From Phycomyces nitens (Eukaryota; Mucoromycota; Mucoromycetes; Mucorales; Phycomycetaceae), in assembly GCA_022702545.1 (NCBI GenBank), contig JAHRBC010000003.1, positions 3,968,001 through 4,032,000 of the forward strand: a stretch of 64,000 nt of DNA, given 5' to 3'. Positions 1-64,000 of the stretch are shown here, piece by piece (position 1 is the first letter of the stretch; each line of letters opens with the position of its first letter). Below the pieces are notes generated by a model. It worked only from the letters and a program-made list of their open reading frames with translations, was not told the origin of the DNA and did no database searches. Position numbers and translations under genes: made by a program.

Positions 1-1166
1 TATATGGAAATACGATTTATAATATCAACTAAATAAAGCACTGCCACTTTGGAGACAATATTACAAAGTTAATACTATACGCAAAGAGCTGTCCAGCAAA
101 GCCGTGTATTTTTTAAATGAATACAAGTTGAGTATACAGCTCTTTTGAGCTCGTAAAAAAGCTTCTTTGTTTAACTTTATTTTTGTAGTCATGGTTACTT
201 TGATTTTGAAAGTGATCACATTTTAGTTCAGGACACTGTACAACAAAAGATTGATCGATCGAATGGAATATTATAAAATATACTTATATATTATTTGTTA
301 ATGTAATCTAATTAAACTTGTATATAGCTTACACAAGAATTCATTTGGTATGTACTATAGACCTGGATAAAGATAATCAGGCCAGTAAATTTACAGTATT
401 GGGATTTATTATGACGCCTTGTTAGAATAAAATGGCGTGGAACTCTTTAACAGTTGTGTGATATGTTGGATACTTTTAGAAGTATAGAAATATTCATAGA
501 AAGTTAACTAATTGCGGACATGGCAGAGGATCAAGACAAACGTTCTTGTATACTGGAATGAGGGAATTGGGCGGGTCACTATGGTTATAAATGTCATACA
601 GCGGATATATTTTCTTGAATCAATGTAGAACCAGTCATTGGGAGTGGACTAGATACTAGTTTAGTCTGTTATACATATAAATCAATGTAAAGCTAAATTG
701 TATTTGAAGTTTGTTGGTGAACTATTTTGTGCAGTTTTAGGATTACAATTTCGGACTGCTTATAGTTGTACCAACCCCTTGTTTCTGTATTTGTGGGTCG
801 ACTCAAAACAACATATTTTCTCAAGTACTTGCTATATAAGAATGCCTTTTCAAAGTACAATTGTGCCAATACAATGCAAAAAAGCAATAAAAGAGGGAAA
901 AGGATAGTAATAGCTCGACTTTTTCTTTTCTGTTTGACCTTGAGCCAAGGGGAGGATTGGCCAATGTGGCTGTATATCGCCTGGCAGATACTGGTTTTAA
1001 ATGGTCTTTGTTGGACTGATTGTTTTTATTCCTTTGACGTTCAAGACATAATTGACCACAATACACAAGCGGTTGAAATTCTTGTCCTTTATGATCACTA
1101 ATTCAAAGCTGTCTCGATCTATGGATATATATATATATATACAAGGGGGAATTAAACAGATTAATA
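1..1166. other. AT-rich intergenic DNA, no supported gene
   Basis: No reading frame here resembles a known family. The short open frames overlap one another on both strands and lack plausible splice partners. The stretch ends at the TA target of the Tc1 element. Confidence 0.5.
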
Positions 1167-2512
1167 TACAGTGCCCTACAAATTTGAATTTCCGGATTCG
1201 AAATCCGTGTATTTATCTTCACATACCATCATACTTTATTTTCCTTGTTCTCCCTAATCTTATTACAATGTCCAGCTCAAATTCAACAAGCACAGAGAGC
1301 ACATCTCAAAGAAAGTACAAGCAGTATTCAACCGCTGAAAAATATATTATGTTTGGAATTAATCAAGGTGGAATGTCGATTCCTGAGATCTCGCGACACA
1401 AAGATGTAGAGGAAAGAACAATCCATTATATTATAGAAAAGTATAATAAAACCTGGTCTGTCGAAAACATACGTCATGCAGGAAGACCTAAGCTTTTCAA
1501 TGCTAGAGACAAACGGTATATCCAAAAAATGATACAAAAGAACCGCAAGAAGACATCGAAAGACGTTACAGAGGAAGTGGAGGAAATGATTGCTGCACCT
1601 ATTTCCGAATCTACTGTTCGCCAAACCTTGCACGATTTGGGGTTTAACAGCCGTGTTGCAGTTGCCAAGCCTTTCTTGACACAGACAAATATGGCAGCAC
1701 GAAAGAGATGGGCTCAAGCAAGAATGAATTGGAGTGAAGAATGGAAATCAGTGGTTTGGAGTGATAAGTCCAGCTTTTCACTTTTCAAAACAAATGGGCG
1801 TATCCATGTGTAGAGAAGACCGAATGAAAAGTATGCCACTGACTGCCTCCAACCAAAGGTGCAAGGAGATTGTGGATCAGTAATGGTATGGGGGTGTATC
1901 TGGGCTAGAGGTGTCGGACCCTTTGTTGTCCTAAAGGACAATATGAATGCAAAGTCCTATGTAGAAGTATTGTAGACAGCATTCAAGCCATACTTTGACA
2001 GTCTTTCGCACAAGGACAAACTGCACTACTATTTCCAAGAAGATAATGCCACGCCCCATAAAGCAGCATTGTCAAAAAAGTGCAAGAAAGATCTTGGTAT
2101 AGACGTTCTTGAGTGGCCATCAAAGAGTCCAGATCTCAACCCAATTGAGAATATCTGGAATCTTTTAGATGACCGTGTGCGGTCAAGGCCTTGCCAGCCT
2201 ACCACAATGAAGAAGTTAGAAGATGCTCTGAAAGAAGAGTGGGAAACTATCACTATAAGTGTATGTGAAAAGTACTGCCTTGACATGCCCAAAAGACTAT
2301 TGGCTGTTAAAAAGTATAAAGGTAGACCTATACTTTATTGAATAAATACCTACTTTTTATCAGTTAAAGTACAATCCTTAAGCTATTTAATCACAAAGTT
2401 GTAGAGGTCTTGGATGCATATATAATGAATATGATAGAAAACAAAATATGATATTAGATTTACTTGATTTTTGAAATGTGATTTCGGAAATTCAAATTTG
2501 TAGGGGATTGTA
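1167..2512 (+). mobile_element. Tc1/mariner DNA transposon, near complete
   Basis: A 1342-bp element (1169-2510) is flanked by TA dinucleotides at 1167-1168 and 2511-2512, the target duplication typical of the Tc1/mariner superfamily. The left terminal inverted repeat starts CAGTGCCCTACAAATTTG and the right one, read on the other strand, starts CAATCCCCTACAAATTTG. They agree over roughly 27 bp apart from bases 3 and 5. A single transposase reading frame lies between them. Ends, target site and coding content therefore all agree on a cut-and-paste transposon. Confidence 0.93.
1268..2341 (+). pseudogene. Tc1-family transposase with two in-frame TAG codons
   Basis: The frame encodes about 357 residues from ATG 1268, the usual length for Tc1 transposases, which cut the element out and insert it at TA. 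An N-terminal helix-turn-helix region (about residues 20-110, with a GRPK-type linker) is followed by a DDE catalytic core. The catalytic residues are D166 in WSDKSSF, D259 in QEDNATPH and E294 in LNPIENIW. The D259-E294 spacing of 34 residues is the DD34E signature. The frame is otherwise open but is broken by TAG at 1811-1813 and 1973-1975. At the first, family members normally have tryptophan (VWRRP), so TGG to TAG is the likely change. This copy is probably unable to make full-length enzyme unless the stops are read through. No frameshift is seen, so decay is recent. Confidence 0.9.
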
Positions 2513-3003
2513 TCATTTAATAAATTCAGATTTTAGAGCTATTTGAACATTAATTGTCAAGGTCTTCAAATGTTACAAAATAGAGCCAAGTGCTCTTTAA
2601 TGACTTTTAGTGGTCAGAATATTTACTACTGGTCCTGCTAGTGCCACAGATGACATTTGTCTTTTATATACCAATATGTTTAGTATTTTGAAGTATATAC
2701 ATATATGAATTACGGTTACCCAACTTCTTCAGCCATAAATTATACTACTAATATCAATTCTAGACCATCTAATGACTACAAGACCCAATTAATAATGAAT
2801 TTTGACATAAAAAATCTCTCAATAGTATATCCATTCACTGAACAGACCAACTCGGACTATAAAAAAAACAGCAGCCAAATGAACAATGTTTACAGAGATC
2901 TAGGGACGCAAACGGAGTTTGAGATCCACCAGAAAATTTTGAACGGTTAGTATTGAGCGTTTTGGATTCTGCCTCGGGATTCGGATATTTGGCTGTTGTT
3001 TGG
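2513..3003. other. Spacer between Tc1 element and PUS4
   Basis: An 81-codon open frame at 2705-2950 (N/S/Y-rich) has no recognisable domain and ends in a stop just before the PUS4 start. I do not call it a gene. The rest is AT-rich and probably includes the PUS4 promoter. Confidence 0.4.
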
Positions 3004-3996
3004 ATGAAGAGCGAGGCAGTAAGAAGTGGACTCAACGGCGTGTTTGCGGTATACAAGCCAAAGGGCTTGAGTTCTCGTACTGCAGTCAGTAAAGTCCAGC
3101 ATATTCTGACACGGGCTCTGGTCAAGGAGAATAACCCGTGCTTGGGATCCCTTGGCCAAACAGAGATACCTGTAGTCAGACGAAAGGATCGGCTCAAGGT
3201 TGGCCATGGAGGCACACTGGTAAGAGATTTGAATGTTTTGGAATCAAATCTAACCAGACAAAATCATTGCAATTCCAGGATCCAATTGCTGAAGGTGTTT
3301 TGGGTATGTAGATTGTGCACAAGGAACACTGTTTCTTATGGCCAAACTAGTACTTGGTGTAGGGTCTGGATGCAAAGATCTTAACATGTTTCTCAAGGGT
3401 ACAAAGGTAATCAATCAGTTCTGATTAAAAAGACTGGTAATAATCTTTGAAAAAGGAATATGAAGTAGAGGTGGCGTTTGGTCAGGCCACCGACACATAT
3501 GACTCGGAAGGAAAAGTAACCAATTTTGGCTCCATTGATGGTCTATCGGTGCACAAGGTCCAGGATGCTCTAGAGGCATTCAAGGGCAATGTCTGGCAAG
3601 TACCACCAATGTAAGCATCTCAAGGCACAGTCACTGTTTACTGATTGCTCCAGTTATTCTGCTCTCCATATGGATGGCCGACGCTTGTATGACTATGCGC
3701 GCAAGGGAGCAAGTCTACCACGGCCCATCAAGGCTCGTGAGGTGGAGATTGGGTCAATTGAACTGACGGGGTTTGATGATGGAAAGTGCATCTTGAAGGT
3801 TGGGTGTGGAGGAGGAACGTATATGCGGAGTTTGGTAAACGACTTGGGGATTGCATTGGGCTGCTATGCACATATGACTGGCCTTAAAAGATCAAGACAA
3901 GGCCAGTGGACGTGGGAGGATGCCCTACCGATAGAAGAAGGAGTGCTTGATTTGGCCGCCGTACGGTCCATTTTACGCAGTCCAACGTACACCTAA
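3004..3996 (+). CDS. PUS4: tRNA pseudouridine-55 synthase, TruB/Pus4 family
   Basis: Exons 3004-3219, 3279-3303, 3351-3406, 3456-3610 and 3654-3996 give 264 residues. All four introns are GT-AG and 43-59 nt long. The enzyme converts U55 in the T-loop of tRNA to pseudouridine. The product opens with the TruB motif NGVFAVYKPKGLSS. It carries the catalytic-motif GHGGTLDP, whose aspartate (D73) is the first codon of exon 2, then AEGVLVLGVGSGCK, FGQATDTYDSEGK, PPIYSALHMDGRR and GGGTYMRSLVNDLG. The family order is complete, and the length is close to the catalytic core without a PUA extension. The start is the first ATG after an upstream in-frame TTG region and lies ahead of all conserved sequence. 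The stop is only 51 bp before the next gene, on the same strand. The family assignment is firm; choosing Pus4 over other eukaryotic TruB enzymes is inference. Confidence 0.93.
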
Positions 3997-4047
3997 ACTG
4001 GAAATTCGTTCTCTTCTTTAGTATTCTTCATCATAAACACATTTACC

Positions 4048-5793
4048 ATGACACTCCAATCCGCCCTCGACCTAGTCTATCAAACAAGACCTAGTCTAGA
4101 CAACATCCCCACAGAGATAGTCATTCAGATTCTCAAAAACCTCACCAATCACAAAGATATAATGAATTGCGCCTTGGCAATCCGATCCTGGAGTTACTGC
4201 TGCTATGAAATCATATGGTTCAAGCCAATCATGATGGATCCTATATCATGGGTCAATCTCTGTTGGACCCTCAACAAATCCCCCTCCACATATTATCCTT
4301 ATTACTCCTTTATTAAACGTATCAACCTCTCTGAAATTACTGAATACATAAAGGATAACTACCTTTCCTCTCTCTCTGTGTGCGATCGCCTCGAACGCAT
4401 CACCCTCACAGGATGCCACAAACTCACAGACGCAGGCCTCTGTAGCTTGCTTAGCAAGTCGTCAAGTGCCCACCTAGTATCAATGGATCTAAGTGAAATC
4501 ACAAACATCACAGACACCACCATATTAAAAATAGCTGAATGTTGTCCAAGACTACAGGGACTCAACCTAAGCATGTATAAAGACAGACCAGAGCAGTTTC
4601 ATGGCGTGACTGATACCAGCATCATCAAACTTGCCCAGGGCTGTAGAGGACTACGACGGGTAAAATATAAAGATAGTTTATGAATTCACACATGTTTCTA
4701 CATTGATTAACGAATAATTAACCACTGCATGTCTATTAAATCCCATGGCTTTTACTAGGTCATCTTGAACAACTGCTCTTTACTCACCGATGCGTCTATA
4801 ACTGTATTAGCAAGAAACTGTCGCTCTTTGTTAGAGATTGACCTGATCAATTGTGCCATTACCGAAGAATCGCTTTTGGCCATCTTTAAGCACTGTCGAG
4901 AGCTGCGAGAGTTTCGGCTTAACCAGTGCGACAATCTAGGGGACTTTGGCTTCCTTGAGTCTGATCTAATGACAGGCCCAGTTGGAGGGCGCCCTTACTA
5001 TGACCAGCTAAGGATCATTGACCTCTCTGGTATGGTGAAGATCACGGACGATAGTGTTATAAGTCTGGTCGAGGCGGCTCCAAAGATCAGAAACCTTGTC
5101 CTCAACAAATGCACCAACATCACTGACAAGGCTGTCATGGCCATCTGTAACCTTGGGCGCTATCTCCATGTTCTCCATCTTGGCCATTGTCTAAACCTCA
5201 CAAACCGTTCGATTATCCAACTGGCCCGCAGTTGCACCCGCATTCGCTATCTTGACCTGGCCTGCTGCAGCCAGCTTACTGATGTGGCAGTTTTTGAGCT
5301 CTCCAATCTTCAGAGGCTTAAACGGATTGGACTTGTAAAGTGCACCAAGATCACCGATGAATCTGTAAAGGCTCTTGCCAGCCGCCCACGCATAGCCAAT
5401 TCTCTTGAGCGTGTGCATTTAAGCTATTGTTCCCGTCTTACTGTGTCTTCGATCCACAGTCTTCTTAATGCATGTCAACTGCTCACTCACCTTAGTCTTA
5501 CTCAAGTCCGAGACTTCCTTCGCCCAGACTTCCAGAGCTTTTGCCGCAATGCTCCCAAGGACTTTAGTGACCAACAGCGCCAAGCCTTTTGCGTATTTAG
5601 TGGCAAGGGTGTCCAGAATTTTAGAAACTATTTAAATACCAATGAAGGCATGGTTGGGTTCCCTGGATTCGGCACTGGGCCACCGTTTTCTATTGACATG
5701 ACCGATATCTACAACCGCCACCGTGCCCGCCGAGACGAGTTTGATGTTGATAATGACGAGTTTGGAGACAGAGAAGACTTTGAGGAAGTATAA
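4048..5793 (+). CDS. F-box and leucine-rich-repeat protein, Grr1-like
   Basis: Two exons, 4048-4659 and 4759-5793, encode 548 residues. An F-box lies at about residues 19-60 (begins IPTEIVIQILKNL). It is followed by roughly a dozen cysteine-containing leucine-rich repeats of the LTDA/ITDxSV type through about residue 470. The C-terminal block with FCVFSGKGVQNFR and an acidic tail is also typical of Grr1/Pof2. Proteins of this type are substrate-binding subunits of SCF ubiquitin ligases: the F-box binds Skp1 and the repeats bind phosphorylated targets. In yeast, Grr1 links glucose and nutrient sensing to cyclin turnover. The single intron uses GT-AG and the joined frame continues an LRR without a break. 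The substrate in this organism cannot be told from sequence; other AMN1-like F-box proteins are the alternative. Confidence 0.9.
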
Positions 5794-6177
5794 TTTTGAA
5801 TATTAGTTGATTCCAATCAACAGATGTCAGGTTTGAAGTAGGCTTGATTTCCATACAGCAAAGAGACCTTTAAATAAACATATTTATATTTTTATATATA
5901 TACACATTGATATTGATAACCCAAGCCAAGTGCAGTAGTTGGTAGCCAACCACAAAATAGCCATTTTCGCATTAAATACTCTTGTTCTATAAAACAAGCC
6001 TTTGGTCCTGTACTCCACCCATACTAGCTTTTAACGAGGCCTTGGAATTATAATAATGAAAGCGTTTTGGATCCATAAAGTCCGACACCGGGGCTGGAAA
6101 CAGACAACTGTTTCTCGCCTGCTGGACAGCGATCCCAATCTATCCATCCTTTTCATCCATCCGTTTGTCTTTTAGCC
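5794..6177. promoter_or_regulatory. Spacer holding the RPL15 promoter region
   Basis: No coding signal is seen. It lies between the F-box gene stop and the eL15 start, both on the plus strand. An AT-rich part is followed by a more mixed, pyrimidine-containing stretch before ATG 6178. Individual factor sites cannot be assigned. Confidence 0.35.
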
Positions 6178-6997
6178 ATGGGTGGTACGTATCATCAAAT
6201 AGCCTATCGAATTCATATCTAACTCTTTATATCCAGCCTACAAATATATCGAAGAGCTCTACAAAAAGAAGCAGTCTGATGTATTCCGTTTCTTGCTTCG
6301 TGTGAGATGCTGGGAATTCAGGTACATTGAATCTTCATGATTCTATTTAGGCTTGAATACCATCCCAATGCTCCAAGTAGCAAAGGGATTGGTTTAAATT
6401 CATCCGATGAACTATTGTACTTGAACAAGCACTCATACGAAATGGGAAACCTCGCCATTTCCCTCGACATATAGACAGATGAACGTTATCCACCGTGCAT
6501 CCCGTCCTTCCCGCCCCGACAAGGCACGCCGTCTTGGTTACAAGGCCAAGCAGGGCTTTGTCATCTACCGTATCCGCGTCCGTCGTGGTGGTCGCAAGAG
6601 ACCCGTCCACAAGGGTGCCACCTTTGGTAAGCCCGTCAACGAGGGAGTTAACCAGCTCAAGTACCAGCGTTCCCTCCGCTCCACTGCCGAGGAGCGTGTT
6701 GGTCGCAAGTGCGCCAACCTCCGTGTCTTGAACTCTTACTGGATCAACCAGGATGCTACCTACAAGTACTTTGAGGTCATCCTTGTCGACCCCTCCCACA
6801 AGGCCATCCGTCGTGATCCCCGCATCAACTGGATCGCTAACGCTGTCCACAAGCGTCGTGAGGCCCGTGGTCTCACTGCCATTGGCAAGAAGAGTCGTGG
6901 TAAGGGTAAGGGTCATCGCTTCACCAAGACCAAGGGCTCTGGTCGCACTGCCAACTGGAAGAGACGCAACACCCTCTCCCTCACCCGTTACCGTTAA
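6178..6997 (+). CDS. RPL15: 60S ribosomal protein eL15
   Basis: Exons 6178-6184, 6237-6321 and 6475-6997 encode 204 residues, exactly the normal length of eukaryotic L15. The protein is a core component of the large ribosomal subunit and contacts 25S/28S rRNA. The sequence begins [17 protein letters not shown] and contains [20 protein letters not shown], a strongly basic body and the usual ending NTLSLTRYR. The first exon is only seven nucleotides (Met, Gly and one base of Ala), so the N-terminus is invisible in a plain ORF search. Codon use in exon 3 is strongly biased to C-ending codons (CGT/CGC, AAG, GTC) compared with neighbours, as expected of a highly expressed gene. An antisense open frame of 236 codons is a shadow of this bias. 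Confidence 0.98.
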
Positions 6998-7300
6998 AGA
7001 CATTCCGCTTGGGATGTTCCTTAATAAAATTCTGCCAGTCTTTCTATTGCATATCATTTCATATTTGTCACCATATTTCTCATAATGGCTCGCTGAATAA
7101 AATCATTCACGTACAAAAACCGATATGCTATAATACCAGGGCTGCATATAAACTCTACAATAGTTCAAACAGCTTGGTCTGTGTGATTTAGAGGCATCCT
7201 ATATATATTATGTTGAACAATGGGATCATAAAGTGCACTAAAACAAGTCACGGGATATACTTGTAGTCCATTACTGATGATTGAACACTCTTCATGAACA

Positions 7301-10037
7301 ATGTCTGCATTTAGTTTTATTAATTCAAAGAGGCCATCAGAAGGAAAGAGTAGAAATGAGCCCAATGGGGGGATGTCTGCCTCTATTTTGGACGACATTT
7401 ATGACCAGAACTTGCATCATTCTCATGATCAATCTACCACTCCGCAAGACACGCATAAATCAAGACAATTGTTTACATCATTATTCGACTTTTCAGACAA
7501 TATCTCTGGTGCATCTCATGCGTCCTTGTCAGAGATATCTCTTTCAGGTAAGAGTCTTGTATGCCTGTGAATGGCTCCAAATAACCTGTCTGGTCACCAG
7601 CAACAAGCCCGTCCGTACCAAAACATGTAAACTCTGAACCCAAAAAATCGGCCTTTTCTTTTATTGGCAGCTCATGTAAGGGGGGTTCATTTACTTCTTT
7701 ATATATATATAATACTGATACTCCTCTATCCAATGAAGCCCGCCCAAAGACAAGTTCACCTAACCCTACCGAGTCTACCAAGCCAAACAAACGCAATCAT
7801 TCCACGAGCCCTGGTGAGGACATACATATTGATAAATGAAATCCTCTTAACACACCATATTGGACAGCATTCGTTGTGCACCCTGGTCCTTCAAATGTTG
7901 TATCTCTAAATGGCTATAATCAGTCTCTTCCGTTATTGAATACTATCAACAGCGATTCTAGAAAGCTATCCGAACAAGCCGCATGGAAGCAGATCCAAAC
8001 AGAGAAGAAGCGAGAGATTAGTCTGATCCAGCGTCTCTACGAAAGATATGAGCTAGTAAATCAACAGATTAGCCAGGCAAGATCTTTATAGCATTTTTGA
8101 GTGTAAGCATAGCACACCTAACCAAATGCCCTTCATTATCCAGGAGACGGCCAATAATTTGAAAGAAGAAAAGGAACGAGCGCTTGAAGCAGAAAATTAT
8201 CTTGCAGCCGAAGCATTAGAGTTGAAGCAAGAAGAACAGACCAAGCAAATAACAGAGCTCTTTACGGACACAATGAGTAACTTGGATAATCAGATCCAGC
8301 AGTCTTGGGAGTCCTTGGCAAATATTCTTGCCAAAGAATCCAGAATAGCTGAAAATCTAGCAGAAGCGTCACAAAAAGCAAAGGTAATTTTTAATATGAA
8401 TTCTAGTAGTCTTTGGAACACAAGAAAATTCAAGTGGCTATTTTGCCTATACAGGAAGACCGAGCACAGAAGCTTGACAAGGCAGATTTCAATTACAAGT
8501 GTCACCATGAGATGAAGTTGCAGCAAATCAACGCACAAAGAGCAGAAATTGGTCAAGAAAAGAGGTAGGTTTATTCTTGGTTCAACGGTTCTTTCAAGGA
8601 AAGACTGATGGCCATTGGTAAAATATTGTAGTGAGATTGCCTTTGACCTGGATATGTGGATACAATCGGATGCCGAGCTTAATGAAAAAATGTATGAGCT
8701 TGTGCATGAAGATCTGGATGAAAAAGAAGAGTTGGAGTCAAAAGAAAACGCACTCCAGGCAAGTGTATTATGATTTGTTAAATATTATATGTTCTAATGT
8801 CTAGACGGCCCATTAGACCCAGATAGATGAACTTTTAAGAAGCGTCAAGAAATTAGAAAAAGAGCGAGACATGCACAGATCTAGAATAAATGAATTGGAT
8901 ACCGCAATCGAACAAGTGCTATCAAAACATGAGCCTGAAAAAGATGCTCATTTAAACGAGCATACTCTAATCGAGACACGGAAAGAACAAATGGATATAC
9001 GCTGTGTAAGGAGTACTAGTAATATTCGATTTGTATTCTTAAATACTCTCTTATTGTGCTAGACTAATCTGGACCAAGAGGATACAGAGCTTCATCATCA
9101 GTTGAAGCGTCACACAGAAGAAATCGCTGAAGAATGGGCTTTGTTGGGAGAAGAAGAGAAGAGGATAAGAGAGATATCTTTTCAGGCCGACAATAGCAAG
9201 TTTGAGGCTGACAAAATGACACAGACGTGCCTCAAAGTAGTCAAGGCATGCAATAAATCCGTAATGGAAAAGAAAAAGGAGGTGTCTCAGTAAGTGATCA
9301 TTGGTTCGAAAGATAATCAATAGTGACATACGTCTGTGATTCTTTAGAGTGTGCGAAAAACTGGCCGACCACAGAAAGAAGCTAGAGTACGCTCAAAAGA
9401 ATAGATTTGCAGCACGCCAGAAACTAGATGAGCTAGAAGAAATGGTAGAACATACTGAGTACCAGATCAAGAGTTTAAATCGCCAAAAAACACTTGCTGT
9501 GGAGAGTCGGCAGTTTCAAAGCGCCGCAGCTACAGCAGAGCGGATCAAATCTTCCCAGAGTCTTTTGGAGGGTCTGTCAAAGAAACGTGATTCTCAGGAG
9601 GAAGAGTCTAAGCGCTTCCAGTTGGTTATGCTAGAGTGTGAAAATGAGATGGATAGACTAGAAAAAGAGTACAAGACTTTGGTCAATTTGGCAGGTATGC
9701 TTTAGACATTATTAATACATGTATACTGATAAACCAAGAAAAACAATACTTGATTTAGGAACAAGTATTGTAGAGCAATTGGAGGATGCAAAATCAAGTC
9801 TTCAGGAAACCGAATCTTTGCAAGTATCTACTGAAAAACCTTGCCATTAAACGAACCAAGATGTTTTAGGAGCTAACTATACACCTTAGACTTTATTCAA
9901 ATCATTCTGAGCTGCATGATATTATCAATCATGAGGTGGAAAAGATTACAAAACACATACAATCTGTCAATGTTTACCTGCAAATCCTATCAAATGAATT
10001 CAAAGATCCACCAGCAAACAGGACATCGCTATTATAA
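7301..10037 (+). CDS. Large coiled-coil protein of unknown function, 12 exons
   Basis: I read exons 7301-7547, 7601-7675, 7739-7813, 7868-8076, 8144-8383, 8455-8564, 8632-8758, 8823-9005, 9063-9289, 9348-9694, 9759-9823 and 9870-10037, which join in frame to about 690 residues. The N-terminal 160 residues are Ser/Thr/Pro/Asn-rich and probably disordered. From about residue 180 nearly everything is charged, heptad-like coiled coil (Glu/Lys/Gln/Leu). A short segment with QFQSAAATAERIK resembles a UVR-type helical hairpin. No enzyme domain, signal peptide or membrane segment is seen. A structural or scaffold role is plausible but not shown. The intron after 8758 has a GC donor. The one after 8076 may also be GC, or may use a GT 21 nt earlier (8056). 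The N-terminal exons 2-3 are the least certain. Confidence 0.75.
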
Positions 10038-12327
10038 GCAAAAGTAAAATACAAGACATACAATATCATTGGAATCTATTGCGGAATAAAGTATCCCTTG
10101 TAATATTTTGGAAATATTCAGAGTTACCTAATACTTGATAAGGACCAAGAGAATATAACACAATGTTTTAGAGATCTTTGGTAGAAATTATCAAGACTTT
10201 ATTCTTTGAAAAAAGTAAATACTGTCAGACAACCAAGTGTACTGCAATAGTTAATTTCCGATAGCTTTCACTAGCCTTGGACTTTACTGCTTCTTACTGA
10301 GAGTAATGTATATATGATAGCTTATAACTTGATAGAATGACAAATGGATCTACCACAACGTCCCAAAAACTATCTGGCTCCTATTAAACTCAGTGAATTT
10401 TAAATTACTTGCATATTCTCATGGTTTACCACAACTAAAATGCATGTACTAAAACTTAAAATTTATTACAATCTTGTGCAGCCTAGGACAATATACTTTA
10501 ATTGGAAATAGAAATAAAAGAAAAACAATACGATCATAATAATATTATTAATGATATTTCCCCAAATATCCAAACTATCGGATCGCTCTAATGAACCCGT
10601 TGTTTAGACTTTCACAATATTGATAGACATTATACGATTGTCTATACTAGGTATGTCTGTGAATTATGCTGTATAATACGTTAGGATATCTGACTGGTAG
10701 TTTTATTTGGGATCAGTATTTGAATAATTGGACATGAGACAAATATAAGGAGGTATTAAGATATGATGTTCTTGATCAGATACAGAGAACAAAGTTCTAA
10801 AATAACCATGCTATCTCTAGTCTAATCTAACTTTTTTGACGTCTGCTCCTAAAGTATATTTATGTGGTTTGATTTTTAGCTAAGAAATACCACAACCCCT
10901 AAATTTCACGGGTACTTTCAATAAAAGAACTCTCGGGAAAGTGTTTATAATCTATTTTAGTTTACGCGCTGATGTTTTTAGTATTATTGATTGAGATTAA
11001 ATGAAAGGTGTAAATTGTGGGTCTAGAAACACAAATGGATTGTTGGAAACTATATATCAAGTCCTATCATACACAAACCCAGAACTTCAAAATTTAGGAT
11101 AATGATACAGGTCTTAATACAAACATAGAAACACACCATTTTTGTTAAAAAAACATTTGTCATCAGTCTCGAAAAATTATCAAATACAATTTACCACAAA
11201 ATTAAATACATTGAACATTTGAATCAGAATCGCATGTAGTAGGCAAACATAATGACACACAACAGTGAAGACAGGCGATTAAAGTCAATATTCTACAAGT
11301 AAATATGCATATAAACAATTCAAGGGTATAAATATATACAAGCCACATCGATTGTTGTGCTTTGTAAAATGTATATAACAAGTGTTCGCTTGTGCAAAGA
11401 TCTTTAAATATTTGGGACAAGGTATCAAGAGAACAATGATTTAAAACATACTAGTTGTTTAATAGGTTCATATTAGCAGTATTTACATAAAAGCCCTTGG
11501 CTATGTATTACTACAAACCATACACGAAAGAATTTTTTTTATAAAAACCTTTTAATTCAATGAATAAAATATGATTTTAATATGTTTATTATTTTGTATT
11601 AGTCACAAGTATATTGCTTCACTAACAGAATTATCTGTATAATAAACATATGGACTATATAATTATGCCGTGTAGCATCCTTTTGTTATTGTCATTTATT
11701 AATCATTCTCTCTTATGGTAATTATTGTGACCCAATGGGATATATTGTATATACTGGATTGTCTCTGATTAAAGAATGTCTCTATATGGCACTACTATAT
11801 TTGACTTGATTTTATGTAGTGCAAGTATTAAATAGACAGCCCCAAAAACATGCGATATATTTATTTTTAGGTAATGTGACAGTAAAAACAAGAGGGCATG
11901 AAGTAAACTGTTTAATAATATGGTTGAGATAAAGAGGTATCAAAAGCAATAAAGGCAGAGTAGAGGTCTACATATAGTTTTTAAATTATTTAGTTTTAAA
12001 GTATATCTATATATACCTTTCTGAAATAATAGATAAACATAATCTTATAAGTTTTCAATAAATATTGCAGTATTTTTAGGCGAGAGTGCTATGTAAGCTT
12101 AACTAGAATATAATCATAGCGTGGTTTTATGTTAAATGAATGAAATGAAAAAAAAGGATTTATAAGTAGTTGGTACAAAATTAAACCAATATTATGATGG
12201 TTTGAATTGATGAGGATATGTCTGGAAGCTTGTCGTGTTTTCAAAGGAGAGCGTGGCTATGGAAATTGCTGATAAGGTATTTGGTATATTCTTTTTAAGT
12301 AGGTCGCTTGGGCTTTTAGGTATAACA
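10038..12327. other. AT-rich gene-free stretch
   Basis: No reading frame or exon chain with a recognisable family was found on either strand. It probably includes the 3' flanks of the convergent coiled-coil and zinc-finger genes. Confidence 0.45.
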
Positions 12328-13526
12328 TCAGTATGTCGGTGTGCCATAGTCAAGTTTACCATAAGAATAGTTGGGATATCTTATGTATGGGCCAAAAAAG
12401 CTTGTAAGACTTGGTAGCGACATTGTATTGGCCATGAAGTTATCAAGACTCTTCAAGTGAAGTAATGATTCCGACTTTGGCATTACTAAATTGTTTTTGT
12501 GAAGTAGGATAGATGCGTTTGGTACATAAGTATTCGTATAATCCGGATAGTTTTCACAAAAGCTGTCTGGCTCAGAGGAAGGGACACTCCTTTCAAAGTA
12601 CGAATAAGTGCCAATAGTTTCTGATAGTGGTGAAGAAACGAGGTCTTCATAAATGTCGTCTGGCGCCCAGCAGCATATCGAAGGAAATTTATAATCAATG
12701 GATTCGCACAAATGGTGGTGCTGTTGCTGCTGTAGTTTTTGTTGTTGTGGCTGTGTCTGTTGTTGCTCCTGATTTTGATTTTGTTTTTGTAACATCGCAC
12801 GACGTTCATCCAAGAATGGCCTCCATTTAACACGAGATTTCTTTCCGTCAATAGTATGTAAATCTTTCATATGCTTTATCAGTATACTTTTACGAATAAA
12901 ACTTTTGTTGCAGTCATCAAAAGGGCATTTGTACGTTCGTTTCCCAGTATGTATACGCCTGATATATTCCAGAAAATGTAATTTTGACCCATTTATTAGA
13001 ATATAAAAAATAATTTTAATATATGTCTTACCGGTGCCTCGCAAGTGAACTACTGTCGCTAAAACTCTTTGAACATTCAGGATACTCACAGGCATGAGGT
13101 CTCTCCCCAGAATGAGTGCGTAAATGAACCTTTAGAGCAGATAGCTAGTAAGAATACAATTTTAGGCATTTTTTTTGGAGTGTAAGAGATGCCTTGATGG
13201 TTACCTGGATGAAACTTTTTCCACAGTTATTTTCGTGACATTGAAAAGGGCTTTAAGAAAAACCAAAGTTAATTTGAGAAACCAGTATTAAATTGCTTTA
13301 ACGTAAGATTTAATACTGACCGTTTGGCTGTATGTATGAGAGAATGTCTCTCTAAATCTGAACGTCGGCCTGAATGGAAAAGAGAAATGTCAGATATCTC
13401 CTAACTTGGCCATACTTATCATGCCGACTAATTACCAAATGACTTGGCACATTTTGAATGTAGACATTTAAAAGCTTTATATTCATCAAGATTTTGGTTT
13501 TTGTTGATGAGCTCAATTATTTCCAT
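12328..13526 (-). CDS. Four-finger C2H2 zinc-finger protein, probable transcription factor
   Basis: On the minus strand, exons 13526-13436, 13369-13321, 13250-13205, 13144-13032 and 12958-12328 join to 309 residues. Four consecutive C2H2 fingers occupy about residues 20-140, each of the C-x4-C-x12-H-x3/4-H form. They begin [36 protein letters not shown] and [12 protein letters not shown], with TGKR/SGERP-type linkers. Introns fall inside fingers and the fingers read through only when spliced, which strongly supports the model. A glutamine-rich tract (about residues 160-185) and a Ser/Tyr/Pro-rich tail follow, as in transcriptional activators. Sequence-specific DNA binding in the nucleus is the expected role. 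The target is unknown. The start ATG at 13526 is the first in frame, 20 residues before finger 1. Confidence 0.88.
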
Positions 13527-16500
13527 ATTTTTTGTTTTATTAGAGCAAGGGAAAGCAGAGAAAAGAAAACTATGATGGACCAATCTGAACGTGAGTCCAG
13601 TATAAATATTAAAAAAAAATCAAGCATTGCAGAATCTTCAGCGCGTACTTTATACATACAACCTGCAAGTGTGCCTAGATTGTACTGGAAAAAGAAAAGA
13701 GAAGAAAAATAGGTTTGTACAATCTCCTGTTGACCATCCTTGGGTCAAAAAATGAGTTTGTGTTCGTTTATGATATAATTTTATAGTTGACAAAGTCCAA
13801 TTCAGTGTAGCTTCTAATTTATTTCTTTTTACTACTATTCTTGATCTAGAAATGCATAGACGTTATTAAACTTGTTTTGTGTATCATATAGGGTATCCGT
13901 CCATCATTAATCAACCTTACCGAGGTCTTTTCCGAGCATAGAAAGAAACCCCTTTATATTATCAGGAGTTCTGGTGTTCTTCAATGCCACTGGAAAATTG
14001 AAGAATCATGTAACACATTAGTATAGCTGCAGAAGATCTGAGAGTTCTGTAATAAATCTATCAAATTCAAGGCACTTTAAGCAGAGGCTTCTTTGCCTCA
14101 TCTTGAATATATATGTCCCTAACATGTACCACTTTGATATGTTTATTGAGAATTTTCGAGAGATAATTCTTTTATATAACCCTCTTGACGTCATAAAATA
14201 TATTCCTAAACTCTTCGTTGTGTACTCAGCTATACACATGTTTTATGCATGGTAAATCATAAAAAAGACTTGGCTAAATATAACTTTACAGGTGGGGCCA
14301 TATCTTAACTCTCGTATTTTGACCAACACTACACTGTTGACTAATTCCCCTGTTTTAAAGAATATGGAATACCTAATTATCTACTCATCCATCTGTACAT
14401 ATAAAGTTATTTGTGTGATATAAGTCAAGTGAAAGCCCTCTTGGCAAATTATATATAATATTTCATTTTGATCTTATATTCTGAGAATATCTCCTATCAT
14501 TTTTTTTTGGTATTTTATTGATTTATCATTTTGTAAGTTGCTCTATACATAATTATTTTCTGTTGTATAATATTTCTATAGCCATATGTTGAGGGAAGTT
14601 CTGTATAAAGTTTTAAAACAGTCTTAATACATATATAAAATACTTTCTATTTCTGGTTTTTATTAGGACATTTGCAAGTTGCAATGGATTTATATTTGGT
14701 AAGAAAAAATAGAAATATATCTATTATATATAAATATATGAAGTAAATAGCTAAAAGGTCGAATAATTATAATAAGAATAATAATTTAAATTATGCTATA
14801 TAAAAGAGTAGTATTGCTTAATCTCTACCGGATATACATATATCTGGTACTATTCTATAAACAAGCGAAAAAAAACCATTGACTATCAAGAGATCATATA
14901 AATGTTAATGTCGAGATGTAATTAAATATACCTTTAACAATTATTATATTATTAAAGTATAGTCAGCTTAAAATAGTATACACTCTACCTAGAATATTCT
15001 TCCTTTTTAATTATACCTTGTACGTGTGTAAATACCAGTTGGCTTTCTAAAATTTGCCGAAGGCTTGATAACCTTCGGAAAATATTCGTTCATTTGTTGA
15101 AATTCAATTCTAATATAGTATAATCCGATTGTATATCTGATCCCTGTATGATTATTGGTTTAAACATATGTACAGATTAGTTAATTTTAGAGCACTAGAC
15201 TATGTAACCTATGTAGATGTCAAGCTAGTTTTTTAAGGTACCAGAAAATACACATTAAAGCAAATCAGTAAGGACACGTTAATATATGGTGACTTCAATA
15301 TCTATTTAAGTTTAAATATATTCTATTTCTCAGGATAGAAAGTATATAAAAGCTTTAAATACCTTATTAGACAATAATAAACATATAATTTGGGTACGCT
15401 CCACGACGAGTATATAGAAAATAAGGATGAAATGCTTATTGAAGAGTATTGGTCTGATCTAACGAACAATATATTTTGAATAACGAGATTGGATATACAA
15501 TATGATTTGGTTTGTGGGAATAAATGAATAATCTTTGCCTTATTGAAAATCTAATATATTACTACAACGACTAAATCCCAAGGTGAGAATGTTTTTAAAA
15601 CACAGAATACTCTTGCAATAGCTGCAGATATTTTTATGTTATAAATTTGATATATTTTTAACTAATTATATTTAGAATATGAAGAGACATACAACAATAC
15701 AAAAAAACTGAACTGAAAAGGATATTATATTCATTAGACGACAGATATACTAAAGAAGAGTCGAATAAGATTGAAGTATAGAGTAATTACAAAAATTACA
15801 TGAAAAGCTGCTTTAAAAATATCAAGTCACCTTTTTCCTATCATCTCGTAGTGAATATATCAATATACAATTCGGGTATACGCCTCAGAAATAGATTAAG
15901 AATACATTTTTAGGTCAATGGGCTATTTAGTATTGTTCTTCTTCTTTGTTCGGATCTGACACTTTTATTGGAAAAAGAAAATTAAATGAACCGGGTGCTT
16001 GAGAGGTTAAAAGAAGAAGCTTTCAAGGCAATTGTTCTACTGGGTGTGTACTACAGCGATAGGAATTCAATGTACAGTGGCTCCGGTGCCAGTTTGCGCT
16101 AATTAAAATTCTATTTCACTCTTTTATTGGTCAATCTTTCGTTTTTGTTCAATTCAATTGTCATTTTTGTTCAATACAATTTTCGTTTTGTACCAAACTC
16201 AAATTATAGGTTGGTTTTAAATCAAATCTATATGCAAGAATATAAGTAGTATAACAATAAAATACCCTGTTTATAGATTAAAATTATATACCAATAGGTT
16301 ATAGCTTATCACAGTTCAGATTAAGTATTGTTAAATATATCTTAATTAATCCTTTTATATATATATGCATGTATATGTTCCTACCCAAACCTTGAAAAAT
16401 TAATATCCTGTTAATATTTTGTAAGCTAAAACCTTACAAAGCATCTCATGATTAGATATATAAAGTATTAACAGCTTAACAAAAAAATGACAATGCTCTT

Positions 16501-18896
16501 GCGAATATAAAAAGTCAAATGCCTGTACTGCTTTAAAAGTAAGGCATTATCATTTCTTCAAATGTCAAAATGTCAACTTCCAATGATTTTCTTTACAGTT
16601 GAATAAAAGAAAAGAGTATTTAAAACAATATTTTACATATACTAAATTTAAAAACTCTTTATCTCAAGATTGGAGTGTTTTTATGGATTTTATATAGACA
16701 CATAGATACTTGCTAAGCTTATTAAAAGCCATCAAAAACATATTAAATATTTTTGGGCCTGTATAATCTAGGAACCTAAACTCATCATGCTCTGATCGCA
16801 GTATTTCAAAAAATAAGCTTTCAAGGGATCACAAAATATCTTGATATGTTTTATACTGAAGCCAAGTATACAAAAAATGGTATGTATTACTACGATGCAT
16901 TGACGTGCGAAAACAATGTCATATTGTTTTGTTTCGATTACGAGAATAGTAAACACCATTACATAGAATTCTTTTGTTATTCTGGATTTACAAGCCTACT
17001 AAACTTATAAAATTTGATTGCTTCTTAGTACTGGTGTCTATGGATACCTCATTTTATTTTATTTAAACTGTTTGCGATAAGTGAATCTCGAATCAATTAT
17101 TAAAAAAAACATCTTTGTGCCAGTCTAAATCGAATCCAGTCACTCCGCTATTTGAACAGATATTGCTTATTTGAAGATGAGGTCTGGATACTTTTATTAA
17201 TCTGCTCGTTAGTTAACTGTGGCCAGACTAAACAACTCTCGAATTCATAGTTTGTTACGGAAAGAATTTCGTCTTTTTTTTCTTCTAAAGACTTTTAAAG
17301 TATATATCCTATTTTGATAATATTGTGTAATGCACAATAGAAAAGAGTCATAAACTACCCTTTATTGATTGAATTAGTAACATATATATACGGTTCTTTT
17401 ATACTTGGAAAATGTTATGCCTCTTCATATTGTATAGGGAGCCTCGTTTAAATAAATGGTAATTTATTGCTCGAAACAAAAAAGAGAATTTTATGGCTAT
17501 TTTTTTTTGAAAAAAAAATATAGAGCCCGTAAAAATATATCCAATAGCTATGATCTTGTACAAAAGTGGGGAAATTCAAAAAAAAATGGCTTTTTTTAGA
17601 GAGGTGACCTAAAGTAGAGTGTGGAATAAGTGGAAGGTAGTTGAGAAAACATACTGGAGCACAGAATAGAAAGGAAAATAGAATATACATCATCGAGATC
17701 TTGAGGACAATCTGTTTTTTTTTCATTGTCACGTCTTGTACCATGGCCCTGAACTTTATATTATTTATCAGGCAAAATTATCTAAATTTTAATCTATTTA
17801 TCAAATTGCAACACTCACTGGAATATTATTTCAGATATCTGACGCCAAGAGCTGACAAACTTGTTATATGATGTGTACAAGTCATTAGATACGTGTAAGA
17901 AATAAGCTTCTTGTATTATACTTGGAAGGTACCCCCAAAATAGTGACAACTCTAACCGAGTATTACAATTTTTGACTTTGTGTTATCGATAAAGAAGGCG
18001 CGATTTTTCTACAGCTTTGTAAAATGATGCAAATTCTATTGACATGGTAGTGGGGCTTACAGAGTTACAAGTAGTAGAAACTGTAAACGTTGGACAAACA
18101 AACAAATAAACAAATAAATAAATATAGATCATTTTGTGTGTAAAGCTATATTTCTTACCATGCTTATACAGAGATTTTTCTACTGGTATAGGTTAGACAA
18201 ATAATATTCCAATGTTTATAGTTTATTAATTGTTGTATTCCCAAGAGTTTTCTTTGCTGGTACCGATGCTTTTCCAAGAAAGATACCTCTTTAAACCCAA
18301 TAGTATTTGATGTTTGTAAGACATGTAATAGATTTTCAGTCATTTATTTTTCCAAGATATACGTGAATATTTCTAGTTTGTCTGTGAAAACGAGAACCGG
18401 ATGAAATAAGAATTGGTACTATTTACTTTTTGACAATTGATTTACTATACTAGAAAAACAAATAGAAGCAAACCCGGTCTGAGTAATTGGAATAGGAATG
18501 TTCTTGGGTTTGGCATTAGTATTGCATGCATATCGTACAACATAAAAAGAAACTATAATCCAAGGATTTATTTGTAAACAACAGTTGGAATAAGGTGCTC
18601 AAAAATTTCTTGGAGAAAGCTGTTTTGAATCCTCAGGGAAGTTATATAGTCTTTGCCTTTCATGAAACAGTTACTAATTAAAGAGCTTTTATAAGAAGAT
18701 GGTGGTAAAAATACTGATAGCATATACTTTCTTAATTGTAGAAAGCATGCGATAAGCATTTAACATGGGGACTAAAAGCTTTATTGCCCTTCCGTGGCTT
18801 CCACTACTATTATACCGAGCAATAAAATTCACCCACCCAACTCCACCCAACTATGGTCGCGTGTTTTCAAGATAGCTCGAATCTCTGCTATCCACC
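13527..18896. other. Long AT-rich, gene-poor stretch
   Basis: More than 5 kb with no supported gene on either strand. A Tc1-like terminal sequence (starting TACAGTGGCTCCGGTGCC, around 16072) stands alone without a visible partner. Short poly-A/T and ATAT tracts are scattered throughout. Confidence 0.45.
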
Positions 18897-19400
18897 ATGA
18901 CTCCTTCTCTCCCTCCAATAAGGGAGAGAAGAAGATTATTCATTCGCGCATCTGGCCCAAGAGACACTCTCTTGGGAGCATTATTTTTGACGCTACTGTA
19001 TAAAAAGTACCCTACCAGAAGGTTAGTTTCCTTCATGAGAGAAGGAAAATTTGATCCTGTGGACCAAACCACTATTGCACACGCAGTTCAGAATAGACTG
19101 CACTTCCCCGAGCACAGCACGACTATTCGTGGTAGTTTGGTCATCTATGGGCAAATTATAGACGTCGGTATCTACCGTGAGCCAAAGTATAACACCTTCC
19201 TCGGCACAGGTTATGCCCTTTTGCAAACATCCTAACGCCATGTTGGCGAAATGGATGAACCTTACGAACCACTGACCCACAACATCCAATTGTTGAACAC
19301 GGATGATGATTTCCGAGCTCTCAACAGATCTCTGGTGGTATTGTGCGGAAACTTCCATGAAGACGGGCATGGTCGCTCAAACTCCAAGAAGTCCTGAAAG
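18897..19400 (+). pseudogene. Decayed retroelement ORF1/gag-like fragment
   Basis: The frame from 18897 to 19235, and its continuation after a stop to about 19400, reads like the nucleic-acid-binding ORF1 of mucoralean LINE elements. It contains an RRM-like strand pattern (RGSLVIYGQIIDVGIYREP, then FLGTGYALL) and further on CGNFHEDGHGRSNSKK. The latter looks like a CCHC zinc knuckle that has lost cysteines. The in-frame stop at 19233-19235 and the damaged knuckle mean it is not functional. It is not closely similar to ORF1 of the LINE at 54-63 kb, so it comes from another family. The assignment rests on remembered family pattern and is moderate. Confidence 0.5.
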
Positions 19401-20513
19401 CGGATGAAGAGCCAAGTCAGCTATCCGCAGTCAAAACTCAACAAGACGACTTGTAATATTTCTTGGGGATCGGGATTAGAAGGCAGTGAGACAGTGCTCA
19501 GAGTGGAAAAATAGGTGTTTGACTATTTATGTAGACTTACAATCACTATCCTAATTAGGAACTATTATTTCCGATTCATAAGTGAAGCTACAGATGGTTT
19601 TGATGGTAAAACTGGCTGTTAATCTTAGGGACACGACGTTTTGATTTCACCGGATTCTATGGGATTACCGTACTCAAACTACCAAACACTTACTTGCTGA
19701 ATCTCCTCTTGTTTGGCGGGTTTGGACCTTGACATTGCCACAATTGCTGCCCCAACTTCCGACCAACCCATCTACACTCCTTCCCACTTTCTATGCCCTT
19801 GACCTCCCTCTATCCTCCCAACATATTTCATACAATGTTTTGACTGTAGCTTGGAAACCATACTGGAGACACATCTTTGACAACATTTCTTTCGCTCTTG
19901 TTGACACGAGTGCCTCCAATAAGTCCCTATTCTCCCTGTTTTCCTCCTCCCATCTTCCTTCTTATACATTTATATGTGTATCAATATTTCCCCAATATAC
20001 CTTTCCTCCATAGAAAGCAAGACCTGTTTTGGGCAATGCAATAAATCTTGTCACTTTTAAAAAAATGATTTCACCAGACATTTTAATTGTGACTTGCTAT
20101 CCGGTATCTATCAAATATATCTGGTCCCCAAAACTTCAAAACTGCTTCAAAAAATGACGCTTTAAAAAAGATTTCAGTTTATAATGGAGGTGATCTATTA
20201 ACTGTAGATTATATGCTGAATGTACTTTGGTGTCATTAATTGCGGACTGTAATACCAATCCTTACAACAATGACCAAATACCTGACATCTGAAAATGTTA
20301 TACCCCACCAAAAAACGTCTTGTCCAGAGAAACGTCGTGCCCCTAAGATTAGCGAAGTACTTTATTCCAACTATTTCCTCAGTATTCGACATTTGTTAGG
20401 AAAATGACGTAAGTGAGTGTAAGCTCTGACCACATTAATAATAAAAATAGAGGACATCTTGTTGATCTTGGCTCTTCTTCTTTTTACATACAACAACAGA
20501 AACCGCGTTCGAT
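19401..20513. other. Unresolved stretch, possibly more retroelement debris
   Basis: A 94-codon frame at 19729-20013 contains WKPYWRHIF, vaguely like the C-terminal part of LINE polymerases, so the fragment upstream may extend here. The similarity is too weak to call. The promoter of the DsbA-like gene must lie toward the right end. Confidence 0.3.
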
Positions 20514-21337
20514 ATGGCTCTATCTCCTCAATTTGCGGGTAACTTTTTGGATGCTAAATTCATGTTCATCTAATCATCCTCATTCATCAGGACATCGTCT
20601 TGGTTCCGCTCTTGCCCCAAACACCATTGAGATCTATCTGGACTATGTGGTAGGATAAAAATATCGCGTTCTTTATGAGTATTTACACCCTAATCAAACG
20701 TTTGCTTCCAGTGTCCATTCTCAGCAAAGATTTACAAGAAGCTTAGAGAGGTATGATAAGAATATCATAAATGGTGATTGTGGTACCTAAAAAAAGAGAG
20801 CACTAGCAATTCTGGCCCTTGACGGAACAAAAATACCCTGAAAAGTTCCAGGTCATCTTTCGTCAGCAAGTGCAGCCCTGGCACGCATCATCGACACTTG
20901 TTCATGAAGCCGCTCTCGCAGTAGAGAGACTCAACTCTCAAAAGTTCTTTACTTTTTCTGATGTCTTGTTTGCTCACCAGGCAGAGTAAGCTTTTAAAAT
21001 CTCAAAAACAATTGACTTATTGCTTATTAAATGCAGATACTTTGATGAGGCCGTTGAGGAAAAGACTCGTCGCCAGTTGATCGACCAACTGAGCATCCTG
21101 GCTTCAAGTGTAGGAGTTTCTGGTGATGAGGTCAAGGGCCTCTTGTCAAATGGAACAGGAGAACCAAAGAACGCAGGCAACAAGCTGTCTAACGATCTCA
21201 AGCTGGCCATCCGTCTGGGCCGTCAGAATGGTATACATGTCAGCCCAACTGTGGTGTTTAATGGAATACGAGATGACAGCGTGTCTTCTAGCTGGGAAAT
21301 CCAGCAGTGGGAAGATTATTTGAAATCAAAGCTTTGA
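20514..21337 (+). CDS. DsbA/thioredoxin-fold oxidoreductase-like protein
   Basis: Exons 20514-20538, 20591-20649, 20712-20750, 20807-20985 and 21037-21337 join to 200 residues, with GT-AG introns. The protein starts MALSPQFAGHRLGS and shows the first strand of a thioredoxin fold (IEIYLDYV) running directly into the active-site motif C29-P-F-S32. An alpha-helical insert follows, and then the cis-proline strand region GIHVSPTVVFNGI. This is the arrangement of the DsbA-like/Thioredoxin_4 family. The active site is CxxS, a monothiol form, so glutathione-dependent or isomerase-like chemistry is more likely than dithiol oxidation. No signal peptide is seen, which suggests cytosol or mitochondrial matrix. 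The gene is convergent with cyclophilin-40, the two stops lying 55 bp apart. Confidence 0.85.
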
Positions 21338-21392
21338 GTTTATCAATGAATAAAAACCTTTTTTTTAAAAAAAGACCAATTTATAAAGATTT

Positions 21393-22764
21393 TTAACCAA
21401 ACATCTTTGAAAATGCAGCCTTTTCCTTTTGCTTTCTCAGCACAAGTCTATGTTTGGCATTAGCAAGCTCTCTCTTGATAGAGGCATCGTTGGGGTCCTT
21501 CTGGGCAGCCTGCTCGAGATCAGCAATGGCACCATGCTCATCCTTCAAAGCAATCTTGGCAATTGCACGACGGAAAAGAGCCTTGGTGATATCACTGTCC
21601 TTGAGGTATTTCTGGTCATACTCAAGGGCCCAGGTAGCAGCTTCAACAGCACTGCGGTTGTCATTCAATTTGATGGCAGACATGGCCTTGTTAAGGTAGC
21701 AGGGAATCTTGATTGCAGCATACTTTACACGCAACTCTTCGGGATCTTCTTCATCGAAAGCAGGGCTCTCATTAAGATAACGAATAGCCTAACAAGATAT
21801 CAGACATTGCTCTTCTTTAAGCCACCCAAATTACCTTTTGGTACTTTTTCATGGCAAGAGCATACTCTCCCTTTTTAAAGTAGTCGTTACCAATGTTTTT
21901 GAGAGTGCCGGCAATCTCAATCAGGTCAATAAGCTCCTTGGGTCCCTCATAATCATCTATTGGATTATAAATCAGTATTTTTGTACCAGGATAGTCTATG
22001 CAATGGACATCATCCAACTTACCAGGGAACTCCTCAAACTTGTCACCGTCCTTTGGAACAGGGACACCATCATCAGCACCTTCGGGGATCTCTCCACAGT
22101 CCTCGATAATCACATCCTGCAAGGGCTTGTCATTCTTGGACTCCAAATTCTCCATTTCGCGAACAAGACCCTTGCCCTTCAAGACCTTTCCAAACACAAC
22201 ATGCTTTCCGTCAAGATGAGGAGTAGGGACAGTGGTGATGAAGAATTGAGATCCATTAGTACCAGGACCAGCATTGGCCATGGACAGCAAGAATGGCTTG
22301 TCGTGCTTCAATGTAAAGTTTTCATCTATATGTCATGATAAGCCAGCCTATCTATTTTCATTTCAATCAATTGATTGTCTTGCCTTCAAACTTTTCGCCA
22401 TAGATGGACTCTCCGCCAGTACCATTGCCAGCTGTGAAATCACCACCTTGGCACATGAATTTCTACATATTGACAGCATCAGTATCTGATTGTTGTTAAA
22501 GGCGACCTTACTTTGATGATACGATGGAATCCAGATCCCTTGAAGTGGAGAGGGATGCCAGACTTTCCTTTGCCCTTTTCGCCTGTATAGATTGTAGTTG
22601 TTGTTTTTTTCGTCAGTTGACGTATCAAGATAATATTTACGCGCATGTTTTGATCTTGTGTGATTACGTACCAGTGCAGAGAGCACGGAAGTTTTCGGCA
22701 GTCTTGGGAGTTACGTCCTTGAACTATATGTTGATGAGTATGTCTAATGAGGTTGGGAATCAAA

Positions 22765-22802
<38 letters not shown>

Positions 22803-22926
22803 TTGCCAATTCAAACACGATCCGGCCTTCCTTCTTGCCGCCAATGGAGATGTCAAAGAATCTATAGAAAACTCAATACAAATCTCATGCTTTTTGTCTT
22901 TGGTCTTACACGCGTGGGTTGGGCAT
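21393..22926 (-). CDS. Cyclophilin-40 type peptidyl-prolyl isomerase with TPR domain
   Basis: Minus-strand exons 22926-22910, 22861-22807, 22723-22672, 22582-22512, 22462-22384, 22325-22023, 21956-21835 and 21788-21393 give 364 residues, the family's usual length. The N-terminal cyclophilin domain (about 1-175) has FFDISIGGK, the catalytic [16 protein letters not shown] and NGSQFFITT, followed by a linker. The C-terminal half holds three TPR repeats that in Cyp40/Cpr6/Cpr7 bind the C-terminus of Hsp90. It should act as an Hsp90 co-chaperone catalysing prolyl isomerisation in the cytosol. Two introns have GC donors (22806-22805 and 22383-22382). Both are fixed by strictly conserved protein sequence on each side. 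The first of these introns also contains an (AT)n run. ADE5,7 lies upstream on the same strand. Confidence 0.96.
22766..22801. repeat. (AT)n microsatellite inside CYP40 intron 2
   Basis: About 18 uninterrupted AT units lie immediately downstream of the GC donor of intron 2 (in transcript sense). Length is likely to vary between strains. Confidence 0.9.
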
Positions 22927-23285
22927 CGTAATGAGTTGCAGGAGAGAAAGAGTTGAAGGCAAGTGTATTTTTGGTACCAAATAAAATAATAAATTTGGGC
23001 GGGATTGTCAAGAGAAATTCCTCTCTGTGGATCAAATTTGTTCTGGAAATATCCACAGCAAAATATACAAATACCAAAAAAAAAAACTTGTTTTCTCACC
23101 CAATTAGGTAAAATGATAATAATACACCTTTAACGCTGTATACTTGATGTCTTTATATATGTATATATGTATATTTATATCTTTTTTTTTCTTCTTCTTC
23201 TTTGCAGACATTGTCTTTATCTATGTTGCTATTTACATTTATTTATCTTGATAAATATTGATTTTTATACCTCTTCCTCTTCATT

Positions 23286-26195
<2,910 letters not shown>

Positions 26196-27179
26196 CAAAG
26201 GTAGGGAAGAATATTGGTTTGACGAGAAGAAATGCGCAAAAAAGTTGGTTTTTTAGCTTAATGGACCCTCTGAGTCACATCACCAAGCCACAGGTCTGAC
26301 TGATCGACTTATTCCCTAGAGTTTTTTTTTTCTTTTTTTTTCTTTTTGGAAATCAATAATAAACTGTTTTCTCTATAGGAATATTATCATGATATTAATG
26401 GCCAATTAAATTGTTTGGTGATTTTGGTAGCAAAAAGACATTACATCAAAGAGACGAAATATAGATTCATATATCTATTCCATTATTACCCATCAGATCT
26501 TATTTGGCGGGGAACACAATCACTGACATTGAATATATGAAATGCAGTCGGAGACCATCAATTGACTATTGAATGGAAATCTCTCTTCACCTTATTTTAT
26601 TTTTTAGCTTAACAGAGATGTTGACTAACTTTCTGGTAAACAGTCACTTCATCAGACTATAGGAACTTGGATTCATATTATATTCATCCAACTCTATTGG
26701 TCATCATTGACTTTGATATAATAATTTAAATATAATCATTGGGATCCAAAACATCCTAAGCGAACCAGTCTTTTTTTATTAGCAACCCATGTACACGATC
26801 CAGGCATCAAAAATAATTCCTTGGATTCACTTTCTGAAAATATGAAACTTATTCATACTTCTAAATGCTTATTGGCGTCAATTGATGCTATTAAAACAGA
26901 TGAACGTTTTGGAACTTATTAGAGCCTCGATAGTCTTAAATGTCTTTTAGGATTTTTGGGGGGAGTAACTATACTTGAACCATAGCGACCTCTTGTTTTC
27001 TTTGGAATCGAGCACTCATACACTTGGATAAGACAATTATTGGACCTCCAAGGATAATCTTTTAAAAAAAGAAATAGTTGTATATATTCAACATACAATT
27101 CAACATCGATGATGGCCAGAACATTCAAACTTGAAACATAAAAAGATATACATGTCAAGCATTCGTTTATTTATTTATT
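26196..27179. other. AT-rich spacer upstream of ADE5,7
   Basis: The left part should contain the ADE5,7 promoter. No gene was found. Near 27010-27070 there is more ordered sequence, possibly the edge of the adjacent Tc1 relic, but no matching inverted repeat was located. Confidence 0.4.
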
Positions 27180-27960
27180 TTTTTTAAAAAAAAGGTAGTG
27201 TTTGGTACGACTGTCTTCATTGCAACCTTCAAATCAGCTACATTTTGGATACTGGCCGCTTTACTCGTCTTTACCTCGAGGGTCAACCAAACGTGTTCAA
27301 TAGGATTTAAATCAGGACTTTTAGTAGCCCATTACTCATCTTTTTGACATACTCATCTTGGCTTACAGTGCCTTTAAGAAAGATCAAAGGCTAAAACCAC
27401 CTCCACAGAAACAGCTCCAGATCATGGCACTACCCTTCCCCCGCCTTGTTACAGGTACAATATGTCCTTCTTGGTACCTTTCTCCAGATCGTCTAGTCAC
27501 TCGAGCACCACCATCATTGCCCTCGACTGTGGATCGGAACTCTTCGGACCAAACTACACTTCTCCATTAGACATCTGTCTAATTGACATGATACTTGGCC
27601 CATTTCAGTCTTTGTTGCTTGTATCTTTCCGTAAATCTAGCTTATGGGCTACAATATAAGAATCAAAGCTAATGTTCTCGAGACCATTGATTACTGCTTA
27701 AAATTGAAAATCTTTAAATCTTTTAATGCCATTCCCAGCTGATTGTAACTAGCAAAGGAATTCTTCCGTACGCATTTCACAAGGTCCCTCTCAGTCATCT
27801 CGTCTATTATTTTTGGTTGTCTGGGAAGACACGATCCAATTTTCTTTGATTCTTAAGGATCTTCTTGACAGTTAAACTCATTTCGATAACTGCTGAAATC
27901 CTTGTGGGACCAATCTCAGCTAAATTCAGGTACAAAATATCATTGTACTTGAACTCACCA
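27180..27960 (-). pseudogene. Decayed Tc1/mariner transposase
   Basis: On the minus strand, broken frames give in order a helix-turn-helix/linker region with PKIIDEMTERDLVKCVRKNS (about 27840-27760), a catalytic-core piece with VPVTRRGKGSAMIWSCFCGG (about 27470-27400) and the third catalytic motif KSPDLNPIEHVW (about 27325-27290). The end reads KVAMKTVVPNT. The order and spacing match a Tc1 transposase of usual length. Multiple stops and frameshifts separate the pieces, so it is dead. It differs clearly from the copy at 1.2-2.3 kb and so represents a different Tc1 family. Its terminal repeats were not found. Confidence 0.8.
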
Positions 27961-30900
27961 GCCTTAAAATAGGGGCTACAAATGTCTTATTCAGAATGGT
28001 ATCTTTATGTTAATGATTAATAAAAGAAGAGAAAATAATATTTTATTTTTATTTTTCAACAACAAAAAAACTTTGCTACATACTCGGGAACATCTTTGGA
28101 CAAAAATTCCTTCAATATCAAGAAAATTAAACCAAAGAATTCAAAGTAAAGAGCAATTGAAAAGAACACAAGCATTTGATGATCGGTTCTGGTCAACAAC
28201 ATTTGACTCTTGTAGTATTCTATTTTAAGGATATTTGTCCACCCCAAACGTGAAATAATGAGCTAACTATCATCCAAATGAAAGATTTATTTCCTGTATA
28301 CCTTATCAATGCACACAATATATCCTTACAGAATATGACTTTGTACCAACTATCAAATCCCATTATTTGTGGTGGCAAAGCAAAAGGTAATAATAAATCA
28401 CCGGAAATTACTGCTTTTTTTTACATGTAAAATCCTCGCCTTTCTCCAGCTATAGTATCAATATCGATTAAAGCTTAACAAGTAGCTAAAGGTAAGAGTA
28501 TGGAACCATGGCCTTGCAGTTATATCAAATGTTTGAGAAATATATAAGCTTGGAAAGGTGTATATTCACTGATATTTTAATATGAAATGCTTCCCATAAC
28601 CAGCAATGATAAACAAAGGTAATGGTACTATGAGCTATACAAAAAGATGGAAACCTTTTGTTTGATTCTTTAAAAAAACAACCTATTTTCTCAAGTTTCC
28701 AGTCAGGCCATCTTTTGCACGTAATACACTTTGGGTAGGTTGTAGAAAAAAAAATAGTGATCAAGATGTCAGTACTGGATGTCTGTAATTACATGATTCT
28801 CTCTTAATCACATTCAATACAAGCTATTAATATCTTTGTAGTAATGAGTTATTTTTTAATCAATTTGGTATATTTAGCCTGGACACAATGCTTATTAGCC
28901 CTTGTCCTGTTCCTTGTCTTTAAAGTGTCTTTATGATTTCCGAATAAAACAAATCGAATCAGCCTCGTACACATGCATTTGTGATCTGAACCTCCAAATT
29001 ATTTGTGTCACTTTGCTTAATTTTGCATCAATTGAGCATTTTGACGCCAATTATAATCAGAGTCGGCCACTTCGCGATTTGGAATATGCGTTTCACCTTT
29101 GCGTTTATTATTACTACATTTGCAATCTTTTTTTATTTATTCTGTCATTTAATAGCAGTAGTAAGCATTCAACGCACTAGATTATTAAAAGTAAGATCAT
29201 CTCTATAGTTCCAACCTTGCACTTTTTTTAAAAATACGATATATAACTTTGAAGAGATTATCTAATAAACAATACAGATAATTTACTTTGACTTTTGGCA
29301 TGTACCTTTAGTGCCACATGGAGAACTCCCTCAAAGTATGACTTTATCGAGGTAAAAAAATAAATAACTCACATTGTATAACGGAATCGGCCATTCTCGA
29401 TATAAAATACCTATAAACAGAAAAACTCTGGTCAATGTTCTGTAATTATTAAATATAAAAGTGCCATGGTGTTATTAAATAGACTCCAAGCACGCTTTAT
29501 ACCCCAAACAAAGATATAAAGTAGCCGATCTATTCAAATACCTCAATTACTTATTTTGGTAGCATTTGAGAGAGAACATCTTGATGATCAGATTGATTGA
29601 TTCTTTTTTTTAATCTTTCTGCTCATAAATGTTATCAATGATCTTTACAATATAAGCAAACGTGGTGTTTTTGCCTCGACTTACATGCACCCCTGATTCC
29701 ATAATTGACAGTTTGAAAGGTCAATTTGCAAGCTGCTTTAAAAGATGCCGATACAAAATCAGACATGAAAACTGTCGCGTGTGCTAAATTAATATAAGAT
29801 GAGCAATAGAGTATTTGTAAATCAAGCATAAATTGGTGTATAATTGAGATTATGCTCTTTCTTTTGAATTGTGAATTCATATTGATCTTTAATGATATTT
29901 ATATATGGATTTAATTCAGGATTATTCTGCGAGAATATCAATTAAAAGCATTTGGACTACTATTAGCTGTCTACCATTCTTTAACATTGACTATTTCAAA
30001 TCTCGAAAAGCCATATATATATATCACTGAAATTTGATCCAAGTCATATAAGCAATTCATTTGGAGTAAAGATGTGGGTAATATAATGGTATATACTTTT
30101 CTCAATAAAAGATGCAAGAAAATGTAAATAATAATATAATGACTGTATCTTTAATGGTTTTCAAGGATAAGATACCCTTGTTTTGTTTTTGTTTTTTGGC
30201 AATAATCAATGCCAAACTATAAGTATCGTACTGAAAATAGATTGTTTGGACTTGCAGTGACAGCAACATGTATATGCATTTAAAATGAAACAGTGTAAAC
30301 ATTGTTCTTGAACATTGTGATATTCACATTATAGACAAACTCTGGTTAATATTTAATAATTAACATGCAAGTTGGTATCCTTAGCTATACTTTTGGCGCA
30401 TTATGCTTTGTATTCACATGGTAATAATTGGCCATGAGACGGCAATTATTAAAAACGTCAAGATAATATTATCTCTCTGATAAAATTATCGCACCATTCT
30501 TTTTTTCTTTTTCTTTTTGAAATATAAAATCAACCAAAGGCTGTCTAATTAATTTGTGCTAAAATGCTCGATAAACCACCTTACAAAAAAAAAGATCTAG
30601 ATTATGCTCTTGAAAATTACATTAATGTTATAAGCAATCCATTCTATGGGTCAAGTTTTGTATCAAGTCGAAAATCTTTCAAATTTGACTTTGTAAAAAA
30701 CCACTACCTCGATAGGACATTTGTGTAACAATTAAATAAAACTTGCTTTTTTAGGATAAAGCAAAAAAAACACCAAATCTTTTGAAGCAAGTCAAAGACC
30801 GTGAATTCCCCCTTTTTTTTTGGTGCCAGCCAAATCGACTTGAAAATTCTCTAGAATGTTAAATATTCCAGGTAAGATTTGTATTCAAATGTTATTCCTG

Positions 30901-31369
30901 TCATTATATGACCACTGAATTCTTGGAAACGAAGCACAATGTCGTATTTTGCTAAATATCCGAATACAAATTGTGCATATATTGCCAATGCTTATTAAAG
31001 AAGTTTTGAAATGAAAGAGTACAAGTCTAGACTTGTAAAAGGATCTTGTGGATTATAGTTCATGGTCTTGGTAGCAGTTATTAATAAGGAGATCTACAAG
31101 ATCTCCTTGATTATAGTGGCATCTCCAAGGTGGATCTTATTCTAACATTTATAAGCTTTCTTTGGGGATCTGAAGCCAAAGGAGATGATGTGATTGATGT
31201 CTCCTTAAAAGTTGGAGTGAAAATGACAATGGAAAAAAAAGGGTGAGGGATTGATATACAAATTCAGAGAATGGCGGTTACGCCATATTCTCATCTACCT
31301 TATCTACATGTGTTGGTGGATCTAAGCCTTTGTATGCGAGACATTAGTCTTAATCTGTTGACAATCGAT
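27961..31369. other. AT-rich gene-poor stretch
   Basis: About 3.4 kb without a supported gene. Short frames such as 29635-29880 (minus, with a Cys/His cluster at its end) and 28902-29180 (plus) match nothing I recognise and lack splice partners. A perfect short hairpin is present at 31086-31108. Confidence 0.4.
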
Positions 31370-32277
31370 CTAAAGATCAATACTGGGCTTAGGCTTGAAC
31401 TTCTTGACGGCTCTATCTGCAGCTCTGAATTGAAGCTGAGAACCATACAAGGTAAATACACTCGCACAACATTCTACTTCCATTGTAAATACAGAGCTAG
31501 CCTTTGGTATTTCTGTCATACACATACACATATACAAAAATAGATTAAGACAATAAGGCTCATTCATTCCTAAACTAAAATTTCACTTACGCTGTAGTTT
31601 GTTGTTTTTAGAAATGATCTTGAATACATTGAGAGTCTCTTGGATTACTATTCCTTCTATGCCCACGTATGATGGGTTCTTGCTCTTGATGACTGCCGAA
31701 TGAGATCAATTGTGGGTCAACAGAGTGTTCTAATATAATGTAGGCCTACCTTTGAATATTCCACCGTGGAAATCTGCTTTGAGTAATTTCTGTGCAAACT
31801 GAGAGAGATTTGTACCATGAGAATAGACGTCTTCCATGTATCCTTGCCAGAGTTTATGCAAAGGGAGAAAGATGTCGTATCTATGGGCCTCGACTGGGAT
31901 GTCGTATATCTTGAATGCCCTTCTTTCGCGAGCATTCAGTCGACGGCTCTTTTCGTGAGGTTTTCTTGTCTTTTTCTTTTGGAGGAGTTTTGCTGTTGCG
32001 ATTGATTCTGGAGAAGGATCGATACGGACTGGTTTGAGTTCTTTGATAATCTTTTCTTCAGACGCGGTTTCATAGACAAGATCCTTTACGAGGCTCTGGA
32101 GGGCAGCCTGGTGGTTTTTGTGTGAATGAATTGAATTGAATTGTGAATAATTACCTCATCTTTAATGGGGTCTTTTTGTGTGGCATGAAGGCACAGATAG
32201 ATATTCTCGGCTGGGGTTACAAGAACGTGGTTTTAATATACTTATTTGACATTAGATGGATTCTTACGCTTGTCCAT
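31370..32277 (-). CDS. POP4: RNase P / RNase MRP subunit Pop4 (Rpp29)
   Basis: Five minus-strand exons, 32277-32268, 32210-32155, 32107-31750, 31692-31591 and 31512-31370, join in frame to 222 residues, matching the usual length of about 220. Pop4/Rpp29 is a core protein of RNase P, which removes 5' leaders from pre-tRNA, and of RNase MRP, which acts on pre-rRNA. The conserved C-terminal Sm-like barrel is clear: YDIFLPLHKLWQGYM, AQKLLKADFHGGIFKVIKSK, PSYVGIEGIVIQET and LYGSQLQFRAADRAVKKFK. A basic Lys/Arg-rich region precedes it. Exon 1 holds only Met-Asp-Lys plus one base. All introns are GT-AG. No single long open frame exposes this gene, so an ORF-only annotation would miss it. The opposite-strand frames at 31271-31543 and 31817-32005 are its shadows. 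Confidence 0.95.
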
Positions 32278-33027
32278 GATCTACTGATTAGGGACAAAAT
32301 GAGTTGAATTTGGGGAGACAACAAGTACACAAGCCACGCCTACAACTATGGCTGAGATATAAAAAAAAAGTGATAAAGAAGAACAAGGGTGACACCAAGA
32401 GTGCCCCACATTAAGGAATAGAGAAAATGAAGAGAAGAAGAAAAAAGAGGCATCATTGTAGAATGTGCTACTTTGCAATAGACCTATTCTAGGCTCGCTT
32501 GGATAATCTAATGATTAGTTTGCACAATAAAACTGCTGATCCGCCTCTGGTTTCTGGCCGGCGGGCTCCTTTGAGTTGGGGATGTCCTTACCCCCTACCT
32601 TCTCCTCACCTCTACATCTCTTTGAATTGACCCATTGACTATGTTTTCAAAACGTTAGTGGAGGCCTATTGGTTCTTGGCCTTTTGCTCCTTTTTATCTT
32701 CTTTTTCGCTCACCTGGTTTTTATTCTGTTTTCCTTTTTTGTGTGCTAATGGACAATTAATAAGAGCTGTATTTTAGTAGATTATATAGGTTGTTGGTGT
32801 CAATGAGCCCATTGCGCTTTCTGCCATGGCTTACATACCATTCTCGATCCTTCTGGTACCATTTGGTCCTTTTTCTTATTCTTTCTTTCTTCTTGTTCAG
32901 CACAAATGTATAAATATAATATTATAAAATAAAAATACGATGAATCTCCGCGTCAGTTGTGCCATATGGTTTTGAAGCACTATTTCTTTTATATATATAC
33001 ATATTTAAATACAATATATAATATATA

Positions 33028-33086
<59 letters not shown>

Positions 33087-33455
33087 CGGTCTTTTTTTCC
33101 CTTCCTTCCTTCTTTTTGTCTCTTTCTCTTTATGGGATTGTCTTTTTTCCTCATTTCCTTGTCTTGTTATTTTTGTATAGTGATAATATTATCATAAGGA
33201 TATTTATATTTATTTAGTTATAAATATTTTTATATATATATATATATTATATATTATATTATATTATATATATATAAATATACATTTATATGTGTTATAT
33301 ATATATATAGTGTACATATCCTTTAAGCTAGGGAAATCATCAGTAACAGCAAGACAAAGAAGTGAAAGGGAAACTAGAGGAAAAATCAACAATCGTCCTA
33401 TTTCACATCCTTCCATTGGCTTACAACACAGCCCCTTCCCATCTCATCTCTTGAA
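32278..33455. promoter_or_regulatory. Divergent intergenic region between POP4 and Kelch-BTB gene
   Basis: The two flanking genes are transcribed away from each other, so both promoters should lie here. Nothing coding is seen. The right half is dominated by AT repeats, including a long (TA)n run. Confidence 0.5.
33035..33083. repeat. (TA)n microsatellite
   Basis: About 24 uninterrupted TA units lie within a wider AT-only zone (about 32990-33310). It sits 370 bp upstream of the Kelch-BTB start codon. Confidence 0.9.
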
Positions 33456-35792
33456 ATGTCAACAGCAACGATGCAAATGCAGTCCATCTCGGGCATAATT
33501 ACCCAAGTACGACTGACACAGGGTGAAGTGCCGCCTCCCCTTGTCGGTGCATCAGTCACAGTGGTCGATGATCAAGTTTTTGTCTTTGCAGGAAGACTCG
33601 TCTCATCTCGAAAGATGACCAATCACCTCTACATCCTTGACCTCAACACTCTTCTCTGGACTCGTCACTTCCCTTCACCCGACTCAGACCCTCCACCTCA
33701 AGCACGCTACTTCCACTCGGCCAGTGCCCATGGAAACTCAATCGTCTTCTTTGGTGGCATGGGTCACTCTTCCGCAACCGAGAAAATCTCGGTCCTCAAC
33801 GATGTATCTCTGTTTGACCTGAGCACAATGAGCTGGAAGACGCCCTCTCTCCAATCCTCGTCATATTGTCCCAGTGCACGATATGCCCATCTCTCCTCGG
33901 TCACAGACGACCGTCTGGTCATAGTAGGTGGTCAGGATATAAGCAACAAATACATTGGCGAAATCAACGTTCTCAGTCTTAAGCGCTGGGAGTGGGTGCA
34001 GGCCAAGGCATTTGACAAGCCTATTGGTGCCTATCGCTCGGTAGCAATCACCACTCCCACAGGCACCCGTCTACCTGTTCTTTTGCGTGAACCAATGTCA
34101 GATAGCGAGGACCATTCCCAGCAGGACAAGGACCAGCCTGCCGTAGACTACAACCACCGAGCATCTCTAGTGCGTCAATATGGCCAATCACTTCAGAGTA
34201 CCCGCGAACCAAGTCCAATCTATCTATACTCCAACCATAGCTTTGCAGATGTCCGTAGAGAACTTCAATTGATCTTTCTGCCGAATACAACTGCTTCTAG
34301 CATCGAAGACTGCTCTAGCTTTATGTCTGGCACAATGATGCCTCCTGGGCTGCGGTTCCCCACCGGCCATACTCTTGGCCATCATCTCATATTGGCCGGC
34401 ACTTATCTCTCGCCTCAATCACAAGCATACACCATTTGGTCGCTCAATCTAGGCACATTGACTTGGGCACGTATCGAGACCGGAGCCATGTTCTCGACTG
34501 GGTCATGGCACCGGGGAGTATTACATGAAAACACGAATCGGTTTCTGGTGTTTGGCAACCGGACTCGAAGCTTCCTTGAAGACTATACACACCGTCAGAT
34601 GAATTTTGATCATCTTGCCACAGTCGATCTGGAAGCATTTGGGGTCTATCGTCTGCCACGAACCACCTGCTCATCCCTCGCACAAGAAATGGGTCTCTCG
34701 TTACTCAATGAGCCTGCGGTAGCCGACTTTCACATCATCACCCGAGAACAGCAAACCATACCAGTCAACTCGGCCGTATTGGCCCAAAGGTGGCCCTATT
34801 TTGCAGAGCTTCTTCAGACTTCTCATGATGGGCTGGAAATGATCGATTTCCCAGATACTTCTGGTACAAAGTGTCGAGGCATGGCATTTCCATACCCATA
34901 TACGGTTGTCCTTGCCCTCTTGCAGTTCATCTACACTGACAACCTCTTGACTGCCCAACAATACCAGCCCCACATATTATCACAACTGCTGTTGTTGGCA
35001 GACATGTACAATCTTCCTCGTCTTCGTGAACTGGCTGCACACGCCTTGCACCAGATGCTTAATATGTCCACTGCTCCCTTGATCTTTGAAACCGCAGCAT
35101 TATCCCATCAGACAAGTCTTCAGATCAGAGCACTCAAGATGATGATTGCGGCCAAGAAGATGATTCAGCAACAGCAATCTCATTCCGAAACACATTCACG
35201 CCCACGCACACACTCTCATTCCTCACCCATGCTTTCCGAATTCCCACTTTCTCCAACCACACCAACTCATCGACCATCCTCAACTTCTTTGCCATCACCG
35301 GCACTTTCACCCACACAACCTGCATTCGACACAGCCTATGCCACTAGAGCACATTCCATCAGCCAAAAGTCTTTGCCCAATCAGACCGCGCGTGCATCTG
35401 TCATGCCTTTTAACCTTGGTATTACCCATACTAATACCGCGGTTGTTTATGAGCAAGATTCTCCTCCACGTTCAGCAGGATCATCTTACAATATCCCAAG
35501 TCCTCAGCACTCGCCCATTGTACACCCTCCAGCAGTTACAGTGGCTCCAAATACCAATGCCACCAATGCCACTAATGCCACTAATGGACCCAATTGTGCT
35601 TCGTCTCCTACAATTGGCCCAAGTGCAAGTATCAGTACCAGCCTCAATACGAGTGTCAGCACGGGGACCTCTCGAGCCACTCGGTCAGCAACGGCTCCTG
35701 CCAATACTAATACAGCCAAATCAAAGAAAAAGGAATCTAGGATACGTCCTTTTCTTGGTGCATTCTCAAATAAGCTCTCCATGTTTCAATAA
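33456..35792 (+). CDS. Kelch-repeat and BTB domain protein, Ral2/LZTR1-like
   Basis: A single uninterrupted exon encodes 778 residues. Kelch-type beta-propeller repeats fill about residues 25-400: VFVFAGRLVSS, ARYFHSASAHGNSIVFFGG, ARYAHLSSVTDDRLVIVGG, and later TGHTLGHHLILAG and WHRGVLHENTNRFLVFG. A BTB/POZ region follows at about 421-560 (ADFHIITREQQTIPVNSAVLA through LLLADMYNLPRLRELA). The C-terminal 200 residues are Ser/Thr/Pro/Asn-rich, with NAT repeats and a basic end. This order resembles Schizosaccharomyces Ral2, which acts with Ras, and animal LZTR1, a Cul3 adaptor for Ras-family proteins. A role in Ras or ubiquitin signalling is therefore a reasonable inference. The lack of introns contrasts with all other larger genes here except the F-box gene (one intron). 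Confidence 0.88.
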   Translation: MSTATMQMQSISGIITQVRLTQGEVPPPLVGASVTVVDDQVFVFAGRLVSSRKMTNHLYILDLNTLLWTRHFPSPDSDPPPQARYFHSASAHGNSIVFFGGMGHSSATEKISVLNDVSLFDLSTMSWKTPSLQSSSYCPSARYAHLSSVTDDRLVIVGGQDISNKYIGEINVLSLKRWEWVQAKAFDKPIGAYRSVAITTPTGTRLPVLLREPMSDSEDHSQQDKDQPAVDYNHRASLVRQYGQSLQSTREPSPIYLYSNHSFADVRRELQLIFLPNTTASSIEDCSSFMSGTMMPPGLRFPTGHTLGHHLILAGTYLSPQSQAYTIWSLNLGTLTWARIETGAMFSTGSWHRGVLHENTNRFLVFGNRTRSFLEDYTHRQMNFDHLATVDLEAFGVYRLPRTTCSSLAQEMGLSLLNEPAVADFHIITREQQTIPVNSAVLAQRWPYFAELLQTSHDGLEMIDFPDTSGTKCRGMAFPYPYTVVLALLQFIYTDNLLTAQQYQPHILSQLLLLADMYNLPRLRELAAHALHQMLNMSTAPLIFETAALSHQTSLQIRALKMMIAAKKMIQQQQSHSETHSRPRTHSHSSPMLSEFPLSPTTPTHRPSSTSLPSPALSPTQPAFDTAYATRAHSISQKSLPNQTARASVMPFNLGITHTNTAVVYEQDSPPRSAGSSYNIPSPQHSPIVHPPAVTVAPNTNATNATNATNGPNCASSPTIGPSASISTSLNTSVSTGTSRATRSATAPANTNTAKSKKKESRIRPFLGAFSNKLSMFQ

Positions 35793-35926
35793 GCTATTCT
35801 CTATCTTGTACACACAAAAACATGAAGGACCTGCATTATGGTTTTGTTCTTTTGAATGTCTTTTTATTTTATTTTATATTTGTCGTACTATTAACATTAC
35901 CACACATTTTCTTTCTTTTCTTTCTT

Positions 35927-36015
35927 TATTGTTATTATTATTACTATTATTACTATTACTATTACTATTATTATTACTACTATTATTATTACTATTATTA
36001 TTACTATTATTATTA
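35927..36015 (+). repeat. ATT/ACT trinucleotide repeat
   Basis: An imperfect (TTA/CTA)n tract lies in the 3' flank of the Kelch-BTB gene. The open frames of Leu or Tyr runs that cross it are artefacts of the repeat. Confidence 0.9.
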
Positions 36016-36215
36016 CCACCATCATCTTTATTAATATTATTCTATTCTACATGTACATTGTTTATAAACATATTACATTCAATAATAGGCATTCACACAA
36101 TGTCATTTTCTGTCGGTGATTGAATAAAATAAGAAAATTGGCCTACGTTGGCCAATCTCCACTAAACTTGCTCTTTTTCTCTTTCTCTCTCTCTCTTTTT
36201 TTTTTGGTTGTCGCC

Positions 36216-37877
36216 ATGGACATTGCCTTTTTGCCCATTGGAAAGCATACAATTGAACTAGGACGCTCATTTCAGTCCAGCGAAAATACTCGAAAAGATC
36301 TATATTCATTGCATTGTAAGTGATCAAGATTATATAACCTCCACTCGTCCCTAATCCACTCTCCAGTTGCCACTAAACCAGAACCCGGTCTTTTGTCTCG
36401 ACCACTAAATGTCCAACAAGAGACTAATGATCTCTACCAACTACAGTTTAAATCACGTGGAGTAAGATTCACAGCCACAACAAGCTATAGATAGTTGTGC
36501 TCATGTAATTTAATAAGCTTCAAGGGAATAATACACCTATTGAATATGAGGGCATCCCAGAAACAAACCTTGACCCGAGCGAGACAGAAGTATTGCTGAT
36601 CTACGATGAAAAGTCACAGGTAAGGAACTCTACTATGGTTTCTCTTGAACAGAATGCATATCTAAACTAATCATCTCCTTGTTCAACTGGAAAAAAAATA
36701 GACTTTTGTGTTGGAAGAACAGCCAATTCGACTTACGTTGAGAAAGTCTCGTAAACGCAAACTCAGTAGCAAACAGCCTCGTAAAGTCGTAACCGAAATT
36801 GCCCAGCCAGGAGGAGGAGTACGGAAGATCGACGAGAGACCAGGAGAGGAGATCGTGGATGATTTTGCTATTACCCTCCTCAGAGATATGAAGGAGATCC
36901 TAGATGGAGATGACGATGAAGAGGATGAAGGGGAGGAGGGAGAAATTTCAGACGCTCATAAACAGCAGCCACCAGTCTCGCCTATCAAACCTCCAATGGA
37001 GAACGACGATGATGATGACGATGATGACGACGACGATGTTGTATTTGAAGAGGTTCCTTCTGGTGAACCTCTAGTCGCCAAAAAATCACCAAAGATCACA
37101 ATGCCTATCACTACAAATGGGAATACTCCATCGGCCCAGTCAATCCAAACTGCAGAAGCAAAACGTCGAAAATACACCATGGCGTCTGCACCCATTCGAC
37201 ACCCTGGATTACGGCCTCCCCCACCCTCATTACAGCCATCACAACCATCTCTACAACTTCCACCTGCCATTCCACCCGTATCCCAAAACCAACAACATCC
37301 TCAATATGCTGGCAAAAAGTTCACCCCAGCTGTCACAGCGGCTGTTCCATCCCAATTCAAAGGCCATGGAAGAAGTCCAAAGAAGTCTGGTAGCGGGGCT
37401 GCCTCTTCATCCGAGTCGGATGAATCTGATTCATCAGGATCGTCTGGTTCGGATTCTTCTTCAGAAAGTGGTTCTGACAATAGTGGGAGTTCGAGTGGGA
37501 GTTCGAGTGAGGATGACGATGATGATGATTTTGATGCACTTGCAGAGAACATCTCTCGAAGTCTTGCCAAAGAAGGTCCTTCTGCACCTTCTTCTCCCCG
37601 GCGCAATTATACCGCTCCACATTCTGCTGACCATTCTATCCCATCAATTACATCTACATCTACTACATCCTACAAACCATTGCATAATCCATCTTACCAA
37701 AGCCCACTCTCTCGCCCAAACAGTACGCCTGTTCCTAGCCGGGGAGGAAAGCCAATGTCGCTGCGTGCTCTGCTCAGTAAGTCAAATACAAAACAAGTTG
37801 GAGGTAAGACTAATGTGTTTTTAGAAGAAGAAGCAGAAGAGGATGGCGTGTCAGGGTCGAGCAGTGAAAACGAATAA
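36216..37877 (+). CDS. ELL-associated factor (EAF) transcription elongation protein
   Basis: Exons 36216-36315, 36367-36461, 36518-36619 and 36702-37877 give 490 residues. The N-terminal domain (about 1-115) has the EAF pattern: a LPIGKHTIELGRSF start, a KPEPGLLSRP segment, LQGNNTPIEYEG, then EVLLIYDEKSQTFVLEEQPIRL. EAF proteins bind ELL and stimulate RNA polymerase II elongation as part of super-elongation-type complexes in the nucleus. After a basic stretch (KSRKRKLSSKQPRK) the rest is low complexity: acidic Asp/Glu runs (about residues 165-210), a Pro/Gln region, a Ser/Asp/Glu-rich block (about 328-375) and a Ser-rich tail. The acidic, serine-rich tail is typical of EAF transactivation regions. 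The start at 36216 is the first ATG and carries the conserved N-terminus. Confidence 0.85.
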
Positions 37878-39023
37878 TACACATATGAATATGTACAATT
37901 TTTTAGTAGAATATTTACAAATTTATACATATATAAATATATAAATAAATAAATTTCGATTTTGATAAAGTTGCAAGGCCTGGCTTGGTGCAATACTGAT
38001 ATTGCTGTTGTTGTTGGTGTTGTTGGGGGTGGGCGCATTGTCTTGTTGCTTTTTCCCCAATGGGTGGGTGGGGTACAATAAAGCACAAGCAAATATTTTG
38101 TGATTTAAGATTTATAATTTGCTTGGAATTACCTGAATAAGTCTTGGTTGTACGAATAAGTACAGAAAATAAAGAGAGCCATTTGGCTGTGCTCTTTATC
38201 TGGCGAGAGTTAAACTGATAAACTTGGGTTCCTGAAGATCCTTGTTGATCTATTCTTTTAGGGCGATCTGTTTTAACCTATGATATATAGAGTAACCCAG
38301 AGTGCTTCTTTGTAATGACTGATAATTTAGATATGAAAGGAGTATGTATGGCCATGCTTGATTACATGTATTATATACCATATATCTTTTTGGTTTAGGA
38401 GTAATCCTTTTTTGTTTGTTTTTGGCTTCTTGAGATACACGTGAATTTATTATTCTGACAAAGTATTTATTGATGAAATGATCTGACGATAAAAAAGACA
38501 AGAAACACTTGGCCCATGCACTTGTGAGATGTTTGGAATTGGTATTTTAGAAATGAAAATAGACGTTATTTTCCCCATTAACCAGGCAAGAGTACGAGCA
38601 TTTGGATAATTGAATAATTTGGATAATTTGGATAATTTGGATATTTGAATATTTTTGTCAAAAAAATAAATAAAAAAAAAGGGTAGAATGTACAAGCAAT
38701 TGATTGAGAAGAGCGATACAAAATATATTTAAAATATATAAATATAAATATACATATATGTATATATGTATATATATATATATTGTGTGTGCGTACCTCT
38801 TTATTCCTCTCCTGAGAAATAAATAATAGTATAATAAAGAAATGCATCCAGTAAATGTAGTGTATATAAAAAGTGTGCGTATGTGGTGGCGGTGGAGTAT
38901 GAATGTGAATGTGAATGTGAATGTAGATATATATGAGTTTGTGTTCAAATGTGCGTGCAAGTGTATATGGTGCAAATGTGTAAAGTAGTTGGCGTTTTTG
39001 GCAAATAATGGTAAGAATGATTT
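37878..39023. other. Intergenic, microsatellite-rich
   Basis: No gene was found. Short tandem repeats occur, including a nine-base ATAATTTGG type repeat near 38614-38642 and four GAATGT units at 38901-38924, plus TA-rich tracts near 38740-38790. It lies between convergent genes. Confidence 0.5.
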
Positions 39024-39848
39024 CTACATTACAATATCATCAGTGTCATATATCTCGACTTTGCTGGCAAGTGCATCCTGTGCCTCCTTGATGAGAAATT
39101 GGAGTCCGGCTGATATCTTTGTCATTCGTTCGTCTGTCTTTATATCATTCATGGCCTGAATTGCAGATTGGTCGGTTGTATTATATATCTCATCATGATG
39201 GCCAGCATATCGCTCAGAAGACCAGGATTTGCGCTTTGCCTCGGATGATGACGAGGATGAAGCTTTTGAATACTTTGAGGATAATATCAGTAAAAGTAAA
39301 AATTAATTATATAAAACTATTTAATTTACCTTTTTCACCAGGATTGGTTTTGGGTCTACCAAAGTAGACTTGCTAGAGTGACGTCTCTGGTGCTGGTATT
39401 GTTTCCGTGTGACATCTTCAGTCCATTCCCGTGTGCGTCGTTGGCATGCATCGTCAAACTGGTTTGATTTGGTACGTTCTGATAGTCTGGATGATATCGG
39501 CTGCTCTCTGGGGGACTGGGGAGTGTCTTTTGATGGCTGGAGAGTAAGAGTGCCGGTCCAATAGTTGTATGCAGTGAATGCGATGGCTGTGGCAAAGATA
39601 AAGGCATCGAGAAACTTTTTTAAAAACGCTTCAATTGCAGAGGGTTGTCTTGAGACAGCCGTGTAAAGGCTGTTGGAAGCAGTTGAAGAAGTTCTATGGG
39701 AAGAGTAACGGCGGCTGGGATTGGCCTGGACGGGGGTGGCCATGGAAGTCCTCCGATAGCTTGTATTGTGTATAGGGCGGTCCTGTCGGGAATAGCAGGC
39801 TGGGACGTCTTTGTGTTCAGGAGGGCTGTTCTTTTCGTTACAAGGCAT
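39024..39848 (-). CDS. Putative single-pass membrane protein, function unknown
   Basis: Two minus-strand exons, 39848-39330 and 39272-39024, encode 255 residues. The joined frame crosses a GT-AG intron of 57 nt with both sides open. The N-terminal 70 residues are Ser/Thr/Arg-rich and hydrophilic. One hydrophobic segment (about residues 76-96, with FLDAFIFATAIAFTAYNYW) could span a membrane. A long charged Ser/Gln/Arg-rich region follows, including a serine run (about 175-182). The C-terminal 45 residues look helical and amphipathic, ending VEIYDTDDIVM. I do not recognise the family. The coding calls rest on the two long in-frame exons, the clean splice borders and the coherent helical C-terminus. 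Confidence 0.7.
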
Positions 39849-39942
39849 TTTATTTTATGGTCAAAGAGAAAGAAAGAAAAGAGGGATAAAGTAAAGGGAA
39901 TAAGTAATAAAAAAGAAAGAAATAAATATAAATAAAATGGAA

Positions 39943-40293
39943 GCGCATCACGCGGCTCGACTAGAGTTATTTACCCACTGTGAAGACAAAATAGCCCATC
40001 CCATGGCTACAGCACAATATTCAAATGCTGCCGTCATCTCTGCCAATGCCTAATAGCCATATCAGCTGTAGCCAAGACTAAAGTAACAGCCTGGCCAAGA
40101 CAAGACAAGGTCTGAATCACGAGTAAGAACAAGACAATCTCCCTATCATATTCACAGGACAGGGCACAGAGATTCCAGGCGATCACTATGTGTCTATGTG
40201 TATGTGGGCTGTGTGCAAGCAAAGGCACTATATGGGTCACTGACACGTGAAAAACACGGAGCAGGTCTTCCACACCAAGGGGAACATCCTCTT
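39943..40293 (-). CDS. Tentative small multi-span membrane protein
   Basis: On the minus strand an ATG near 40288 opens a hydrophobic frame (MFPLVWKTCSVFFT). A 59-nt intron with a good GTCAGT donor and a CATAG acceptor would join it to IAWNLCALSCEYDREIVLFL and LSCLGQAVTLVLATADMAIR. A second hydrophobic block (FEYCAVAMGWAILSSQ) lies further on in a different phase and would need another intron that I could not place. The run of hydrophobic segments separated by short charged loops suggests a small integral membrane protein. The boundaries are approximate and the gene may not be real. Confidence 0.25.
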
Positions 40294-40706
40294 CCTTCCG
40301 TCGCAAGCCAAATCAGATAAGCCCTGTTTGCCACCAATCCAACCATACTCTTGCAATAAGAATCGCATCTTTCTATAAAATAAAATAAATTATATATATA
40401 TATATAATTTTGGGAATAACTTGAAACCCTAATGATATTTTAGATATATAGATTGATGTTACAGATACCAATTGATTCCCCAAGGCTTATCCTCACAATC
40501 ATAACCAATACTCAATTCAGTACGGCATCTTTTTCACACCATTCTTCCGTCTCACACTTTCACACTCTCACACACTCTCTGTCTTTTTTATTATTATTAT
40601 TATTTGCCCCCTTGCAAGAATAATATATTTAAATATTTAAAAAGGTCCTCTCTGTTTGCATTCTCTACAACACATTTCTTGTCTCCAAGGCAACCAGCCA
40701 ACACAC

Positions 40707-40707
<1 letters not shown>

Positions 40708-40756
<49 letters not shown>
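40708..40756 (+). repeat. Seven tandem copies of a 7-bp unit (ACTATTC)
   Basis: Exactly 49 bp made of seven perfect ACTATTC units, without spacers, so a minisatellite-like array and not CRISPR. It lies upstream of the Sen2 region. Confidence 0.95.
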
Positions 40757-40757
<1 letters not shown>

Positions 40758-41143
40758 GCATAATTTATAAAGTGTGTGTTTTCTACATTCTTAATCACAA
40801 GCAATCATCAATGTCAATCATCAAACAGATTACCACAAGATGACCAACAGACAATCTACCCAACTCTTATGAAAGAACGCGTTTGGAATCAATTGTGTCT
40901 GTGTGAAATATGCTTCTGTGGCTGGGTCCGTTTCAATTTCCGTGGGATAATTTCAAAGAAGACCATGGGTCAGAATAGACGGATCCTCTTCAAAGGGGTT
41001 CATATATATATATGTATATATGTATATATGTATATATATATATCTCTTTACCGCACGTGGGGTTTAAATGCTCATCCACCCGTGTCTCTCTGGTCCTCGG
41101 CAGAAAACAAGTGTAAATAGAACAAGGCTTGTCTCCAAGTAAA

Positions 41144-41521
41144 ATGGTCTGGTTAACAGGCCCCATCAGTCCCCTTCTTTATTATGCCCACGACCTCCTT
41201 TATGAACATAAAGATTGCATTCAGACAAGCCTTGAAATCTCGGAATACTTGAACCGTCTGTTTGGAACTGTTGGATTGTATGTTGGTTATATCAATGCAA
41301 AACAAATACTTCTTGTATCGGTGGCCTGTAAACAAACCAGCAGCAGTAATATTATGTTTATATCAATATATTGATCCGTCAATGATACTGCATCTAATTA
41401 TAAGCGTGTCATGTCATTTCCCCTTATTCCACTCTCGAGTGTCTTGCTTTTCATGTCTTTTTGTCCATCTTTCTAATGCCCTTTCTAATGCAGCATTTAT
41501 GCAAGTAACGCATATGACTAA
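41144..41521 (+). CDS. Tentative 53-residue protein, unknown
   Basis: An open frame from ATG 41144 (MVWLTGPISPLLYYAHDL) stays open for 77 codons. If spliced at GT 41278 to AG 41493, where CTAAT branch-like motifs precede the acceptor, it ends at 41521 with 53 residues. The composition (aromatic- and leucine-rich with charged residues) looks protein-like, and the stop lies 80 bp before SEN2. I recognise no family, and the splice choice is a guess. It could equally be non-coding 5' flank of SEN2. Confidence 0.25.
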
Positions 41522-41601
41522 AATCCCCCAGTCAACCCCGACTGTGGCTTGGTCCTTTCGCACCACCCCCCAAAGAACCAAGTAATGTCACTTGGCAACC
41601 A

Positions 41602-42909
41602 ATGAGTCATCTCAAACACACATCTACCTCGGTGCCTCTGCCTATACTTTTATCAGACCAGACTTCATCGTGGTTTTTATGGTGGAAAAAGATTATCCAG
41701 ACTGTCAGCTTTTTTGTGGATCCAAAACCACCAAGAAAGGCCATCTTGATGGAGTACGGTCGATTTGTATGGCTAGAAAGAAGAGACCATGCCTTGGAAC
41801 TCTATGATGCAGGATTCTTTGGCAAGGGATCTCTTTCCAGAAGCAAGCCTACCTGGCACGAGCGACACGGCTCACAGTGTTAGTTTATAAATATACATTG
41901 ATTCTTTATTTGAATTCAAAAAAAGGGTCTTATTGATTTTCTATCCCACAACCCTTTATTTATTTTTATACATTTGGCCAATATTATCTTGCCATATTAT
42001 TATTTTTTATTGTTTAGCTGACAAAAGCCCTTATTTGGAGCAAATTACTGTTGATCGTCGACGGCAGAGAAGAGAGAAAAAGAGGCTCGACAAGGGAGGC
42101 TCAACAGACAATCGTACGGATATTCTCAATGACACTTATAGTAGTCCAGAGCTATTAGACCTAGTAGAGGGGCAAGACATCGAGTGCCTTCAATTGGATC
42201 TATTAGAAGCATTTTTCCTTGCATTTTCACTCAATGCCCTGGAAATATGCGATACATCTCAGGTCAGATCATCCCCCTCAGAAGAAAAAAACCCCCCCGA
42301 TTTTTATCTTATTTACCTGTCAAATACCTCTTTTCGTTTATTATTTCTTAGAGAGTTTTGTCAGTCAAGGAGTGCTGGCATCTCTTTGGCCGTATTTTTA
42401 CAAGCTCGTCTCATGATCCTGAACACAGTCTGCACACTCCAGCCGCATGTCAACCCAATATCTTTAATGCACACTATGCTGCCTATCATCATTACAGGAG
42501 TCTAGGCTGGGTGCCCAAGAATGGTGCAAAGTTTGGGGTTGATTTTGGTATGGATCCTAGGCAGTGAAGAAGGAAAAAAAAAATAGAGTGGGTTTTGGTT
42601 GCAGTGATGTGTATCTTTATTGATATCTTATTTACTATAGTACTATATCAATCTGGCCCAAGATTTCGACATGCTGACTTTGGTGTGGTGGTCTTACCAC
42701 ACAATGAAATTCTGGACGAGACTTCTGGTTCACGTAGCTGGAAATGGCTTCTTGGCCTCAACCGGGTTTGCACTCAAGTCAAAAAAACACTTGTGCTCTG
42801 CTACGTCTTTGTACCTCAAGACCAACCAGATCTCAACACTCTCTTGAGAACATACACAATACAAGAAGTGGTCTTGAAACGTTGGTCTGCTGAAAAGAAT
42901 AGAGAGTGA
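41602..42909 (+). CDS. SEN2: tRNA-splicing endonuclease catalytic subunit Sen2
   Basis: Exons 41602-41878, 42018-42262, 42352-42547 and 42641-42909 join to 328 residues with GT-AG introns. Sen2 is one of two nuclease subunits of the heterotetrameric tRNA-splicing endonuclease and cuts the 5' splice site of intron-containing pre-tRNAs. The N-terminal part has the Sen2 motif [20 protein letters not shown] followed by [14 protein letters not shown]. The C-terminal nuclease domain has [18 protein letters not shown]. The three catalytic residues of the EndA fold are present: Y242 in VDFVLYQSGP, H250 in FRHADF and a lysine at 287/288 in TQVKKTLVL. The middle is charged and variable. The protein is shorter than yeast Sen2 but close to the core. 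All key residues are intact, so it should be active. Confidence 0.94.
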
Positions 42910-43646
42910 ATATCACCAAGACACATACATTCCTTGTACATGAAAGAGTCCATTTTTGGACTTTGATACACGTTTCACGCAACTCACATATTCCGAATTT
43001 CAGCCTTTCTATAAACTTTAAAATTACCAGCCTAATGCATAATTTGTTATTTCTCACCATATATTTCAATTGTGATAATACAACCATGGCCAATTTTCAT
43101 CTATTTATTTATTGCTTGCTTGTTTGTCTATTTAGTATATGAATATAACAAACAGCCAAATCGTATGATATCTGTGCTGATCAAAAGATAGCTTTAGATT
43201 TCTAAGCATATATAAAAATCAGCAGTCAGCCTAGTGGAGTATGTATATCATGGGGCGTGATCCACTACCAAAATTTGGCATAAATACAGACAGTCTACAT
43301 GTAATAAGATATTATCTATATATACTGTATGTCTGGGTGAATAAAATCATTAAAGACATGTTTTATTTGTATCAATTGGGTCTATAATGCCAAGGACATG
43401 CTCAATGCTTGCTAGAACATCGTAAAACAACAAGGCGCAAGTATTTATTTGGTTTTGTTTGATTCCTTGGTAGCCATGTCTGTTATTTTGTGTGGGATCA
43501 TACACACGACTAGAGATCTACATTAATGCGGCCCAAGCTTCGGGTAATTGTGGTGCTTGGACGCCCATAGAATAACATGTATTATTGTACCACAGCTACC
43601 TCATTGTACAGAACAATATGTTCCAGTTTATCTTGCACTAGCAAAA

Positions 43647-43679
<33 letters not shown>

Positions 43680-46600
43680 TTCTTAAAAATAATCCGTGTC
43701 TAAAAGGGCGGCTATTCTCTAAAACTAAATCCGTATTAGCTCTATCAAACAGGTTAATCTAATGACTTTCTTACTTTATGGATAGTATTATTTTTAAATA
43801 TCAATAAAACATATGATATAGCTTGGTCTCTTGGATCCTTGCTATCTCGACTAAAATAAGACAAGCTCATGTTAAAATACTAAACGGTTGAACAAACCTT
43901 GTCTATCGGAAAGCTGGCCACAGTAATATCATTGTTTAATATAATTTTCGGATAGAAACGAACTAATTATTATTATTATGTGCTAATCCCTGGGTTGATT
44001 GCAAGATGGACTGGTTTTCTGACCGATTAGGCGGATTCATCTGGGTGGCCTAGGGCTTTCATATACTCTTGTATGTGGGTGTATGTTTACATAAACATAC
44101 ATGTATTGTCGTTGGTGTGCCACATGAATTTAAAAAATGGAAAAATATATTTATTTATGCTTACTAAAAAACCTTCTCAATTATACCAACACCTGCTGAA
44201 CAATTAAAATCTCCCGAGATTTCACATTCTGCAAAGTATTATAGAATATACAGAAAAATACACGTCTACTTTAATTAGCAACTAGAGTACACAATGGATT
44301 GCATGCGGATCTCTTTAATATTTCCAAAAAAAAGATACGCCTTATCATCTGAGTTTGCATGTCCAAATAATTGGATCGGCGATAATTAAATTGCAGTACT
44401 TGCGAAATTTGAACGCAAAAATTCCTTTTTGTTATTTTCACTAACCATACCATGCAATGTAATGTAATAAAATACAAGATGCCAATTGTGAATATATTAT
44501 TTATTTTTTGAATGAGATTGATTTAGACATGTATATAAAATGCTAAAAAAATATGTTTTCCCAAGAATGCGGTTTTAAACAAACTAGTATTCAGGTATCA
44601 AAGGCACCTGGTATGTCACAATGCAACCTCTTTGGAAACTTTATTCCACACATATTAAAAAGTATATCATCTCACAGTCAATATCAAGCTAATTAATTGG
44701 TGCACATTAGACATTGTATGAAGAGCATGCATTTATTTTGGGTTTATAATTTTTCCATATTTACTGACTCTTGGGCTATTATTATTATTATTATTATTAT
44801 TATTTAACTAAAATGTTAGAATTGAGATGAGTTTTTTTTTGTATAATTGTGAAAAACAATGACTTGGTTATTTGGTTTATCACCAATATGCTCTTAATAG
44901 TAATAAAAAATCTAAAATCTTATTGATAGTCTAGAATAAGAGTACAATGGTTCTGGTCGATTATCACCAGCTGGTGCCAGGTTTGTTTTGGTATATTTCT
45001 TTATACATCATACTAAAATATGCTTCTTATTGGTTTCTGTTTTTAATGAATTGTACGTATATTGAGTTTATAAAAACTGGAATATTTCAAATATATCAGT
45101 TACAATGCCCTAGCCAAAAGTAAATTGGGGTTTAAACCCAAAGAGAATGGTAGCTAAAGAACTTTCTCTTCTTGTTTTTATCATTTGTGAATAAAAAGTA
45201 AAAAAAAGAATGAATCTTTAGAGCACAACCATCATGAGGTTTAGATCATATACTTTGTCAAACAATTCTTGGGACTTTACTCAATATTAATTTATCCACC
45301 ATGACTTTATTTTGATATCTATGCATTCAGCATACAAAAGGAGAAGATAATGTTCACTGAGCATTATGTGCATACTCTTGCACCATTCATTGTTAATATT
45401 TGCTGCTTGAATTCAATTGAAATATTTAAATATATCCAAAAAAAAACGCTGATTTCATTGAGACCTTTTAAACTTTTGAAATTATAATATCACCAGCCTT
45501 TTCAATCCAGGAATATTTGATGAACATTTGGTCACATTATAAAGACATGATATGACCGGATTTTATGTTTGCTGGTGAATAGACACCCACATTTGTGTCT
45601 GTTTCTGTATTGTGGCCCTTTATTTAAGTTTAGAACTAAAATCTACTCTACTTATACCACTTGCTCGGTATCCGTGCACATATCCGACAGTTTGGAAACA
45701 GGTAATTTCAGATTTCTCTGTGGTGGATCATGCAAATTGATACCGAGGGTCTACATGCTCTCTAAAATTACAGAAATAACAATATAGGAATTATAAAAAT
45801 TATTACGGTACTATCATATGACAAGGTTATCAAGTTCTAGGATATGTATAAATTAGTTGGTCATTTCGAGACTATATATTATATGTTTATATATTAAGAG
45901 GTAATAACACCTGGATAGTACATTCCTATTTTCAATGCAAGATCAACACCCTTGGAATTCATGCTTAAAATTCTAGCCATTTTTATAAGTAATCAAAATT
46001 GTAATAACCTTTACTATAAATTGAGCATATTATCTTTTTACTGCCACAGGCTATTTGTGTGTATGACGACTAAGATATGAAATATGAGTGATATTGTAGG
46101 AGTGTAGATATAGGGAAAAGAGGAAATATATATCCAATAGACTATATTACTCTCTCGTATTGTTCAGGTTAGTCTATATGCTGTTGTAATGTATTGTCAT
46201 TTGGCTGATTTACAACACTTAATTATAATGGCCCTTCCATCTTCCCAAGTTAAATGAACTGATTGAAAAACTGATATTCTACCATACATTATATTCACAA
46301 ACTATATTATTAAAAAAACTACATTGCATCTATATATTCAGCTTTTGCTAATAATATTTTCAAAACTATACAAGCAAGGCTTGCTTTGCATTTCTATATA
46401 GTTGGAGCTATGTGTGTGGAATTGAATATCCAGTTAATTAGAAATTTTATCCTTTAGATTGATTCTTAACCTGAAAATATTCATAAAACAGGTTTCTTAG
46501 TGGGTTTCAAAGGGACACAGAACCTGGTCTACTGTCGGTTAAAATAATGCATATTCTTGCAAGTAATAATTGTGTAAGCCGACAGTATGGCTATGAAATT

Positions 46601-48169
46601 GTGGACCTCGCCTTAACGCTTGCTTCTAATGCTACTTGTTAAATCAGGGATACGACACCCAATCTTTATCTTGTTTTTAAATACACCAAAACTTCTTTTA
46701 TGTCGGTAATATGTAAAATAATCATATTTGGCATGAGTCTGCTTCACAAGGTAAATTAAAAAATATAGTATTTGATACTTGAGTGAAAGGGTAAATTTTA
46801 TATTATATAAACTGCTTTCTATACAGTCCCGTAGGTTGGCTAATGACACATATTAAGCTTTCTAATAAAGGTATACTTATATATATATTAGCATATCTGT
46901 TTTTTTTTGGCTTTCTACAATGAGAACACAGTATCAATACTTACTGAAATTGACAAATGGTGGGCTGGCTATGTAGTATGAATGCCCAACTCAATGACAA
47001 GAAAATGAATACGGGTAGAAAGACAATATTTATAAAGAACAAATTAAGAGACTATTTAACTACTTCCGTGCATTTCTACAGCTACATCACTACTTCAAAG
47101 TTTACTGCAATGAGCGATACAACAAAACTGGTGAATAAAATTCACTGTGTCAATGGGTATGAGACTAGAGATCTTTATATTTATTCGCTCTCTACTTACT
47201 TAGCAAGGTAAAAATTAGTCTTATTCTTCAGATACTTTTTTGTTTGGTTATTAACCATCTTACTACAAATATTCATGTGCTGATCATTTATCTAATCTTA
47301 TTGATGATTTGTATAAAAATAATGGTTGTATGGTATAAGCCTCTTGGGTTATTAACTCGAGTTTTTCTCTACAAAAAAAAACTTTCCTCAGTGTCCAGCT
47401 CGCTATCTCCCTACCGCACCCATATAATACTATATCTAAAAAATATATATTTTTTAGCGAATACACTTTTTTACACTATATTAGTTTTGAAAATATACAA
47501 AGTGGTTTTATTGTTGAGCATCATATACAATCATATAACAACATTGGCAATTTATTTTATAATATTAAATTGGTCACTTTCTTGAAGAACCTAGAATATG
47601 CTAATATACCCAAAGTATTGATGACCTATATAAGGTTTTTATTATGGCTGACTTTTTGTTTTGATAATCCATCCCATAGGAGGTTTACATATACAATATT
47701 ATAGTTAAAAATGTCTAAAAAAGCGTGGTTAATACTTTTATTATATCACCTTTCTGAATAGATTTAGTAGTTCAAATACTATGGTATAGGTAGATAACCA
47801 AATATACCAAGTTTGAGAAATATATTTTGTATCTTATCTTGTTTCTTCTATTCCTTTGAATTGTGTTTATTATAATCTAGGCAGTGTACTCATGTGGTAT
47901 TTATTACTATTATAAAAATATAGTACAGGCCATTATAAGCTAATAGGCTCTAAAATTCAAAATCTCTATATTCAAACATATTTTTGTGCGGGTTTCAAGT
48001 CATTGAGACCTAAATCCAGGGGATATTTTAAATATGTAACCAAGACCTCTAAAAATAACATTTATAAATGCATACACTCGGGCCAAAGAAATCACCGCCA
48101 CTTTATCAGAAATAAGCCTTTTCTACAAACTTGATCACTTTTTTTAGGAAATAAAGAACCAAAAACTTA
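42910..48169. other. Long AT-rich gene-poor stretch
   Basis: Over 5 kb with no supported gene on either strand. It contains two simple (ATT)n tracts at 43647-43679 and 44777-44804. Short open frames are unrelated to known families. Confidence 0.45.
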
Positions 48170-49150
48170 TTTCTTAGACGCAAGTTATTTGAGTTTGATC
48201 GTGGTGGTATTGTTTGGGTCTCTAGTTCCAACTATACTCCAACTAAGATTGGATACTATGTGAAGATCTCTCAATTGACAATTAACACCAACATCAAACA
48301 CTGAAAATGAAAAGTGATACAGCGAATACAAAGTCTAGACCGGGAAGATAGAACAAACTTAGTGTCACAGATGTTACGAGTCTTTGCTTGAGTGTGAGAT
48401 GGGATTCTCTTAAAGGTTTTTATTGCCACCAAGCAGATTTTGCGGCTGGATAAGGTATTGTTTGCAGAGAAAGGATTGTTAGATATTTAAGAGTAAAACA
48501 TGTGAGATTGTATAAAACTGTATCCAAAATACACTTGATCCCGTAAACACAAGAAGACTTGGCTGTATTAGGGTAGAGTTAGAGCCAACTTTAGCATTGA
48601 GGAGTGGAATAGGATGGTAAGGTCAGATAAGTCTAGATTCATGGTTGAGGGTAATAATATTACAACTTGAAAGTATTGAAAAGGTTTTGTAATGGTATGG
48701 AGCTGTTCTGGGCTGGTTGTCTTGACCCTTGGTCTTTTTCTTGGAAGTTCTGTTGACCAAGGCGCCTATGTTAATTGTTTGTCTAATGACTTCAATTCAT
48801 AGTATCATAAATTGATAAAGAGCCATTATAATATATTTATATTTTAATATTAAAGTGTCAGTTACCATGCTGGCTCGCATACAACATGGAGGAAGAATTG
48901 TTGGAAAATTCGGCGATTTGACTACTGTCTACCCCCAAAGTTTCATTTGCTACCCAATCGAGCATGATTGGTATGCTTTAAAAGGCCAAAAGTCAAGATA
49001 AATAGGTATCTACTAACAGTCTTTATGTCCTCAAGGGTGTCAGCCTTTATGAATGGGTGGGAATAAACCCTAAAGCACTGTATACTCTTGTCGCAAATAT
49101 GCCTGATAGAGTTAAGACTGTAATATAGGCTCGTGGTGGTCACATTATAT
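48170..49150 (+). pseudogene. Decayed Tc1/mariner transposase, a third family member
   Basis: Plus-strand pieces in all three phases line up in order with a Tc1 transposase. They are an N-terminal helix-turn-helix portion with KLFEFDRGGIV and YTPTKIGYYVKISQ (48180-48290), the first catalytic region resembling SDKSRFMVEG (about 48625-48650), then FWAGCLDPWSF (about 48700-48735), THTTWRKNCWKIRRFDY-like sequence (about 48870-48930), and PIEHDWYALKGQK (about 48955-48995), which carries the catalytic glutamate. Many stops and frameshifts interrupt it. The element is inactive and more eroded than the copy at 1.2 kb. Terminal repeats were not identified. Confidence 0.72.
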
Positions 49151-49886
49151 ATTTTTATTTGTATTGTATTGCTTTATTACAATAAATATATTATTCTAAC
49201 CATAAAACCAAAGTTTCGGTGTATTTTGTGTCTTTGCTTAGAAGACATGGGTCAAAGAAGTTGAATATGTAGTTTTTCGGGATTATAAATTGAGAATTTT
49301 GGCAGTGATTTCTTCGGGGGTTGTGTATATATGTACATTTGTGAAACGATTACACACTGTTTACTGGTGGGGGGTTTTTTTTGGATCTTTACAAGTATAC
49401 ATATATGTGTATTTGTATATAATAAGTAATAATAAATTCAAGACGACTAAGGGGTGCAAACAATAATATATATATATAATGCCTGATTATGTAATATTTA
49501 ACATAGTTGTATGCTATGGAAAACATATATAATACATTTCTCTATTTTTTGTAATATTTGACAGACTATGATATATTTTGTAGGGTGTATTTGGATAATA
49601 ATATTAGTCTGTCAACTGTTAAAGGATAATATCATAAGTTAACTTTAAACTATGCAGCCTATGTGTACAAGATACCCCTAAGTTTTTTTTTGTCAGACAG
49701 AATAATTTTATATATGCATATGCATACTATAGGTGGCGCATGTATATGACAAAATATAGCGTCTCATTTTTGTACAAGATGGCCAAATATTATTTCTTTG
49801 AAAATATTTTTGTGCATAATATATATAAAGGGAAAAAGCTTTACTATCTTTTTCTACTAATAACACAGAATTATCTTTTAAAGAAA
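49151..49886. other. AT-rich spacer before the methyltransferase gene
   Basis: No coding signal is evident. An in-frame extension to 49740 exists but is AT-rich and hydrophobic, unlike the downstream protein. The ATG at 49887 is therefore preferred as the methyltransferase start. Confidence 0.4.
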
Positions 49887-51160
49887 ATGACTCTACATAC
49901 TGCCACAGTTGTTAATCCCCAGAGCTCTCTTCCCGTAAAAAGTGAAGATTCTTATAACCAAGTTATACCGGGTGCTGTACCAAATGTATTCAATCGCCAG
50001 TATCACACCCTTGAAGCTGGAAAATATATCCTTCCTTGTGATGAAGAAGAGAAAGGCCGTTTAAACTTGGTAAGTTTCTAGTTGGCTTGGAAAGATCATA
50101 ATATTAAACTACTCCAATATATTTAGCAACACTCAAATTTTGTAGATTTGTTTGATGGGTAGATCAATATTTATTTAATTTGTAACTTCCTTATCTCATT
50201 TATACCCTTTTAGACTTTTGCTCTCTAGTGCAAGAACCCATCTGCGTCCTGGTTCAAGGGTCATTGATTTTGCGTGTGGAACTGGAGCATGGATTCTGGT
50301 GGGTTGGCCTCATGTATATTCTTTTCTATATGGAACTAATAATATATTTTAGGATATGGCAAAAGCTTATCCAGACTCGACCTTTATTGGTGCTGATATT
50401 GCCGATGTTTTTCCCAAAGACGACTTGCCTCCAAATGTCAGCTTTTCAATCATTGATATTTCAAAGCCTTTACCCTTTGAAGAAAATTCGTTTGATTTGA
50501 TCAATTCCCGTCTTATAATTATCAGCATTCAAGAGGATAGATGGCCAACTATGCTTAAGGAGTGGCATCGTATGGTTAAGCCTGGTGGTCTGGTACAATT
50601 GATGGAATACGATCATCTGGTGAGTGTCGGTTCTAAACAAACAAAAGCTCGACCATAAAACTGTTGATCTCATTTTAAACATTTCAAAGGCATCAAATGG
50701 CAATCCAATCACCAATCGTTTTGTTCTTGGTCGTAAGTACATATAACAGTAGAGGATCTTCTAAAGCTCACTATTAAACATATGTTTTAGTTTATGGTGC
50801 AATGAAGAAAAACAAACAAGACTTCTTTGTCTCTAACAAGCTTCCTGCACTATTGCGTTGTTCTGGTTTTGACGTTCTTGAAAAAGATAGTAGAAATATA
50901 GAATTGAGTAAGTTATATTACTATTGTTATTGTTGATACTTACATGTTCTACAGAGGCAGATGGCACCGAATTATCCAAGAGGATCGTGGAAAATTGGAT
51001 TAGAGCAATGCTTGGTTTTAAACCATTTATTCTACCGTTTATATGCCCCGAGAACCCAGATTTATATGATTCGCTATTGGAAGAAAATGTAAATGCTTGT
51101 ATTGAGCAAGGCTGGTTTAAACGAGCAATTGGTGTAGTTGGAAGAAAGCCATTAGTATAA
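49887..51160 (+). CDS. Class I SAM-dependent methyltransferase
   Basis: Seven exons, 49887-50069, 50127-50158, 50214-50298, 50353-50619, 50690-50732, 50791-50907 and 50955-51160, join to 310 residues with GT-AG introns. The Rossmann-type methyltransferase fold is clear. Motif I is VIDFACGTGAW (residues 88-98), which binds S-adenosylmethionine. The acidic end of strand 2 is D115 in FIGADI, motif IV reads FDLINSRLIII, and MVKPGGLVQLMEYD follows. This resembles the UMTA/LaeA-like methyltransferases abundant in fungi. Their substrates vary (small molecules or proteins) and cannot be inferred here. The flanks are gene-poor for several kilobases, and no biosynthetic cluster is seen. The N-terminal 60 residues are family-specific and without a recognisable domain. 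Confidence 0.9.
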
Positions 51161-53760
51161 TAGCTAAATTATTTAACAATTCTCTTTGTATTAGAGCAAA
51201 TATTTAGTGTATAAATATTACTTTTATGTAATAAAATATAATTTTCACACAAGATAAATTCCAGTAATTTGCATATACATGTATCCATTGATCAATTATA
51301 TATGCTGACCGTTTGTTTACATCAAAATATGAATGATTGATATACTAGGACATTTAATGGCCTGTTATAGACCAAAAATATTTCCTTGCTTTCTTTAATG
51401 CCACACCTTATAATGTAAAACTATCATAGCACTCTGACTACCCAATGTGCTCTCTTACAGTCAACAACTTTAAAATATATATGTATTACAGAGCTAATAT
51501 ATAGATTATAAATACAATACTAAAAAATATATATATAGATTATGCATTTTTTTGTACCATTGACTTTTGCTTGTTTCCTTTAAAGTACTTTAAATGAGCA
51601 GCAACGTTCTGTATTAAATTATATTTTACTTTAGTAAAGTCTTTTATACATCTTGAAGCCAATTTATCAGCCATATCTAAGTCTATTACAACTTCTTTAC
51701 TCTGCGTATTTCCGTTTTCTTATCGCTCCGTACATGTAATATATTGTTTCAGCTTAAGCATCGTCTTAAATAATGAACTTGGAGTACAATACAATCAAGT
51801 TTTAAACATAATTGAATCCCCTTGTCTTTGATACATAAACTATTACTAAGAATAAGCTAGTTTAAAACCACAATAAAACTACTTGTAATTCTATATATGC
51901 TAATAAAATAATTGCATGAAACCTGAGTATAAGCTGTAATGACAATAGCCCCAAGCCATGACCCTGAAGAAAAGCTTAAAATATCTTGTACTAAAACTGC
52001 ACTTGCATATTTTAACAGTATTACACCGATATTCTTGCTATTTTTGCTTGTGTTCACTCACTCAAACAATAAGAACGACTTCAAAAGTATTCCTTGATTT
52101 TTTCAATCGCTAAAGTACCTCATGTTCACTTGTCTTTGGGATTCGACACTATAATATTAATTTTATTTTACAGCTGGTATACTGGGACACATTTGATATT
52201 TTTGCCCCGAATATCAAATAATACAAGACATTGTAGAACTTCACTAATTATTTTTAGCAAATTCCTGATACAGCAAAAGGTCTCGGCTGGTTAGACCAAA
52301 ATATTTGAAGTTGATGCCAAATATTTTGATCTGCACAATATATTCTCTGTATCTCTAGTAAGCTCAAGTTCTGAGGTGTATGGCCTTTTCTACTTCTTTT
52401 CTTGTTATCATAATAAACCATATATTTGTAGAAACCTTAGTGGGCTCTATATTCAAACAGACTTTGAAAGTGGATTACTTTCTAGTCAAGATATATACTA
52501 ATATTTCCAATAACCACTGTTAATGTCATGAATTAAAAAAAAACTAGCATCCAATGGCATCAGTTAATTTTATCTCAAATGTATTTACCAAACTTTTACT
52601 CTCTCATATTCGTATTTTTTTTTTATTTCTCTATAAAAGTATATTTTGAATTAAATAAATAGTTTAATGATCTATTGTATATAATAGTTTTGTCGGTTTC
52701 CTAACTATTTATTATTTTTATCTCACAAATTAGCCAATGGTAGAATTTTTAGATCAATATAAAACGTAAGAGTCGGTAGATAAATATTTCCAAGAGGTTT
52801 TATCTATCTCTGGAACATCTGGTATCTTTTCTGACACTATCTTTTATATTTTTTTCTCGCAAATTCCTGTTCTAGCTGCAATAAACAGATATCAAACCCC
52901 TTGGATCAAACCAGTAAATTAGAACAAAATGACCAAATACCTTTAATTTTATTCAAAATAGCTTTCTAGTTGCTTATGTGCAGCTTTACCCCCTTTTTAT
53001 ATTGATGGCGTAATATTCAAATACGTATCATTTTTCGCATCATTCTTAATACAATGCTTTATTTTCTCTCCCAAAGTTTTTGGATATGCAAATACTTTTC
53101 TGTATCTCTCAGACCCTCAAGTTTTAGACCCTACTCGACATACTTGTTATTTTTATAGACTTTTAATATAAAGATCGAAATAGGCAAAACTGTCTCTATA
53201 ACCCGATTAGGATCTTATAGATTAATGTTTATTTGATGTCTTGGTTTATATCTACACTCTCATCAACATCAACTTGGTGTTTTCTGTCAGATTACACTTA
53301 CCAATATTAAAGTGTATTATTATATATATCCTCATAACAGCCATATATTTAAAGAATATGTTTATAATTTGATTTTTTGTTATTAAGCACACCTTTAGAT
53401 TTTTAATATTCTGTTTATGTATCTACTAACTTTTGCTAATAGTAAGAAAATATTATTGATGATTTCTACTAAAATTAAATAATACTGGGAATAAGTAAAG
53501 GAATAAGTTATTATTACTATTATTATTATTTGAAAAGTGAAAATTAAATTTGATTTATCAAGTAATAGATAGGAAGGAAAAAAGATAAATGGGTTGAAAA
53601 TAACGGGGAGAGATTAATATTTCAAAGCGTCAACCTGGTCCCGCCACCGGACAGCACGTGACTAGAACATGTTTTTCGACGGACTGTCGGACAAGTCCGG
53701 GCCGGACATCTGTTTTTTTGAAATTGAACTTCTTGCTAATTTAACATATCACGAGAAGTA
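51161..53760. other. AT-rich stretch, then the original 5' flank of the tRNA gene
   Basis: No gene was found from 51161 to about 53630. The last 120 bp become GC-rich and contain five CGGAC/GTCCG pentamers and a CACGTG box (53648-53707). They then return to AT-rich sequence that directly abuts the 15-nt tRNA fragment. Confidence 0.45.
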
Positions 53761-53775
53761 GTCAGTTTGTCCGAG
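53761..53775 (+). repeat. 15-bp target-site duplication: tRNA-Ser 5' fragment, outer copy
   Basis: GTCAGTTTGTCCGAG equals nucleotides 1-15 of the intact tRNA-Ser gene at 63241. It is the original 5' end of the target tRNA, cut off from the rest by the insertion. It lies at the 3' end of LINE copy A. Confidence 0.95.
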
Positions 53776-54071
53776 GTTAAAGATTATGTTTTATTGAGAG
53801 ATATAGTGCTGGCAGTCTATAGACCATTTAGCATCTCGAGAACTACTGGAAGGGAAGCAAAAAAGTCTCTTGGGCACAAGGAAGACAAAAAAAAGTAGAG
53901 AAAAATGGAGTGAGCTAACAGTACTAAGATGAAAGCTGAGCCCTACTCTCCACTTCGCAGCTGTGAAATAGTTGTAACAGTGGAAGGGAGGAGATAGGAG
54001 AACAGACAGACAACTTTTCCTGTGCGAAAAGAACTAGAAAAAGATAAAATAAAATAAAATAAAAAAAAATG

Positions 54072-57000
54072 CTAAGCAGCATGCCACAAAGCACCATGGT
54101 TCTTCTCGTGGGAGTACTCCCCATCAGGGTTGCACAATTGATCGATGTGCCAGAGAATGGTGAGCAATGGCACCCAGTATGGCGGACATGGGGCCGAGGA
54201 AGAGGAAGGGAGGGAGGAGATGGCAAAATCAATGGGATGATTCGCAGGAGAGGGAGGGATTGGGAGGGAAGCAAGGAGTTCTGATGGGATCCTAGGGCAG
54301 ATGGCGAGATGACGGCGAGAGGTGTGGTCTGTCTCACATGCACATGAACGAGGGTTTCCGGGTAGCCAACCCATTCGCCAACGAACAAGGCGACCACGTT
54401 CTACTCGGGAAGCAGGGAGGAACAGGATTGGGTCAACCCCAAGGTCAGGGCGACATGCTTGGATCAAGACTTGGGTGGTGTTGGAGAGGAAGGTGGCGAA
54501 AAGGGACACTCGACGGGAGTCAAGGTATTTTTGTACGGCGTTGATGCTACGTACGTTGAGGGAAACTGGCATATCGAGAAGGAATGGATGGTGGCTCAGC
54601 GGGACAAGGGAGGAATGGGAACGGTGGTGTTGGTGGAGGAGAGAAAGGAGACAGCGGGAAGGAAGGGTACGGGCCCGAAGGCAGAACTTGGTAACAAGGA
54701 TATCCTTGCGGAATCTCATGCTGGGTATATTACAGATGTGCTTCAACACAATAGTGGAGGACGTGGCATGCCCCCCAACTATCATGCGAAGACACTTATC
54801 TTGTATCAGTTCCAAGGCCTTGAAATCCTTTTCTAGGAGTGGGGCAATGGCCAGGCCATACTCGAACTTGGGACGGATGAACGTTCGGTATAACCGAGAG
54901 CTCAAGAGCAGAGAGAAACCAGAACGGCAGGCACCAACGGCGTGCATTGTGGCCATGGCAGCAAGGGTACCAGCTCGACGATGGGTTACAATGGAGGGGG
55001 AATGAATTCCCTTACTCCGGAACGGCATGCCAAGGTAGATAAACTCATCCACTGCAGGGAGTAACTCACCATACAGGGAGAGGGAGGGAGGAGAGTGGGA
55101 GCGGGAGTTTTGGTACACAAATGCACATTTGGATGGACTCCAACGGTAACCGAGTTCCAGAGAGTGGGCTGCGGCCAGATCCAACATTTTCTGAACGTCA
55201 GGAACGGAACCAAAAATGGCAACGTCGTCAGCAAAGAGAAGAGAGTTAATCGGCGTGGGAGAGGTGGAATCGCCAAAGTCATCCACACCTGAAGGATCCA
55301 AAAGGGCGCGATAGGAATCCAACGAGGAGGGAGAGGACGATGGGACATGGGCGGCGGATGTAGACAGAGCAACTGTGCGAAGGAGAGGCGGCAGGGAGTT
55401 GATGTAGATAGAGTATAAGTGGGGACTGAGGACTGAGCCTTGCAGTACACCTGTGGAAGGAGAGAAGGAATGGGAGGAGAAGTTGCCAAGAAGGACAGAG
55501 ATGGAGACTTCGTCAAACATGTTGACAAGGAGGCCAACGAGGGCAGGGGAGTTTGACGGCGGACAAGAGCATCCCAAATGACACGTCGGTCTACGGTGTC
55601 ATAAGCTGCCTTGATGTCAAGGAAGGCGACTACAGGGTAGCGGTTGTGGCGGCGGTAGTGGGCTTTGACAAGGTCATGCAAGCAGAGGGCCTGGTCCAGT
55701 GCTCCACGTCGGGGGCGAAATCCACCTTGTGCTACGTCCAAGGGAGGAGAGAACTTGGTGAGATCAGGCGCAATACACATCTCAAGTAATTTCCGAAGAA
55801 CAGAAGTGAGAGAGATTGGCCGATAATTGGCAGCGTCGTTTGGGTTACCCTTCTTGAAGATTGGGAAAACTTGGGCTTGGCGCCAGAGAGAGGGGACATA
55901 AGACCACTGCCAACACAGAGTGAAGAGCAGGGCAAGGAGAGGAGAGAGTTTGGACCGAACGGGCTTAAGCATTTCTGCACGGATATGGTCAGGACCCGGC
56001 GCCTTGCGGCTAGGCATAAATCGCATGTATTCTTCCACCACTGACGAATCAAATGGGGAGTCAACAGCGGCGAAAGGCAGGTGAGGAGAGGTTGATGGAG
56101 GAGGAGGAGGGCGGGAGGAAGGAAGGATGTGGCCACTATACACCGAAGCAAGGTGGTTGCACATGATGGTTGCTGCAGCAGCTGGGCCATCGTCATGTTG
56201 GAAGACATGTTTGGGTTGTCGACGCCTTTTGATCTGTTTGATCTTGGAAGTGGCCTTGGCAAAGTCACGTTCCAGAGACCTACAGAAGGCGTGCCAGGAT
56301 TGACGTTTTGCTGTCTGGACTTGTTGACGGAACTCCTGATGTGCATGTTGGTGCCGGCTCCACCAATTGATCTTGTCAATGCCACAAGCACGACGCCATT
56401 GCTTGTAACAACCATCACGATGGTCGGCTGCCGCTTGAAGGGCAGGGGTCCAGAATTTCTTCCATTTGGATGGGCGGTGAGGGCGGGTACCTATTGAACT
56501 ACTAAGAGAATCATAAATGAGTGTGTTGAAATCGTTAGTAAGGGCATCAATGGGGGGAGGAGAGGAGGGCGGGTTTTGTACAATGTCTTGCAAGGTGTTG
56601 AGGAGGGGTGTGGCGTTGAGGATGAGGGAATCGGTGTAGAGTTGAAGGACGTCTGGTTCCTTGAGGCGTGAGAGGTTCCAGAGTCGGCGGAGAGGGGGTG
56701 GAGATGGAGGGGAAGGGTCAAGGTCATAGGTGAAGGAAAGTGAAAGAAGTCGGTGGTCAGAGCCTAGGGAGAGTTCGGTTTGAATGTGGAGAGAGGGATT
56801 GGCGAAATTGGTGTTGGTGATGAATAGGTCAATGATACTGCTAATTTCGACTTCACGGCGAAAGGAAATGTAGGTGGGGGTGCAAGGAGAGAGTGAGCCA
56901 TTAAGGACAGTGAGGGATCTTTCTTCTAGCCATGCACTAAGTGCTAGGCCGCGAGAATTTGTGGCATAATCTCCAGTGATGGAACCCAAACGGGCATTGA

Positions 57001-57397
57001 AGTCCCCACAAAGGAGGGTGTCTTCAGTCAAAGGAATGTCAGAGAGAACAGAAAGGGCATCGGCAGTGGACATAGAGGGGGAGGTAAACACAAACCAATC
57101 GAAGGGTGCCAATCTTGACGGCGAGGGCATAGTTGTTGGGCATAGGGATTTGGGTGACGGTGTAAGGACAGGAAGGGAGACTAACAATGAAACTCCCATT
57201 GACCCACGGTATGTCCCAGCAACAGGGGGTCCGTACAAATGAAATTGGGACCATGATGTGAGAATACGCGCAGGTGACAGGAGCCATGTTTCTGTGATGA
57301 AGAGCATATGGAGGGACTGACAGTGGTTGAGCACGTCGTTTATGGCACGGGGTTGAAGCCCATTGGCGTTCCATAATCCTATAGAAAGCTCACTCAT
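54072..57397 (-). pseudogene. LINE copy A ORF2: endonuclease and reverse transcriptase, one frameshift
   Basis: Frame one runs 57397-54986 (open for 803 codons, correct only to about 55580). The second frame, open from 55577, carries the protein to 54072. The N-terminal APE-type endonuclease shows the expected motifs WNANGL, ITETWL, LLCGDFNARLG and LGSDHRLL. A reverse transcriptase follows: FKKGNPNDAANYRPISLTS, GFRPRRGALDQ, VVAFLDIKAAYDTVD (motif A), GVLQGSVLSPHLY (motif B) and LLFADDVAIF (motif C with the catalytic Asp pair). The C-terminus has a Cys/His cluster (CACETDHTSRRHLAIC). No RNase H domain is seen. A single frameshift lies between motifs A and B (near 55560-55580). The same break occurs in copy B, so it is inherited or a shared consensus error. 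Otherwise copy A ORF2 is open from end to end. Confidence 0.9.
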
Positions 57398-58275
57398 TCT
57401 TCCATGAGGCTGCTTGGATCGAGAGTGCGCTTTCTCTTAAACAGTTGTTCAGCATCCCCACCAAGAGCAGAACGGGGAGGCACCTCATCAGAGCTAATCC
57501 ACCCTTCTTCAACAAAGAAGTGGGCAACTGGGAGGGCAACATGGGGGCGGAGGAACTTGAGGGTCTGGAGACAACGCGCATTCTGTACTTGAATGGCAGT
57601 ATTTGCCCGCTCGTCCAGAGGGAGATCGTGGTACTTGGGGTCTGCCAAGTGTTGTGGGTCAACGGGATCAAAGTCACCAATGATCTCCACCTTGGCTCTA
57701 TTGAGTTGTGCCTCAAATTCGTCAATGAACTGGAGGTGGACCAGTATGCCAACAACTCCACGAGCAGGGAAATTAATGTCCAACAGACGAGCAGTGTCAA
57801 TACCAAGGGTGCGGAGGGAGCTACGCACTTCCCTGTGGGTAAGGCGACGGGAGCGAGGAATATAAACGTATTTATATCCAAGGGGGCCAGAGGCCGCAGT
57901 GAAAATACGCTGAGAAGCAGCAACTCGGCGTGGGGAAGGACCCTTACGGGCAGGAGGGGGGCGGTTGACGCTGGCCTTGGCAGCCCAAGTGGAGGCTTCC
58001 AATCCTGGTTCCTGGGAACTGGGATTTGGGGCGGGGTCGGAGGTTGAAACATTTGGGCTATTGCCCAGGGGAAGGGAGGTTTGAGAGGTCGTAGCCTGCT
58101 CAAGACGTTTTCGGGTGTCCGCCAATTCTGCTTGGAGGCGGTTGTTCTCGGCTTCAAGAGCCTTCACTTGGACAGCAAGCTTCTCAGTGTTGTCAAGGCG
58201 GGTCAACATGGAGGCCAAAAAAGACATGAGCTCATTTGATGCGCCTGGGATTGGGGGCATCATTGAAGATGACAT
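57394..58275 (-). CDS. LINE copy A ORF1: coiled-coil nucleic-acid-binding protein
   Basis: An intact frame of 293 residues. An N-terminal coiled coil (about residues 18-62, with heptads around KLAVQVKALEAENNRLQAEL) is followed by a Ser/Pro-rich linker. A folded domain comes next (about 110-265) with GPLGYKYVYIPRSRRL, VRSSLRTLGID and FPARGVVGILVHLQF, an RRM-like alternation of strands and helices found in fungal LINE ORF1 proteins. It lacks a CCHC zinc knuckle. By analogy with L1 ORF1 it should trimerise and coat the element RNA. Its TGA stop overlaps the ORF2 start in the sequence ATGA (57397-57394), an arrangement suited to termination-reinitiation. The translated sequence is identical in copy B. 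Confidence 0.88.
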   Translation of the reverse strand: MSSSMMPPIPGASNELMSFLASMLTRLDNTEKLAVQVKALEAENNRLQAELADTRKRLEQATTSQTSLPLGNSPNVSTSDPAPNPSSQEPGLEASTWAAKASVNRPPPARKGPSPRRVAASQRIFTAASGPLGYKYVYIPRSRRLTHREVRSSLRTLGIDTARLLDINFPARGVVGILVHLQFIDEFEAQLNRAKVEIIGDFDPVDPQHLADPKYHDLPLDERANTAIQVQNARCLQTLKFLRPHVALPVAHFFVEEGWISSDEVPPRSALGGDAEQLFKRKRTLDPSSLMEE

Positions 58276-58500
58276 CGGGAATCGGGGAAAATAAATGTCG
58301 TTCGTTTGGGCTGAAACTTGGACAGTGGGTGCTTGGACTGGTAAGCTTAATGGAAAACTTGCTACGGAGGCGGGATGGGGCGTGGTAGGCGATGGATGCG
58401 TAGTTGTTGGCAGTGTTGGTTAGGATGGATGGAAAGTTCGGTAAAATTACTATAAAAGGAAATTTTTTGGGGTAAAAAAATCCTTAAGCGAAAGAGCCGT

Positions 58501-58515
58501 GTCAGTTTGTCCGAG
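58501..58515 (+). repeat. 15-bp target-site duplication: tRNA-Ser 5' fragment, central copy
   Basis: The same 15 nt as at 53761-53775, shared between the 5' end of copy A and the 3' end of copy B. A single copy between the elements shows that the second insertion went into the tRNA gene regenerated by the first, or that the unit duplicated by recombination. Confidence 0.95.
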
Positions 58516-58813
58516 GTTAAAGATTATGTTTTATTGAGAGATATAGTGCTGGCAGTCTATAGACCATTTAGCATCTCGAGAACTACTGGAAGGGAAGCAA
58601 AAAAGTCTCTTGGGCACAAGGAAGACAAAAAAAAGTAGAGAAAAATGGAGTGAGCTAACAGTACTAAGATGAAAGCTGAGCCCTACTCTCCACTTCGCAG
58701 CTGTGAAATAGTTGTAACAGTGGAAGGGAGGAGATAGGAGAACAGACAGACAACTTTTCCTGTGCGAAAAGAACTAGAAAAAGATAAAATAAAATAAAAT
58801 AAAAAAAAAAATG

Positions 58814-61800
58814 CTAAGCAGCATGCCACAAAGCACCATGGTTCTTCTCGTGGGAGTACTCCCCATCAGGGTTGCACAATTGATCGATGTGCCAGAGAAT
58901 GGTGAGCAATGGCACCCAGTATGGCGGACATGGGGCCGAGGAAGAGGAAGGGAGGGAGGAGATGGCAAAATCAATGGGATGATTCGCAGGAGAGGGAGGG
59001 ATTGGGAGGGAAGCAAGGAGTTCTGATGGGATCCTAGGGCAGATGGCGAGATGACGGCGAGAGGTGTGGTCTGTCTCACATGCACATGAACGAGGGTTTC
59101 CGGGTAGCCAACCCATTCGCCAACGAACAAGGCGACCACGTTCTACTCGGGAAGCAGGGAGGAACAGGATTGGGTCAACCCCAAGGTCAGGGCGACATGC
59201 TTGGATCAAGACTTGGGTGGTGTTGGAGAGGAAGGTGGCGAAAAGGGACACTCGACGGGAGTCAAGGTATTTTTGTACGGCGTTGATGCTACGTACGTTG
59301 AGGGAAACTGGCATATCGAGAAGGAATGGATGGTGGCTCAGCGGGACAAGGGAGGAATGGGAACGGTGGTGTTGGTGGAGGAGAGAAAGGAGACAGCGGG
59401 AAGGAAGGGTACGGGCCCGAAGGCAGAACTTGGTAACAAGGATATCCTTGCGGAATCTCATGCTGGGTATATTACAGATGTGCTTCAACACAATAGTGGA
59501 GGACGTGGCATGCCCCCAACTATCATGCGAAGACACTTATCTTGTATCAGTTCCAAGGCCTTGAAATCCTTTTCTAGGAGTGGGGCAATGGCCAGGCCAT
59601 ACTCGAACTTGGGACGGATGAACGTTCGGTATAACCGAGAGCTCAAGAGCAGAGAGAAACCAGAACGGCAGGCACCAACGGCGTGCATTGTGGCCATGGC
59701 AGCAAGGGTACCAGCTCGACGATGGGTTACAATGGAGGGGGAATGAATTCCCTTACTCCGGAACGGCATGCCAAGGTAGATAAACTCATCCACTGCAGGG
59801 AGTAACTCACCATACAGGGAGAGGGAGGGAGGAGAGTGGGAGCGGGAGTTTTGGTACACAAATGCACATTTGGATGGACTCCAACGGTAACCGAGTTCCA
59901 GAGAGTGGGCTGCGGCCAGATCCAACATTTTCTGAACGTCAGGAACGGAACCAAAAATGGCAACGTCGTCAGCAAAGAGAAGAGAGTTAATCGGCGTGGG
60001 AGAGGTGGAATCGCCAAAGTCATCCACACCTGAAGGATCCAAAAGGGCGCGATAGGAATCCAACGAGGAGGGAGAGGACGATGGGACATGGGCGGCGGAT
60101 GTAGACAGAGCAACTGTGCGAAGGAGAGGCGGCAGGGAGTTGATGTAGATAGAGTATAAGTGGGGACTGAGGACTGAGCCTTGCAGTACACCTGTGGAAG
60201 GAGAGAAGGAATGGGAGGAGAAGTTGCCAAGAAGGACAGAGATGGAGACTTCGTCAAACATGTTGACAAGGAGGCCAACGAGGGCAGGGGAGTTTGACGG
60301 CGGACAAGAGCATCCCAAATGACACGTCGGTCTACGGTGTCATAAGCTGCCTTGATGTCAAGGAAGGCGACTACAGGGTAGCGGTTGTGGCGGCGGTAGT
60401 GGGCTTTGACAAGGTCATGCAAGCAGAGGGCCTGGTCCAGTGCTCCACGTCGGGGGCGAAATCCACCTTGTGCTACGTCCAAGGGAGGAGAGAACTTGGT
60501 GAGATCAGGCGCAATACACATCTCAAGTAATTTCCGAAGAACAGAAGTGAGAGAGATTGGCCGATAATTGGCAGCGTCGTTTGGGTTACCCTTCTTGAAG
60601 ATTGGGAAAACTTGGGCTTGGCGCCAGAGAGAGGGGACATAAGACCACTGCCAACACAGAGTGAAGAGCAGGGCAAGGAGAGGAGAGAGTTTGGACCGAA
60701 CGGGCTTAAGCATTTCTGCACGGATATGGTCAGGACCCGGCGCCTTGCGGCTAGGCATAAATCGCATGTATTCTTCCACCACTGACGAATCAAATGGGGA
60801 GTCAACAGCGGCGAAAGGCAGGTGAGGAGAGGTTGATGGAGGAGGAGGAGGGCGGGAGGAAGGAAGGATGTGGCCACTATACACCGAAGCAAGGTGGTTG
60901 CACATGATGGTTGCTGCAGCAGCTGGGCCATCGTCATGTTGGAAGACATGTTTGGGTTGTCGACGCCTTTTGATCTGTTTGATCTTGGAAGTGGCCTTGG
61001 CAAAGTCACGTTCCAGAGACCTACAGAAGGCGTGCCAGGATTGACGTTTTGCTGTCTGGACTTGTTGACGGAACTCCTGATGTGCATGTTGGTGCCGGCT
61101 CCACCAATTGATCTTGTCAATGCCACAAGCACGACGCCATTGCTTGTAACAACCATCACGATGGTCGGCTGCCGCTTGAAGGGCAGGGGTCCAGAATTTC
61201 TTCCATTTGGATGGGCGGTGAGGGCGGGTACCTATTGAACTACTAAGAGAATCATAAATGAGTGTGTTGAAATCGTTAGTAAGGGCATCAATGGGGGAGG
61301 AGAGGAGGGCGGGTTTTGTACAATGTCTTGCAAGGTGTTGAGGAGGGGTGTGGCGTTGAGGATGAGGGAATCGGTGTAGAGTTGAAGGACGTCTGGTTCC
61401 TTGAGGCGTGAGAGGTTCCAGAGTCGGCGGAGAGGGGTGGAGATGGAGGGGAAGGGTCAAGGTCATAGGTGAAGGAAAGTGAAAGAAGTCGGTGGTCAGA
61501 GCCTAGGGAGAGTTCGGTTTGAATGTGGAGAGAGGGATTGGCGAAATTGGTGTTGGTGATGAATAGGTCAATGATACTGCTAATTTCGACTTCACGGCGA
61601 AAGGAAATGTAGGTGGGGGTGCAAGGAGAGAGTGAGCCATTAAGGACAGTGAGGGATCTTTCTTCTAGCCATGCACTAAGTGCTAGGCCGCGAGAATTTG
61701 TGGCATAATCTCCAGTGATGGAACCCAAACGGGCATTGAAGTCCCCACAAAGGAGGGTGTCTTCAGTCAAAGGAATGTCAGAGAGAACAGAAAGGGCATC

Positions 61801-62137
61801 GGCAGTGGACATAGAGGGGGAGGTAAACACAAACCAATCGAAGGGTGCCAATCTTGACGGCGAGGGCATAGTTGTTGGGCATAGGGATTTGGGTGACGGT
61901 GTAAGGACAGGAAGGGGAGACTAACAATGAAACTCCCATTGACCCACGGTATGTCCCAGCAACAGGGGGTCCGTACAAATGAAATTGGGACCATGATGTG
62001 AGAATACGCGCAGGTGACAGGAGCCATGTTTCTGTGATGAAGAGCATATGGAGGGACTGACAGTGGTTGAGCACGTCGTTTATGGCACGGGGTTGAAGCC
62101 CATTGGCGTTCCATAATCCTATAGAAAGCTCACTCAT
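58814..62137 (-). pseudogene. LINE copy B ORF2, several frameshifts
   Basis: The same protein as copy A ORF2 is split into five frame blocks: 62137-61778, 61869-61288, 61466-59727, 60318-59485 and 59536-58814, with overlaps from read-through into wrong frames. Endonuclease motifs (GDFNARLG, LGSDHRLL), RT motif A (FLDIKAAYDTVD), motif B (GVLQGSVLSP) and motif C (LLFADDVAIF) are all present in the appropriate blocks. One break, between motifs A and B, is shared with copy A. Four more are private to this copy and fall at runs of G or C (near 61914, 61433, 61292 and 59513). As read, it cannot encode a working polymerase. Homopolymer sequencing error is an alternative to real decay. Confidence 0.88.
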
Positions 62138-63015
62138 TCTTCCATGAGGCTGCTTGGATCGAGAGTGCGCTTTCTCTTAAACAGTTGTTCAGCATCCCCA
62201 CCAAGAGCAGAACGGGGAGGCACCTCATCAGAGCTAATCCACCCTTCTTCAACAAAGAAGTGGGCAACTGGGAGGGCAACATGGGGGCGGAGGAACTTGA
62301 GGGTCTGGAGACAACGCGCATTCTGTACTTGAATGGCAGTATTTGCCCGCTCGTCCAGAGGGAGATCGTGGTACTTGGGGTCTGCCAAGTGTTGTGGGTC
62401 AACGGGATCAAAGTCACCAATGATCTCCACCTTGGCTCTATTGAGTTGTGCCTCAAATTCGTCAATGAACTGGAGGTGGACCAGTATGCCAACAACTCCA
62501 CGAGCAGGGAAATTAATGTCCAACAGACGAGCAGTGTCAATACCAAGGGTGCGGAGGGAGCTACGCACTTCCCTGTGGGTAAGGCGACGGGAGCGAGGAA
62601 TATAAACGTATTTATATCCAAGGGGGCCAGAGGCCGCAGTGAAAATACGCTGAGAAGCAGCAACTCGGCGTGGGGAAGGACCCTTACGGGCAGGAGGGGG
62701 GCGGTTGACGCTGGCCTTGGCAGCCCAAGTGGAGGCTTCCAATCCTGGTTCCTGGGAACTGGGATTTGGGGCGGGGTCGGAGGTTGAAACATTTGGGCTA
62801 TTGCCCAGGGGAAGGGAGGTTTGAGAGGTCGTAGCCTGCTCAAGACGTTTTCGGGTGTCCGCCAATTCTGCTTGGAGGCGGTTGTTCTCGGCTTCAAGAG
62901 CCTTCACTTGGACAGCAAGCTTCTCAGTGTTGTCAAGGCGGGTCAACATGGAGGCCAAAAAAGACATGAGCTCATTTGATGCGCCTGGGATTGGGGGCAT
63001 CATTGAAGATGACAT
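62134..63015 (-). CDS. LINE copy B ORF1: coiled-coil nucleic-acid-binding protein
   Basis: An intact 293-residue frame, identical in translation to copy A ORF1: coiled coil at about 18-62, RRM-like domain at about 110-265, no zinc knuckle. The TGA stop overlaps the ORF2 ATG as ATGA at 62137-62134, conserving the likely reinitiation site. A 225-nt 5' UTR separates its start from the tRNA gene. Confidence 0.88.
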   Translation of the reverse strand: MSSSMMPPIPGASNELMSFLASMLTRLDNTEKLAVQVKALEAENNRLQAELADTRKRLEQATTSQTSLPLGNSPNVSTSDPAPNPSSQEPGLEASTWAAKASVNRPPPARKGPSPRRVAASQRIFTAASGPLGYKYVYIPRSRRLTHREVRSSLRTLGIDTARLLDINFPARGVVGILVHLQFIDEFEAQLNRAKVEIIGDFDPVDPQHLADPKYHDLPLDERANTAIQVQNARCLQTLKFLRPHVALPVAHFFVEEGWISSDEVPPRSALGGDAEQLFKRKRTLDPSSLMEE

Positions 63016-63240
63016 CGGGAATCGGGGAAAATAAATGTCGTTCGTTTGGGCTGAAACTTGGACAGTGGGTGCTTGGACTGGTAAGCTTAATGGAAAACTT
63101 GCTACGGAGGCGGGATGGGGCGTGGTAGGCGATGGATGCGTAGTTGTTGGCAGTGTTGGTTAGGATGGATGGAAAGTTCGGTAAAATTACTATAAAAGGA
63201 AATTTTTTGGGGTAAAAAAATCCTTAAGCGAAAGAGCCGT

Positions 63241-63322
63241 GTCAGTTTGTCCGAGTGGTTAAGGAGTTAGACTTGAAATCTAATGGGCTTCGCCCGCACA
63301 GGTTCGAACCCTGTAGCTGACG
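63241..63322 (+). tRNA. tRNA-Ser (anticodon UGA), regenerated LINE target
   Basis: 82 nt fold into a complete class II tRNA. The acceptor stem GTCAGTT pairs with AGCTGAC (one G-U pair) and the discriminator base is G. The anticodon stem TTAGA/TCTAA encloses CTTGAAA, with anticodon TGA at positions 34-36. A long variable arm (GGGC-TTC-GCCC) is typical of serine tRNAs, and the T arm is ACAGG-TTCGAAC-CCTGT. There is no intron. It reads UCA codons. Internal A and B boxes for RNA polymerase III are intact and a T6 terminator follows. The first 15 nt also belong to the target-site duplication of the LINE. Everything upstream of nucleotide 1 is now LINE DNA, so the native 5' flank lies 9.5 kb away at 53760. 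Confidence 0.97.
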
Positions 63323-63328
63323 TTTTTT
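63323..63328 (+). terminator. RNA polymerase III terminator of tRNA-Ser
   Basis: A run of six T directly follows the discriminator base, sufficient for Pol III termination. Confidence 0.85.
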
Positions 63329-64000
63329 CTTTCTGACGATTTTTTTGCATTTTTTTTATATCATGTTGATATTTATGATATTGTCAGGTTGTCATGTATC
63401 GATCTGGCATTTCTTTTATGGCACTTGTAACTAAGTCGCAGAATTAATACCACTGGGGATCGTCAAGTTCAAAGAATAGTTTTTAGATAATCGATAGATC
63501 ATGTTTATTGATACAAATCCTTTTACTATTTATACAAAATGTAATTAGATTTAAGGCTAAATGTGCAGTTAAGTTAATATGTATTGGATGATTATTGTCC
63601 AGTAACTTATACTTGAAAGATATTCGCAATTTGAGACATATGCAAGAAGACCAATCGGCAAGGTCTTGATCGTTTATCTAACAAAGTCATCCCGTTACTG
63701 GTTACCTACCAAGAGCCGATTTTGGTCAACGATGTTAACTCTGACAATAGCAACGGCAAAACGACCAATTTCACTGAGGAAACAAGAATATATGCAAAAT
63801 CAGAAAGATAATGAATAATTTTTTATTATTGTTATGATTTTGGTTATTTTGGATAGTTTTATGACTTATGATCCACATTAGCTATGGCGGCTATTATAGG
63901 GTATTAAAATAAAAAATAAAAAGAGACATTGTACTATGGTTAGTGATCAAAAGGATATTCCTGCCCGTAAAGTATTCTGGTTATTTATCTTTCGATTTTA
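63329..64000. other. AT-rich flank downstream of tRNA-Ser
   Basis: No gene, repeat or further LINE fragment is seen. This is probably the original 3' flank of the tRNA gene. Confidence 0.5.

Follow-up and report, generated by a model that had tools for sequence, protein, structure and literature searches.

When bacterial islands and prophages enter a tRNA gene, the gene is still complete afterwards; their integration relies on a site-specific recombinase and a DNA intermediate and usually takes place at the tRNA 3' end. Among retrotransposons, NeSL-1_TV is an element of Trichomonas, as the TV in its abbreviation indicates. Together with LIN15_SM and LIN25_SM, both from planaria, it is a tRNA-gene-specific non-LTR retrotransposon (tRNA-Pro, tRNA-Arg and tRNA-Glu, respectively), but all three are NeSL-related and carry a restriction-like endonuclease; the main text of their description neither shows nor excludes a rebuilding of the tRNA (PMC4640811).

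Closer in kind are the Dictyostelium elements TRE5 and TRE3, L1-group LINEs with an APE endonuclease for which tRNA genes offer safe places of integration, in a window 40-54 bp upstream or 40-150 bp downstream (PMC5911963), whereas the LINE described here sits at a fixed position, nt 15 inside the gene. NLTR-A of Dictyostelium purpureum lies 2-6 bp ahead of the mature tRNA's first base, near the position that the LINE 5' end takes here, and its description reports neither a cut inside the tRNA nor a duplicated tRNA start (PMC5006619, PMC5911963). This amoeba element has an RNase H domain downstream of its RT, whereas Pfam gave no RNase H family for either ORF2 piece of our LINE copy 1. The zebrafish LINE Dewa is target-specific for tRNA genes, but lies in a tRNA-Leu spacer, outside the tRNA itself; Dada DNA transposons do use specific sites inside tRNA and snRNA genes, but with a DDE transposase and no RNA intermediate (PMC3706591). 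Grem-LINE1 of Mucor, likewise from Mucoromycotina, is L1-like with two ORFs, but as far as its description allows a comparison it lies at pericentromeres, and the term tRNA is absent from the main text (PMC7377519).

In the open literature searched, no published LINE was found that is at once fungal, APE-type, intragenic and self-restoring. An earlier note on this locus had regarded such a target choice as undescribed for fungal LINEs. Only the combination looks new, as LINEs that target tRNA genes (TRE5, NLTR-A, NeSL-1_TV, LIN15/25) have been published, including tRNA-gene-specific ones from other clades.

A LINE pair at a tRNA-Ser gene

The window, which is the whole stretch of 64,000 nt from Phycomyces nitens that was analysed, contains two LINE copies and a tRNA-Ser(UGA) gene (Table 1), whose extent follows Rfam; the ARAGORN call is one base wider on each side. 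It had been proposed that the LINEs are bordered by the same 15 nt as the start of this gene, and this was confirmed: GTCAGTTTGTCCGAG is nt 1-15 of tRNA-Ser(UGA) and is present at all three positions, the third being 63241-63255, with a spacing of 4740 nt. As both LINEs have minus-strand orientation, it is the LINE 5' end that adjoins the tRNA. By eye, a motif in the LINE 5' end gives a TATA-like impression, on which nothing is built here.

Table 1. Features of the LINE/tRNA-Ser locus (window positions)
Feature	Position	Strand	Remarks
tRNA-Ser nt 1-15, outer copy	53761..53775	+	GTCAGTTTGTCCGAG; left border of LINE copy 1
LINE copy 1	53776..58500	-	4725 nt; 3' end 53776, 5' end 58500
ORF2 of copy 1, frame two	54072..55577	-	501 aa; second RT half (LLFADD) and C-terminal part
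ORF2 of copy 1, frame one	54986..57397	-	803 aa; APE-type endonuclease and first RT half
ORF1 of copy 1	57394..58275	-	293 aa; no Pfam match
tRNA-Ser nt 1-15, middle copy	58501..58515	+	GTCAGTTTGTCCGAG; separates both LINEs
LINE copy 2	58516..63240	-	4725 nt; 5' end (ACGGCTC...) adjoins tRNA gene
ORF2 region of copy 2	58814..61869	-	several frames in assembly
ORF2 frame pieces of copy 2	58814-59536, 59485-60318, 59727-61466, 61288-61869	-	
ORF1 of copy 2	62134..63015	-	293 aa
Intact tRNA-Ser(UGA) gene	63241..63322	+	putatively rebuilt target; Rfam, ARAGORN

In copy 1, the ORF1 stop overlaps the ORF2 start (ATGA). The two LINEs had been called full-length, which holds for their equal size, but in this assembly ORF2 is spread over more than one frame in both, and the term thus refers to length and not to an intact reading frame. 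According to the Pfam scan, on which this assignment depends, the endonuclease at the N-terminus of ORF2, ahead of RVT_1, is APE-type rather than restriction-like (PF14529, E 2.8e-11; PF03372, E 4.5e-9). The reverse transcriptase is covered by RVT_1 over two frames (profile positions 4-99 and 107-204). A single ORF2 sequence compared with solved structures did not separate L1 from R2. An ORF2 profile of nine relatives separated them better and placed LINE-1 ORF2p on top (1.2e-32), followed by 8gh6 'Reverse transcriptase-like protein' (9.9e-23) and R2 chains (6e-19), which is a ranking by score and not a tree with named clades. Relatives from Rhizopus and Mucor are known here as proteins, those of Mucor at 41-54% identity, and a search with the nine-protein ORF2 alignment found no DNA of relatives outside this genome in viral or genome contig collections. 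The element is very probably an L1-like LINE with an APE-type endonuclease that targets the tRNA gene itself and rebuilds it through the placement of nick and stagger, as judged from sequence.

The two copies show no substitution in 4725 nt and five indels between them, all in homopolymer length. Such differences resemble long-read consensus errors, as would fit an assembly artefact or collapsed repeats; this explanation is extremely improbable, as the same junction is found on several contigs and in differing flanks, at genes for five Ser/Leu isoacceptor types and three further tRNA species. Without any substitution, the pair by itself cannot separate two insertions from one insertion followed by tandem duplication, a distinction for which other arrays in the genome are informative.

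Junctions and targets across the genome

In the 49 Mb of genome scanned, 49 LINE 3' junctions were read, all from scored candidates (40 of 54 in one search and 40 of 63 in another). At the tRNA genes, the LINE 3' end directly follows tRNA nt 15, and a duplication of about 15 nt (nt 1-15) lies around the insertions; agreement with nt 1-15 of a tRNA gene is exact at 28 junctions and has 1-2 mismatches at five more. For comparison, eight tRNA 15-mers were used, recognised within this genome and mostly beside LINEs. Within at most three mismatches of them lie 33 of the 49 junctions versus 6 of 107,360 background positions, which bears out the idea of sequence-specific targeting over chance. The opposite outcome foreseen in the earlier note, with most copies at unrelated sites, was not found, as 16 of the 49 junctions differ by more than three mismatches from all eight 15-mers. 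Specificity for tRNA genes is strong but not absolute. These results rest on similarity searches; a pattern search for a LINE 3' end followed by a tRNA start gave 19 matches (18 at known copies) against 12 in the reversed control, and is weak evidence alone.

The targeted genes code for tRNA-Ser (UGA, AGA, GCU), Leu (CAA, UAG), Ile (AAU), Thr (AGU) and Phe (GAA). For family A, to which the window copies belong, 25 3' ends (at least 86% identity) and 25 5' ends (at least 96% identity) were collected. Twenty of the 3' ends lie at nt 1-15 of a tRNA gene (19 junctions exact, one with two mismatches) and five elsewhere than tRNA genes. The expectation that copies abut the first 15 nt of tRNA-Ser was thus correct for the position but not for Ser alone, since 14 are at tRNA-Ser and six at tRNA-Leu, and sister subfamilies add Ile, Thr and Phe. 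Insertion without direction, with selection leaving those events that rebuild the gene, is already disfavoured and highly improbable: selection would act against insertions that break a tRNA gene, and off-target insertions of full length may in part have disappeared, but random survivors should be common in intergenic DNA, whereas 20 of 25 family-A copies share the same tRNA base, and 15-nt staggers are also present off target.

The base at nt 13 splits the tRNA targets between two subfamilies, with GAG| (Ser, Leu) or CAG| (Ile, Thr, Phe) before the junction. The same base is retained at off-target sites (G in 5/5 of family A, C in 9/9 of family B; Fisher p = 0.0005), which favours direct recognition of the target DNA. 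Off-target copies show target-site duplications of 13-16 nt in 8 of 14 cases, and short, 5'-truncated copies are present. The [G/C]AG triplet is not enough to single out tRNA genes; a longer part of the tRNA sequence or a host factor must also be involved. One candidate is the Pol III machinery, TFIIIB/TFIIIC on the tRNA gene, which would choose the target as for TRE5-A and Ty3 and leave only the exact bond to the endonuclease. The nick within the A-box region, the eight tRNA species with differing 15-mers, the LTR-like repeats of the same genome at the expected Pol III start and the interaction of TFIIIB with TRE5 ORF1 (PMC5911963) speak for it. We nevertheless consider targeting by Pol III factors rather unlikely, as the insertion point is exact to the nucleotide, whereas TRE5 and TRE3 scatter over windows, and the nt 13 split persists at non-tRNA sites. 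A mixed mechanism of Pol III factors and direct recognition is possible.

Several genes are free of LINEs (4 of 14 tRNA-Ser, 3 of 6 tRNA-Leu(CAA)). Among eight tRNA-Ser(AGA) bodies read, seven are identical (five occupied, two empty), and the eighth, occupied, differs by one base. For tRNA-Leu(UAG), a single gene was detected in the genome, and it is occupied. A statement that every tRNA-Ser(GCU) gene is occupied was dropped, as the query held 40 nt of LINE and favoured occupied genes.

Re-use of the site and proposed mechanism

Family-A 5' ends lie beside an intact tRNA gene in 12 of 25 cases (gap 0-13 nt), beside a 15-nt copy adjoining a neighbouring LINE in four, and behind an LTR-like repeat in nine. 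A matching 5' end was found for all 20 tRNA-sited copies, 17 contiguous (4712-4729 bp) and three spaced over 5.3-11.3 kb, whereas all five copies elsewhere measure only 65-226 nt (Fisher p = 1.9e-5). The corresponding claim for families B and C at tRNA genes was abandoned because of L034 and L035, which may be short or contain an interruption. An LTR-like repeat also occurs at seven tRNA-Ile genes, and LTR-like repeats in this genome are located where Pol III should start.

In some arrays the members differ and LTR-like repeats are nested between copies, and repeated use of one site, with restoration of the tRNA gene each time as suggested earlier, is supported. Tandem duplication by unequal crossing-over could instead have formed arrays, above all the window pair with its substitution-free copies and identical borders. 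In the array at C4:7999823-8014024, L045 and L046 share the same four extra nt at the 5' junction, as duplication would predict, but a third copy there, with about 98% identity in the 1.7 kb at its 3' end, is without them. Considering also that other arrays combine copies of unequal identity with LTR-like repeats in between, and that first insertions lie at different tRNA genes, each with unique flanks, duplication is a serious but less probable explanation than repeated insertion for the arrays at large; for the window pair, either may apply.

All tRNA junctions point to nicking between nt 15 and nt 16, with a stagger of about 15 nt, in agreement with the cuts postulated after nt 15 and at the mature 5' end. 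Following established LINE biology, insertion would proceed by target-primed reverse transcription. The endonuclease would nick the tRNA-sense strand in the D arm/A box after [G/C]AG, in the window between 63255 (nt 15) and 63256 (nt 16), and the 3'-OH of nt 15 would prime reverse transcription of the LINE RNA. The second strand would be cut at the position of the mature 5' end, about 15 nt from the nick, and fill-in would give the duplication; with a stagger just as long as the stretch from nt 1 to the nick, what is left of the tRNA would get back nt 1-15 and be complete. The LINE would become the new 5' flank of the rebuilt tRNA, in opposite orientation, and the rebuilt gene would be a fresh target, so insertions would stack outward with the youngest nearest the tRNA. 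The LINE is presumably active. A resemblance of the LINE 3' end CTTTAAC to tRNA-Ser CTTAACC by the nick was set aside, as it was seen by eye and the same ending is found at Ile, Thr and Phe targets.

One LINE copy, at C9:143145, bears 13 nt of the tRNA-Leu(UAG) gene, AGTGGTTTGGCCG. Its three occurrences in the genome are this one, tRNA-Leu(UAG) and the duplicate across the resident LINE; because it is elsewhere confined to that gene and its duplicate, the 13 nt are read as a donor scar. Such scars suggest that the LINE RNA may begin outside the element, as far as about 13 nt upstream, within LTR-like sequence or the tRNA sequence of the donor. A donor tag that matches the target might help to complete the 5' junction; this would account for the presence of the 5' end in tRNA-sited copies and its absence from off-target ones. 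The joint reading comprises direct recognition of the A-box region, subfamilies dividing the tRNAs by nt 13, a stagger that heals the target, even the sole tRNA-Leu(UAG), outward time-ordered LINE/LTR arrays and a matching donor 5' tag that permits full-length insertion; taken as a whole it is tentative, with slightly less than an even chance.

Meaning for LINE biology

If this holds true, a retrotransposon would live inside important, even single-copy, genes without destroying them, as the geometry of its cuts would repair the damage. For one and the same tRNA position, the subfamilies would provide natural APE endonucleases of GAG| and of CAG| specificity, so that target choice could be probed by one-base swaps. 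Ordered arrays would give relative insertion dates, and donor scars would tie copies to their source gene and hint at the start of the LINE RNA. Self-healing integration at transcribed genes may also be of practical interest for gene delivery.

Genome-wide census of LINE junctions

An earlier note had proposed that the LINE inserts inside a tRNA-Ser gene, which a 15-nt duplication then rebuilds. In the window, two copies stand head to tail, and GTCAGTTTGTCCGAG occurs three times (at 53761, 58501 and 63241) as flanks and spacer of both, the third occurrence being nt 1–15 of the intact tRNA-Ser(UGA) gene. LINE flanks were tabulated across the 49-Mb genome by searching with the 3' end of the window LINE's subfamily, family A (best 40 of 54 candidates scored, all 40 read), with the LINE 5' end (36 of 36 candidates scored) and with the 3' end of a sister family (B and C denote sister subfamilies; best 40 of 63 scored; nine additional 3' ends read, one row left out as an internal piece of locus L077). 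Among the resulting 49 junctions (40 plus nine), 28 matched one of eight tRNA 15-mers exactly and 33 with at most three mismatches, which supports both the proposed site inside the tRNA gene and its self-restoration. The same test gave 6 matches in 107,360 (window positions 1–53700, both strands), a measure of chance matching and no independent prediction because the 15-mers were recognised in this same genome, mostly beside LINEs. The remaining 16 junctions comprise one tRNA-like site with four mismatches (L082), one copy without the standard 3' end (L036) and 14 unrelated sites.

Serine genes are hit as proposed, but the range is broader: Ser(UGA, AGA, GCU), Leu(CAA, UAG), Ile(AAU), Thr(AGU) and Phe(GAA). 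In the Thr and Phe cases, 12–21 kb separate the LINE 3' end from the tRNA gene, which is on the expected side; at the Phe gene, a family-B 5' end sits directly at nt 1.

In the window LINE, the stop codon of ORF1 (293 aa) and the start codon of ORF2 overlap (ATGA), and the ORF2 product combines an APE-type endonuclease with a reverse transcriptase. As assembled, ORF2 is split over at least two frames in each copy; because these differ in homopolymer lengths alone (five indels, 0 substitutions), some of the frame breaks may partly be consensus or sequencing errors. Among the matches listed, the closest ORF2 protein was from Phycomyces nitens (92% identity, 61% of the query covered), Mucorales and unnamed metagenomes supplied many of the further relatives (120 listed of 226 proteins), and 20 of 24 ORF1 relatives were named as Phycomyces, pointing to a Phycomyces-like host.

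Features in the window and loci in the genome (C, contig; L, locus; G000, the genome)
Feature	Position	Strand	Remark
LINE copy 1	53776–58500	minus	4725 nt
LINE copy 2	58516–63240	minus	4725 nt
tRNA-Ser(UGA) gene, intact	63241–63322		Rfam; ARAGORN adds one base at either end
73-nt tRNA matches near contig ends	C1:9938416, C4:4394, C4:8928401, C5:22648, C5:8031694, C6:6554068, C7:5287, C8:19014, C8:3718469, C9:13199, C10:2199162, C11:28724		C11 distance refers to one end alone
Thirteenth 73-nt tRNA match	C5:4736575		away from contig end
Other LINE-like 5' end	L116 (G000:C1:9566330-9566470), L069, L087		
LTR-like repeats	L009, L010, L018–L027, L032, L035, L054, L056–L063, L093, L095, L108–L114, L117		

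Insertion geometry and length of copies

At tRNA-sited copies, the LINE 3' end meets nt 15, and a nick 15 nt into the tRNA gene would account for its restoration. Twelve of the 25 family-A 5' ends with at least 96% identity adjoin an intact tRNA gene with a gap of 0–13 nt, four touch the 15-nt copy that flanks an adjacent LINE and nine lie behind an LTR-like repeat. Duplications of 13–16 nt were also seen in eight of 14 off-target copies (unclear or not found in six), and this shared size makes the stagger of about 15 nt seem a property of the enzyme. Gene bodies were identical in seven of eight tRNA-Ser(AGA) genes read (five occupied, two empty) and in five of six tRNA-Leu(CAA) genes; the exception in each set is an occupied gene differing by one base.

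A matching 5' end was found for all 20 tRNA-sited family-A 3' ends. Seventeen of these copies are contiguous (4712–4729 bp), and three, with ends spaced 5.3, 11.1 and 11.3 kb, are taken from this spacing to be interrupted elements. The five off-target family-A copies measure 65–226 nt (full length at tRNA versus off target, within family A: Fisher p = 1.9e-5), and for all nine off-target family-B copies the match is shorter than about 250 nt. Some LINE 5' ends (e.g., C5:5368299) had no partner among the best 40 of 54 3'-end candidates. Four of the nine off-target family-B copies (L098–L101, with L072–L075) start at about the same place, CCCAGTACTGTTAGC, which may point to a preferred truncation point or to a short non-autonomous element.

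Target recognition, donor scars and known systems

All 20 tRNA-sited family-A copies lie in tRNAs with GAG at nt 13–15, and all 13 tRNA-sited copies of families B and C in tRNAs with CAG. Off target, family A has GAG in 5/5, and family B has CAG in 8/9 and CGG in 1/9, thus C at nt 13 in 9/9 (family A versus B at nt 13, Fisher p = 0.0005; p = 0.003 with the CGG case scored against the rule). Because the families keep their nt 13 base off target, these sequences speak for an endonuclease that would read DNA directly near the nick. Since three bases alone cannot pick tRNA genes, extra contacts or help from Pol III factors must come in.

The C9 LINE in tRNA-Ser(AGA) carries 13 extra nt between tRNA and LINE, identical to nt 1–13 of tRNA-Leu(UAG). 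This 13-mer occurs in the genome solely in tRNA-Leu(UAG) (C5:5690130), in its duplicate on the far side of the LINE resident there (C5:5694871) and in the scar (C9:143145); a control pattern gave one match. The donor was therefore the LINE on C5 or an identical sister since lost, and its RNA seems, judging from such scars, to have started within the donor tRNA gene, on the antisense strand. Similarly, a C4 copy (L055) has 12 extra nt identical to the end of LTR-like repeats found at other LINE copies. Shorter 5' extras are GGAC (L045, L046, L049), G (L048) and T (L041), the T being compatible with native flank. The scars would place the start site 8–13 nt upstream of the element, fixed by LINE-internal sequence.

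Targeting of tRNA genes by LINEs has precedents in other clades, such as NeSL-1_TV, LIN15_SM and LIN25_SM (PMC4640811) and TRE5/TRE3 and NLTR-A of social amoebae (PMC5006619; PMC5911963), and Dewa is a LINE near tRNA-Leu (PMC3706591). The table of a 2018 review contains no fungal non-LTR element (PMC5911963). L1-like Grem-LINE1s were described in Mucor (PMC7377519), and Ty3-like elements of the Rhizopus genome are reported to co-localise often with tRNA genes (PMC2699053). A paper on Phycomyces methylation does not use the word "tRNA" in its main text (PMC11258239). No fungal APE-type LINE cutting inside and rebuilding tRNA genes was found in the open-access literature searched.

Occupancy, arrays and LTR-like repeats

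Family-A LINEs or 5' remnants of them were present at ten of 14 tRNA-Ser genes and absent from four, an occupancy possibly overestimated because the query contained LINE sequence. With an almost LINE-free query, three of six tRNA-Leu(CAA) genes were occupied, two had neither repeat and one had an LTR-like repeat alone. The sole tRNA-Leu(UAG) gene detected was occupied. Among 11 tRNA-Ile(AAU) genes, two touch a LINE, three have a LINE-like remnant before an LTR-like repeat, four have an LTR-like repeat but no clear LINE remnant and two have neither. A different LINE-like 5' end, ACTGCTCTTTC.CTTTAACATTTATTTT, was seen either immediately next to a tRNA-Ile gene or following the 15-nt copy of one, and it probably represents a further subfamily sharing the tRNA habit.

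Two other tRNA patterns were observed. A 73-nt match with a uniform score of 65.1 bits occurs 13 times, 12 of them within about 4–40 kb of a contig end, and may belong to a subtelomeric repeat. On C2, tRNA matches recur with a period of ~66.9 kb, a pattern that a multimer of a small genome, possibly the mitochondrial one, would give.

Sites also appear to be re-used. Three LINEs follow each other at a tRNA-Leu(CAA) gene on C4, and the array at a tRNA-Ser(AGA) gene on C1 is an alternation of LINEs and LTR-like repeats, the latter inserted within the first few bases of the following LINE. Array membership was inferred from where the copies lie and how they are oriented. In all seven arrays with unequal members, the similarity of the inner copy, closer to the tRNA, to the window element equals or exceeds that of the next copy outward, a proxy for age at most.

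The repeats run from TGACAC...GTGTTGT to ...CACGCGTCA, with 4-nt duplications (e.g., CTTT, GCTC, ACGG), ~7–13 nt upstream of tRNA starts or 15-nt tRNA copies and often in the first LINE bases; TG...CA ends and the duplications are the reason for calling them LTR-like. They start 9–13 nt upstream of the tRNA in all 11 read tRNA genes having one and occur in 22 of 37 3' flanks, 7–12 nt beyond the 15-nt copy. Their position would amount to Ty3-like targeting of the Pol III start, within the genome that also carries the LINEs. At least two LINE-rebuilt tRNA-Ser genes (L054, L093) bear such a repeat, which suggests that rebuilt tRNA genes may still recruit Pol III factors.
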